Assembly (NCBI GenBank): GCA_021234155.1
Contig: JAJEKV010000054.1
Location: forward strand, 7,708,655-7,772,654
Direction: 5' to 3'
Source of the DNA: Isoetes taiwanensis
Taxonomy: Eukaryota; Streptophyta; Lycopodiopsida; Isoetales; Isoetaceae
Length of the DNA stretch: 64,000 bases
Shown: piece by piece, positions 1-64,000 of the stretch
Layout of the letters: each line of letters begins with the position of its first letter
Numbering within the stretch: the stretch's first letter is position 1
The notes under the pieces: model-generated
What the model was told of the DNA's origin: nothing
What the model saw: only the letters and a program-made list of their open reading frames with translations
Databases searched by the model: none
Program-made: the position numbers and the translations under genes

Positions 1-70
1 CGACCATGATCATGAACACCAAGGCCCAAAACTTTGAGAGCGTGCTATCGACCTTGTCAATCACCCGCCA

Positions 71-274
71 ATGTTTCTCCGAGGCGGCTCTTCAAGAGCT
101 CCCGCTCATTCCACCCGCCATGGTTCCACAAACGGTTGCTCAGCCTCAACACGCCATCCACGCCAAGCCAACTGGTGCCATATTTGCAAATATCAAGGCC
201 ATTTGGCCAATGAGTGCAACTCCACCAATGGCCCGCCATTGCAAGCGTATGCAACATGTGCATCATGCCACTAA
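71..274 (+). pseudogene. Gag zinc-knuckle fragment of the gypsy element
   Basis: This frame carries one perfect CX2CX4HX4C knuckle (176-217, reading C-H-I-C through H-L-A-N-E-C), the nucleic-acid-binding motif at the C-terminus of retroelement Gag. A second Cys pair follows (T-C-A-S-C-H) just before the stop. The residues before the knuckle are Ser/Arg/His-rich, as in nucleocapsid. The frame closes at 274, and the continuing protein is found only in shifted frames. The start is arbitrary because the true Gag start lies outside the window. Confidence 0.75.
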
Positions 275-1299
275 GAGTGCACTCGCGACTCATCCCACAA
301 TCGTCTCAAGAACAAAATGGTTTATCAAGTGCAAACCACACCTCGCCCACAATCACACTATCAGCAGCCACCTCTTTAGGTGCAGCCCACGAACTCTATC
401 GCAACAGGACCAACCACGGGATCCAACCAACGCCCTCCTTTTGATCCTTCTAAAGCTCAGTTGTTATCACCGCCAAGAATGGGGTCATACCACCACGGGC
501 GGTCCTCAACTTCCATGTGTTCAGGTACGTTTTCCCCGGTACTAATCAGACCACATCGGTCCGCCACGGGCTTACCAACTCAAGAAGCTAATGGCAAACA
601 AGGCCCCACCAGTTCTTAAGAAGCTACCAAGAGCTTCAAAGAATCACGCTTATCAACCCGGGCTCTCCAAAGAATCAACTCACCGATCAACAAGCCCAAG
701 AGGAAATATTTCGTGCACTTAATCCTCCACCAAATAGGGCCCAATTGGGTTGGTTTAGTTTCACGCCGTAACCAAGGTATCACGCCCCTTGACTATTATT
801 CGTAGGGGCACGAACCCGCTTTTGCGAAGTTGACACCATTCCTAATGGGGACGAAAAAGGGTTCACTTTGCACCTCGATTTGAAAAGCTCATGCCAAATG
901 TCATGCCCAAAGTTCGCCAAAGCATTTTGAACCTCATGCAAGCCGCCAAGGCCGCGACATTGGCAAATGTTCATGCCACCACTAGAGCTCAACAAAGACA
1001 AGATACACCTTCAACATCTCAACCTCCACGCCTCGACGACGATCCCAATATTGTACCGAGGTTGACTTTACTCAAAGAAGTTGCCGCCCCTACCACGCGA
1101 CTCCCCGCACTGGAACCAGCAGGACTTTTTCTCATGTACCTCTCGAACTCCAAGAGGAGTTGCCAAGATCAAAATTCCTTTAAGCTTGGCAACCATTTTA
1201 AAACTCATTCTCGCCTCAAGGACCGCTACCACTCCCAACTGCTTTAGTTGGGGCCGGGTGGCTCCTACACCCACTGGGTCCATGCCACTGTGGGAATCA

Positions 1300-4200
1300 G
1301 CAAGTCAACCATGTTCAAATCGATGGAGGTAGTGCGCCAATCTCATCACAGATAAACTCCAAAACAAATGGGCATCACACAACTCTTTCGTGTCCCCATA
1401 TGACATCAAATTGGCTAATGGCCACATCACGACCTCAAGGCCACACCTATTCTTCACATCAACATTGTGATCTCCGCTTCCCATGGAATTTGAGAGTGGA
1501 AAGTCGGGCGAAGATCCGTGTGACTATGAAATGCCGTAGGCGACCTTTTCTCCGCCGTGCAAAGAGTATCCACATCGGCCACGCGACCAGCTTAGTCATC
1601 ACCGATGGTCATCTCTAATGCCACCATGGACTTGCAAAAAAGCAGATCATTTCTGGACAATGCGGAACCCTCTCTCAGATTAACCGATTCTCAAGAAGCT
1701 CGTAACATGACAAGTTCAGTTCCAAAGCATTCCATCCCATCCCACCCGGAATATTCGACATCCTTGGGGAGAAATGACTTTTGATCGTGACCAGGTCGTG
1801 GCTGCCTTGTTTGACCCCCTACCCGCTCCTGTAATCGAATCCAACGCTGCTGATCACTTTTCGATACGGACACTCCCCGCAACTCCCCCGTTGATGTACA
1901 CGCTGGCCATGAAGCAACAACAACCGCTAGATGACACCGAAAGCAACCTCTTTTTCACCACGCAGTACACGCGATCGTAAGATGCTCCAACCTCCTCGCA
2001 CACATTGTCCAGATGATGAAGTCATACCCCATATTCGCACTCAAGTCGAGATTGTGGATGTTGGCAACAATCAACACTCGGCCCTCGATTGCCGCGAAAC
2101 CTTCCCGGCCTTTATCAGAATAATACACACTGCTCAAAAAATTCAAACACATTTTCACCGGAGTTTGTAAAGATCTTCGGGAATCAACAAAGCTTGGGGA
2201 ACTCACCATTCCTACCAAATCTGATGCACCCACGCTGTAGCAACGATACGCATGTGCTCAACCCTAATTACCGCGGATCGCTATTAAGGCGAAATTGACA
2301 AACTCCTTGCCGCAGTTTGATCTATGAGGTCAAACATTCGAATGGGTGAGCCCTATCGCCATTGCCCTTAAGCACAATGGTAAGATCCGGCCTGTAGACT
2401 TCATCTGAAACTCAATCGTGCCACCTGAGTTGATCATTTTCCACTCCCTTCACGCACTCAAGTTCTCGAAGAAGTATGGACATGAGATGTACCCTTTATG
2501 GATGGTTTTTCGCCACAATCAGATCTCCATCAAAGAACTGATCAACTCAAGACCACTTTCACCACCCCGGGGGCACTTTTGCCTACAAGGTGGTTCCTTT
2601 TGATTATCCAACTCTCCTTCAACATTTCAACGAATCATGCTCTCGCCATGATTTCATGAAGGAAAATCCCTTCTTGCAAATTTTTCAAGATGACTTCTAC
2701 GCCTACGTTCCATGGCTGACCATTTGATAAATTGAACTCGCCTTCCGTAAATGTGATGAGTCCTAAGATTAGTCTCAACCCAGAAATGCACCTTTAAGGC
2801 CACTTCGGTGTTCTGTTAGGCCATGTTGTCGTCGCCAGCAGGAATCACCCGATCCTCGCTAAAAATCGGCCAGTGCTCAAAGCTCAAGCACCAGCCAATA
2901 TCAAAGAGAGACACTTTCCCCGGTAAGGTCAATTATTACTCCACCTTCATACCGGATCTGGCAAACATTGCATCCCATTCATAAACTCACGGGTGGATCT
3001 AATCCACCGGCTTGAATTCCCAAAGCTTAAGCGCTTCCAACAGCTGAAGCTTTGCTTACTCGTGCACGGGTTCTGTTCCTCCTCAATGGGACAAGCCCTT
3101 TCAATGCTCATGTTGATGTTCTGCGCGCTTGCTATTGAGCCGTTCTTTTCAAGAATATGATGCGACACCGATAAAACCAAATCGCTTACAAATTTAAAAA
3201 CTCAATTTCGGCTGAAGAACTATTCTATTTCGGGAGCGGAAGCTTTGGGTCTCATTTTCTCAGCGTCCAACGCCCGCCATTACCTTTTGGGCAACAAATC
3301 GTTTTGTGGACCACCAAGCACTTCTCTATTTGATCAACAAATCCACGCCCACGGGCCGCATTGCTCGCTGGGTCCTTCTTTTCCAAGAATTTGCTCCTTT
3401 TGGAAATCGCTCATAAGGCCGTAAATCTTCATGTTGTTCGATTATCTTTCACGATCCACCGGATGATCCCAAGAACAGGGTCTCGACGCCTCCCCCCGAT
3501 GCTCAACTCTTTTAGTCACGGCAACACCACATTGGTTTCATGATTTTCAGCGCATTCTCCTCACAGTGTGCTCTTCCACCGGTAAGATGCGACGCTTCCC
3601 CGCCAGTTTACAATCACGCCGCTTTATCACTTTCTCCGGTGAGGTCCGTGGACTACACCATGGTTGCCTGACATCTCTAAAAAAGCGGTAAGGACACCAT
3701 CCTTCGACCGTGGTTCCCTCATGAAGTTCCGCACATTGTTCGAGAAGCTCATCAAGGGCTCTGGTGGTCATTTTCATGGTGACACCACTAAGACGCTAAA
3801 TCCTTCTCGGTATTATTGGCCCACGCTTTTTAAAGATGCTCACGCCCACGCCAAGACGTGACGCTTTGCTGGTGGGACGCACGCCCGCGGACGCCTTGAC
3901 GCCGGCCGCCACGCCACTTCCCTTCAAAGAAATGGGGAATGGACTTTGTGGGACCTATCCTCCTCCGGCGCAGACACCTCGCGTCCGCTACATTCTCGTT
4001 CTCACCGACACGCCACCAAATGGGCGGAAGTTTTGTGCACTTCCGCATAACACCGCTGCAAGCACGCCAGAGTCCCTATCAACAAATCATCACGCTGATT
4101 CGCTGCCCTACTGAAATGGTCGCTGACCGTGGTGCCATTTCATCAATCATACTATCAAAGAGCCGACGGATTATCTCCCATACATCATCACAAGAGCACA

Positions 4201-4790
4201 CCTACTATCCTCAAGGCAATGGGTGGGCGTAGCACCAACAAAACTCGTCACCATTCCCTTCAAAAAAATTTGTGACGCTCGACGGACGGATTGGCAGACA
4301 AAACTTCCCACTTTTGGGCCTACAATACTTGTTTCTAAGATTGCTACGGGTCACACTTTTAAATTGGTTTAGGGTCGAAGCCTCATGCCATTTGAATATA
4401 TCCTTCCAACACTCGCTAACTGGTTACATCGCCATAATCCACCAATGGCTTCTCAAAATCCCGGGTCTATCAATTAGGAACAGCTTGGATGAACTTCAAG
4501 GGATGCTTATATTCTGTTCTTCATGGACAACAGCTTGCAAAAATCTTTACATGACAAACGCTTGAAGACAAAAAACATTCAAAGAAGGAGATTTTGGTTC
4601 TTCTTTTTATGATTCCGTGTACAAAAATTTTCCCTGTAAACTCAAGTTTCGCTTGGCTTGGCCCTTATAAAATTGTTCACGTGGTTAGACCAAGCGTTTT
4701 CCAACTAGTCAATTAGATGGCACCCATTACCTACATTGGTTAATGGTTTTCGCCCCAAAGCATTTCATCAATACGTACCGTGAACATCAA
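1300..4790 (+). pseudogene. Gypsy pol remnant (protease, RT, RNase H, integrase)
   Basis: Protease: D-G-G-S-A at about 1315. RT: a PVDF/LN-like block at 2390-2410, MDGF near 2500, the T-T-F-T-T-P-G-G-T-F-A-Y block at 2560-2590 and the catalytic Asp-Asp pair in Q-D-D-F at 2689-2694. RNase H: R-H-Y-L-L-G-N-K, then a D-H/H-Q-A-L-type block and G-R-I-A-R-W near 3275-3375. Integrase: Y-Y-W-P-T-L-F-K-D-A-H near 3810-3845, M-D-F-V-G-P-I at 3939, the A-D-R-G-A stretch near 4120 and Y-Y-P-Q-G-N-G near 4205. The integrase C-terminus (W-L-G-P-Y-K-I near 4655) ends the pol region. Frames change repeatedly, so this is a relic. Confidence 0.8.
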
Positions 4791-4839
4791 AAACACGTAG
4801 ACAAAGAATCAAACACCACGTAAAAGTGACTAGAAAGGC

Positions 4840-5400
4840 GTAGGATTATATTATAGTGGAGATTTTTTACAAAATGTGGGCACAGCCCGAAGCATTCTCG
4901 CTATGGGCACCGCCTCTATATATAAAACGCTCAGAGCCCTATCTACTAAGTCCTAAGAGGAAACCCCTACCCGCCCTGCTGCAGGTGATGCTGAGGAGAT
5001 GGGGTAGAGGTGTCTCCGCTCCCGGGATCCCAAATGGGTTGGGTGCGTAACCACCTCCATCCCGCTGGTCTTCTCGGGTCGGGATAGCCCAACTCATCCC
5101 TATGACACCAAATTGCCCATGCTTAATGCTACTCGCTATAGGCGCAGCCGGGCCAGAGATCCGTAGACAATTATCTGCGATCTTGTACTTCGACAGCTTT
5201 TGGTGGGTATGGTGCAATCTTCGCTCTCGCTGCCATAGCCTATACCGAAATTTACTCCTGATGCCTTCGCTTTCTCGCTCGGCCTTTATATAGCCAATCG
5301 AGGAACTCTTTGTCGACGCGGACCAATCCTCATGTACAAATCGCCAACGCGGTTTGCAATGCAAGGCTGTTTCTAAATGAGAATCGCTTCTCCCGCCGCA
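4840..5400 (+). other. Possible 3' LTR start of the gypsy element
   Basis: The DNA immediately after the integrase C-terminus is where a polypurine tract and 3' LTR belong. A strong TATA-like box (TATATATAAAA, 4917-4927) is followed by a C-rich leader, as in an LTR promoter. I could not fix TG/CA ends, and the 5' copy needed for proof is outside the window. This is inference from position plus the TATA box. Confidence 0.3.
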
Positions 5401-5689
5401 TATCTAGCGCCATGGTACCTTCACACATTCCTTTTAATGATATCCTACTTCGAAGTTGCCAAGATTAATGCCATTCTTCCTTTCCACGCTCACGAACATT
5501 AATGGGATGTCCTTTTGCCATCCGCCACCTCCGGATCTTTCACGCCTTATCCTCTCACCGCCTTATCAGGCTTCCTTACGCTTTTGGGGACTTAGCCACT
5601 TTTGCCCCTCAACTCTCTCAAGATCTTTGACACCGCATCATCAATCTGCCTCGCTTTCGCGACTCTTCATACCTCTTCCAGCCAGTACT

Positions 5690-6870
5690 CTAAAACAAAC
5701 CTTTTCGTCTTCCTTTCATCCTCCTCGCGGCTCGACTTCGCTCTTCCGCTTTGGCAAGCAATACATGAAGATGAATCAGATGAGGATATGGACGACGAGG
5801 ATGATTCAGATGCAGAAGCAGAGTATGATGAGCTCCCACCTTCAGAAGGCTAACCAAGGAAGAAATAAATCAGTTGAATAAGCAGAATAAGAAAGTCTAT
5901 TTGAGGAGTTGGAGCTTCGGGAAAGCTGTTCCAGAAAAACAATGGAAAGAAGAGCTGAAAAGACGAAAAGAAATGCGAAAAGAGGATGGGCTTGCAAAAA
6001 AATGAAGACATACAGTCTGTAGATGATGGGTATGATGATGAAAAACGAAGATCAGCCGGGTTCCAGTGCCATTACCTGACATGGCCTTGCCGCCACTTTT
6101 GATTCTGATAGGTCCCACCTATAGGTATCGCTTATTATCTTGATACTGCTAACCAATGGCTTGTCAGGCCTGTATTGGAGACTTCATGGATGGGGACCAT
6201 GATAGTGGGTATGATGGTCTGAACTTTGGAGAAAAATGTTTGTCATAAAAAGTAAGGTTCCGCTTCAGTCTCGGACAAATAACAAAAAGATAAAAAGGAA
6301 ACAAATTTGACAATGGAATGTGCAGCCCCAGTGAAGCATGGAGAAGGCAAAGTTACTCTGACAGGGATTTGATGTACAGACCATTGAAAGGACTTTTCAT
6401 AACCCTAAGGAGTGAAACCCGCTTCAGCAACTTTAAACGGAATAAAACAACAGCTGGACTTTGGGTTTACAAAAACTTGGGGAGACATTTGCCGTGGAAT
6501 GAAGATCGAGGATAGATTTCGGTTGTTGGGAAGCCACTGAAAATAGTTTCCAAATGGTGCTCTCACAGGAAAAGGCAGACATGGCATATGGTGGAACATT
6601 AGAGGTGACGCTCAGAGATGAAGATTTCCACATTGGACGAATGTTTCCACTTTTAGGATTTTCTGTAATGAAGTGGCATGGAGATCTTATGCGATAGGGA
6701 GGAAATGCACAATCACAGTTCTCCTATTGGCAAGACTACAATGACAGCAACGAAGCTAATCTGAATAATCGAGGTTCTGGGCAGATTAGCATTAGAACCA
6801 GTAGTTCAGAACAGCTCCAGCTTGCTCTTATTGGAATCATCCTAATGGTTCACAAGGCCATAGCTTAACC
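5690..6870 (+). pseudogene. TOC159-family import receptor relic (M domain)
   Basis: TOC159/TOC132 receptors are GTPases of the chloroplast outer envelope that recognise preproteins. They have an acidic A domain, a G domain and a C-terminal membrane (M) domain. Here, across several frames, the M domain can be followed in order: the Asp/Glu-rich stretch ending in E-Y-D-E-L-P-P (about 5765-5840), K-Q-W-K-E-E-L-K-R-R-K-E-M-R-K-R (about 5935-5985), R-P-V-L-E then W-D-H/D-S-G-Y-D-G-L-N (about 6165-6225), R-S-E-T-R-F-S-N-F-K-R-N-K-T-T-A-G (about 6400-6450), A-Y-G-G-T-L-E-V-T-L-R-D-E-D-F (about 6580-6630) and G-S-G-Q-I-S-I-R-T-S-S-S-E-Q-L-Q-L-A (about 6775-6830). At least six frameshifts or stops break it. 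No intron is evident in the block. The G domain is not recognisable upstream. The DNA from 6840 reads like the old 3' UTR. Confidence 0.8.
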
Positions 6871-7984
6871 GCTCTTTGGTTTCCTCCAGCCTACACAATA
6901 GGTGTAATGCCTGAACTTTTCAATTCCATAATTTAATTGTCAAAAGATTAAATTGATGTAAACTGGTCTGCTTGAATTTTCTGTTTTAGGTATGGAATGT
7001 ACTTCCTTCAGCTAATTCAAGCACATGTCAACGGTTTTGCTTTTATTTGAGCCCCCTCCTACTTCTAGGCACGAGCACAATAGGTTGGTGCATTTTGTGT
7101 TGTAAACTGGTGAGAGTTCATTCTATATGAGAATAAGATGTAGCCATATTCTGAAACTAATAAAATATTAGCATGATGGCTAGTTATTATTTTGCCACTG
7201 CATTTCTTCCCATGGGCCTTTATATTATGATTTACAGATGTAATAAAGTTTGTGGCTTCTTTAGGGTTTTCAGCCAGAAAAGCTTTAGTATATTTATATG
7301 CTGCTCAGTTTGTTGCTTAAATTTTGTAAACCACAGAGCCACCTAAATTGGTAAGTTTTGAGCCCCAAATGGTTGGCTTTTAAGGGCTGGGGTAGGCATT
7401 CACGATGCTTGATTGGCCACAAATATCTTATGAGGAGTCTTCACCAATCTAACTTTTCATTTCGAAGTATGTAGGTAGGCACATGCAAAGGTTCAGCTTT
7501 TAATAAATTTGAACAAACTTGTTTCTGAATCATGTAGTTGAATTATAGGCAATATTGTCTTTTAAGCTGTTTTAGAATGATAGCTATTATTGTTAGCTTT
7601 TTCTGTTTAGCAGCGTTTATTCCATTGTGGAAGCCTGGTGCTCTAGAGCTGTAGGAAGTAGTTTCGACTACTCTTGAGAAAGATGGAGTTAGCATGTTTT
7701 GCACCTCCACATCTGAAACAAGTAGAGATGCAATTAGCCTGGGAATGCTTGCAGGTTTAAATGCTGAAGGTTTACTTGTGGAGAAAGGGCTGTTTTTTAG
7801 CCAGTGTTAAAATTAAATAATTGAAATGTCATACAGGAGCAAGAAAAAATAGAATGTCAACTACATTGCGTGTTGTTTAAGTTCTAAGAGGTCAAGGGTC
7901 TTTCAGCTTTGATTCAAGATTGAGCATGACAACAGAATGAGTTTATTGCGACCATCTTAGCTTTACGTGTTATATGGAAAAAGT
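6871..7984. other. No clear gene; one coding-like patch at 7614-7805
   Basis: This AT-rich stretch begins with the probable 3' UTR of the TOC159 relic. After a pyrimidine tract and AG near 7610, a plus-strand frame reads about 60 codons with a single early stop and ends in TAA near 7806. It contains S-M-F-C-T-S-T-S-E-T-S-R-D-A-I and L-G-M-L-A-G-L-N. The composition looks like an old exon, but I do not recognise the family. The rest shows nothing supportable. Confidence 0.3.
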
Positions 7985-8007
7985 AAAATAGGCGCTTAGG
8001 TTTTAAC

Positions 8008-9212
8008 TTAAATATTTTGGGAATATGGATTAATAGAAAGTTTTGGATGAAAATGTATAGATACTTTGAATGCATAAGGAACATGGCTAATTAGATAGAT
8101 AGATAGGAATTTTAACATCCAGAAGCTATGGGATGGTACAATTAAAGCCCAAATGGAACAAGGAATAAAGTAATTTTGTGGTAGATTTTTTCCGAACACC
8201 GATACTTGTAATTGATATTCATTTGAGCACAGAAGATCACACATTTGGATTTGTTCTAGCAAACGTTTGAGGCTCTTCCAAAAGGATTAGAAAAAAAGTG
8301 GTGCACAATAGTTTTATCATTTTTTAAAACAGAAAAAGCATCATCTACATATTGCATCTGAGATAGAGAATTACCACCCCGACATCTACGGATCTTACTT
8401 GATTGATGGAGTTTATTGGTTACTTTAGTAACCATTCTAGCCACAATGAGAAAAAGGTAGGGGCTCGAGGACACCCTTGCCTAACTCCTCCTTTGCATGG
8501 AAAGAATTGAGAAGGAGAACCATTAACAAGTACTGCTAGACTGAAGTCTCCTTTGTTAAAAATGAACAAACTTAATGACTTGCTCAAAGAATCCAAGGTA
8601 TTCCATAGCTTTTTATAAAAGCCCTAATGTATTGAGTCATAAGCCCTCTTAAAATCAAGCCCCCAGCAAATACAAATTTTGCTCACTTTGCTCCAATGCA
8701 GCCTTCATATGCTCCAATAAAATTATCAAGAATGCTCTTAGAGGGATGAAAAGACTGCGTCGACCGGGTTGATCGGGCCTATTCAAAACTAGTTTTAGTC
8801 TATTGGCCAACAATTTGGTCAAGATCTTATAGCTGGTGTTGGCCAATGAGATTGGCCTCCAATTTGAAAAACCAACTGGAGTATCTACCTTTGGGATCAG
8901 TGCTATAAGACCAGCATTAATTGCTGGATGTAGATGCTCAGCATTCTAAGCACCCTGGACAAAAGTAGTCACATCACTCTACATTATATCCCAAAATTCT
9001 TTGTAGAAATCGGGTGGGAAGCCATCAGGTCCAGGGCTTTTTCCAGGGGCCATTGAGTTCAAAGTAGCAAAGATTTCTTGTTGTTGAGGCATTACCAACT
9101 GTTGAGTATCATCAATATCATTGCTGCAGGAATCTATCCTGCTAAAAAGTTGGCTACATCCAAATTGACATGGGTTTGTAATCCAAAAAAGTTCTTGGTA
9201 CTTCCCGAGCAA
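8008..9212 (-). pseudogene. LINE reverse transcriptase remnant
   Basis: Going down the minus strand: G-K-S-P-G-P-D-G-F with F-Y-K-E-F-W (about 9060-9000), A-N-T-S-Y-K-I-L-T-K-L-L-A-N-R-L (8846-8790), and S-P-Y-L-F-L-I-V followed by Q-Y-V-D-D-A (8474-8330). The last block is the polymerase active site: Y-V-D-D in place of the usual F/Y-A-D-D keeps both catalytic Asp residues. The frame changes between blocks, so this is a relic. The tail down to about 8000 resembles the segment after the active site. Confidence 0.8.
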
Positions 9213-9466
9213 AGAAGCTTTGAATATTCTCGCTAGCCCCCAATGGTGTTATTCGTGATAATTTTTACTAAGACTATACCATTGTTAATGATTCGCTTTT
9301 TAATAGCCCCCAAAAAAAGAAAGAAGAGCTACTTTTATATTTGGCATTTACTCGATGGCCATGGACCGACTTCCATTTATTCTATGCGCTTAACATCAAT
9401 TTCCGCTTTCCTTGTCCCTCGCAAGCTCCTTTTATCCTTGTCTAAGAGGAGGCTTTCTTCTTTCTT

Positions 9467-10399
9467 TTATTTGTCCGTAAATGCCGCTTTTTTCTCGTTT
9501 CCTTTTTTGTCATTCCAAATTCTTCCCCATTTTTTAATCCAATCTTTGTTTATTTCATTTTTAACTATGAAGTTTGACATTGATATGCTAATTGTCAATC
9601 GTGAGGGAAGAGTTGTATAAAGCTCCTTAAACTCCATCACGAAAATTTTTGTGAAGTAGCAACATACGAACTTAAAAGGAGCACTTATCATTTGAGATCT
9701 AGGAATAACAGAATTGGACTCCAGAATTTTGTTAGATATGAAGTTACTGCAAACTGATTTAATGATGGCATGATCCCAAATATGTAAAGTGACGCAACCG
9801 TAAAATGTGTCCAAAGAGACGTAAAGTCCCGTCTGCTTTTTCCTTTTATTACTCCATTAATACATGGTAGAAGATGGACCCGGATGATATATAAACGCAT
9901 CGATTAGCCCCGTCCCATTCATGTCTTTCTTTTAGTTATATTCGGTTTCTTTTCCAGCTTTTGGTCTCACAAGGAAATATTATTAAAGTCTCTTGTAAGA
10001 AGCCAACTTTGAGCAGAATTATTGGCTCTTATCCATGCTCCCATTTTCTGTCCATTACACTTCTCTCTCCTGTGGTTTCGTGGAAGCATAAACATTGATG
10101 ACTCCAGTATTTTGGCCTTCAATATCAAGGAAGGTAAATGCACCACCTTCTAGAAGGGTTAACTTATGATCCGTAAAGGAGAGGCCCTTCCAAATGGTAT
10201 AGATACCTCCCTTGGTGCCATTTGTAGCAACCCAAGTAGAACTACTTTTTGGATATATCCATTCACCCAGTTTGGATGATTCTAATTGAGACAATCTGTG
10301 TTGGAGTAGAATTATATCTGCCTTCATTCCTTATATGGCAATCATGGACCCTAACACTTCAGGGACCTTGATACTTAAATCCCAACTAATAATATTCAT
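9467..10399 (-). pseudogene. LINE endonuclease domain remnant
   Basis: ORF2 appears to start at 10399 with M-N-I-I-S-W-D-L, the usual opening of plant LINE endonucleases (M-I-I-x-W-N). An in-frame stop follows, then K-A-D-I-I-L-L-Q (10327 downwards), a G-T-K-G-G-I block (about 10220) and I-N-V-Y-A-S (about 10085). Nearer the RT, R/L-D-T-F-Y (9814 downwards) matches the R-x-D-R-F-Y block that precedes the SDH motif in this family. The expected Glu after L-L-Q is changed (Q-H), so the nuclease would be dead even without the stops. Confidence 0.7.
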
Positions 10400-11300
10400 A
10401 AAGATTTATATCTAGTATTAGTAGATGGCTCGCTTGGGTTAAAGAGGACCACCGCTTTTATTCTTCCTCAAGTATGAGGGGTAAAAACATGTCTTTTGGC
10501 CTCATTTGGACACGAGAGAGGACATGCAATATCATTAGTTGGCAAGGTATCCTCTTTTCTCGTGAAGTTACCATTGATCAACCCAAGTAATATGTTTCAT
10601 TCTTTTGGAACTCATAATTGGATTGTCTATGCAAATCCACTTGTTATTGCTCCTTCTGCATTTTATCTGCCTCTATATCAAGGACGAGCTCACATGGGTT
10701 TAGGGGCATTTGCTGTTGCCTATGCTCACAAACGCCCTCCAAGAAACCTTGCTGTTGCTCAAGGTTTGACACCTTCTCTGTAATATGCTCACAAAGTACT
10801 TCATTTATACTTTGCCGTTGCTCTTGAGTAAGGAAAATCTGAACAGGAAGGGAGGGTGAGCTAAGATGAGAATACTTCCCTTTCTCTCTAACTGGAGAGA
10901 GGGATTGGGGCACTTTCTTGTTTACATCGACATGTTCTCAAATTCTCAGAGTTCCTCGTTGAGGAAAAGCAACATTAATCGGAAGTAGAGTAGATATGAT
11001 TTACTTTTTCCACCAATCAGCTCTTAGAGTTGATGTGAGTCAAGTACATCCATATTTGGTCATAAGCTTTTAGAAGACAAAATCAAACTCAGGGGAAGAC
11101 CTCCAGGGACCACCAAGTTATCGACTGGTTTTGAATCATATCTGTGACACACGCCTCTAAAGGCTTTGCCCTACCATGGATGCGGCATTAGCTCAAGTTG
11201 GCTCCCCTTTAGGCTCATAAATCTTCTTAGTCCAGGCCTTTCTATCTTTCTTCTCTGATTTTCTGGTTTCGACCTTTCCTTCGACCATGGAATAATTTAA
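10400..11300. other. Possible LINE 5' region / ORF1 remnant, unproven
   Basis: This is the DNA upstream (in minus-strand sense) of the LINE ORF2, where an ORF1 would lie. A minus frame at 10644-10913 is Gln/Glu-rich, with a short coiled-coil-like stretch (E-K-V-S-N-L-E-Q-Q-Q). I see no zinc knuckle and no clear RNA-binding domain. The assignment to ORF1 rests on position only. Confidence 0.25.
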
Positions 11301-11324
11301 GGGCTAAACTTAGCGCTATTTGGC

Positions 11325-11885
11325 GATTTTTTAGCACATTTTCGTAAAAAATTGGCTAAAGTAAATGGAAAAAGTTAAGAAAAAAATAATAATTTTGGCT
11401 TAACTTTTTTTGCGAGTGCACCCACGCTGGAGCTCTTTAGCCAAATGCTAGAAAGTAAGAGAGTGAAATTTTGTATTGTTTAGCTATACCATAGAAACTT
11501 TTAGAATGAATTTCGGGCTAGTTTAGCTAATATCATTCTAGTTTATAAGAAATATATGATTACTAGTTTAGTTTCTAGCATTATAAGTTAATTTGAGTTA
11601 TAGATTTTGTTAATTAGCATTATTTTAGAATGTTTTCACAAAGAAAATGACTAAAATAAATGGAAACAATTGAAAAAAAGTATAGTAATTTGGCTTAATA
11701 TTTTCGATGGCCACACCATAGAAATTTTTGGGATGATGTTTGGGTTAGTTTAGCTAAACGTTAGAAAGTATAAGAGGAAGAATATGTAGAGTTTAGCTAA
11801 ATCACAGAAAGTTTTGGGATTAATATCGAGCAAGTTTAGCTAAAGTCATTCTGGCTAATAAGAAATATGCGATTAGTAATTTATT
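11325..11885. repeat. Two diverged tandem copies of an AT-rich unit of about 280 bp
   Basis: Copy 1 (about 11325-11625) and copy 2 (about 11626-11885) share, in the same order, a GGCTAAAGTAAATGGAAA / GACTAAAATAAATGGAAA block, an ATTTTGGCTTAA / ATTTGGCTTAA block, CCATAGAAA, GTTTAGCTAA, and TAATAAGAAATATG or its variant near the end. The word TTTAGCTAA recurs many times. No ORF is supported. Confidence 0.6.
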
Positions 11886-12189
11886 CCCTGCTTCGAGCAC
11901 TGCCATGCATATTTTTCTTTCTGGAGTTGGGAATGGACATTTTACCTGGGGTAATCCAAGGGTTGGATTGCTCCAAGGCTAGTTTTTTCGTTTACTTTGT
12001 ATCCATATATCCCTTGCATGCTCCATCTCCATGGAGTCGACCCATAGACCCCTGTGGGGTAGGAATTCCTCTCCATTGCAGTGAAAGAGTTTTATAGAGT
12101 CCAAAGTAGTCACAATACCCAATTCTAAAAGGAATAGGCTTTAAAAGACCTAGTTGTATCCAGATCCGAGGATGCTAATCCACCATAAC

Positions 12190-12760
12190 CTCCTTTCCAA
12201 TAAAATCATTTGCTTCCTATTATAGATTTCTCAAGATATCTTCGCTCCAATAAATTGGGTTGAGTCCCTCGTGATTGAGGCCCAAGTCGTGGAAAAGTTG
12301 CCTAATGTCTTGAGGATCAAAAATCGTGGTACCATTTTTGGAAGAAAAATTTGAGTGTTGGCTTTGGTAATAGATCCTTGCTTCCAAAGAATGTCTTGAC
12401 ACACCATTCTCACATTCAGCAATAAAAATGGGAAATCAAGCCAATACATCTTAGAAATAGATACATTTTCAATCATCTTTTCGAGCTTCGCTTTTATCAT
12501 TGAGAGCTTTACTCCATCATGTCTAACACAACCAATCACTACTTGGGTTGCGAATTATTTCAATCGAGCTTCCACAAACGAATTTTTCAAAATTTGATCA
12601 TGGAAGACATGTTTCATCCCTTTTTGACTTGTCGATCCTCTTTCTCTTGGTAGCTTGTTCATGTGGTCCAAAGAATGCTTTAACAATTTCTTTGTCGCCC
12701 CTCTGCAGACGATTCCCAACATCAGATTGCTCTCTAGTACCACCATTTCTCTAGGAGCTT
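12190..12760 (-). other. Unrecognised coding-like patch
   Basis: Overlapping minus-strand frames (12231-12539 and 12555-12746) are mostly open and have ordinary amino-acid composition. They include K-N-S-F-V-E-A-R near the downstream end of the second and Q-D-I-L-W-K-Q-G in the first. They could be part of the nearby LINE family or of another element. I recognise no domain, and chance remains possible. Confidence 0.25.
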
Positions 12761-14314
12761 TTCGTCTTTTGCTTCTCCAGTTCCTACTTCGACAGATAAG
12801 TTAGAAATTCTTCAAAACCACAATATTCCCTTATATTTCCTTTTTCTTTCTCCCCATAATTGCCGACCGCCTGTACTATCCCCGTCCAAATTTTCTCATA
12901 AGATCTCGCTAACCGGATCTTTTCATGATTTGATATTAGAACCATTTTTTTTTTGCAATATGCATACTTTCATCCGGTTCAGTTTTCAATGAAAGGCTTG
13001 TAACAAACTCCGTATACTTTTCCGCCCCGCCCATGATTGAGGAGAAGGGGGACTAGGCAAGACGTAGAACCCACATTTGTAGGGTATTAAGAAACAAATA
13101 AAAGCAAAAGCATTAGTGAGTTAGCAGTTTTAATATCATAACCCATTGGCAAACATTCCTCTCAGAGACATATGACTTATAAAAAGTAGTGACACACAAA
13201 TGATATATGATGTGCCAACAAAATGATACAAATGGGAGAAAATAGCTTTTATGCACATCATAATAATATGACAATGATAGTTTTGCCAAACAATGTGCGA
13301 AAAAAATCATACAAATGAATCAATAGTATGACGATAGAGTGCATCAAATGTAACAAAAGATGAGAATGTAGGAACAAAAAATTGACTGTAAAGTGACAAT
13401 AAATTGACAAAAATTTGATAATATAGTGTATACGAAAATAATAAGAATCATAGTTCTTTAAGCGCAAACAGCTATCCTGATTCCTTTTGCACATATTCAT
13501 AGTTCCAGAAGTGCAAATAACTGCCTTGATTTGTCTCATCATTGTCTTCTTTAAGAATGTAGAGATGTATGTACCGTTGTTTGTTGAAAAGGAAGACTGG
13601 AAAAAATTTCTAAAACTGGTGATGCTAGAACACCACATGCAATTTTAGAATTGGTGATATTAGAAATTGGCGTCATCTAAAAGAAAGAAAAGCAATGCAT
13701 GGGGTCAGGTGGGAATAGATCAATCATCTCCTATTATGTGAGTGCCATGTTTTGTTTATTTGAAATCAGGTTGTATATATGATACTTATAACTGCCACAT
13801 TTTCTCAATATCTAGTATGTCCACTTTATAGGTTACACTAAAATTAAGGAAATTGGAGAATGGAAGTTGGAGGAAATAATCGGACGTTGAAGCTATTCTT
13901 TAAATTAATTGCATCATCACATAAGTTGTTAAGCATATTTTGACAAATGATTTTGTCAAAACATTGCAACCTAAACACATAGCTTTTCAAATTGTCAGAC
14001 CATGGACTTTGGAGTATCTATAAAGAAGGAGAGCACTTTTCTTCAACGGAAAACACAACTCGGGCATACAATTGGTGGATGTTCTTGTGTACAAATGTAT
14101 ACATGATTGCGAGGCTACTCAGAATGAGATGGTCTGAGGGAGTTTCATCAAACTTTAGTGGTTAGGGATCTTCGATACTATGTATAAAGTTGTAGGTTGA
14201 CTCTCTAGCTACCCCCTCTTCAAACTTGTGCAGGAGCATGTCTGTTTGCCGTGTAGTCATGTAATCTTTCACTTATATAATAGAATTCTTTATACATAAA
14301 AAAAAAAAAAAAAA
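12761..14314 (+). other. Gene-free stretch ending in a poly(A) tract (retroposon 3' end?)
   Basis: No gene is supported. The last part (about 13980-14297) reads like the 3' end of a transcript and runs into 17 A residues (14298-14314), then abruptly changes character. This is the usual look of a plus-strand LINE or processed-transcript 3' terminus. I could not find matching target-site duplications. Short poly-T runs occur near 12946. Confidence 0.35.
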
Positions 14315-16289
14315 CCTATGCCTAGTCTATTTACAATTGTGGCATTTTGTTGGCGTTACCTTTATTCGTTTTTTTCATGTATTATGGCGTTTGGTTTATC
14401 TTTTATTGCAAGCCATCGATGTGGGGAATATTCCTGGCATTGTACCAGATCGATGGCCCACATCATTTACAACTAAAGCGAATAAACTTTTCCAATGGTG
14501 CACCTTGACCTCAGTGGTCTAAAACCACAATATCATTAAACGAGAGAAATTTTCCAAGTCCACTATGCTCCAATCTCTGCTCCACGCCTTCACAAAGTCT
14601 CCAATCTCGCCCAAGTCTACTCCAAGCCTTGGCCGCTTTTGATTCCCGGCCTCAGCAAGTGAAGGTGGGCGATCCCGCCTTCGATGAGCAGCAGATCCAA
14701 GCTTCAGTTAGAAGCGGGGGGCAGATCATCCCTTTAGCTAGAAGCAGAGGCAGATCCGGGCACCGTAGCTCTGTTTGTTTGCCAAAGCCAACCTGAATGT
14801 TGAATTCTTGCCTCAGATATTGTTTCTAGCCTAGATTTCCAATACAAGAAATTAGATGCATGATTTGTCTCAGAAAAATCCTCGTGCTCCGGGGCCGTGC
14901 TCTCTCATCTTCATCGCTCATCTACTCTTTTTTTTTTTTTTTTCCATGTCGCCCCTCCGCCATAGCACTCCTTAGCCACTCACATGCCGGCCGCGACCGG
15001 TTTCTCGCCCAGGTAAAATAAGCGCTCTTCCTTCAGAATCGTAAGGGCATTTGAATAGGATCACGAATGAGCATCTGATTCTCGCGGCCGAGGCAACAAT
15101 CGCAAACTTTGGGCTTCAACGCCCTCCTAATTTGAAGAAGTGAAGCGCCTTTCAAATTTAAAACTCTCGCTGAAGGCCACCCCACCCTGGATCTCTCGCC
15201 GAAGAAGAAAGAGGCGCCCATTCTCCTGCACGGCCCTCGACACATACCACGTATGGAGACAAAGAATTGGCTCGTGCCTTCCAAATTTGACTTTCTCAGA
15301 ATTGAGCCTTTGCAAAAAGATCCTTGCAAAGAGGGAGTTCCAAACCACCCAAAATAGCAAAAACCACTCAAGCTCCTCCCACATGGCAAATTATACCGTT
15401 TTTTATACAATACCATACGAAAATCATAGTCCTAACCACTGCTTGAAAACCCTCCCCCAACCCAAAACGAAATTATATAGTCACATTTATATTATTTGTT
15501 TGTCTATATTTTCGTCATTATTAAATCAATCTATTGTCATATTTTTGACATATAGTTTTTTGTTGCCCTGTGGGGGCAAACCCTTGTTTATGGGAGCTTT
15601 TGGCATATCCTAGGTATATGCTAGAATATCCCTAGAATATGCTGATGACTGCTCCAAACATCCTATTTCCTGTAAATTCGCGGTCACCTGCGCTGTGAGT
15701 CATAGATGTTTGAATCGGTTAACTGGCAATACAGACCGAAGCTCCTATGTTGCATGCCTTATTTCTGTGTGCGGGTGCTGTGCAAACTGGGTGACTGGAA
15801 GAAGGAAGAATGACTGGAGGCCATCGACAAGGTAGGCCGCTTTCTTCCCATTAAAAGCTTAAGGAAGAATGACTGGGCAATTTCTTGCTTCTGTATTTCC
15901 TCATCTCATCAGCCAGGTGGGATCTAGCAATGCTTTGATTTTTTGGTCTTTTGCAGGTTTATTTGCAGAATGTTCCTAGTGTTGTCAAGTATTTTAAAGA
16001 CTTTGGGGGAAAAGATCACACTATCAGCATATATTAAGACACATTCTTGTGTGAGCAACCCAAGATCTGAATGAAAATCGTTTTCTGCGTGACCACTTGC
16101 ATTTCTCCAGCCCCTGAGTTAGCCGCATAATATCCAGGAGATTCATGTCTAAGTAAAAATGAAGCTGAAAAGAAGTCATCTAAATATAATATTTTTTATC
16201 ACATATTTCCTTGTATGTATTGAAGTTTTTCAAATTGTTACTTTACAGATTTCAGTTTTATTTTCTTAGGCTTAGTTTTAATTTTTCAG
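14315..16289. other. Unassigned stretch with a poly-T run; no supported gene
   Basis: Contains a pyrimidine-rich patch with a run of T at about 14928-14943 and mixed GC-rich sequence up to 15420. Overlapping frames on both strands at 15030-15610 look like by-products of composition. An exon-like patch after a TTTTGCAG at about 15950 reads V-Y-L-Q-N-V-P-S-V-V-K-Y-F-K-D-F-G-G before a stop, but I do not recognise it. Confidence 0.2.
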
Positions 16290-16863
16290 GCCCTGAAAAA
16301 GGTTGCAAAGTTTGTTCATGGAATGGTTACACCAGGTGCTGTTACAGAGATTGGATTGTTATGCTCAGCTTTGGTTTATGCTAACCAAGCAGAGCCAATA
16401 CCTCAGCTCCTTGAACCCATTATGAAATCAATTATCTCATCCTTAGAAGACACTCCAGCAACTGGATTCGGTAAGCCAGGGTGTTCCTCCATCTAGGTGT
16501 ATCAGAAGGTTGATAATTTACGTTCTGAAAGTCAATTTTTATCATACACTGAACTGTCAAATGCTCGTTCTGCAGTCTAGTATATCACCTGCATTAGAGT
16601 CTGCGGTTGCATTTAAAATAAGCGTGTTAGCTCTTGCGGTGATGTATGGTGGGCATCATCTTCGTGTCAGCATATTTTGAAGGAGGCTATCACCTGTTCT
16701 TTTGATGCCCCTTCTATTAAGGTGCAGAACCTTGTCTTTTAAGTTGAAGATGTTAGCTTTTGATACCTTCTATTTCTTCGTTTTAGGTAAATGATGCTGC
16801 TTGTCGTCTCCTGAGTTCATTGCTTGAGAGCATGGTCCTTTATTATCCAGTTGACCAGTATAG
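16290..16863 (+). pseudogene. PA200 (PSME4-type proteasome activator) exon relics
   Basis: PA200 is a large nuclear HEAT-repeat protein that caps the 20S proteasome. Three exon-like blocks fit its C-terminal third in order. Block 1 (16290-16470, after TTTTTCAG and before GTAAGC) reads A-L-K-K-V-A-K-F then P-G-A-V-T-E-I-G-L-L and S-S-L-E-D-T-P-A-T-G-F. Block 2 (about 16576-16721) reads S-P-A-L-E-S-A then V-M-Y-G-G, and after a one-base frameshift I-L-K-E-A-I-T-C-S-F-D-A-P. Block 3 (16787-16863, after TTTTAG and before GTAAGC) reads V-N-D-A-A-C-R-L-L then V-L-Y-Y-P-V-D-Q-Y. The frameshift, the phase mismatch between blocks 1 and 2, and the absence of flanking exons make this a pseudogene fragment that kept its introns, so it arose by DNA duplication and not retroposition. 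Confidence 0.7.
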
Positions 16864-18159
16864 GTAAGCATCCTGAGCCACCAAATGGAAATGGGGTATC
16901 AGTAGCTTGAGGTTGATTTAATCATTATAGTCATGCATGCATTTACAGCTAGCAAGCTTCACCATATACATCTCTTCCTTTTAGTTACATGGTTCCTTTT
17001 GTTGTTAACGTTCTGATAGACTGATTTAAGCTTAATATGATTGGCAGCAGTAGTGTGTATGCTCCTTCTAAAATTCCCAGAGCTTTATCACTTTGTTTTC
17101 TTCCTGCTTCTTCGTTGGCTCAAATTTTGGATCTTAAAGCACCCTTTAAAATAGACTCTCCAGTTCGCATAGTTCTCATAAATTGATGGTCAACGAAATA
17201 TTAAATTTGGACAAAATTCAGGGGATGTCGGCAACTTGAGACAACTGTGCCGAAAACTGCAGTTCGCGAGACTTCAGCAACTACATGCCTCTACAAAACC
17301 TTGGTTCTTCCTTAATGCAGCAATCGGATTTGACCGCAGGCATCAAAATCTGGTACTCCTTCAAAATGAGAACGTATACTGATTGACCACTGGAATTAGC
17401 CCAAATTGGCCTCCACTAGCCTGCCATCAACTCTGTCAGTTTGTCTCTTCTCAGCCTGATCAAGTTCTCCTGTCCTCTGATAACATGACAGAATGTCAAG
17501 ATCTAGACAACAAGAACCAGGCAAGAAACATCAGAGAACTATGAGAGCAAGCAAAAGAACAGCTAAGTTCTTTTAAGAAAAGACTGTGCATGTCTTTGAC
17601 AACAAACTCCTAAGGTCTAATTCTAGTCATTAACTAGTAACAGTTCTTCTAACTTATGTGCCACCTCATTGATTCAAGGACTTGATACTGATATGACACC
17701 TAACTTATTCCAATGATTACTAATAGGGTTTGTAATACATTGGTGGCAATGGGGACCTGTGCCTCTCTGCAAAACATTATTGTAAGGATCCAGAATTTAT
17801 TCATCATTGACTTCTAAACTTGGTTCCTGGGTTTTAACCTAGTGCTTAAATTTGAATTATCTCATTGAAACACCCTTCTAAATATATTATCCCTGTCACT
17901 TACTTTTGAACAGCGAAAATGGTCTTTGTTCGGCCAATGGCTGCAATTACCAGCCATTGGCTGCAATAACCATTTGGTGAAACAGCTATACATTTCTGGT
18001 CCTACTCTGAAATTGAAAGAAACCACACTTAATGTGTAAGCAGGGTAATTGATGACTATTAATCTGCCCCTAACATCATTAACTTGGAGAACTGTCAATG
18101 TTCATGAAGAGTCAAAGCTACAAGAAAAATGCTTAGTTTATTGCATGTCGAAACTTTAG
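16864..18159. other. Unassigned stretch between PA200 and AGPR fragments
   Basis: No gene is supported. A plus frame at about 17046-17185 (ending I-D-S-P-V-R-I-V-L-I-N then stop) has a Ser/Ala/Leu-rich transit-peptide look and could be a decayed first exon of the reductase downstream, but the glycine-rich NADP-binding motif that should follow is absent. The minus frame at 17862-18098 is not recognisable. Confidence 0.2.
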
Positions 18160-19095
18160 GATCTACCCAATATGGTGGCCATCAAGGATGCAGACTTTAC
18201 AGAAGTGGATGCTATATTTTGCTGTTTACCACATGGAACGACACAGGTAAGTTGATCTATTAAGAATTTCAATTGGAAACATCAAATTGGGGACAGATAT
18301 ATAATTTCACATTATCTAGAAAAGCAAAATATCGCTGTTGATATGATGCATCTAAACAACATTTACCCTTCCTTACTGTGTCGCTTACACCCGATTTGAA
18401 TGTATATTGTTACTTACTGTCATTTTGAGGTTTCAAGATTTGTTGCTTAATTCTTGAAACTTAATGTAGTTATATATGACACAGAGTTGACAATCATTAA
18501 GTGCAATTAACAATGTAAGATCTTCTTGCTGTGGCGCATGAGAATAAAAAGTGATGAACTTTTCATGCTTCTGTCAGGAAATTATTGCCGACATTCTACA
18601 ACGGCACCGATCAAGGCAACTGAAAATCGTAGACTTTTCAGCAGTAAGTATAAAGAAAATATATTCACTGCATTTTTGGTTGCTTAGCAAAGAGTTCATA
18701 CAGGACTTGAGGTTGAGAGATGTTAAACAGTATGAAGATTGGTATGGCGGTCAACATCGTGCTCCAAAGATACAGGTAAGTGATCATTAGACTTTATGTA
18801 AGTAAAACAAATGAAAGATATTCAGATGATATGTGTTGGAATGTGTTTATGAGTGAATAGCGTGATGCGTGCTGATTTGTCGTGCAGACTTTCCTTGCAG
18901 TCTTGCAGTTAGTTTCAGCTCTGGTTTAAATTTATGCATCGTGGTTCTTTTCATTGAATGCTTCTTATGTTGCAGGAAGAAGCAGTTTATGGCCTCACCG
19001 AAATAAATCGAACAAAAATTAAAGATGCCCGACTTGTTGCAAATCCTGGATGCTACCCCACAAGCGTCCAGCTTCCTCTTGTACCTCTGCTGAAG
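18160..19095 (+). pseudogene. N-acetyl-gamma-glutamyl-phosphate reductase, four internal exons
   Basis: AGPR (ArgC type) reduces N-acetylglutamyl phosphate to the semialdehyde in plastid arginine synthesis. Exons: 18160-18246 (ends F-C-C-L-P-H-G-T-T-Q), 18578-18643 (K-I-V-D-F-S-A), 18704-18775 (L-R-L-R-D then Y-E-D-W-Y-G) and 18976-19095 (E-A-V-Y-G-L-T-E then A-N-P-G-C-Y-P-T, ending P-L-V-P-L-L-K). All four have AG acceptors and GT donors, lengths divisible by three and no stops: 115 residues. The active-site Cys in N-P-G-C-Y is present. The N-terminal NADP-binding exons and everything after L-L-K are not visible in the window. Either this is a truncated copy, or the missing exons lie beyond very long repeat-filled introns. 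I favour a partial copy; the residues look little decayed. Confidence 0.75.
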
Positions 19096-19679
19096 GTTTG
19101 TATGCTTTCACATCTTGAAATTAAGTTTTCCACTTTGTTACTACAATGATATCCAACTTTTAGAGGTTCTTCTCTCTAGTTAAATATCTCAACGAATAGA
19201 GTATAAGAACCTAGGATGAAATATGCGAACTACTATAACTGAAGTGTAATGTAAAATATCTTTGTTCTTGATTTATTTTCATTAGAACTCTTTGTAATGC
19301 TTTCTTGTTTTTTCTTTCCTGTAATTGACGTGTAGAGATCTTTCAGGTTGTAGAGAGTATTAGATGTGGGTGGCTTCTAAACTAGAAAGAAAGTTTATCA
19401 TTATTGAACTTTGGAATTGGCTGCTTCAATAGATGTTCATTAACATAATCTCATGTCGATTAGTCAAGCTCAAATAGGCTTCTATATACTTTTGGTCTTT
19501 TACTCATCTTTGTGAAATCGTCTCTGTTAGTATGCCACGTTCTATGTGGGGATGCAGGGCTTGCTTTAACTTTGGATTAGATTGGAAATAGTGGTATGGA
19601 ATCTTCACATGGCTGGAAAACATAGAATTAGATTTTATTCTCCAAGTTTGAAATAGCTGGGAAAGGCAGTGCCAAACCA
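19096..19679. other. Intron-like stretch with no supported gene
   Basis: AT-rich sequence after the last AGPR exon donor (GTTTGT). No further AGPR exon is seen before the minisatellite begins. Confidence 0.4.
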
Positions 19680-20392
19680 GCCGTGACTTGCCCAAGGAGG
19701 ACCAGCCAGGGACACCAAAAGTGACCAAACTCCAAGAGCCAACGCCGACGCAACACCACCAAGTCGAGTGAGCAGCCAACTAACCGATCCGTGGACAAAA
19801 GACAAGCTGGGTGGGTTACAACAACGGAGCAGCCAACCAACACGACACCACCAGGTCAGGTGGGCAGCCAAGTATCCCAGCCGAGCACATGACGACACCA
19901 CCAAGTCGGGTGTGGAGCCAACCAACAGAGCCAGAAACACATGCCACCACCAAGTCGGGTGGGGAGCCAACTAATGGAGCCACAAATTCACCACCAAGTC
20001 GGGTGGGAAGCCAACGACGGAAGGCCAGAGACATGAACAAGTTGAGTGGGGAGCCAACGACGGCGAGCCAAAGGCACAACCAAGTTATGTGAGGAGCCAA
20101 CCACCAAGTCGGGCGGGTAGCCAACCAACCAAACCAAACACCACCGAGTCGGGTAGGCAATCAACCACCACCAAGTCGAGTGGGGAGCCAAACGCCACCG
20201 AGTCGGGTGGGGAGCCAACCACCGCCGAGGCAGACAACGATGAGCAACTAATCGAGCCACGAACACCACCAAGCCGAGTGGGCCGCCAACTAACGGAGCA
20301 AACCACACAACACAACCAAGTCCGGCATGGGGGCCAACTAACCAAAACAAACACCGCCAAGTCAGGTGGGCAGCCAACCACCACCAAAAAAA
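19680..20392. repeat. GC-rich minisatellite (ACCAAGTCGGGTGGGGAGCC-type unit)
   Basis: Many imperfect copies of a unit built around CACCACCAAGTCGGGTGGG and GAGCCAACC repeat every roughly 30-45 bases. Unit length and the spacer word (for example GAGCCAACCAAC, CGACGGCGAGCC) vary, so it is a degenerate array. The composition differs sharply from the AT-rich flanks. Several frames on both strands stay open for 90-170 codons because the units rarely contain stops. On the minus strand the unit translates as Pro-Asp-Leu-Val-Val or Pro-Thr-Trp-Trp repeats. These frames are not evidence of a gene. Confidence 0.85.
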
Positions 20393-20936
20393 CTTAAGGA
20401 ATTTCCTCTTTGATTGCAAGAACATTGTCATCCCCATAAAATTATTGAAGAAAACTAGAAAGTTGTTTGTTATAATTCTACAAATGGTGTCCATCAACTT
20501 TGCCCAGTAGTATGGTCAAAGGTTGTGGCTATTAATGCTGATCATCTGCTGGAATCCATTCGTAAGTTATGCAGAAATGATCTTTGTGGACATGTTTCTC
20601 TACTTCTGCCTTTCCAGTTCTCTAACATATGTACCATTTTCTTAGTCTTGCAAGACTATGTAAATGTTTGTCATAATACACATGTGATCTTTGTGGACAG
20701 GTTGTTTGGGTAGAGCATTTAGCAGGAGTTAAAGGACATACATATTTATTGGTTTAACTATTTGTATTTTCTCTTGGGATAACAAATCCACAAGCCATAT
20801 ATTGTATATGATATTAACTGAAACATAGACTGGACCATGCAAACTATACAAATATGCATGTGACAATATCCTAGGTATTTTGTATTAGAAAGCGTTTTTA
20901 GCTAGATGATGATAATGGCAAACCTTTTGCCACCAG
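20393..20936. other. Unassigned AT-rich stretch
   Basis: Right flank of the minisatellite. A short exon-like frame after 20520 (V-V-A-I-N-A-D-H-L-L-E-S-I) is unrecognised. Nothing else is seen. Confidence 0.2.
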
Positions 20937-21600
20937 TTGAATTGTAGATGGCTTTACTATATTCATGTGGATATATACACATTAGTGTTTACTTCTGTTA
21001 GTCCTGTGCCTCCTGGTACAGGACTATTCATGCATACGTCAGACCAGGTCAAGCTCAAAGATCCTCAGTCAACCACGGGTCAGACATCCAAGCCTCCGCA
21101 GAAGACTAAGCAGCAGGCCACGCAGTCAAAGCCTTTGGCTGTCAACAAGAGGCGCCGCTCAGACAAGTGACGGCCCGTCACCGCCCGCGTCAGCGTCAGC
21201 GTGATTCTAGGCACTTCAAGAGGCACCGCCAACATTCCTGCAAATCAGGCCTCCTTCCAGGAGTCGGCACCGAGATCAGTCAGAGTGTCTATATTGGGCC
21301 CAAGGCCATTGTACTATATATATGAGTAGAGTTAGCTCATAAGTTTTTAGATGAGTTTTGAGTCTTGTCTCCTTTCAGTTCTCTCTCTATTGCGAGAGCT
21401 CATGTATTTTATCATTGATATCAAGGAAGCTTATCATCTTTCTCTCATTTGTTCTGTTCTCTTCTTTTTCTTCTCTTTCAGCAAATCCCGCGTGACATAG
21501 TCCCCCGGACTCTCCTGTTAGATCCACGGGTCCTCACAGAGGGCTGTCTTCCAGGAGTTCCCGAACCCAGACCCCAAACAACTTCATACAAGTTCTTGAC
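20937..21600 (+). other. LTR-like segment with a basic C-terminal ORF
   Basis: An ORF ending at 21170 finishes in a Gln/Lys/Pro-rich tail closing with K-R-R-R-S-D-K. Right after it the DNA becomes GC-rich, then shows a TATA-like CTATATATATGAG near 21315 and long C/T-rich tracts (about 21370-21480). That is the look of an LTR promoter and leader. It could be the 3' end of a retroelement, with polyprotein tail then LTR. I found no matching second LTR, PBS or exact ends, so the call is weak. Confidence 0.3.
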
Positions 21601-21692
21601 CGTCTAAGTATAGTCCTTAGCTAATGAGAATTATAAGAATTGTCTCTAAATGATGAGGCATATAAGAATGTGGAATATTGACAGTACCAAAA

Positions 21693-22330
21693 TTACATGT
21701 TACATTGCCAAAGTTGTGGATCATCTTCATACAAATGACGAACCCATGGGATATTTTGTATTAGCCCATGGCCCCCCTTATTTTTTTTATCTTTTTCCCT
21801 ATTTGCCACCCGACATGAGGACGTGAGATTGAGATGGGTAAATCGGCGATGCCATAATAAGAGGGATGTGGCAGCGGTAAGTAAGGCTTCTGAAGATGGA
21901 GATAGAACAAGGGAAATTTCATATAGATTGCCAACTCTGGAACCCTGAGCAAGAGGATCTTGAGGAAGTGGGATGGCATCAGCAAAAATAAGAACAGAGG
22001 TTCGGGTAAAAACAGTAATCATACCTTGATCAGCAAGCTTGGCAATAGATAACAAGTTCTTGCGAAGATTGGGAACAAGAAGAGTATCGGAAAGAGCAGC
22101 AAATTTGCCATGAAGAAGGGAAAAATGCAAGGTACCTTTAGCAACAATGTCAATTTCAGCTGTGGAACCGAGTTGGACACCGCCTGTCATAGTAGTACAA
22201 TCATGAAGGATATGGGCTTGATTGACCATGGTAGATGTGCAAGCAGACTCGACAGTGAGAATTGTGGTGGATGGTGAGATTGAAGCCTCTGGTTCTGAAA
22301 GACAGGTCGCTGGTTCTGAAAGATATGCCT
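21693..22330 (-). pseudogene. Copia protease / gag-pre-integrase remnant
   Basis: The frame from 22229 down contains the family blocks L-H-D-C, L-V-P-N-L-R-K-N-L-L-S-I (after the protease) and L-L-W-H-R-R-F-T-H-L-N-L, which is the His-containing pre-integrase motif. Just upstream the protease active site, normally D-S-G-A, reads V-E-S-A-C-T-S-T-M: the catalytic Asp is replaced by Glu (GAG) and the Gly by Ala. The reading frame stops inside the integrase region. Confidence 0.75.
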
Positions 22331-22399
22331 CTTCAAGAAGAGATCAGATCAGCCTGAATCAGATGAAAAGAAAATACCTCTGAGATACATGCTTCTTCA

Positions 22400-23316
22400 A
22401 GGAGACACTTCTCTTCTTTGAGCTCTAAGGCCTCCACCATATGGGCCATCTCGTCACTCTTCGAAGGAGCAGATGTGGATGCCTTTTTAGTTGTGCCAGA
22501 GAATAGGGCTTGCTGGGGCATTGTTTGCCATGATGGCCAAAACCCAGGAAATTCCGGCATTGGTCTTTGCGAAGCAGAGTGCCATCCCGAGCATATTGTG
22601 GTTTTCTTTCACTAGTATTATGCTGGGTAGGACTTCTAGCTTGAGTAACAAATGCTTGCTCAGGTTTGGTACGCTCTCCTCTGTGGTGATGCATGAGAGA
22701 GAGTTCTATAAGATCTTCACCAATCTCTTCCCAGCTAGCTTCCTTGCATGAGGTGAGCATTAATTCTACTGTCCCATCCAAGAACGAGGAAGAGAAGTAT
22801 ACAATTTCAGCTTTTTCTGAGCATTGGATAATGCATGATCTCTTCCGGCATCTTCAAGTTGATCAAATTTTTCCTGCAGTTTCGCAAGATGGACCCTAAT
22901 GTCCTGGCCATCTTGATATTTGAGGGTCTCCAATTCAGTATGAAGCTGCAACACTTCAATCTCCGACCTTTTTCATAATGGGAGCAAAGAAAATCCCACA
23001 GGGCTTTACTTCCTTTCTCCAATTCTCCCCGCACCAGTTGCAGCTGGTTCTTGGAGAGACACATTGCCAAACATGCCAAAGCACGACTATCCTTGTGCTT
23101 CCACAACAAAAGATTCTTTTGCTGGTCAGGATTGTCTGCTTTGGTAATGACGGGCTGGGTTTCGCTGCCTTCAGTTACTTCCCACAGCAGCTCTGCCTTC
23201 AAATACAATTTCATCATCCTTTTCCAACCATCAAACCCTTTTCCATCAAAGGCAGGTAGACGTAGGTTCATCAAGCTTGAATTGTTGCCACCGGCTGCCA
23301 TTCTATCACTCTTCAA
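22400..23316 (-). pseudogene. Copia Gag remnant with damaged zinc knuckle
   Basis: Starts M-K-S-D-R-M-A-A-G-G at 23316. It shows the copia Gag features F-D-G-K-G-F-D-G-W-K-R-M-M then K-A-L-W-D-F-L (UBN2-type Gag), and after frameshifts L-E-T-L-K-Y-Q-D-G. The CCHC knuckle at about 22545-22590 reads C-R-N-F-L-G-F-G-H-H-G-K-Q-C: the second Cys is Phe, a TGC to TTC change. The frame shifts at least twice between 22950 and 22770. Confidence 0.75.
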
Positions 23317-23382
23317 TTTTTATCAAAACGGGAAACAGGAATCGCTTTCAATCCTTTGAGATCTTAGACTCAATTGAAAGAA

Positions 23383-23395
23383 GGCTCTGATACCA
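23383..23395 (-). other. Primer-binding site, initiator tRNA-Met type
   Basis: The minus strand reads TGGTATCAGAGCC directly after the LTR end (...TTCTTCA). It is the standard plant LTR-retrotransposon primer site, complementary to the 3' end of initiator tRNA-Met. It fixes both the element's orientation and the inner edge of the LTR. Confidence 0.85.
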
Positions 23396-23616
23396 TGAAG
23401 AAGAATAAGAGTGCAAGTGAACATTTGATTCATAAGGACGAAGACTCTTATACGTGGCTTGATATGATCAGATACTAACAGAAGACTGACATATGTAATC
23501 AACCTAACGAACTAAATGGTAACAATAAGTAAATCTAATGACTGTAATCTTGTCTCTACTAACTCCATGTGTCAACCTATAGTGAATCCATGTGTCAAGG
23601 TGTGACTGCTTCAACA
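23396..23616 (-). repeat. Probable copia 5' LTR (about 221 bp)
   Basis: The inner edge is fixed by the PBS. In minus-strand sense the proposed LTR begins TGTTGAAGCAG at 23616 and ends CTTCTTCA at 23396, giving TG...CA termini. The outer edge is a proposal because no second LTR is in the window. It contains a short direct repeat (TCCATGTGTCAA) at about 23562 and 23587. Confidence 0.55.
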
Positions 23617-25028
23617 AATATAAGCCAGAAGCCAAAGGAAACGGAAGTTAATCTCAGCAAATAGATAAGTTCCTTCAACAAGATATGTGCCCAGATGGAA
23701 ATGATCGTTGTTCCTGAATGCTATAAACTGATTGGCTGACATGAAGTCGCTCAAGGAGAAAAGTAGCATGTTCAAAAGCTAGGCTTGGTAACCACGTAAT
23801 AGAATATCCTTAAATCTTGCTACCATATGACGTATATTAGGAGGAGGATTACGCTGTCCAAGAATGGCCAATTCAACCCGAACTTCATGTCTGAGATATG
23901 ATCAAAACTGAGGGTGATCTCTAAGCACGCCAGCAACTCCATTTTCAACGACATTTACACCATTGTGTTTAACGCAAGACAAAAATACCTCCGGCAGTGC
24001 CTCTTAGATTCATTGACCACCGCAGATCACACTCAGATCTTGCCACTGTAGAATGAATCATGCAGAGGACTGGACATTCATGCAATTTTGTCCAACCATA
24101 CTTATAACATTCTCTCCTTGACAACGTACAACCTGGGGATCTGATACCTCTTATACCTTCAAGTTCGGCTCAGCGTAAGCTCAAGATCATTAAAGCAACT
24201 CTATGCAAATAATTATATTTATATAATTCTAGAAAACTTACCACAATTTTAAATGTATATTCTCTGAGATAGCCCTCCTAAGAGACATTATTGCACTATC
24301 TAGCCAAATTCACTGAAGCATCAAAGTATAGGATCAGAGATACATAACCAGTTTCAATAGATAAATGCATAATCAATACATTCAATAAATACCAAAATGA
24401 ATAATCTGTGAAGGAATTAGAAAGGCATATCAATGTTTTTTTTTTTTTTCCCTTGTTGTTTCTAGATTGTGAGACACCACTTTAAATTACTACATCACGA
24501 GAGATCACTTTCAATTGCTGGTTTCTCCACTTGCAATGGCTCACACGTACACCCCACGTACACTAATTTGTGAAGACCCATCACTTCCAATAAATTTGGA
24601 TTTATTATTTGCTAATCTATAACAAGTGTAAGACCACAACTTTGAGGAACCATGGATCCACTTTGATAATCACTAGTATTTTAACATCTCGCAATATGTT
24701 CCTAGGTTGCATTGTCATATTAGTGAGAGACTACTTCATTATTAATGTGCAATAATAAACACTTCATAAAATTGGGCAACAACTTTTAGAAAATTGATAA
24801 TAAGCAAAGAAAGACTAAATGGTATAATTGTGTGAAAACTTTCTCTCTTTCTATCTATTTTAGAACAACGTACTTATATAGAATGTGTCCCATAGGCTGC
24901 TTGGTCTCCGTGGACGATAAAAATCATTCAATACAATTCAGTTCATAGATGATGGCTATAGTGCCTTCTTTTCCTACACAAATACACATGGTGTAACAAA
25001 CAACATGCATGAGACTATAAATTATGGC
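23617..25028. other. Gene-free AT-rich stretch
   Basis: No ORF, exon pattern or element boundary could be supported. A run of T lies at about 24437-24450. The sequence has the look of old, eroded mobile DNA. Confidence 0.4.
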
Positions 25029-25341
25029 TACAAGAAATTTATCGCGGCGGCATTTCTCTTATCCATTTCCTCTATGTTTTAGAAGTGAATCAGAAGAAGA
25101 GAATTTCTGAGACCATTCTCTCTCTCGACTCGCTATAAGGAGTCTAGTCTTTAAGAGTAGAGTATATCAGCATATGTAATTCATTGTGCACCCATTTGAT
25201 GGAGCGAATATTTTAATACAAAGTTGCAATAGGGGCATGGAAATCAATATCTTCATGGTAAGATGAAGATGTCTTCCTACAACTTAGATATACAAGAAAT
25301 TTATCGCGGCGGCCAAGGCTGCCGCGAACATTTCTCTTACC
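25029..25341. repeat. Direct repeat pair, one copy carrying a GC-rich palindrome
   Basis: TACAAGAAATTTATCGCGGC followed by GGC occurs at 25029-25051 and at 25291-25313, each followed within a few bases by ATTTCTCTTA. In the second copy a palindrome (25304-25327, arms TCGCGGCGGCC and GGCTGCCGCGA, one G-T mismatch) sits at the junction. In the first copy only the left arm remains. The GC content contrasts with AT-rich surroundings. Confidence 0.7.
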
Positions 25342-25626
25342 CACTCGCTTACAGTTTAGAAAATTGTGTGAATCTGGAACGATGTGTGCTATGCCCCTCT
25401 CTCAAATGGTATTCCTGCTAGAACAGTGTGTGGCCCGCTCCCAAATGTTATTCCTGCGGTGCGTGATAGATGCTTGCCTGAGTTTATTTAAAGTTTTGAA
25501 GCCTTGGTAGTCAAAGATATCATTGCAAGTAATGTTTCCTATTAGAATAACTTGGTACTAAGCTTGGAACATTAGTGCTAAAGCTTGGGGCTTAACCTTT
25601 ATGATAACATATAGAAATGGACCTCT

Positions 25627-25728
25627 GGGTGCTTTGCAATGCTAGGCATTATTTGTAAGGCAATTGTGTGTGTCCTTGGGTGCTTTGCAATGCTAGGCAT
25701 TATTTGTAAGGCAATTGTGTGTGTCCTT
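25627..25728. repeat. Exact 51-bp tandem duplication
   Basis: Two identical 51-base units, beginning GGGTGCTTTGCAATGCTAGG, at 25627-25677 and 25678-25728, followed by GGGT of a third start. Their identity suggests a recent slip or unequal exchange. Confidence 0.95.
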
Positions 25729-27054
25729 GGGTTCACTTGACGGAATGGCAAGGAGTAATTTTCTATAGGTATGGCAACAGTGTAGCTCAGTAGGATGAGC
25801 TAGTTGTAGGATGGAAACTTGATTTTGTGAAAACAACTGCAAGCTCCTTGATGTGGTTTGGCTGTTTCATATTTCAGATCTACTTGGGAGAGTTAGATAC
25901 ATAGAGCACACAATAGGGTAGGACCAGGAAATGGAAAGCTGCGGGAGATGGAAAGCTACGGGTGATGGTGAGGGAGGGGTCATGCTGCGGAAGCCACACC
26001 ATCACGCCCACAGATAACACTGCCTCCAAGGAGTTCTGATATGACACCAAGTCCTGTGTCCTTGGCAAGCTTTCTCTTGATGACTCAGATTGTTCCAAAA
26101 ACAGGTTAACTTACCAATTCCAGGAGCCCATTCTGAAAACGTATTTGGTGTTAAGCTTTCAATCTTCTACTAGGCAAGATGAGCCAAGGTACTGACTGTC
26201 TGGTGCGGCCCCTGCATTCCCTGCATCATGCTCATAGCCCTGGAGCAAGGAGAATGATCAAAACGATCTAGACTGGTCGAGCCCGGCATCAAACCCTATC
26301 TTTGCAAAGCCATTGCTGGCATCCAGGCTTTCACCTTACAGTATGGCAACAAAAAGGGCTTAAGAAACAAACAGATTCGGCAAGAAATCTGAGCTTAAAA
26401 AACCCAAGACCTGTGCACTGCCATAACCATAGCTCTAGCCTGAAGGTGTGGTTAGAACTTCACTTGTTAGATACCATTTATGGAACGTCTCTACTCCCAT
26501 ATGGTAAAGCACAAATTACAGTTACACGCAAGCTAAGATTTATGCGCTCAGGAAGAACAAAAAAATATATCAGAATTTTTACCTATTTGATAGTGCAGCA
26601 CTGATCCTTGCCTTCTGGATTTCAACGAAACAACTCAAAAACAGGATTATAGATTCTTATTTTGCAAGAATAGATCAAATGCAGCATGAAGCAAGCAACA
26701 GGGCCGGATTTGCAGCATACGAAAAATAACTCAGGATGTACAGTAAGTTGATCTGTCAAAACTCAGCGCTTCCTTCATTTGCCAGGGAAAAACCTTCAGG
26801 AAGGTGCAGGGAGGAGGCACTGCTTGAATCTTGAAACCAGATCTTCCCATCTTTGCAGAGTTCAAAGCCCTTACCTATTCCCCTATTCCTCTGATATGAT
26901 CCAAGTTTCCTTTCGAGCCACCGGATTGAACGGTGGCATGCTGCTCCTACCATATCCGGCGGCGCTCTTATTGCAGCTGCACCGAAGCCCAGGGATTGCT
27001 TAAAGAGCAAGAAAGGGGAAGGTCGTGCAAGAATTTTAGGATTTTTTTACTTTT
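25729..27054. other. No supported gene
   Basis: Short frames on both strands (for example 26302-26604 plus, 26756-27010 minus) have no recognisable domain, splice context or start signal. I see no element ends. Confidence 0.35.
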
Positions 27055-27058
27055 TGTA

Positions 27059-27176
27059 TAGCTTCAAGGTGTTTGTGAGGACATTCTGGCATAGACCGGT
27101 GGGGTCCCGCGACCGGCGTTAGCCGGGAGCGGGTCACCGGCCATGCCAGAATGTCTGAACAAACACCTTGAAGCTA
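27059..27176. ncRNA. Long fold-back hairpin, candidate MIRNA-like precursor or small MITE
   Basis: A nearly perfect inverted repeat of 118 bases. The outer arms (TAGCTTCAAGGTGTTTGT at 27059 and its complement ending at 27176) pair exactly for 18 bases; a three-base symmetric bulge (GAG/TCA) follows, then GACATTCTGGCAT pairs for 13, then ACCGGTG and CCCGC blocks pair with small interruptions, closing on CCGGC-gtta-GCCGG. Plant MIRNA precursors have this shape, and so do some MITEs. I do not recognise a known mature miRNA, so the strand is left open. Type ncRNA is provisional. Confidence 0.4.
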
Positions 27177-28009
27177 CAATATGGTATTTGGGGAGCGATT
27201 TCGACGATTGTGGCGGCTATGGTGTTGGTGCGAGAGATCCTAGCTACGGCAGAGCACCATAACTTCTTGCTTGAGTTTTTTTGGCGGTCCTGCTCTCGCC
27301 CATCTTCTGCCCTTTCGACCTGGTTTCTAGGTTAAAGATCGGCCTGGTTCCTCGGTTAAAGATCTTGAGGCCTTGTCTGTGGTTTTGTCTGTAGCTAAGA
27401 TTTTCGTTTGCATCCTTTTCATGAAAGGAGATTAAGCTGTGGCTTGCAAAACTCCACCAGATCTTACCTGCAAACAAAAATCCAGTGAGGCAGGCAGCAA
27501 ACCTTTTCTAAAAGGTAGAGACATCTATTGAAGACGTAAAGCAGGAAATGACAGATTAAAATAGCTTGGGCTCCTCTTTTTCTTGCTTAACTTCATGCAA
27601 TACTAGCCATTTTACGAGGTGAAGAAGCTATAATTCAAGCTATGGCCTGTCTTCCTCCGAACAGGGCCCTGTCTTGGTCCAAACAGGATAAAGAAGCCAC
27701 AATCATTTTTACAGGTCAAAAAATCTATGATCTATGGATTTTAGCCACGGATTCAAGCTCTGGCCCTGTCTTGGTCTTAACAGGGTCGATTCAGGCTTGC
27801 TCTAGGGTCGATTCAGGCTTGACTCTGCCAGTAACAGAGGATTGTTGCCTGGCAAGAAACAGAGGATGGCAAGAAACAGAGGATTAACCGGCTAGAAACC
27901 GGAGATGCGGAATGGTAGACTCAACTACCATTCTGCAACGGAATTGTCTGCCACGTGGCAGTACGAAATTAACCCAAGGCAAACAATAGTGACCCAAATA
28001 CCATATTGT
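27176..28009. mobile_element. Candidate TIR element, 834 bp
   Basis: A 17-bp perfect inverted repeat, ACAATATGGTATTTGGG at 27176-27192 and its complement at 27993-28009, bounds 834 bp of mixed sequence. The interior has short internal direct repeats near 27780-27880 (GGGTCGATTCAGGCTTG twice, AACAGAGGAT three times) and no transposase. Target-site duplications are not convincing. If it is a transposon it is non-autonomous. Confidence 0.4.
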
Positions 28010-28505
28010 TATTTTTTATATTATTTTTTATAGTAAACGTGTTGTGCCCAGATTTTTTTTTGAGACGGAAATATTAGCATCAAACAAAAAATGAATGTGC
28101 TTTATATATGTTGTGATAGTGCGTTCTTTTCCTATAGAAATAATGCATGGTGTAACAAACCACATGCATATCCCACGCTTTAGAAAAGAACTTCAAGTTG
28201 GGCAATGAAATCAATCAATTTTTTCTATATATTTGGATAGGTTGTGGTGTTATAATTTCTTATAAATCCTTATTTCTTCAATGGACACTTTGTAGCACGT
28301 GAACCTCTTTCTACGGAAGTCATTTTGACACTCTTTAACATAGCCCGTGGATTTTTCTATGGAAGTCATTTTGACACTCTTAGCATTCAAATGTCTTTAT
28401 CCTTCAGGTAGTGTTGTCTGACAATGTGCTCTTTCAACACTAGTGAATATACTCAGTGTTATTTTGGTGTTCCTAGGCTTGTACTTATCAAGAGGTGATA
28501 CATCA
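28010..28505. other. AT-rich stretch with a short direct repeat
   Basis: No gene seen. A 21-base word containing GGAAGTCATTTTGACACTCTT occurs at about 28314 and 28361. Confidence 0.4.
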
Positions 28506-28765
28506 AGCTTGCATGATTCCATCAATTGCAGTCTGTGAGGCACTAAGTTAACTTTTTCTTTACGTTTTCCCTTTTTCCTGCTTTTTTTATGCAGCCACAT
28601 CCAGATATAAAGTTAATGGCATATGCACATACATCATCGAACTAGCCACATCCACAAAACAAGCCACATTCTACACAACTCTAGGCTACAGGATCATTCC
28701 AATGAACCAACCAGAGCACAATCCCATCACATGGCACCGAAGCTCACACCTTACCCTATAGCGCC
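28506..28765 (-). repeat. Dispersed repeat, copy A (inverted relative to 38.2 kb)
   Basis: Complement of the copy at about 38175-38452: shared blocks include the poly-A/T flanked GCAGCCA(C/G)ATCC region, GCATATGCACATACATCATC, AAACAAGCCACATTC and ATGGCACCGAAG. The copies are highly similar, with scattered substitutions. Copy A has one TCTAGGCTACA where copy B has two. Confidence 0.85.
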
Positions 28766-29596
28766 CTAACCTTCACCCCAACCCTGCATTTCTGCAGAAC
28801 TGCAGGATTGAGAAGAAGGCTAGGCAGATGGGTTCCTGTTGGTATCTTAATCGTAGTAATTTGAATTTCGCCGGCAACCTTGTTAAGGGTTTTTTTTTTC
28901 TTATATCAGAGCGTACCAGTATGCCTGCAAAGGAAAGGCTTGTATTCCATTGAAAAATAATATGGACATTGAAGAGTTGCACGTTAACTTGCCATTATTG
29001 GTTTGATATGATGCCAAAAGAAATTATGGGAACAGGAATTACACACATAAGGAAAAGGAATGCCAATGAAGATACAGATCTCAGTGAATGGCTAAGAAGG
29101 AAAAGAATGATCATTACAGGTAGTAATACACATAAAAGATGTAAATCAGAAAAGTATTTGCGCTAGAGAGGCTTTACCCTATACAAAATGGAGAAGAATA
29201 TCAAATATATCCCAGGTGTTGTCCATCCCAAGTATACAAGAATGGCATTTTAAGGCCAAAGCTTTATAGTCAAATCACATAAACTCCACAAACCCCACAA
29301 CATAAATCATGTCAAAATAAGCGGCATGCTAATTTAACATGTGGTAATATATGAATCTTACATTGTGCATGCCTTATTGGGTCCCTGATAGGAAGAATCC
29401 GCGTCGCGGGCGGCGTCTTAGAAATGTACGGTTCCCCCTCGTACGACAAAGTGGGGATTACCACAGGTTTTGAAGCAGCTACATTGCAGCGTTTTGTTCG
29501 GCTGGAAGTCTGTCCTCGTGGATAAAGGAGAATAGCAATTTCAAAAATCACATTGAATGAAATTCTTTTGGAACTGGTAGCTGTACACCCTATAAA
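28766..29596. other. No supported gene
   Basis: Small frames only (for example 28969-29166 plus and 29312-29626 minus), none with a recognisable domain. A T run lies near 28890. Confidence 0.35.
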
Positions 29597-30036
29597 ATGG
29601 TACTTAAAAATGAAGCTTGGACTCAAGGTTCAAAGATCTATTTTATTCCAACACTAGAACCAAAGTTAGGAAAGGACTTTGGTGCCCTTCTTGAGAGTGC
29701 AAAAGATACAGGGATCACATTTGAAGTACATGGAGAGGAATTTGAAGCTCATAAGCTTATTTTCGCTGCTAGGTCCCTGTTTTCAAAGCACAGTTATTTG
29801 GTTCTATGGGTGATCGCAACACCAATACCCTTTGCGTTAAGGATATCCGGGCAAGAATATTCAAGGTATATAATGTTTCATTTTGCCATCTGCATTTGTT
29901 TTATATTTTGTTTTGGTCTTTTAGCCCTTTGAAGGTATTATATGACAAGGTTTGTTTATTCATAACTGTTTCTGCAGGCAATGCTTCATTTTATCTCTGC
30001 AATGAAACTCAGGGACCGTTGTGTCAAGACTTAAGT
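29597..30036 (+). pseudogene. BTB-MATH (BPM) protein fragment
   Basis: BPM proteins are plant substrate adaptors for CUL3 ubiquitin ligases, with an N-terminal MATH and a C-terminal BTB/POZ domain. The frame at 29597 reads G-S-K-I-Y-F-I-P, then L-G-K-D-F-G-A-L-L-E-S and F-E-V-H-G-E-E-F-E-A-H-K-L-I-F-A-A-R-S, the MATH-BTB junction and first BTB block. After a frameshift at about 29790 the frame continues F-K-A-Q-L-F-G-S-M-G-D-R-N-T up to I-F-K at 29865, where a GTATAT donor-like site follows. A TTTCTGCAG acceptor at about 29978 leads to A-M-L-H-F-I-S-A-M before stops. The MATH domain proper is missing. Confidence 0.75.
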
Positions 30037-33000
30037 TGCAAAATTCATTTGCAGTGATGTAATGAGATAGGGAACATGGTTATTCCTCATCTCTACCTAG
30101 ATTGGTAGGGGAATATAGCAATTGGCAGTGAACCTACAAATGGATGTGGCATAGCAATGAATGACGACCTCTATAGAATAAAGAGCAGCATATCAAGGCT
30201 AAGAACCAACTAGTCAGAATCTCACATGAGCACCTTCAAACACACAAGACACACACTTCATGAATTTCAGCTCTTGTCTATGTACAACAATAAAACCAAA
30301 GCAAAGGGAATGGCACACAAGCTTACCCTAAGTCTAGATCAATGAACTGCTGAAAGAGCCCTCGCCTCCATTTCTTCCTTGTCATGATACAGCTAAAACA
30401 CGTGTGGCAAATGTATTTGCCTGATAATTAGTTCAGCAGGGTAAGGTTCCAAAATTAGGTACCTAAGATACAATTGCTCTAGAATGCAAGAAATAGATTG
30501 CTTCATGCAAAATAGTCGCATATAATGCAGAGCAAGAACACCAAGTTGGATTCTAATAGGCTGGCATTTACGAAGAATAAATTATAATTGAGTTAAAAAT
30601 TTCAAATCATCTGCTTGAGGAAAAACATGTGAGATTAACTTAACAGCCTATGCTGTGATTGACATCTCTTTGTAACAAAACATCAAAGTGTGGGTTAAGA
30701 GATTAAAAGCAAAAAATGATCTACACTTGGTGTCTTACCTGGTGTCACCAATCTGCAGCTATACGGCATCTAACCTGGTTCCCAATATAGAGATCGCAAC
30801 ATTGATTATGGTTCCAAACTAGATGGCCATGGCATGCACAGTAAATGGGCTCCGGGCAAAAAGGGATTCCAATACAAATAGCTTTCAAAATCTCCACAGA
30901 AACCTTAATACTAGAGCAACATTTCTCATTTCAAATGGTTCCAAACTTAGCACCATGTATAGGCATGCATAAGGATTTGCTCCAGAAAGAGTCTAATACA
31001 TGTGTACATCACAGGCAAACAGACTTAAGCCAAGGGGCTGGCATCATTTCCACAGTGGAACTGAGCCTCCTCTGTTGATGTTAGAATATCAAAGGCAACT
31101 GTAAAACCGACATTGTCCTTTCTTACCTCAATTGAAGCCTGGCCATCCAAAGCACTCACAGCTCGGGTTCAGGGGTAGTATATTAAGAAGATTTCTACCA
31201 ACTCACATCGATGATGCCAATACTTCTTACAACATTATAAGAATATCTGAAATAGGTCCACCTCAAATATAATGGGGAACTCCCTTACCTCGCAGTCAAG
31301 ATTGCAAGCAGTGCTATTCTCGGGAATAGCAGGACAGACTACGGTATGAGGGTAGACAATTAGTGGCTCCCATGGCAGTGCACGTACTGGTGATTGGGTT
31401 TCATTCCTCTTTGCCATAGACAATCGATGCCGACTTTGGCATCATGGCCGTAGAAGCAAACAAAACACATTCTTGAGATCAGTCTGTTGATCTAGCATGG
31501 CAGGGTTTTAAGGTGTCCAACAGACAACAAGTACTATACAAAGGACTCCATTTTCAAACTAAAACAAGGCGGTTCTATTTTCCAGGCTTCCAACTGCCAT
31601 CGATGATGTCAAATGTCAATACTTCTTGCAAGATTATAAGAATATTTGAAGTAGCTCCATCTCAAATATAATGGGGAAGTGCTTTACCTCGTGATCAAAA
31701 TTTCATGATATAATTTATTGTCCCAAATAGCCACGCCTGAACTCCACATTAGCATGCTAACACCTGCTAGAAAGACCTATAGACATCAGGTGCTTCATCT
31801 ACCAAGAATAGCATACACAAAGAACTAACCTCGTCAAGTTCATGGCAGTCAAGCTCAATAAAGGCAAACAAAAGACATTCCTGGGTTTGTTTGCTTATAG
31901 ATATCCAGGCTGTTTTACATCATCAAATTTAGAAGAGCATCTTCTAGCTTATATCCACTCAGCATCTTCCAGTTCCACCAGCACACAAATTATCTATATG
32001 TTCTTCCCACAGGATTTCAGAGAATAACATCATCATCCCCTTTATCTGGAAGAGGAGGTGAAAAAATAAGGGAATCGGTAACTTTCGGGCTTTGCTTACC
32101 GAAGCGACTGATAACTTCTTGCACCAGCAGTTCCTTCACTCTTGCTCCTCGAGCTATTACCATGTCATTCTCACCAGTCACTTCCACCATCTTCGGCAAA
32201 GTGAAGACATGACCAGGGGCTGTAGCATGCACTGCTGCCACAACTTGCTCCAACCTTGTCTCCCTCGACCAATAGCCTGGCTTAAAGAAATATATCCATG
32301 CCCAAAACCTACTCAAAAATGAACCAAAGCAATCTCTGTATTCATTAATAGAGACTCCCACATAAATCCATCTATTACAAGCAAACCAAACTAATACTCT
32401 CCTAGCAAAACCATCAAACAAGCATCTTTACTACCTCAATTGGTAGGACCATTGGAATTGCCATAGTGTTGGCGTTTTTTGACAAGATACTAGTTGGAGA
32501 TGTCTAATCATGGATATCAACATCTATTACAAGCAAGGCAAACTAAAATTATCCGAGCAAAACCAATGAAGAAGCATCTTTACTACTTCAATTGGCAGGA
32601 CCATTGGATTTGCCATAGTGTTAAAGGTAAAAGTAGAGAAATTGCTTGTTTGAGACAAGACTATAAGATGTTAATTTTATGCTTAGAATCGACATGGCAT
32701 GATCTCTTACAAAAAGCTAGATCACCTTTATATGGCATCATGGAAAAAAATGAGAAGCATCGCATACTAGACGCATCAAGTTCTTTCACGAAATAACTTC
32801 TTCTTTCTTTTAGTGATCTGTCTTCAACAATTCCCCAACCCTGCAGTTCTGCAACCAATACAAGACCCAAGCACAAAAACCAAAGAAGCCAAGACCCAGA
32901 AATACACCAGAGATCTCCACATTAATGACTAACATCAAATAATGGATCAAGATAAGATGTTAAACGCTGGTTGGTGTGTTAACTAGAAAAACTGATTATT

Positions 33001-33815
33001 GAAAGTATAGAACATCCTCTTTTTTTTTTACAAGTGTGTAATTCGGTAGTCTTGTTTTAAATTATTATGGCAAAGCTTCAATTTATAAGCCATGTACATT
33101 CTACTGCAAAGTTCTAATCCATAAGCCATATACATTCTGGTGCTCAAAGTTGTTAGCATCCTTTCCATATGGTTCTAGAGATATGTTCTTACCTTACAAG
33201 ATTAACACCTCTTCTTGGTCCAAAGACAGGGTTTTTCAGGTCTACATTCATACTTTCCTCCCACTGCACTGACCTACAGTGTCGCCAAAAGTGGAAATCC
33301 TTTCGGGTTCTTTGGTACTCTAGTACCGTGTACCAGAGCCGGGACATCCATGCATTCCATAAGAAGAGCCACTGCTAGACCAGCCCTAGCATTCCGTTGC
33401 ACCAGTTAAAGAAGGTATGCGATATGTGCACCAGAGAAAAATATAACGATCTTGATAATGTTGGAAAAGATACACTATTTTAAGAAGGAAGCCATTGAGT
33501 ATGCATGACAGTTGTTGACCTAGGTGTATAGATTACCAAAAGATAGGCGCTATAACACATACTTTGCTGGAGACTACATTGGGTCTTCTTCCAGATACAG
33601 ACGCCAGAGAATACTAGTGTTCTCGTCATTTTTATGCTGCTCATTGTTTTCATGCCCTTGTTTCATGAACTCCAATAGACCTTCCCATCAGATCTAAAAC
33701 TGCATATTGCTAAGCAACAGCAGGGCATGGTCGAACAGAAAGAGAAAGCCGCACTATGTAAATATGTGAAGCAAATGCTAAGAGAGTTTTGGAGATTTTC
33801 TAAACCTAGAAAATA
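30037..33815. other. Long gene-poor stretch with internal duplications
   Basis: No complete gene is supported. Notable content: a diverged direct repeat of about 100 bp (about 31205-31305 and 31595-31700, both with CTCAAATATAATGGGGAA and TTACCTCG), a pair at 32363-32625, a minus frame at 32017-32421 ending D-K-G-D-D-D-V-I-L that I do not recognise, and a plus frame at 33215-33409 with a Ser/Arg/Ala-rich, targeting-peptide-like composition. Confidence 0.3.
32363..32625. repeat. Diverged direct repeat of about 110 bp
   Basis: Unit 1 (about 32363-32475) and unit 2 (about 32517-32625) share CATCTATTACAAGCAA, AAGCATCTTTACTAC and GGACCATTGGA(A/T)TTGCC in order. The spacing of about 153 bp suggests an old local duplication. 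Confidence 0.75.
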
Positions 33816-36117
33816 TCACCAGTAATCTCCACAAGAGCAGAGTCCATCATCAAAGTGATGGAAACGACTAGCATCCCTAACAACTATTTGCCGACCCGCA
33901 ATCCTTGAAATAAATTTGGTTGCTGAGTGACAGTCAGGGCATGCCCGAAGGTTCTTTATAATCAGAAGTGGGGTTTGGGGAGGAAGGCTGATAATTCCAA
34001 ATGCAATGGCCAGCTTTTCACTGTGGTAGCAAAGCATGTTCTCTTTCTCCTTCTCATCTACATTGTGAAGCACGGATCTTGTGTCAGGCACATATCCTGC
34101 TTCCTTCATCTCCATAGTTAGTCTCTCCAGCTCTGCATAGATTTCATCCTTTTGTGCATGCGAGTCATCTCCAACAAAAAATTTATGCACCTTATTATTG
34201 ACTTCAATTGAGCTCCAACCTGGTTGTTTCTTTAAACCCCTATCTATCATTATCATTCTCACTCTTTCTGCCTCAGACCACATGCCTGCGGCAGAATAAA
34301 TATTTGATAAAGTAACATATGGGCCAGGATCCCCTGGCACCAACTCAAAAACACGATCTGCTAGGCGTCTTCCTCGCTCTACATCAATATGCAATCTGCA
34401 AGCACTAAGCAATGTCGTGCATGATGTAGATGTAGGTTGACCTGCCATATGATTGATCAATTCTTCTGCCTCGTCCAAAAATGCAGCCCGGCTCAGAAGA
34501 TCAATTACACAGGTATAATGCTCTGGTGTCTGTACAATCCCGTACTCAAGGCCTGATCCCATAAGGCATAGACATCCCTGATCTATCAAACCAGTGTGGC
34601 AACATGCAGTAAGGAACCCAACAATTGTGACCTTGGTTGGCCTTATCCCTTCCAGTTGCATTTGCTGGAAAAGTTGAAGAGCTTCCTTGAAATGGCCATG
34701 CTGCGCATATGCTGTAATCATGGCATCCCATGAGATGGCATCACGTTTAGAGATCTTTTCAAAAATCTTCCATGCATTTTCTGCGTTTCCACATTTCCCA
34801 TAAAAGTTTAAAATGGAAGTTGCCAACATTGCATCTGACTCAAGAGCATGAACATTTTGTCCTTCTGCGACTGCTGCCTCAGAGGCACAAGCATCAAGAA
34901 TACAAATAAAGCTAACTTTATTACTTCACGCCTTCAATCTGCATTTGTTGAAAGAGCTGGAGCACATCATTGATATACCCATGATGTGCACATGCTGTAA
35001 TTATAGCATTCCATGAAATTATATTTCTATTAAAGATCGTAGCAAATACTTGTCGTGCATAATTTGGAGCCCCACATTTTCCATACATACTAACAAGGGC
35101 AGTCCCTACAAAGATATCTGTAGCAAAACCAAACTCTAATATCCATGAATGCAGGAGCTTCCCATCGGCAAGAGCATCCTCCCTATCACATGCATCTAGA
35201 ATACTGACAAAGCTAACTTTGTCTGGCGATATGCCAAGGGGTTGCATTTCTTGAAATAGTCTAATCGATTCTTTGGAGTATGAATGTTGTGCATATGCAG
35301 TTAAAATAGCAGTCCATGTCACCACATTTTTCACTGGCATAAGGTCAAATACCATTCTGACAAAATCAAGGCTCTCACACTTGGTGTACATATTGAGAAG
35401 TGTATTTCCTACTGTAACATCTGTCCAATTTTGGGTACCCAAGACAAGTGAATGCAGCCGTTTACCTTCAGCCAAGGCTGCTTGAGTACCCAAAGCATCA
35501 AATATACTGACAAAAGTAACTATGTCTGGCACTTGCTCTTCCAATTGCATGTCATGAAATAATTTAATTGCACCAATGTCGTGCCCATTCTGTGCATATG
35601 CTGCAATTAATGTATTCCAGGAGATAAGATCTCGCTCAGGTATTCTGTCAAAGACATTTTGAGCTTCTTCAACATTCCCAAACCGTGAATAAACCCCAAT
35701 CATAATATTCCAAGAGAATATATTCCTATTATGCATACCCTCAAAAACGGTTTTAGCACTATCTAAGTTCCCACAATTGCCATACATTTGGACAAGAAGA
35801 TTTCCAATAAACCTATCCCTCTGGTACCCATTCTCGATAACAAGGGCATGAAGCCTCTTGCCTTCTGACAGCCTTTTTGAACAGTTACATTTCCTCAACA
35901 AAGACACATAACATGTTTTAATATGGAATACTTGAGCATCAATGTGTTTCTCTCTACTATTAATGGAATATCTAGGAAGAGATGGATTCCTTACCTGTAC
36001 CGTGTCTGTCCATGTTGAGCAAGTACTTGATTCACCGTAGTCATGTTGTGCGATAGTGCTGAAACTGCTGCTCGATTTTGGGTTGATGAGAAATAGGAAA
36101 TATGCTACTATGGGCAT
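33816..36117 (-). pseudogene. DYW-type PPR RNA-editing factor, split by a two-base loss
   Basis: PLS-class pentatricopeptide repeat proteins with a DYW domain carry out C-to-U editing of organelle RNA. The minus strand encodes, from M at 36117, an N-terminal stretch that could be a targeting peptide and then P, L and S repeats (many W-N-x-x-I-x-A-Y-A-Q-x-G blocks), stopping after E-G-V-K at 34921. The second part (34829-33816) continues repeats, then E1/E2-like sequence, then DYW: H-S-E (zinc/catalytic H-x-E, here H-S-E-K-L-A), C-P-D-C, and the exact C-terminus C-G-D-Y-W. Between them, 34830-34920 encodes the expected repeat sequence ([11 protein letters not shown]) in a frame two bases out. 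A Pro codon appears reduced to one base, creating TAA-TAA. Joined, it would be about 765 residues with no intron, normal for the family. It may be a pseudogene, an assembly error, or two ORFs. Confidence 0.85.
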
Positions 36118-36331
36118 CCTTTCATAGCGATGTAAGATGAAATGCTTCTATGGGCGAGAGGTCAAGACGGAAGCATTCCGGCCGTATTCTCTTTTTTTTT
36201 TTGGCATCACAAATAACTTGCTGACAACAAATTCCAGGAGAAAATTTTAACTAGCCATGCAACAAATCCTGCTCAGAAGATGCCTGGAAAATATTTAACA
36301 GCTGCAACAAATCAAAGGTTGTAGTATGGAA
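36118..36331. other. 5' flank of the PPR gene
   Basis: Short region upstream of the PPR start (minus strand). It contains a T run near 36190. No promoter element is convincing. Confidence 0.3.
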
Positions 36332-36470
36332 TATTAGGCCGGGCAGTTGCTTGAGGCTATGAAAGAGCACATATTACCAGACACATTAATCTTTGTTTGT
36401 GTTCTTCATGCATGTGCCAACCTAGAAGACTTCACAACGGGAAAATTAATTCATGGATGTACTATTCTGG
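36332..36470 (+). pseudogene. PPR fragment on the opposite strand
   Basis: One open frame reads Q-L-L-E-A-M-K-E-H then P-D-T-L-I-F-V-C-V-L-H-A-C-A-N-L-E-D and T-G-K-L-I-H-G. This is the join between two PPR motifs of the P/L/S type (x-P-D-x-x-T-F-x-x-L-x-A-C-A-x-L, G-K-x-I-H). Nothing before or after matches, so it is a single-motif scrap. It lies head-to-head with the large PPR gene and is a different sequence from it. Confidence 0.7.
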
Positions 36471-36979
36471 TAAGACTGAGGCCTTTACTTACGTAGGCAG
36501 GCACGTATGGATATGTATGTCAAGCACTGCAGTTTCATGAAATGCATCATGAAATGCAGTGAGGCCGTTTCAAAATTATTCGGAACTTTTTGTAGCAATG
36601 CAACATAAGCATGTCACTTTTAACGTAACATGTATTGCCATTCTGACAGGTCTTATGAGTGTGCCTGCTCAAACAAAGCAAGTATAAATGTTAACAATAA
36701 GAATAGATTGAAATCCAGAAGCAAAAGTTCTCACATGTGTTTGCTTTTTGTATTGATCTATGACAAATTTTTTCAAACCTGTATAATTTGTACTTGCTGG
36801 ATCTTCATATAGGGGAGGTTCAAGGATACTATACCACTCAAATCTCCATACTTTTGTAAAATTACAAAACTAAAAACTTGGATGCATACTACAATGCATT
36901 AAGCATTAGATACATCAATCATAAACCAATATGTCTTAGAAGCTCTACAAGCAGAAGTGCAGAGTATTCAATGGGACAC
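36471..36979. other. No supported gene
   Basis: AT-rich. It holds a nearby repeat of CATGAAATGCA(T/G) words at about 36536-36562 and nothing else. Confidence 0.35.
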
Positions 36980-37089
36980 ATTCGTTTTACTGCCCCCCTC
37001 CCCTGCACGTGGCACAGATCCAGGCCATACAATCTGCAAAATCAAGGGCTGATATCTGTGCACGTCAGAGGGGGGCCAGTAAAACGAAT
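36980..37089. ncRNA. Second fold-back hairpin (MITE or MIRNA-like)
   Basis: Arms of about 37-40 bases pair: ATTCGTTTTACTG at 36980 with CAGTAAAACGAAT ending at 37089, then a C-run against a G-run with small slips, then CACGT(G)GCACAGAT against ATCTGTGCACGT. The loop is about 34 bases. The arm quality is high and the flanks do not extend the pairing. I see no known miRNA. Type is provisional. Confidence 0.4.
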
Positions 37090-38174
37090 TCTAGCCTATT
37101 CAACGGTCAGGTCTAATGCGCAACATGCACACAAAAGTTGGCAAATATTGAATTCAGGTTCATATATATTTGAAATTTTGCACCAACGGATATGGTAACA
37201 TGGCCGGCAAGGATAAGACACCGATGCTAAACAAGGAGTCAATATAATGCAGTCCAACTATTCCACTATATGCATTTTGACAACATAGAACCAAACAAAC
37301 TTGTATATTTATCCTATGTTTGGAAGTCTACTCTGGGTTATAGGAACGAATTCTCAACATGAGCATAAGGATATTATCCTTGCCAACCAGTTAATATGCA
37401 AGCAAGTGTGGCTTCTTAATACATGCTGAAGAATTTTTTTTGGAAAACAGAACTGAATGTTACTGAATTTAAGGCATGCCAAATTTTAAGTACACAGAGA
37501 CTTCTAGAATTTGCCAAACTTGGAAGCAAGATCCACAAAATAGATCTATATCTTTTAAAGAATTACCAATAGATCTATATCTGTAGTATGAAATCTGCTC
37601 CAAGAGGATGGAGTTCTTCTAATGAATAAATTAGATTGTCAATTCAATAATGCCTGCCAAAAGTGTGAGTGGAAGACATACCAGGACCCATGTGTTGCAA
37701 AGGTCGTAATAGCTACAATGCTTTGGACCCGTTGGTGACCACATCTTCGCCTGCGTCATTCTGTGCCATAAACCAAAGGTTTGAAACATAGATGAAAACC
37801 TTCTACTTTAAAACTATGACAAAAACTGTTCTGAACATGCCCGCCACCATAACCAATAGCTACATATAATTAACGTAGGATATAGCAATCTGACCTCTTG
37901 AGGACATCACCAGAAGAGCTCGATTCTAAACTTCTATCGAAGGTGATCACAGATGATCGAAGAGGAACTTCTGCAATTTTTTGGAGCTTAAAAAAGTGAG
38001 TCCAGCATAGACTGAAATGAGTTTTTAAAGACGAACACAAAACAAGAACAAAAAAAAAAGGGAACAGGACTTCGGGAGGCCAACCTGTTGCCGCACGCAA
38101 AGAATTATTAGCACTGGTAGCAGGCTTGCTGACATGGGTGTCGACGTGGACAGAATTGCACGAAATTGTATACC
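37090..38174. other. No supported gene
   Basis: Only short frames, all without domains. The word AATAGATCTATATCT occurs twice close together, at about 37540 and 37568. Confidence 0.35.
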
Positions 38175-38452
38175 TCAAGTTAGGGCGTAAGGTTGTGAAC
38201 TTCGGTGCCATGTGATGGGATTGTGCTCTGGTTGGTTCGTTGGAATGATCTTGTAGCCTAGAGTTGTTGTAGCCTAGAGTTGTGTAGAATGTGGCTTGTT
38301 TTGTGGATGTGGCTAGTTCGATGATGTATGTGCATATGCCATTAACTTTATATCCGGATCTGGCTGCATAAAAAAAGCAGGAAAAATAGAAAACGTAAAG
38401 AAAAAGTTAACTTAGTGCCTCGCAGACTGCAAATGATGGAATCATGCGAGCT
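38175..38452 (+). repeat. Dispersed repeat, copy B
   Basis: Inverted partner of the repeat at 28506-28765, about 9.4 kb away. It carries a 16-base tandem duplication (TTGTAGCCTAGAGTTG twice, about 38250-38282) that the other copy lacks. Confidence 0.85.
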
Positions 38453-39351
38453 GCCGGTAAAAACTATGTGATGCACTTCTGGGCTCAAATTGCTTGGAAT
38501 ACTGCATGAAAACTTTGATGCATGAACTATGGTGCAACTTCATAACAAATTTTTAATGGCTTATCCTCCTTCATGTCACTTATTAACTAAGTCCAATGTC
38601 CATCTGTGCTTCTGCAACCGCCAAAGGAGATCGGGATCAACATTGTTAGGCATGTCAACAATTGTATCTATTGGTATCCATTTTGATGGTAGCTTGGCAG
38701 ATGCACGACTAAGGTGAAGAGCTTGATATCTGGTGTTTGGAAATAGCTTAATATGCAGCATTTGCACTAGCAAATGGAACCTGGACCTGCCAAAGTATTC
38801 TTAATATCATCGATGTTCTCAAAAAATGCCTAAGCTATATTTCTTCATGGAATATTATGATCATAAACACGGTAAATTTGAAGGTGCCACGTAGCCGTCT
38901 TCCCAAATGCATTTTTATGCAATTAACTTGACAAAGATTCATAATTCATGTATAAAAAACGTTCTGATGTAGAAGTAAAGGGCTTGTAGTTACATTTATG
39001 TGTGCCATCAGTGAAGATGTTTTAGCATATTTCAGACCTGCTTTTGTGTTTTCTACAACAACAGATTCAGACAAGTTGGTATTATTTTCTAGGTTTGTGG
39101 GGTTGGAAAGATCTTTTGAACTTGCCTTGTGATGCTTTTCTTCTCTCAGAAGGATGGTTCTCCGGTTCTCAATACAATCAGGTCACAACCTATTTTCTTA
39201 GTTGTATAGCATTGATTGCATATGAACAATTTTATTATCTAGTGTATTTTCTAGAGTTTGTTGGTCATTTCTAGCTTTGCAAATGCTACGTCAAATGTGT
39301 CATTGCAGCCAATGCAATTTGGAGACTTGCCTCCTTGGGCTGTAGATTTAT
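38453..39351. other. No supported gene
   Basis: Left flank of the LTR element. Short frames only. The five bases next to the LTR are TTTAT, the expected left half of a target-site duplication whose partner is not in the window. Confidence 0.35.
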
Positions 39352-40968
39352 TGTGACGTTCCAGCATAATATATGTCCCGTATACGTATATTATACTGCC
39401 ACGTCACCCGTACATGTCACGAATGACATGTACTTGGAGGTTGTAGCAGGTTGCACCTAGGGGGCAAGGGTTGCACCTAGGGGGCAACTTTGAATATTGT
39501 GCATGTTAAATAAACATACACAATTAATAACCCCATGGGCCCCATTGCCAAATGGCTAAACCCCATTTGCCAATGTTTTAACCTAACTCTAAGGGTTTCT
39601 ATATAAGGGTTTTCCCCTTAAACCCTAAACCCTTTTCGTTCCTTGCATTTTAGAGTTTCCATAGAGCTCCTTTCCCTTTTCGCATTTAGGGTTCTCTTGA
39701 GCCATTTCGGCCAAGTCAAGACCCCATTTCGCATTGCTCGGCCCTGCAAAGCCGTCTTTGCACAACAGATCATCGAGTAGCAGCCATCTTCAGCGAGATC
39801 AGAGACATGGATGCGTTCCGAGGAGCCGGAGCGGGTCAAGGACCAGGTATCTAGTCATTCTGTTGTGCAATGCCGTCTTTGGGCTAGGCAGTGAGGTAGT
39901 TTAGCATATTCACTCAGCCATAGAGGCCTTATAGATCCCAAGATCATAAGCCTTAACTAAGGAACCTAACTCTGTTGTTTAGGTAGATAGATTAGATGAT
40001 AATCTTCATTTCAAGTTCTGTGATGATGTTGATATTTCATTCTGTGACCTCCATGTATTGGGAAGGGGGGTAGAGACCCTAGCAGCCTTGTAGAAGATGA
40101 TCCTAGAATAGTATCATTCATTAGTGCCCAATTGTTGCGGCCTGTACACAGGAGCCCACCGGGTTGAAGGTGGAGGAACCAGACCGGCAGACAAGGAGGT
40201 ACTTGTCCCAACACAGATCAATCCCTCTGGTGTGTAAAGCCTACCAGGGATTCTAGTGAGCTAGGTCTAATGCCTTGTCACTGCGTGTGGGCAAGGCATG
40301 GGCTCGACACCCGTGGAGTGATGCGTCACTCTCCATTGGGTTCAAGTCGAATAAGGGCAGTGGCCCTCTAGCCACCTGTGTTGAGCATGGAAGCCTCTGG
40401 GGGAAGGGTGACCTTCCTCCTGCCTCATCGAGGCTGGGGAGATGCAACCCAGTAGTAGCCCTCTTGGCTATATACCCGGCAGGCTACGGTCCAGTCCCAA
40501 TACTTATCAATCCACTCTGCAAAGTGTGTACAGGAGGGGCGGATGGAGTGGACTACCCAACAGCCATGTTCCTTTGCCAGCCAAATCCATTGCCATGAAT
40601 TCTGTCTGCAATGACTTCTGGAGGCCAAGCTGTCAGTCGAACCCCCTTGAGTCAGAGCCCCGGGTAGGATTCCCTCGTTGATATTAATCATATTGAAGAT
40701 GTTGTATATGTGATGATGATGATATGTTCACTCTTCGAGGTGATTGTATTTATATACTGTTAGTTTGTGCTCATGTTTGTTTATTCACGCTTCCGCAGAT
40801 AGGTCGACCCGATGGGAGACAGGTGAATGACACATCCATTCTTCCCTTGCTGACTCATTCCACTAGGAGTGGAGTCAGGTGGATGGCCCCTGCCAGTGTA
40901 GCTGCCAGGGGGAATGCTCCTCCTTCGGATACGATGTGTGCATCGTATAAGGAGTAGGGGACGTCACA
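39352..40968 (+). repeat. 5' LTR, 1617 bp, with exact TGTGACGT...ACGTCACA ends
   Basis: The first eight bases (TGTGACGT) and the last eight (ACGTCACA) are exact inverted complements, and a PBS begins one base after the end. A TATA-like TATATAAGG at about 39599-39607 lies 250 bp in and is followed by a leader with CCCTAAA words. It carries a tandem pair of TTGCACCTAGGGGGCAA (39451-39467, 39471-39487). Frames inside (for example 40275-40598) look like LTR by-products. No 3' LTR is in the window. Confidence 0.85.
39599..39607 (+). promoter_or_regulatory. LTR TATA box
   Basis: TATATAAGG within the 5' LTR, in a context (CCCCTTAAACCCTAAACCC just downstream) typical of an LTR promoter. Transcription would start roughly 30 bases further right. 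Inferred from position only. Confidence 0.5.
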
Positions 40969-40969
40969 G

Positions 40970-40981
40970 TGGTATCAGAGC
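40970..40981 (+). other. Primer-binding site, initiator tRNA-Met type
   Basis: TGGTATCAGAGC, one base after the LTR end. It sets the plus orientation of the element and proves that the 1617-bp block is a 5' LTR followed by internal DNA, not a solo LTR. Confidence 0.9.
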
Positions 40982-41187
40982 ATGATCTTGGTAGACCAAG
41001 ATCAAGCACTGACCATTTTTCCCATAGGACTAACAGTAGATTCAAGCCTTGGGAAATGGCCACCCAAGCAGGAACCTCAAAAATTGGAAAATTTTTTCCA
41101 ATTTCTAGTGTAGAGAATAGGCTAATGCGCAGTTAGTAATAAATTTTAGTAGTAACTCAATCTGAAATGGCTAAAAAGAGGTAACTC

Positions 41188-41438
41188 CTCACAGAGTGCG
41201 CCCAGGCCAAATCCATTTGGAATCCAAATTGATCCTGGCGCACTGTGTGAGTGGTGGACCCATGTTGACCTAGTTAGACGTATAATTTAGCTAAACTAAT
41301 GGTACAGTTCAGCTTATCTCATTGATTCTAGCTAGTTTTGCATGTTATAACACTAAGAAACCCCTTGTAAATTGAAAATTGGACCCAAAAAGAGGTGACC
41401 CCTCACAGAGTGCGCCCAGGCTGGCGCACTGTGTGAGT
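41188..41438 (+). repeat. Two related stem-loops in the retroelement leader
   Basis: The arms TCACAGAGTGCGCC and GGCGCACTGTGTGA (14 bp, one mismatch) occur twice: at 41189-41202 with 41237-41250, and at 41403-41416 with 41423-41436. Flanks are also repeated (GGT-A/G-AC-T/C-CC before, GTGGTGGA after). Loops differ: 34 bases versus 6. They lie between the PBS and the first ORF, where packaging or translation signals of LTR elements reside. Confidence 0.8.
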
Positions 41439-41662
41439 GGTGGATGCTTTTTGGCTAAATAAACCTAATGTACCCCTCAGATCTTCACTAATACCTTCTA
41501 GATTGGGCCAATATGGAATTGCAGGTCCAAACCCTAAATTTCCCCTACCTATAAATAGAAAATTAGGGTTCCTCATTTGTCCCCAGCGCCTTTGGAGAAC
41601 AGCTTGTCCCAGAAAACGATCTTTAGGCGCCCGAGCTCGGAATTCTTCAAACAAACAAAGAC

Positions 41663-42031
41663 ATGGCCCGCACCAAACAGACCGCCCGAAAGGTAGTGCC
41701 CCCTGGATATGTCAGCGCCCAAGAGCGAGCAGCTCAACAGAAGGCCCGACGGACTCAAGAGCGAGCCGAGTGGGATCACGAAGAGCAGGAGGCCCAACCT
41801 AACCCAGATACACAGGAGGAGACCCCTGAGCACCAGGAGGAAGCCCCTGAGCACCAGAAGGAGGAGCGGCCGCAAGGCCTTGAAGAGGTAGCAGAAGAGC
41901 TTACAGCGAAAGAAGCTGCAGAGTTGCTGCAGAGGGAGCTCGAGAGAGAGCTCTTCAAGGACTCTAACGAGGAAGAATTCTGGATAAGACTTTTCAATCT
42001 TCTAGGTAAGTCCATATTGTTTGGCTCTTAA
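41663..42031 (+). CDS. Gag-position ORF with a histone H3-identical N-terminus
   Basis: First long ORF after the LTR and PBS (122 codons, start in the favourable context AGACATGG). After Met, which plant aminopeptidase should remove before Ala, residues 1-9 are ARTKQTARK, identical to histone H3 A1-K9. From residue 10 (Val-Val-Pro-Pro) no H3 similarity remains; the H3 phospho-Ser10 is absent. The rest is highly charged: a Gln/Arg segment, a Glu/Pro/His part with an imperfect repeat (E-T-P-E-H-Q-E-E / E-A-P-E-H-Q-K-E-E) and a Glu/Leu-rich, coiled-coil-like stretch (about residues 74-105). There is no zinc knuckle. A strong donor-like site (TAG then GTAAGT at 42006) cuts the ORF, so the protein could be spliced there. 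It may be a Gag N-terminus, an accessory protein, or a captured host exon. Confidence 0.6.
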   Translation: MARTKQTARKVVPPGYVSAQERAAQQKARRTQERAEWDHEEQEAQPNPDTQEETPEHQEEAPEHQKEERPQGLEEVAEELTAKEAAELLQRELERELFKDSNEEEFWIRLFNLLGKSILFGS

Positions 42032-42100
42032 TAGTACTTTCTAATGTTCTCGGAAACTCCATGATTTGAAGTAAGTATCAACGAATTTTTGAGGCATTAG

Positions 42101-42340
42101 GGGGTATATAGCAAGTCTGGTAGCCATCTACATGATCATGCCCATGCTAAGAGTGAAGAAAAAGTACCTGTACTGGACTCTGTAGAGGCCCATATAATGC
42201 ATAATGATAAACGTGAGCATTTTCGGACTAACAAGTCTGACTTATCTCAGAGATTTTAACCCCCAGCATGAACATATGATTCAACCCTACTTGCAGCATT
42301 ATGACGTATCCCCAGGATTGGTTCGAGCACAGGATTGATT
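42101..42340 (+). pseudogene. Coding-like continuation downstream of the H3-tail ORF
   Basis: From the AG at 42100 a frame reads G-V-Y-S-K-S-G-S-H-L-H-D-H-A-H-A-K-S-E-E-K through D-L-S-Q-R, and after a one-base shift Q-H-E-H-M-I-Q-P-Y-L-Q-H-Y-D-V. The composition is protein-like and it may be exon 2 of the ORF upstream. The phase does not join the donor at 42006 exactly, so a base has been lost or gained, or the splice sites differ. Family unknown. No zinc knuckle or pol domain follows before the Helitron end. Confidence 0.35.
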
Positions 42341-42423
42341 CATAAGGGATGCGCAATGTAAGATTCATATATTAATATCAACACATAGATTTTGTTTTGC
42401 TAAGATTCGTATATTAATACATA

Positions 42424-42452
42424 CTAGTAACGGGTGCCCGGCGTTGCCGGGC
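42424..42452 (-). mobile_element. Helitron-like 3' terminus (body extends to higher coordinates)
   Basis: Minus strand: a perfect hairpin GCCCGGC-AAC-GCCGGGC (42452-42436), then ACCCGTTA and the terminal CTAG (42427-42424), followed by T. A GC hairpin of about 17 bases 8-12 bases before CTRR, inserted next to T, is the Helitron 3' signature. The 5' TC end and any Rep/helicase were not found, so the element length is unknown. Confidence 0.6.
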
Positions 42453-43515
42453 ATAAATACTATTCTATTGTAGGAATTGAATTAATTCATTGCCTTATTG
42501 CATTTGGATAATTAGTTATTTCTTGTAGGTGTCCTATGGATTCCTATGATTCTATTGAGTTGTATAAATGTACACTGAAATGAACATTTGCATGTGCATA
42601 GTTATGTGGCCATATCAATTTTAGTGTGACATCAATTTTGAGCTCTACTGGTCCTAAGCGTGCCTTTAAAGCGTACTAATTGCTAGAAATTGTAAAATTT
42701 GTGAGATGGGGAGTCGTAAAATAATCTACATTCTTACTGGCATGCTTGTTTCGCACATTCTGAAGGTAAATAAGAACAGAATGGAAAAAAGAAAAATGAA
42801 AGTTAGAGAAGAGAATGGAAATGGAAAGATCTTAATCTCTTAAAATATACTTCCTTCCTTCCTTCCTTCCTTAAAATGTATGATGTTATCATGCCTATTA
42901 TAAGTCACTAATCCCATTCTTTTCATCCCATTGTCAAGGACTATATGTTATCTAGTGCTAGCATTCTCACCCTATCTTACACTTGTTCGTTAGGAAAACT
43001 TTAATTAGGTTGGAGTGATGAGAGGATAAGCAAAGCATTGGGCACATGGGTCACGGATTTTGTCTTAAATGGTAAATTGTCTAATTTGATATGGAGCACC
43101 AATCCTTGTAACCGTGCTTTGCGCGTTGGCCCGCATTCCCATTCAGAAAGAAGCCCAAAAGAGTTTTTTTTTATCCGGAACACTTACGAATGTCATTCCA
43201 AGTATTTCCTTTCACTCGTAGCATTTCACTAACACTAATGTTATTGTTATTCTGGTCGAAAATCCAAATAAAAATCACATTACAAATCCTGTTGGAAAAG
43301 AAACGCTGATTAAGTTAAGCTTTAGGATTATGGAGCTTAGCTCTAAATGTATTGCTTGCACCTTAGTGGTTTGTAGCCCCTCTTTAACTAATCTCTCCTT
43401 AGCCAAAGCAAAATGGTGATCCTCCACAGACTCACATAACGGTGATATATTTGCCTTCTGAAAAAGGTGTTAAAATGAAGGCTTCGCAAATTTGTTACAC
43501 ATGTCAAACCTTCTA
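42453..43515. other. Helitron-side stretch; no gene
   Basis: AT-rich, presumably including the Helitron body. It holds a (CTTC)n microsatellite at 42850-42872. A plus frame at 43038-43232 has no domain. Confidence 0.35.
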
Positions 43516-43838
43516 AGAGAACACATGTAGCAATCGTCATAAGTCTGCAACATTATGAACCATAGGTCACAACAGATCAAGTTGCTTATTAAATAGACAT
43601 AATGAGAGCCAAGGCAGAAACAAAGCATGGTTTGGTTTGTTGGTCCCTAAGCATGAACCTTATCAATAATCCGCTGCAAGAACTCATGTAGCAATTTTCA
43701 CAAATTCACAGCATTTGAACCATAGTGACAACAGTTCAAGTCATTTATTCAATGGACAAAATGTTGAGTCAAGACATAGAAACAGAGCATGGTTTGGTGT
43801 TGGTCCCTGAGCATAAACCTCATTAACGATCCGATCAA
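43516..43838. repeat. Diverged tandem duplication, period about 160 bp
   Basis: Unit 1 (about 43516-43675) and unit 2 (about 43679-43838) share AGAAC(A/T)CATGTAGCAAT, GAACCATAG, a GCATGGTTTGGT block and TTGGTCCCT(A/G)AGCAT in the same order. Confidence 0.75.
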
Positions 43839-49029
<5,191 letters not shown>

Positions 49030-49287
49030 CAAGAATCACCTGCTGCTTCAAATTCCGGGGTGGAAGCAGTGCCGACGCGCGAAATGGCATGGATCACAGA
49101 GCAATCATGCTAGCCTCAAAAGACCAACATCTAGCTCGCCCTATTCCAGCATGACATGGATAACCTTATGTTAACCTCTAGCAAATCAGCTATAGAGAGG
49201 AATTTCTAGTCATCTGCTTCTATGTGCACAGACACACTCAATCCATCTGATTCATGGCCCGGAATTTGAAGCAGCAGGTGATTCTTG
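49030..49287. repeat. Inverted repeat 1, 30-bp perfect arms
   Basis: Arms at 49030-49059 and 49258-49287 are exact complements (starting CAAGAATCACCTGCTGC and ending ...GGTGATTCTTG), 258 bp outer to outer. No ORF spans it. It looks like a MITE or the product of a local inversion. Confidence 0.85.
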
Positions 49288-49290
49288 CAA

Positions 49291-49534
49291 CGTGAAGTTG
49301 GGGTAAAAGAAATTCAGGCCGGTGAATACACTCAGAATGATAGGTGAAACACTCAGAATGCAGGGTGAAACATGCAGAATGCTGGGTGAAAACTGGAGAG
49401 CACCGGAGTAAACCGCAGAAGAGATCCATCGCTGCCGTTCTTTATTTTTGCTTAGCATTCGTTAAAAGAAGATTGGCCACATGGCGCAACGTGATTGGCT
49501 GCGTGGCCTGAATTTCTTTTACCCCAACTTTACG
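49291..49534. repeat. Inverted repeat 2, 30-bp arms, abutting repeat 1
   Basis: Arms 49291-49320 (CGTGAAGTTGGGGTAAAAGA...) and 49505-49534 pair with one mismatch in 30. The interior contains about four tandem copies of a unit of about 20 bp, (G)GGTGAAACACTCAGAATGC (49320-49395). Its left arm begins three bases after the right arm of inverted repeat 1. Confidence 0.85.
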
Positions 49535-50170
49535 TTCTATTCCATGCTAGTAGATTTAGAACAACCTCTCTAGTACATACTGTGAAATCAATGGTGCAAA
49601 CTAGAAAGTTTAGGCTGGCTAGTTCTTGGGTATTGCCAAATAACTCGGCCTATATATCCCTAGATCGCATGCAGGCTGCTTGGCACATCATGCTTACTTC
49701 GGAACGATGCGCATATAAAGATATCAGACTAACTTTGTTTGGGTTGCAGCCAGGTACTGTGCCTATAGAGCATGTAGGGAAGAGAAAGCGAAGGGGTTGA
49801 GACTCCGAAGAGGTGTTTGAGGATAGAGAGGCAAGCTTGGCGAGACTTAATATTGCTGACGAATTTGTGTCCGCTAATGCCGGTGTCAGACCCGCTCCTC
49901 CAGAAGTTGTTGATGCGAATGCATCTTATAGACCATTGAACATTCATGACTATGAATTCGATCCTATGATAAGCTAGAATTTCATGTGGCATGGTATTCT
50001 TTTATGATTTAATAGAAGTATGTGCTTGTTTATTTGTTGCTAACTCGTATTGCTGGCCGCTGTAGATGAGAATGATGGAAGGAAGCAGCATGATGGGGAT
50101 CATGAGGTTATTATTATTAGTGACAGTTCTGAGGAGCGGGAGCCTTATGAAGCTACGTGTGGCAAAGTCC
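49535..50170 (+). pseudogene. Unrecognised coding relic with basic and SIM-like patches
   Basis: A frame from about 49560 to 49978 stays open except for one TGA at 49798. It reads M-V-Q-T-R-K-F-R-L, then K-R-K-R-R-G (basic, NLS-like), stop, then D-S-E-E-V-F-E-D-R-E-A-S and ends D-Y-E-F-D-P-M-I-S at 49977. After an intron-like gap a second open patch (about 50065-50165) reads H-E-V-I-I-I-S-D-S-S-E-E, resembling a SUMO-interacting motif (hydrophobic core then acidic/Ser). I do not recognise the family; host nuclear protein or element ORF are both possible. Confidence 0.35.
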
Positions 50171-50639
50171 TAGGCGCTTCACAGTTTTTCCGGTCCAAAA
50201 AATGATTTTCCGGTTCCCAAAAAATATAGCAGGATATACGGCCGATCAAAAAAAGGGTGTATAAGGATTTAGCCGACTCATATTTATATATGTAGGATTT
50301 TTTCCAGTAAAAAAAAAGTTATAGGATTTTTTTATAAGGGTAGCTTGTAAACTTTAACTTTGCTGCAGCAGCTACTCATTGGCAAAATGCTGCCAATTAC
50401 AGGCACATTTTCACAGGATTATGACTTGTTTATGTTAATTTTGTTGCAATCTAATAGGAAAATCAACTGTTCTTTGTAGGCTATAAATTTGTTTTAATAT
50501 CCTTTTATTTTTGAGATTTGAAGGAAATTTTCCGAACCAAAATTTTATTACTAGGATAAATCCTATTCAAATTTGTAGATGCCTATTCATCCCATGCCTA
50601 GTAGGAAATTTTCCTGTTCGTTTAAAATACTTTGCCATA

Positions 50640-50960
50640 CACTGTTATGAAGACTCCATGGTGGATTCAACAGTGGAGGAAGAAAAGATTGACACAACAC
50701 AGTTATTAATGGAGGCCGAGGAAGCAGTGAGGGACGTGTCAATCTAGGAGCTTCGGGTAGCACTTGGGAATACATTGGACCGCATCGAGGACCCTGGAGA
50801 TTCATGGAATGAATACAGTTATCCTGGAGAAAGGTGCCTTGCATGGACACTTTAATTTATGCAAGGCCTTATTGTTGAAGGAGCTCCGTGAGGTGGAGTC
50901 TATCCGGTGCCCTCATGATCCCAATATGGCTGGCCCAAGCACAAGGAAGGCTCTTTGAAG
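50640..50960 (+). other. Coding-like scraps, unrecognised
   Basis: A frame reads E-D-S-M-V-D-S-T-V-E-E-E-K then L-L-M-E-A-E-E-A-V-R-D-V to a stop at 50747. A shifted frame reads L-L-L-K-E-L-R-E-V-E-S-I-R to 50958. Acidic and helical, but without a known domain. It may belong with the relic at 49.5-50.2 kb. Confidence 0.25.
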
Positions 50961-53357
50961 ACTCTCGAAATTCCTGATGTCCTTGTATCTGTTGCATTGT
51001 ATGGGTTGTTTGCTATAGGGGTGTATCTAAATATAGGCGAAAATATGTAGTTTGTGAAATATGAAAGTGGACCTTGTACATTCTATCACTGTTATGAAAG
51101 ATGTTGTAGTTTTGTGGAAAATATCTTTGTGCTCATGTTGCAATGTAATAAAAGATGTTGTGCTTCTCTGGAGGATGTGTATCTGGTGATGTTGAAATTC
51201 CTTGTTGCAATGTACCATGTCAGAGAACCATGGTAGCCTCGTTATTTTGGTGTTGTGGGAGGTTGCCTATGGTTTCATGTCTTTTTCTTACACTATTGAC
51301 TCGTGTTAGAGAATAAAATGTTAAAAAAACCAATGGTCTTTAATCTCCCTACATCCAACGGTCTGGAATTTAAGATGCAAAACAGACGGGTAAACAAAGC
51401 GATGCAGATTTTGATATACTTCTCAAATAAGAAGCCTTCTATCAAAGCAATGCGTGGACAAATGAATGGTACCTCAAGAGGATGCTATTCTGGTTGATGC
51501 CAACCGGTACCAATCTAACATGTGGGGCATGATATAGATCTTTTATCATATTCAATAAATAGAATGGCAAGCCGTTATTAAGAGCAACCACTGTTTGAAT
51601 CTAAAATTATTTTAGAGGGTGTAGACACATGATCATTTTTTACTGCCACAACTAAAGTCATGTTTCTAGTAGGGATAATTTCAGTGATTATTTTTCACAC
51701 ACGTTGAAAATGTTGTTGCTAATTATTCGTTATAGAATGATGATGACTGAGGGCAGTGTGACACGTGACAACAAGAATGTGAAATGGGTCAATTGCTTTT
51801 GAACTAACTCCTTTTGAAGCTACTTTTGAAGACGTGAGATATCGCTAGTGTTCATACTAAATGATGGTTGATGCCTTTATTTTATTACATGTGGTTAAAA
51901 GGAAGTCACAAAGTTTTGTTTTTTTTTAAACAGGGGCAAACTTGAATTAACCAATCTATCAATCTAGAATGTAGTAATCTTTATAATGGTAAAACACCTT
52001 ACATTCTAGCATTGAAGCATGTCGACGCACGCTAGCGCAGAGGCATGCCGACACACACGTGAAGTACTTCACCATTGTTGTAATGTGGAAAGAGTGTTGT
52101 TGACATTGAGCTCTTCTCTGAAATGAGGTAAATAAATCGAAATGTAAAAGATAGATCTCAGAATGTGAGGTAAATTGCTGGTAAATATCTTCACAGTTTC
52201 AGAACAACATCGCAAAAGAGCATCGACAAAAATTAAGAAACATATATCTCGCGTGGAGGCGTCCAATAAACTGCTTTTTACATATGCAGAAGTTGCTTTA
52301 GGCAACACCAAAGCGACATTGCATGTGAACAATGTTTTCTTATCGAACCCTACTCTTTTAGGCTAGGCTAATCGTATTCTCAAAGAAATGAATGGTTTTC
52401 TAATGCCCATTGGAGACCACTATGTCTAAAATAGAATAGAATAGAATAGTTTTTTTAACGTCCACGGGAGACCAATAGGTCATGGGACCCATACAATGGG
52501 CTAGTACAATCATTACTACTAGGATTAAAAAACCCCTGCCTCGAAAGGTTTCCAAGGGAAAAACCTTTGCAGTAATGATGATACTAGACAAGCTTAGATA
52601 ATGACTACTGAGGGCTCAGTAATTGCAGACGTTTTTCTAGAACCTCAAGTATGTATAATGCCAAGTCATGCACAGATGGTGCGCTGAGAAGTTGTGGAAG
52701 CGTGGAATGGAATGCTAAGGTCGAAAAATGACAACCATTTCTTACTGCCAAATCGAAAGGCATATCTATGGTAGCAACCAATTTCTTCAAACATGTATAG
52801 AAGGGGGGGATAAAAAAATAAAAAGAAATCTTGTTTTTGTGGGATAAAGAACAAAATTTAATTACTTTAAGAACACGTATAGAATGATGTTGAGAGCTTT
52901 GCGTCGAAAAGAATGTGAAATGGGCAAATTGCATTTATGGCTGTATGTGCTTTTGAAGCAACCTTTTTAGATGTATCTTGCTAGTTGCTAGTTGGTCATA
53001 ATCGTCCACGTAGTTTAGAAAAGAATAAAATCACAAAATTTTGTTGGCTTGATTTAGCCAATCTATCCACCATTTGTTTGGGGAGGTAATGGTTACCTTA
53101 CATTAAAATGAAACCCAAAAGGTTTTCTTGGCTAGTACAAAAGGCGATCTTGACGAAGTCAAGCGTTGACTAGGTCTATCCCTATAGATTGACCTCACAT
53201 TTTTTCTACGGTTGCCATTGACACACATACTGGTACATACAAAGCGCTCAGGTGCTTCAATCTTAATGTGCATTTAAACCACCAAGGCCATATCTACTTG
53301 CTATGCAAATTGGAACATACCTGCACATAAGTCGGGAATATAGAACTATAATAAAAA
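50961..53357. other. Upstream flank of the ABCG gene; no supported gene
   Basis: AT-rich, with GAATA repeats near 52432-52450 and a diverged duplication (about 51745-51995 and 52890-53110) sharing AGAATGTGAAATGGG, CTTTTGAAGC and CCAATCTATC. A minus frame at 52605-52934 reads like a helical-repeat scrap but cannot be assigned. No convincing TATA box was located for the ABCG gene. Confidence 0.35.
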
Positions 53358-56300
53358 ATGGCCCATGGAGAAAATTTGCATGCTGTATCATTGAATGGCA
53401 ACAGAAGATTGAGCAGCCAGAGTAATAGTAGCAGGCGAAGTTTTAATGCTTTTCCAGGTCCTGCAGAAGACGATGAAGAGGCACTTATGTGGGCAGCTCT
53501 TGAGAAGCTACCATCTTACAACCGTGTCAGAACAAGCATTCTCGACAATTACTCTGCTGAAGGCCATTTAACAACTGAGGAGGTAGATGTCACCCAGCTT
53601 GGATTGAAGGAAAGACACGAATTTATTGATAGATTGCTCAAGGTGGTGGATCAAGACCATGGGAGGATACTTCAGAAACTCCGAGACCGCATTTCGAGGT
53701 CTAAGAAAGAAGTAATTAGTAGAATTGTGTCATCCTGAGGAAAAGTCTGCTTGTTTTATTAACAGTGGTGGTTATTCTGTAGAGTGGGAATGGAATTGCC
53801 AAGAGTAGAAGTTCGATATGACCACCTGAATGTACAGGCGGAATGTTATGCAGGCCAAAGAGCTCTTCCAACTTTCTTAAATGCTGCCAGGAACATGCTT
53901 GAGGTAGGCTGATTGTATAGCTTGTTTAAAATTTAGAGATTAATAACGAAGATCTATTGTCCACACGCCTTTATCCTCCTGCCTCCCTTAACAATTGCTG
54001 AAGTTAGTTGATCTTAGTCTGAAGAGGCATTTAGAGGACCTGCTTTAATTAAATGATATTTTATATGATTGCTGAAGTTAGTTGATCTTAGTCTGAAGAG
54101 GCATTTAGAGGACCTGCTTTAATTAAATGATATTTTATATGTTGCGCCATCATCCATTGAACACAAGGCCAAACTCATTTTTATACATCACGGGGAAGTC
54201 TCTGTTCAGGTGTTTGATATTCAAAAATTTGTTTCAAATAACATTGTTCCAACAGGTTTAACATTTTGTTATTTTGACTTGCAATAGGTACAGACAATCT
54301 GACAATAAGGAATCGATATTATTTTGTTTTGGCTTCTTTTGATATTTGTATTACCCTTCAATTTTATGTGCAATGCTCATAAGAAACAAAACTCATGAAA
54401 TACAAGAATTTTTTGCAAGGATCCCCAAGGAGCCCAAACAGACATGTACGAAGGTAGGTATGATAAAATGGTAGCAGACTATTCTACTACCACCACATGC
54501 ATCCTCCCCTTATTTCTTATTCATCTATCTGTTTTGGAACTAGAGGGTCCATCAACTGTTTTAATAGTGCTAGAGCTTTTATTTACAGGTCATTTTGCGA
54601 CTTATTGGGATTTCTGTTGCAAAGAAGGTGAAATTAAATATACTCAAAGATGTTAGTGGAATAATCAAGCCAGGAAGGTAAAGGTTGACGTTGATAAAAT
54701 TTCTAACTTCATAATTCCAACTTTCTTGGTCCTATTCTCTAGGATGACTCTACTGCTTGGGCCACCAGGTTCTGGCAAGACTACTTTGCTTTTGGCTCTT
54801 GCTAATAAACTTGGTAAAGAACTTAAGGTGAGTCTTCACATGTGATATTTACTTTCAAAGAACATGGCAATTCTCTTAACGTTCTTATATCAGGTTATAG
54901 GAAAGGTGTCATACAATGGGCATGAACTCCATCAGTTTGTGCCTGAGAAAACATCAAGTTACATTAGCCAAGACGATTTGCACACTGGAGAGATGACTGT
55001 CAGAGAGACACTTGAATTCTCTGCACGATGTCAAGGGCCAGGCATAAGACATGGTAAGTTTCATTGGCATAAACATATGAAACTAATCTTGCATTCATAC
55101 CAAATTTCTGTTTCGTGTAGAATTGACTTCTGAAATAACAAAGAGGGAGAAGCAAGCTGGGATAATTTGTGACGCAGAACTTGACCTTTTCATGAAAGTA
55201 TGTTCTATATCATGGGAGTGTCCCTATTCCATTAACAGCTAAAGTTAATTGTCAGACATCCTTTCTTATTTCCTTCATAGGCCATAGCCGACAAGGAAGT
55301 CCAGAGCAAAATAATGACAGACTACATCTTGAAGGTATGTGTTTAAGTGATGCACTACGTCTTGAAGGCATGAGCTTCTCTTTAAGGAGAAAGAAGATTG
55401 GCATAATTTGAGCCCCGACTTCCAGATACTTGACCTTGATATATGCGCGGACACTATTGTTGGTGATAACATGCAAAGGGGAATTTCTGGTGGCCAAAAG
55501 AAACGTGTTACAACGGGTAAGAACAGCAACCAATTACATGTTTGATTCAAAGTGTTCTTTATAGAACATAATTTTGTCTCCATCATTTTGTGCATGAATC
55601 TACAGGAGAAATGGTAGTGGGGCCAGCAAGAACCCTGTTCATGGATAATATATCAACTGGTCTAGATAGCTCTACAACCCATCAGATTGTGAAGTGCTTC
55701 CAGCAATTGGTGCATGCATTGAAAACTACAACAATGATATCACTGCTTCAGCCCTCACCAGAGACATACAATCTTTTTGATGACATACTTTTGCTATGTG
55801 AGGGCCAAGTAGTATATCATGGGCCCCGGGAGCATGTGCTGGACTTTTTTGAGACTTGTGGCTTCAAATGTCCAGATAGGAAAGGTCATGCAGACTTCTT
55901 GCAAGAGGTAACTTGTCTTTTGCCTTATACCTTCAGTTCCTAGATGATCCTCTTACATCCTAGCAATGGAACAGGTCACATCATACAAGGACCAGGAGCA
56001 ATATTGGTTACACAAAACAAAGCCATATAAGTATGTGACGGTGGAAGACTTTGCACAAAGATTTAAGGATTATCATGTTGGACAAAACTTGAATGGCGAA
56101 CTCTTGTGTCCATTTTACAAGGATTCTAGCGCCAAAGCAGCACTTGTTTTTAAAAAATATGCACTGAGCAAAAGAGAATTATTCAGGATACTATTGGATA
56201 GAGAAATTCTCTTATTTAAACGCAATTTGTTCATTTATATTTTCCGGATTGTGCAGGTGAAGTTTATAAATAATCTTTCTTATCCATTTCTCATATTTTG

Positions 56301-59300
56301 ATCCATTGATTATTTGTAATGAAGGTTATGCTTATGGCCTTTGTTTCGATGACTCTATTTCTGCGTACAAGAATGCATCAAAGATCGGTCAATGATGCAG
56401 ACCTATACCTTGGCAGTCTATACTTCTCCCTCCTCACGGCCATGTTCAATGGGTTTGCTGATCTTGCACTGACAATTAAACGCCTTCCTGTACTCTATAA
56501 GCAAAGGGATCTCCTTTTCTACCCAGCATGGACATTTAGTTTATCTGCTTATATCCTTAGCATCCCTGTTGCCCTTGCTGAAACTTCAGTTTGGGTATCA
56601 ATGACGTATTTTGTGACTGGTTTTGCTCCAGAAGCTGGCAGGTAACCTTGCTACCATATAGTCTTGTATTCTTCAATAATTTGACTACACTAAACCAACA
56701 GAGCCTAGAATCTTTCAGGTTTTTCCGCCAGTTTCTTGTGCTTTTCCTTGTTAATCAGATGGCGTCATCACTTTTCCGCATCCTTGCTGGAGTATTCCGG
56801 ACGTTGGTACTGGCTAACGCAGGAGGATCCTTTATTGTTCTTCTTTTTGTGCTTCTTGGAGGATTCCTTATTCCCAGTGGTAAGTAGATCAAATAGATAG
56901 TCATCAATGGGCATGATCGGTGCTTCACTACCAAATTCTCAACTGCAGATACTATTCCTAAATGGTGGATATGGGGATTCTGGATTTCACCATTGCAATA
57001 TGCAGAAAATGCTGTCAGTATAAATGAATTCCTTTCATCACGTTGGAACAAGGTTATAAGCTTCCAAGATAGTTCACAGTATTCATGGGGCCATTACGTG
57101 AACTAATTGTACAAAATTTAATCTGTGCAAATAGGAAAATGGGAACATAGGAGTTCAAGCACTGGAATCACATGAACTCTTCACAAGGAGTTATTGGTAC
57201 TGGATTGATATTTCAGCTCTAGTTGGTTTTGTTGCACTTTTCAATGTCATATTTACTTTGACAATTGAATACCTTAATCGTAAGTTCTAGAAACCACCCG
57301 TACTTGACTAGCACGTATTATGGCAACCTGAATGTATTCTTCTTGAAACAGCACTTCATATATCCCAAGCTGCCATCTCTGTGGAGATTCCTGTTGAAGA
57401 TTCTCACAGGCTGTCTACTCTTAGCAATTCAGGTAATATTAAAAGATGCACATGTAAACCAGCAATATTGCTGCTTTATCTGCTTGAACTAATTACCTTT
57501 GAAATGAATATATCGTCAAATGAATGCAGGTTCAAAGCAGAATTGCCAAGAATTGCCGTCTAGAGCTAGCTTACCTGAATCAACAATGACTGGTATTATA
57601 GAAAAGCATCAGAGAAAAGGAATGATACTGCACTTTGAGCCCTTGTCAGTCTCTTTCCAAAACATAAACTATTACGTTGATATGCCCTCTGTAAGTTTTT
57701 AAGACCAGACCTTCAGGAAACGATGTGGGTTTGATGATGATTAATATATAATCTGCAGGAAATGAAGGTGGCAGGTGAGAAGGAGACTAGAATACAGCTA
57801 TTGTGCAACATAACTGGATACTTTCGACCAGGAGTCCTTACATCGTTGATGGGGGTGAGTGGCGCTGGTAAGACCACACTAATGGACGTCCTGGCAGGCA
57901 GGAAAACAAGTGGTTACATTGAAGGATCAATATGCGTATCTGGATTTCAAAAGCAGCAAAAAACATTTACTCGAGTCTCAGGTTATTGTGAACAAAATGA
58001 TATACATTCTCCTCAACTTACTGTATATGAATCATTGCTTTTCTCTGGTTGGACGCGTCTTTCATCAAGTATCAACGCAGAAAAGAAAATGGTACAGAAA
58101 GCACCTGCTTACTTGTTAGTAAAGATAACTAATTTTAGTTGCATCGTCTGCAGAATTTTATTGATGAGGCCATGAGTTTGGTTGAACTTGATAATTTAAG
58201 AGGTTCAATTGTTGGTCTGCCTGGTGTGACTGGCTTATCAACTGAGCAACGTAAAAGATTAACCATAGCTGTAGAGCTCGTTGCAAATCCCTCGATTATC
58301 TTCATGGATGAGCCTACTTCTGGCCTGGATGCAAGGGCAGCAGCAATTGTCATGCGGACAATTCGTAATACTGTGGATACAGGACGCACAGTAGTGTGCA
58401 CCATCCATCAACCCAGTATCGAGATTTTTGAAGCATTCGATGAAGTAAGTCGCCATCATTTTAGCTTTTTCACGTTTCACAACCATGCTATGCTTATTAC
58501 TACAACGTGTCTTGTGCAGTTACTTCTGCTTAAAAGAGGAGGCCAAATTATATACACTGGCCAACTTGGCCATCGTTCCCATAAACTTATTGAGTACTTT
58601 GCGGTGCAAATTCTAGAATATTGTTCTTTAGAAATGCATTATAGAAGTGCTTCTTCAATGAACATCTTTGTGCACAGGCAATTCCCGGTGTCCCTGAAAT
58701 CACGGATGGATGCAACCCAGCCGCTTGGATGCTAGAGGTTACATCAACCTCAATTGAACAAAGCATAGGGGTAGACTTTGCAGAGATTTATAAGCAATCT
58801 GCTTTATTCCAGTGAGCATTTTGTTCCTTAACAATAAAAAGATACATGGCATCAATTAAGTACTTTCTTGACAATAAATAGATACATAGCATTAAATAAG
58901 TACCAATATATTTGAGTCGCAACCTGAACGGACAGCTTAGAGTAATAGAACTTGACTAACTGCATAACAGCACGGGTGTGCAGGCATAACATATCCTTAG
59001 CCAAGGAGCTGAGTATTCCTGCACCAGATGCAAAAGATTTATATTTTCCAACAGCATATTCCTTGAATACCTGGGAACAACTGCAATGCTGCCTATGGAA
59101 ACATTCATGGACGTATTGGCGCACCCCAAACTACACATTTGTCAAGTTTTTATTCACGTTGGGAACTGGATTTGTTTTTGGTACAATATTCTGGAGAGTT
59201 GGGCAGAAGTGGTAAGAACATGCCTGAAATGCATCGAACGCATAATCAGATTCAACAAAACACTTTTTTCCTACAGGAATAAACAGGAAAATATTAACAC

Positions 59301-60123
59301 TGTATTGGGGGCTCTATATGTTGCTGTTATCTTTCTCGGGATATCAAACTCTTCTTCAGTTCAGCCTGTGGTAGACACTGAGCGTACTGTCTTCTACCGA
59401 GAACGAGCTGCTGGGATGTACTCTGCCTTACCTTATGCCATATCACAGGCAAGTTCATCTTATCTGTGGGAGATCTTTAATAATATTCACAACTTCTGTT
59501 TATTCCCATGTACTTACAGGTTCTTATTGAAGTACCATATATTTTTGCCCAAACAATATTATATGGATGTGTCACATATGCAATGATAAATTTCGAGTGG
59601 AGCTTGAAAAAGTTCTTTTGGTACATTTTCCATATGTGCTTCACTCTTCTCTACTTTACATACTATGGTATGCTAGCAGTAGCTATTACACCTTCGTCTG
59701 AAGTCGCTGCCATTGCGGCATCAGCATTCTTCTCCCTATTCAACCTCTTCTCAGGCTTTATGATTCACAAGCCAGTAAGTCAGGTTTATGCATTTGAATT
59801 TGGAATATTGAGCTCAAAAACTGGATATTAATTTTCCCTCAATGTGCACACAGAAAATTCCAAAATGGTGGATATGGTACTACTATATCTGTCCAGTGGC
59901 ATGGACAATATATGGAGTGATTGCCTCCCAGTATGGTGACATAGATAAGCCAATGGCTCAAAGAGATGGTTCCTCAATCCCTGTGAAGTCTTACGTTGAG
60001 AATAACTTTGGATTTGAGCACGACTTTCTTGGCGTGGTTGCTGCCGTGGTGATAGGGTTCACAGCTTTCTTTGCCTTCATGTTTGCTATTTGTCTCAAGT
60101 TTTTAAATTTTCAGAACAGATGA
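53358..60123 (+). CDS. Full-size ABCG/PDR transporter, 24 exons, 1442 aa
   Basis: Plasma-membrane ATP-driven exporter of the pleiotropic drug resistance type, order NBD1-TMD1-NBD2-TMD2. Exons: 53358-53698, 53783-53903, 54599-54677, 54743-54828, 54894-55053, 55121-55197, 55281-55334, 55426-55516, 55606-55907, 55975-56256, 56325-56641, 56719-56879, 56949-57052, 57135-57279, 57352-57432, 57530-57690, 57759-58091, 58154-58444, 58520-58603, 58678-58811, 58984-59211, 59277-59448, 59520-59774, 59854-60123. They sum to 4329 bases, open throughout with matching phases. Start chosen by the PDR opening ([15 protein letters not shown]). NBD1: Walker [10 protein letters not shown] (about 186-194), signature I-S-G-G-Q (326), Walker B F-M-D-N (348-351), where Asn replaces the catalytic Glu. 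NBD2: Walker [10 protein letters not shown] (886-894), signature L-S-T-E-Q (993), Walker B with Glu1018. PDR blocks in TMD1 and TMD2 ([16 protein letters not shown]) are present. Intron 22 uses a GC donor. Substrate cannot be told. Confidence 0.92.
53994..54141. repeat. Exact 74-bp tandem duplication in ABCG intron 2
   Basis: Units 53994-54067 and 54068-54141, beginning ATTGCTGAAGTTAGTTGATC, appear identical. They lie well inside intron 2 and do not touch splice sites. Confidence 0.95.
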
Positions 60124-60137
60124 GCACTACGATGTAC

Positions 60138-60143
60138 AATAAA
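60138..60143 (+). terminator. Possible polyadenylation signal
   Basis: AATAAA 15 bases after the ABCG stop. It is close to the stop but usable; no better match is evident in the next 200 bases. Confidence 0.35.
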
Positions 60144-60360
60144 CCAATTGGAAAGAACATGTACGCATGCATACCAGTGCAGATATAAATTCGTTTTGGG
60201 CTGAGAGGACTTACTCCGTGGCGCTTGCCCATTCAACGGCTTGTCGTCCTGTTCTCAGATGTATTCTAGCCTGATGCAGCACACTAATATGTTGTCCGTT
60301 CTGTTTCAGTGTCTAGCTCACGTTAGAAATTCTGTTCTCAAGGCATATAGTTCCTTATGG

Positions 60361-60369
60361 AACCGATTT

Positions 60370-60401
<32 letters not shown>

Positions 60402-60426
60402 GGAGGTAAGTAACCGATTTAAATTT
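60361..60426 (-). mobile_element. Minimal poly(T) retroposon insertion with 15-bp target duplication
   Basis: AACCGATTTAAATTT occurs at 60361-60375 and again at 60412-60426. Between them lie only a run of about 26 T and ten bases GGAGGTAAGT. Read on the minus strand this is ten bases of donor followed by poly(A), flanked by a 15-bp duplication: the footprint of LINE-type target-primed insertion, cut very short. Confidence 0.65.
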
Positions 60427-61215
60427 GCATACTTTTGTCTATTTAAATTCTAGCTGAGAGGTTGCTGAGATTCTAGCTATGCCACGTGTCATGCCACATA
60501 GGTTGAATTGATTGAATTGATTCCATGCCATTCGATCTGTCCAATTTCACATCTACGGTTAGAAAAATTAGAAAGTAAAGAAAATTCCACTTCGCATGAT
60601 CTTCCGGAGATCCTCGCGATGGGGGGCACATGGCAGAAATCTTCTTGTTCCTGTTTCTCCTTGGGATTTGGGTGCTGGATTTTTTTTTTGTTGCTGATAT
60701 ATTTCAGATTCGCCTTTACTTTGGAGCATCTTATCATTTTTTGGCTCTGGTGATGGGACTTCAGTTTTTTTTTTTTTTTTTTCGTGTACTGAACCCATCA
60801 AGACAAAATCCACATCTCCATGAAGATGCTGACTTATAAAGGCCCTTCTTGTTCTTCTTGTTATTGTTCTGTAGTGTTTGGCTTGTGCCGACTCCTGGCA
60901 AGAAGAGTTTTGGTGTGATTTTGAGATGGAAACTTGTGCCTTCAATTGTTTTCAAGCTATCTTTACAGGTATTGTAGCCTGGTATTTTACTGGATTCCAT
61001 GATTGCACCCATGATTGCATCATATGCACTGAATGCTCTTCCAAGGCATGAAACAGCAAGTGTTAAACGTATATAGGCTGAGGAAAAGAAGTTTGAGAGA
61101 GCTGGCCAATACCTTGTTTTCTCATGGGCATCCTGGTTATACATATATGGACTTAACAACAATTTATGAGAGAGCTAGCCAATCCCAGTTATAAATATCT
61201 GATCTATATATGTTC
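60427..61215. other. No supported gene; further poly-T tract
   Basis: A T run at 60764-60782 and a shorter one near 60681 hint at other retroposon tails. The minus frame at 60761-61162 runs over the T tract (poly-Lys end) and has no domain. Confidence 0.35.
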
Positions 61216-61530
61216 TTATGTTTCGCGCTTATCCGACCGTTCGTTCGAGATCCAACGGCTCACGTGGGTTTGGGACGTATCCTACGGCCCAGATGGCCTG
61301 GGAGTTTACATATAATATGTGTACCATAGTCCTATGGTCCAGATTGATTTGATCCTGACCGTCGGTCCGAGATCTGACGGCTCACGTGGCTTGGGGATAC
61401 ATCCTATGGTCCACGTGGCTTTGGGAATTATATGTAATAGATCCTATGGCTCATATTGCTTTTATATGGTGAGATCTTGATCGTTGATCAAGTCTAAGAT
61501 CCTAAGGCTCATATTGAATGCTCGTTCCTT
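61216..61530. repeat. Diverged tandem repeats around GATCCAACGGCTCACGTGG
   Basis: About two and a half units of roughly 120 bp share G(A/T)CCG(T/A), CGAGATC(C/T)(A/G)ACGGCTCACGTGG, GG(A/G)(C/T)(G/A)TATCCTA(C/T)GG and CCTATGG(T/C)(C/T)CA. They are non-coding and typical of plant intergenic repeats. Confidence 0.65.
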
Positions 61531-61560
61531 AAGGAAAGGCTTTTAAAAATTTTTATGTTA

Positions 61561-61624
61561 TTGGAGGGATTCGAACCCTAATCCTCAACCCCCCAAACTC
61601 CCCACTCTAACCACTAGACCAAGC
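61561..61624 (-). mobile_element. tRNA-derived SINE head (A and B boxes)
   Basis: Minus strand: GCTTGGTCTAGTGGTTAGAG (A box) and, 26 bases on, GGTTCGAATCC (B box, 61577-61567). This is the internal RNA polymerase III promoter of a tRNA. The region between does not form a good anticodon arm, so a tRNA-derived SINE or tRNA pseudogene is likelier than a working tRNA. The body would extend to lower coordinates. Confidence 0.6.
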
Positions 61625-61807
61625 ATTAATTTTATGAATATTTTATGTTTCAAATATACTTAAGGGTAATGTTCTAATTAAGATAAGATAGACTATAATA
61701 TTCTAGGATGTTTTGAAAGTTTTAGAATGTTCCAAAAAGTTCTAAAATGTTCTAGAAATTTCTAGAATGTAAGGGAATCCAGGAGAATTAAAGGGAATAT
61801 AAGGACA

Positions 61808-61835
61808 CTAGAAAAAGTGCCCAGCGTTGCTGGGC
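61808..61835 (-). mobile_element. Second Helitron-like 3' terminus
   Basis: Minus strand: hairpin GCCCAGC-AAC-GCTGGGC (61835-61819), then ACTTTTT and CTAG (61811-61808), next base T. Same architecture as the end at 42424-42452, with one base pair of the stem exchanged in both arms. The body extends to higher coordinates. The 5' end was not found. Confidence 0.6.
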
Positions 61836-61965
61836 TTTCCATCGGGCATAAGTTCAAAAACTAATATAAAGACAGTGGATTTAGCTTGAGAACATCTAAA
61901 GGGCAAAAACTTGCGTCACCATTGTTGGAGAACTTCTAAGGCGTATATTTGTAAAGGAGGAAAAA

Positions 61966-62140
61966 TATGTTTCATAGTGATTAAAAATCATGTTGAAAAA
62001 GTATGTTTCATGGTGATTAAAAACCATAAGTTATGTTTCATGGTTATGTTTCATGGTGATTAAAAATAGTTAATGTTGCCGATATGTGAAGAAAACATTA
62101 GAAGCTTGAAATTGTTTTGTTGTGAAGAAAACATTAGAAG
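61966..62140. repeat. Short repeats beside the Helitron end
   Basis: ATGTTTCATGGTGATTAAAAA and close variants occur about three times (61970-62070), and TGTGAAGAAAACATTAGAAG twice (about 62084-62103 and 62121-62140). They are probably subterminal repeats inside the Helitron-like element. Confidence 0.6.
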
Positions 62141-62640
62141 ATCCCGCCCCTTCCTTTTGCCTCGATAGAACTGGTACCAATTGATCTGTTGTATTATTTC
62201 CTTATGCACATCCACCTTTGATCAAAGGAACACCCACACCAGATACTATTTCTTCTGTGAAAGCAGAAGTACTGGAGGCTTTTTACGAGTGCATTTCTCC
62301 TCCAACTATTTTCGAATGCCAGCTCCAATGCTCTCTAGGTGCCAAGCTCAACTCTTGCATAATAAAGACAACATTGCAGCTGAATTTATACTACTCACTG
62401 TCTCCAACAGTAAAACAAGGAAGTCGTATTTAATTAAAGTGGGACAAATCTTGAATTTTGGGACTCGGACTGAAAATGGGACTCACACACCATAAAAGAA
62501 ATTTCTGAATTGATTGCTTGAATAGAATTACACATGACACACATAGAATTGGGTTACTTGTTTTCCTCATAAATTTTACAAACCACTAGTTGAGAAAGTT
62601 TTCAAACTTCTCAATATTATGCACCCTCATACAATGATAT
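62141..62640. other. No supported gene
   Basis: A plus frame at 62181-62495 has no recognisable domain or start context. Confidence 0.3.
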
Positions 62641-62654
62641 AGCATGGAGGTTGC

Positions 62655-64000
62655 TCATGGCCTTGTCCATCTCCTTTCTTGGGATCTTGTGTGTGTTGTC
62701 TTTTGCAATGTGAGAACTTGGATATGACCATACCACACACTCCACCAATTCCCTCCTTTGAGGGTCAGCATAATTTGGCCTCCACTTCTTCTCCCAAAGC
62801 AATGCTGTATTGCTCCTTCAAGTTGCCCTTCTTGTGCCTCCCAATGGGCTCCCAATATTGAATTTGGAATCCAGATCGCAACTCCTCTCCATCGCATAGT
62901 GGTGGTCACACATCGAGTGCCACCCCTAACCATATTGGGCAGTCCTCATCATCGCCTTACTAGCACAAAGTATCCTTCCTTGATGTCCTCAAAGGGATCC
63001 CACTCGGGGAAGATCAAACCACTTCGGCTTTGAGGCCTTACTTCCCACAAACCACTTGGGACCCAAGTGAGCATTCTTAGACGTGCTTGCACCTTGAGAA
63101 CCCTCCCATCTTGACTCGCAAGAACCCGCCTCTTAGCTCCCTCCCACATGGTCGCTCGGTTTCTAAGCATGTCACAACTTTCTCCCCAAAGACTTGATTA
63201 GGGAGTCCATTTGATTTTTCTTAAGAGTGGAGGTGTGCTTTCCATTTCAACATCATCCCAAAGCGTTATGTAATCCTTGATGCCCTTCACCAGTTGGCTA
63301 GAGTCTTTGACCTGCTTGAAGGGAGGTAGTGGTTTTGGTCGCCCTTTAGGAATGAGAACTTCACCAAAGAAGACCCCTTTGCCACAACTCGATACCTTGT
63401 ACAGGCATCCACAACTTGTCACCTGGTCTCCACTTATATTGCATGATTGGTATTCCATCCCTAACCCAAAACTTGAATTGAAGTGGCTTTGTGTGTCCCC
63501 ATCAACCGGGTCCTTGCCATCTAGCAAGTATCCTTCTACAAATGATTTCCAATCAAGCAACCTCATCCATCAAGAAAGCCATTGGGTTGGGGTCAATGCA
63601 GCTCTCAAACACATCCATTAGTTCAGGGAGAGTGGTCACGTTTTCTCTCTTGAGCTTGGTGGAGAAAGTTCCAAAGAATCCATCTATATCATCATGCGAT
63701 GCCCAACCATCATGAATCCCACTTTCACAACTTTGAATACTCCCAATCACATCCAAGTATGACATTGCCCCAAACATCCATCTATTCTTGTTTTCTTTCC
63801 AACAGCTTGTCCAACTCAACACATAGCTCCTCGTGCAAAGATTTCTCAAGTAAGGGGAAATCATCCCAAGTCCTCCTTGATTCACTAGACACCTTGATGT
63901 GAGCTTTTTATCCGCCTTTGGTAACAAAGCGGTTGATCATCCATCAAAGCCTCAAAAATGGGGTGCTTTGAAGGGGAATACCTCCTCCCTTCTATCGATC
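62655..64000 (-). pseudogene. Long unrecognised decayed ORF running off the window
   Basis: Minus-strand frames follow one another almost without gaps: 63927-63553, 63566-63198, 63170-62949, then 62966-62655 in two frames. Blocks: G-W-A-S-H-D-D-I-D-G-F-F-G-T-F then D-P-N-P-M-A-F; W-K-S-F-V-E-G-Y-L-L-D-G-K; S-G-L-I-F-P-E-W-D-P-F-E-D-I-K-E-G-Y-F-V-L-V-R-R; after a one-base shift D-C-P-I-W-L-G-V-A-L-D-V and Q-Y-W-E-P-I-G-R-H-K-K-G. The last part resembles a small beta-fold reader or BAH-like layout (F-V-L-V-R ... W-L-G ... Y-W-x-P), but I cannot name the family. It has at least four frameshifts or stops. Its 5' part lies beyond 64000. It may be a multi-copy transposon protein. Confidence 0.5.

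Follow-up and report, generated by a model that had tools for sequence, protein, structure and literature searches.

A family of Ty3/gypsy chromoviruses in the quillwort Isoetes taiwanensis almost certainly encodes its own histone H3. An earlier note on this DNA had taken the first ORF behind an LTR for a leader ORF with a short H3-like tail. That finding is upheld and enlarged here: the retrotransposon-encoded protein is an H3 and more than a tail, and its role is one that we infer. In intact copies of this family (family A) the protein, ORF1, has 385-421 residues and consists of the H3 tail, a ~270-residue K/R/E-rich linker and a complete H3 fold.

The window, the whole 64-kb stretch of DNA analysed here, contains one broken copy of family A. 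An ORF of 122 residues starting MARTKQTARKVVPPGY lies at 41663-42031 on the + strand, and its beginning (41663-41692, +) reads by direct translation as ATG followed by ARTKQTARK, an exact match to histone H3 A1-K9 that is conserved in the family. The similarity of the window ORF to H3 ends at residue 10, where Val replaces Ser10. Removal of Met before Ala would, by the general rules, expose Ala1. Calculated from the window's own 3-mer frequencies, ATG followed by ARTKQTARK is expected by chance 6.6e-9 times per window, and a six-frame scan of the 64-kb window gave no second MARTK start. The tail is at the true N-terminus, as had been claimed, and is not a chance match.

The 5' LTR of the chromovirus (39352-40968, +, 1617 bp) has the matching ends TGTGACGT...ACGTCACA and a TATA at about 39600. 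Directly 3' of it the PBS TGGTATCAGAGC is read (40970-40981, +), which we take to be of the plant initiator tRNA-Met type. The leader carries a repeat with inverted arms CTCACAGAGTGCGCC...GGCGCACTGTGTGAG (41173-41258, +) and a second, shorter copy of the same unit (41385-41444, +). The unit recurs on both sides of the ORF in other copies; with its inverted arms (75-86 bp) it was seen at several places in L002-L008, and in L006 at about 204-bp spacing downstream of the ORF. A TATA-like box, TATAAATAG (41550-41558, +), 105 bp before the ORF ATG, is a possible internal promoter. Three other copies (L003, L005 and L006) match the window without a break from about 40.1 kb, inside the LTR, via PBS, leader and ORF to 41949-41975, so that the last ~0.85 kb of the LTR is matched in one piece with the ORF. 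Therefore, LTR and ORF belong to one element, and the setting of LTR, PBS and leader ORF proposed in the earlier note stands. The same three copies rule out a further reading, in which the ORF would belong to another, nested insertion that has a promoter of its own. We also observed an ATG inside the LTR (39807-39847) that starts a frame of 13 codons, MDAFRGAGAGQGP, which continues into a GT donor-like site; together with an acceptor-like TTTTTCCCATAG after the PBS, which ends at 41027, this frame is a possible LTR-borne first exon.

The window copy loses its similarity to the family at about 41976, and no copy matches beyond 41977. What survives of ORF1 (41663-41976, +) is the H3 tail and the first ~95 residues of the charged linker; the histone fold is lost. 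ORF1 is present in the window as its broken 5' end, and the last ~17 codons of the window ORF are unrelated to the family, because similarity is lost at that point. The unrelated sequence (41977-42426, +) holds these codons, the stop and an AG/GTAAGT at about 42006, which was ruled out as the end of a coding exon since it lies beyond the point where the window leaves the family. Past the truncated copy, no Pfam match to gag or pol was found on the + strand between 40 and 59.9 kb. Helitron-like 3' ends (a GC hairpin, then CTAGT) are present on the minus strand at 42427, beside the truncated copy, and at 61811, near the ABC transporter region. A PPR-DYW gene is also present in the window, together with a PDR-type ABC transporter, and both are in keeping with a land plant; the region of the ABC transporter gene has a perfect 74-bp tandem duplication (53994-54141).

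The I. taiwanensis assembly (1,658,258,908 bases in 1110 contigs) was searched with the window DNA 41600-42200, which gave at least 41 matches (40 of 304 candidates scored), and with the ORF protein, which gave at least 152 (150 of 1292 candidates scored). Among the protein matches listed, all but about ten begin at residue 1, and their open frames extend up to 489 aa. We read the starts of 40 copies, comprising the 20 best DNA matches and 20 copies picked for long open frames. MARTKQTAR was exact in 8 of the former and 17 of the latter, and the tail was in register from the ATG in 38 of the 40. Many genomic copies thus have the tail, as had been anticipated, and it is not lacking from other copies of the element. 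Position counts were made on these 38 tails, leaving out one copy with a frame shift after Q5 (L016) and one with its start lost (L026). T3 and K4 were each kept in 38/38. R2 was R in 33, C in 3 and H in 2 tails, while R8 was R in 34, C in 2, S in 1 and H in 1; the C and H changes would fit decay of methylated CpG. Residue 9 was K in 17 tails, I in 15, M in 5 and T in 1, the window copy being of the K type. Of the claim that both K4 and K9 are held in register, the K4 part stood and the K9 part did not. Since residue 9 varies, it is K4 with its neighbours, and not K9, that is common to all lineages.

A profile search of two 10-kb copies, in three frames on the element strand, detected PF00125 (core histone) between the tail and gag in both L010 (8.3e-14) and L021 (3.3e-21). 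Overlapping frames, and then intact ORFs, revealed that tail, linker and fold are one protein; 14 intact natural frames were obtained, from diverged subfamilies. The 397-aa ORF of L036 (P0002) matched PF00125 at 6.6e-22, and its best matches in PDB were solved H3 structures (8.6e-20). In such an intact protein the H3 fold lies about 300 residues downstream of the tail and ends HAKRVTCMP(K/R)D...KK(E/D). This is therefore an element-encoded H3 with a tail insertion and not a bare tail mimic, and the earlier statement that the ORF is not an H3 gene has to be withdrawn. At 385-421 aa, ORF1 does not fit the H3 length of about 136 residues without a large insertion. Compared with ARTKQTARKS..., family A keeps A1-R8, is variable at residue 9 and lacks S10. 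The AlphaFold model of P0002 was poor (pLDDT 57.4, pTM 0.23), and its helix order fits aN-a1-a2-a3 at low confidence.

When P0002 was searched against the protein database, 742 matches were obtained from 7965 scored candidates. The 120 listed were H3-containing proteins by their names and Pfam lists, with 31-49% identity and a coverage of mostly 22%, in some cases 30-41%, of the query; five that were opened were all repeats of ordinary H3. In protein sets that may lack Isoetes, P0001 gave 35 candidates, none at E<=10, and the linker alone gave 10, none at E<=1; the viral-contig and phage sets gave no match. The L036 copy has an antisense fragment of the H3 fold (51% identity over 41 residues; L049:2404-2526 and L050:731-853) directly upstream of each of its LTRs. 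In the 10-kb stretch of L012 there is a second H3-fold match (L012:2360-2713, minus), separated from the first by about 3.5 kb. The abrupt end of H3 similarity at residue 10 in the window copy might have spoken for a chance match, or for a stray H3 pseudogene next to an unrelated ORF. Both are vanishingly improbable in view of the chance expectation and the 38 of 40 copies in register, and are already refuted by the H3 fold in the same frame of the intact copies.

Selection was assessed by pooled pairwise Nei-Gojobori comparison of the 14 intact ORFs. The values of dN/dS were 0.024 for Met and A1-R8 (pS 0.64), 0.25 across residues 9-20, 0.20 in the linker and 0.064 in the fold; these are rough estimates, as long-frame copies had been selected and pS approaches saturation, and what is robust in them is how the regions differ. 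Comparison of these sequences indicates that tail A1-R8, and the fold too, are under very strong purifying selection. The expectation that the tail would be more constrained than the rest was borne out. The window tail codons share 21-23 of 30 bases with each of four host H3 genes while encoding the same peptide, so the tail has been kept by selection and not freshly copied. Capture of genes by LTR elements is documented (the accessible part of PMC7264820), and an H3 gene could have been picked up accidentally and carried along as a functionless passenger. We consider this very improbable, given the tail value of 0.024 and fold values of 0.012-0.064 at high synonymous divergence, and the intact frames in several lineages.

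Residue 9 is bound to lineage as K, I or M. When a tree of 13 ORFs was computed with the tail left out, the K type (7 rows) formed one clade (98/98), the M type (3 rows) formed another (100/100), and the I type (3 rows) lay between them. Residue 9 changed twice in all on this tree, which is midpoint-rooted and does not give the order of change. One ORF with an out-of-frame stretch in the fold (L041) was left out of this tree and the fold tree and kept in the dN/dS set; L032, L033, L035, L040, L046 and L047, with cut, shifted or short frames, were left out of all three. L039 was kept throughout despite an odd linker stretch, and L065 was left out of the fold tree.

By its LTR, PBS, gag-pol order and chromodomain, family A is a Ty3/gypsy chromovirus. 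In L010 we identified Retrotrans_gag (3.9e-16), RVT_1 (4e-37), RNase H and the integrase zinc finger, with a protease match below its cut-off; L027 has the same domain set with a clear protease (1.9e-9). L050, downstream of L036, has RNase H, H2C2, rve and a chromodomain (3.6e-9), the latter seen in this one copy, which was read that far. Across these copies gag, protease, RT, RNase H and integrase follow in that order on one strand. Family A shares with chromoviruses the LTR, PBS, gag, protease, RT, RNase H, integrase and chromodomain, and differs from them in having a histone ORF before gag and a second ORF between the two. This conserved ORF2 (L018:4443-5330, minus, MATTAFRRWYSATAHVAEADIN...) has equivalents in L011, L019, L020 and L022; no Pfam match was found for ORF2, and that of L018 had no PDB match. 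In the L036 copy, the sequences upstream of the 5' and 3' LTRs are 98.9% identical over 643 columns, and the compared part of the LTR pair, whose 3' member is incomplete, is 96.7% identical over 693 columns with 11 mismatches and 12 gaps. This suggests tandem copies with shared LTRs and a fairly young age.

PF00125 was also searched against the genome, where at least 150 loci scored over the cut-off (150 of 8704 first-look candidates scored); the figure of 8704 is not a copy count, since the first look was loose and takes in all core histones. Fifteen of the 150 rows had a canonical-H3 score (164-165 bits), and the four of these that were read (L066-L069) were all canonical. Among the other 135 rows, the 16 that were read all have the H3 fold with something other than the H3 tail ahead of it, and are of three kinds, B (8), C (3) and D (5). 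The fold was identified by profile in B and D, and for C in the genome-wide PF00125 search. Thirteen of the 16 frames were readable to the N-terminal Met (L064, L065 and L070 are partial), and none of these 13 has an ARTKQT tail. By eye, B, C and D have a common N-terminal domain with R-I/V-P-Y; in L051-L063 this shared domain (family B: ..RIPYPIFHFNERFLIKLN..) makes up the N-terminal ~210 residues and is followed by near-canonical H3 folds. The domain of family B had a best E of 0.22 against PDB, taken as no match.

In L051 of family B the H3 fold scored 1.9e-43, and 4.4-5.8 kb downstream of the ORF, on the same strand, lie an integrase C-terminus SH3_Tf2-1 (5.6e-22) and a Chromo domain (1.9e-8) (L071). 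Family B is the one of the three further families for which the downstream context was read. In a hand alignment with HP1, the L071 chromodomain has Ile, Trp and Leu at the aromatic-cage positions of HP1. Group II chromodomains are described with such an altered HP1 aromatic cage in the available text of PMC12786077.

Compared with canonical plant H3 (host L066-L069), family A has the same tail A1-R8, order of the H3 fold and loop 1 length. It differs in its 385-421 aa with the ~270-aa tail linker, in a fold identity of 49-53%, in K/I/M at residue 9 with no S10, and in its place between PBS and gag. Families B-D, in contrast, share 84-88% of fold residues with host H3. In the fold tree family A is one clade (100/99), whereas B, C and D group with the H3 of the host at modest support (B 85/95, C 90/89, D 54/42); the tree does not separate one capture from several, nor a capture common to A and B-D. 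In the same comparison, fold dN/dS was 0.054 in both A and B, 0.012 in C and 0.027 in D, compared to 0.014 in the host. QEF is present in all four host H3 and in 14/15 of the B-D folds, while the angiosperm and animal sequences compared have QDF, which would suit a capture within the lycophyte line.

Family A could instead have been derived from CENH3, or mimic it, and load at centromeres. LLIPRA.F and EIRHFQ resemble Arabidopsis CENH3, and family A joins CENH3 in the fold tree (90/77), a join that carries a warning of long branches meeting and was obtained with this single CENH3 and an H3/CENP-A chimera chain as root. However, loop 1 in 13 family A folds is of H3 length and not two residues longer as in CENH3, the best PDB matches are H3, and no host CENH3 was recovered in the searches. 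A centromere-type histone is thus quite improbable.

We tentatively favour anti-silencing as the main role of the element-encoded H3, at somewhat less than an even chance. If expressed, the ORF1 protein would be imported like a histone, pair with H4 and end up in chromatin close to element DNA or to sites of integration, and enzymes and readers that hold H3 by residues 1-8 would meet its tail. Methylation at residue 9 would be impossible in the M9 and I9 lineages, whose tails may, in the manner of H3K9M, trap H3K9 methyltransferases; in the K9 lineages, with Val for Ser10, the tail may act as a decoy substrate. As a net outcome, H3K9me would silence the element less strongly. Of the 38 tails, 5 combine an intact start with Met at position 9, and 15 do so with Ile. 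Like K9M, K9I probably inhibits H3K9 methylation. K9M blocks H3K9 methylation in trans in a dominant manner, according to the accessible portion of eLife 17903 (PMC5030085), in which the term K9I occurs 0 times. The H3K9 methylation pathway is a known parasite target, since TrAP, a protein of a plant DNA virus (geminivirus), inhibits SUVH4/KYP (PMC4606454, in the part available). Against anti-silencing, loss of K9 is not general, as 17/38 tails keep it. Entry of family A into nucleosomes is not assured either, because its fold is only 49-53% identical to host H3.

Since B-D have no ARTKQT tail in the 13 of 16 frames readable to their N-terminus, the tail cannot be the common purpose of the histone, and whatever function the four families share must reside in the fold. 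This makes tethering or targeting a close rival: ORF1 may enter nucleosomes, its linker or N-terminal domain may dock integrase or Gag and so place insertions, and the tail may be kept for K4-side readers and not to block silencing. Families A-D have the fold in common and all possess an extra domain or linker, a chromodomain integrase lies downstream in one A and one B copy, and the K4 side of the tail is invariant. Yet tethering does not predict lineage-fixed loss of K9, and the chromodomain already provides targeting, which leaves this reading possible if doubtful. The strongly basic linker with KKRKR-like runs, and the place of ORF1 upstream of gag, could also mean that ORF1 compacts the RNA or cDNA of the element within particles, or brings the preintegration complex in by histone importins. 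Such a packaging or import function is unlikely, however, as it leaves unexplained an invariant ARTKQTAR beside a fast linker, and likewise the conserved H3-type fold.

Virus-encoded histones exist; bracovirus H4, for example, is a core histone of a parasite with an altered tail. That is an H4 of an insect virus, whereas here an H3 is found in a plant retrotransposon. If family A does fight silencing with its own histone, it would be the first transposable element known to us to do so. As in plant LTR elements with additional ORFs, such as the orchid Ty3/Gypsy element with an AlkB demethylase (PMC12786077, available text), a captured host function stands beside gag-pol; here it is a core histone, there an RNA demethylase. 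The M lineage of family A shares with H3K9M, as set out in the available part of PMC5030085, a Met at 9 in an otherwise intact tail start, and differs in being natural and element-borne, with a long linker and Val at 10; its inhibition of methylation is a prediction. TrAP (PMC4606454) is, as proposed here for family A, a plant genomic parasite's means against H3K9 methylation; it binds the catalytic domain of the enzyme, and is not described as a histone in the accessible text. Among the matches listed in the open-access literature searched, titles and abstract starts gave no report of a retrotransposon-encoded H3. The word histone is absent from the main text of a review of additional ORFs (PMC7264820), as it is from those of the genome papers on I. 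taiwanensis (PMC8566536) and I. sinensis (PMC10541799).

Core histones are host proteins. If an element keeps an H3 of its own, the nucleosome itself would become part of the contest in which mobile elements and silencing face each other. It is possible, though we would not count on it, that quillwort chromoviruses took H3 into their own replication cycle and radiated into several families, with perhaps thousands of copies, that encode chromatin-entering histones, some lineages poisoning host H3K9 methylation with K9M or K9I. If a chromovirus histone does poison H3K9 methylation, its target would be the very system that silences these elements. The split of residue 9 into K, I and M under a frozen ARTKQTAR is a natural test of which tail contacts matter, and opens the experiment of asking whether a natural K9M/K9I histone shields the element from H3K9me. 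A Gypsy expansion is reported for Isoetes in the available part of PMC10541799, and an element-encoded H3 might, speculatively, bear on it.
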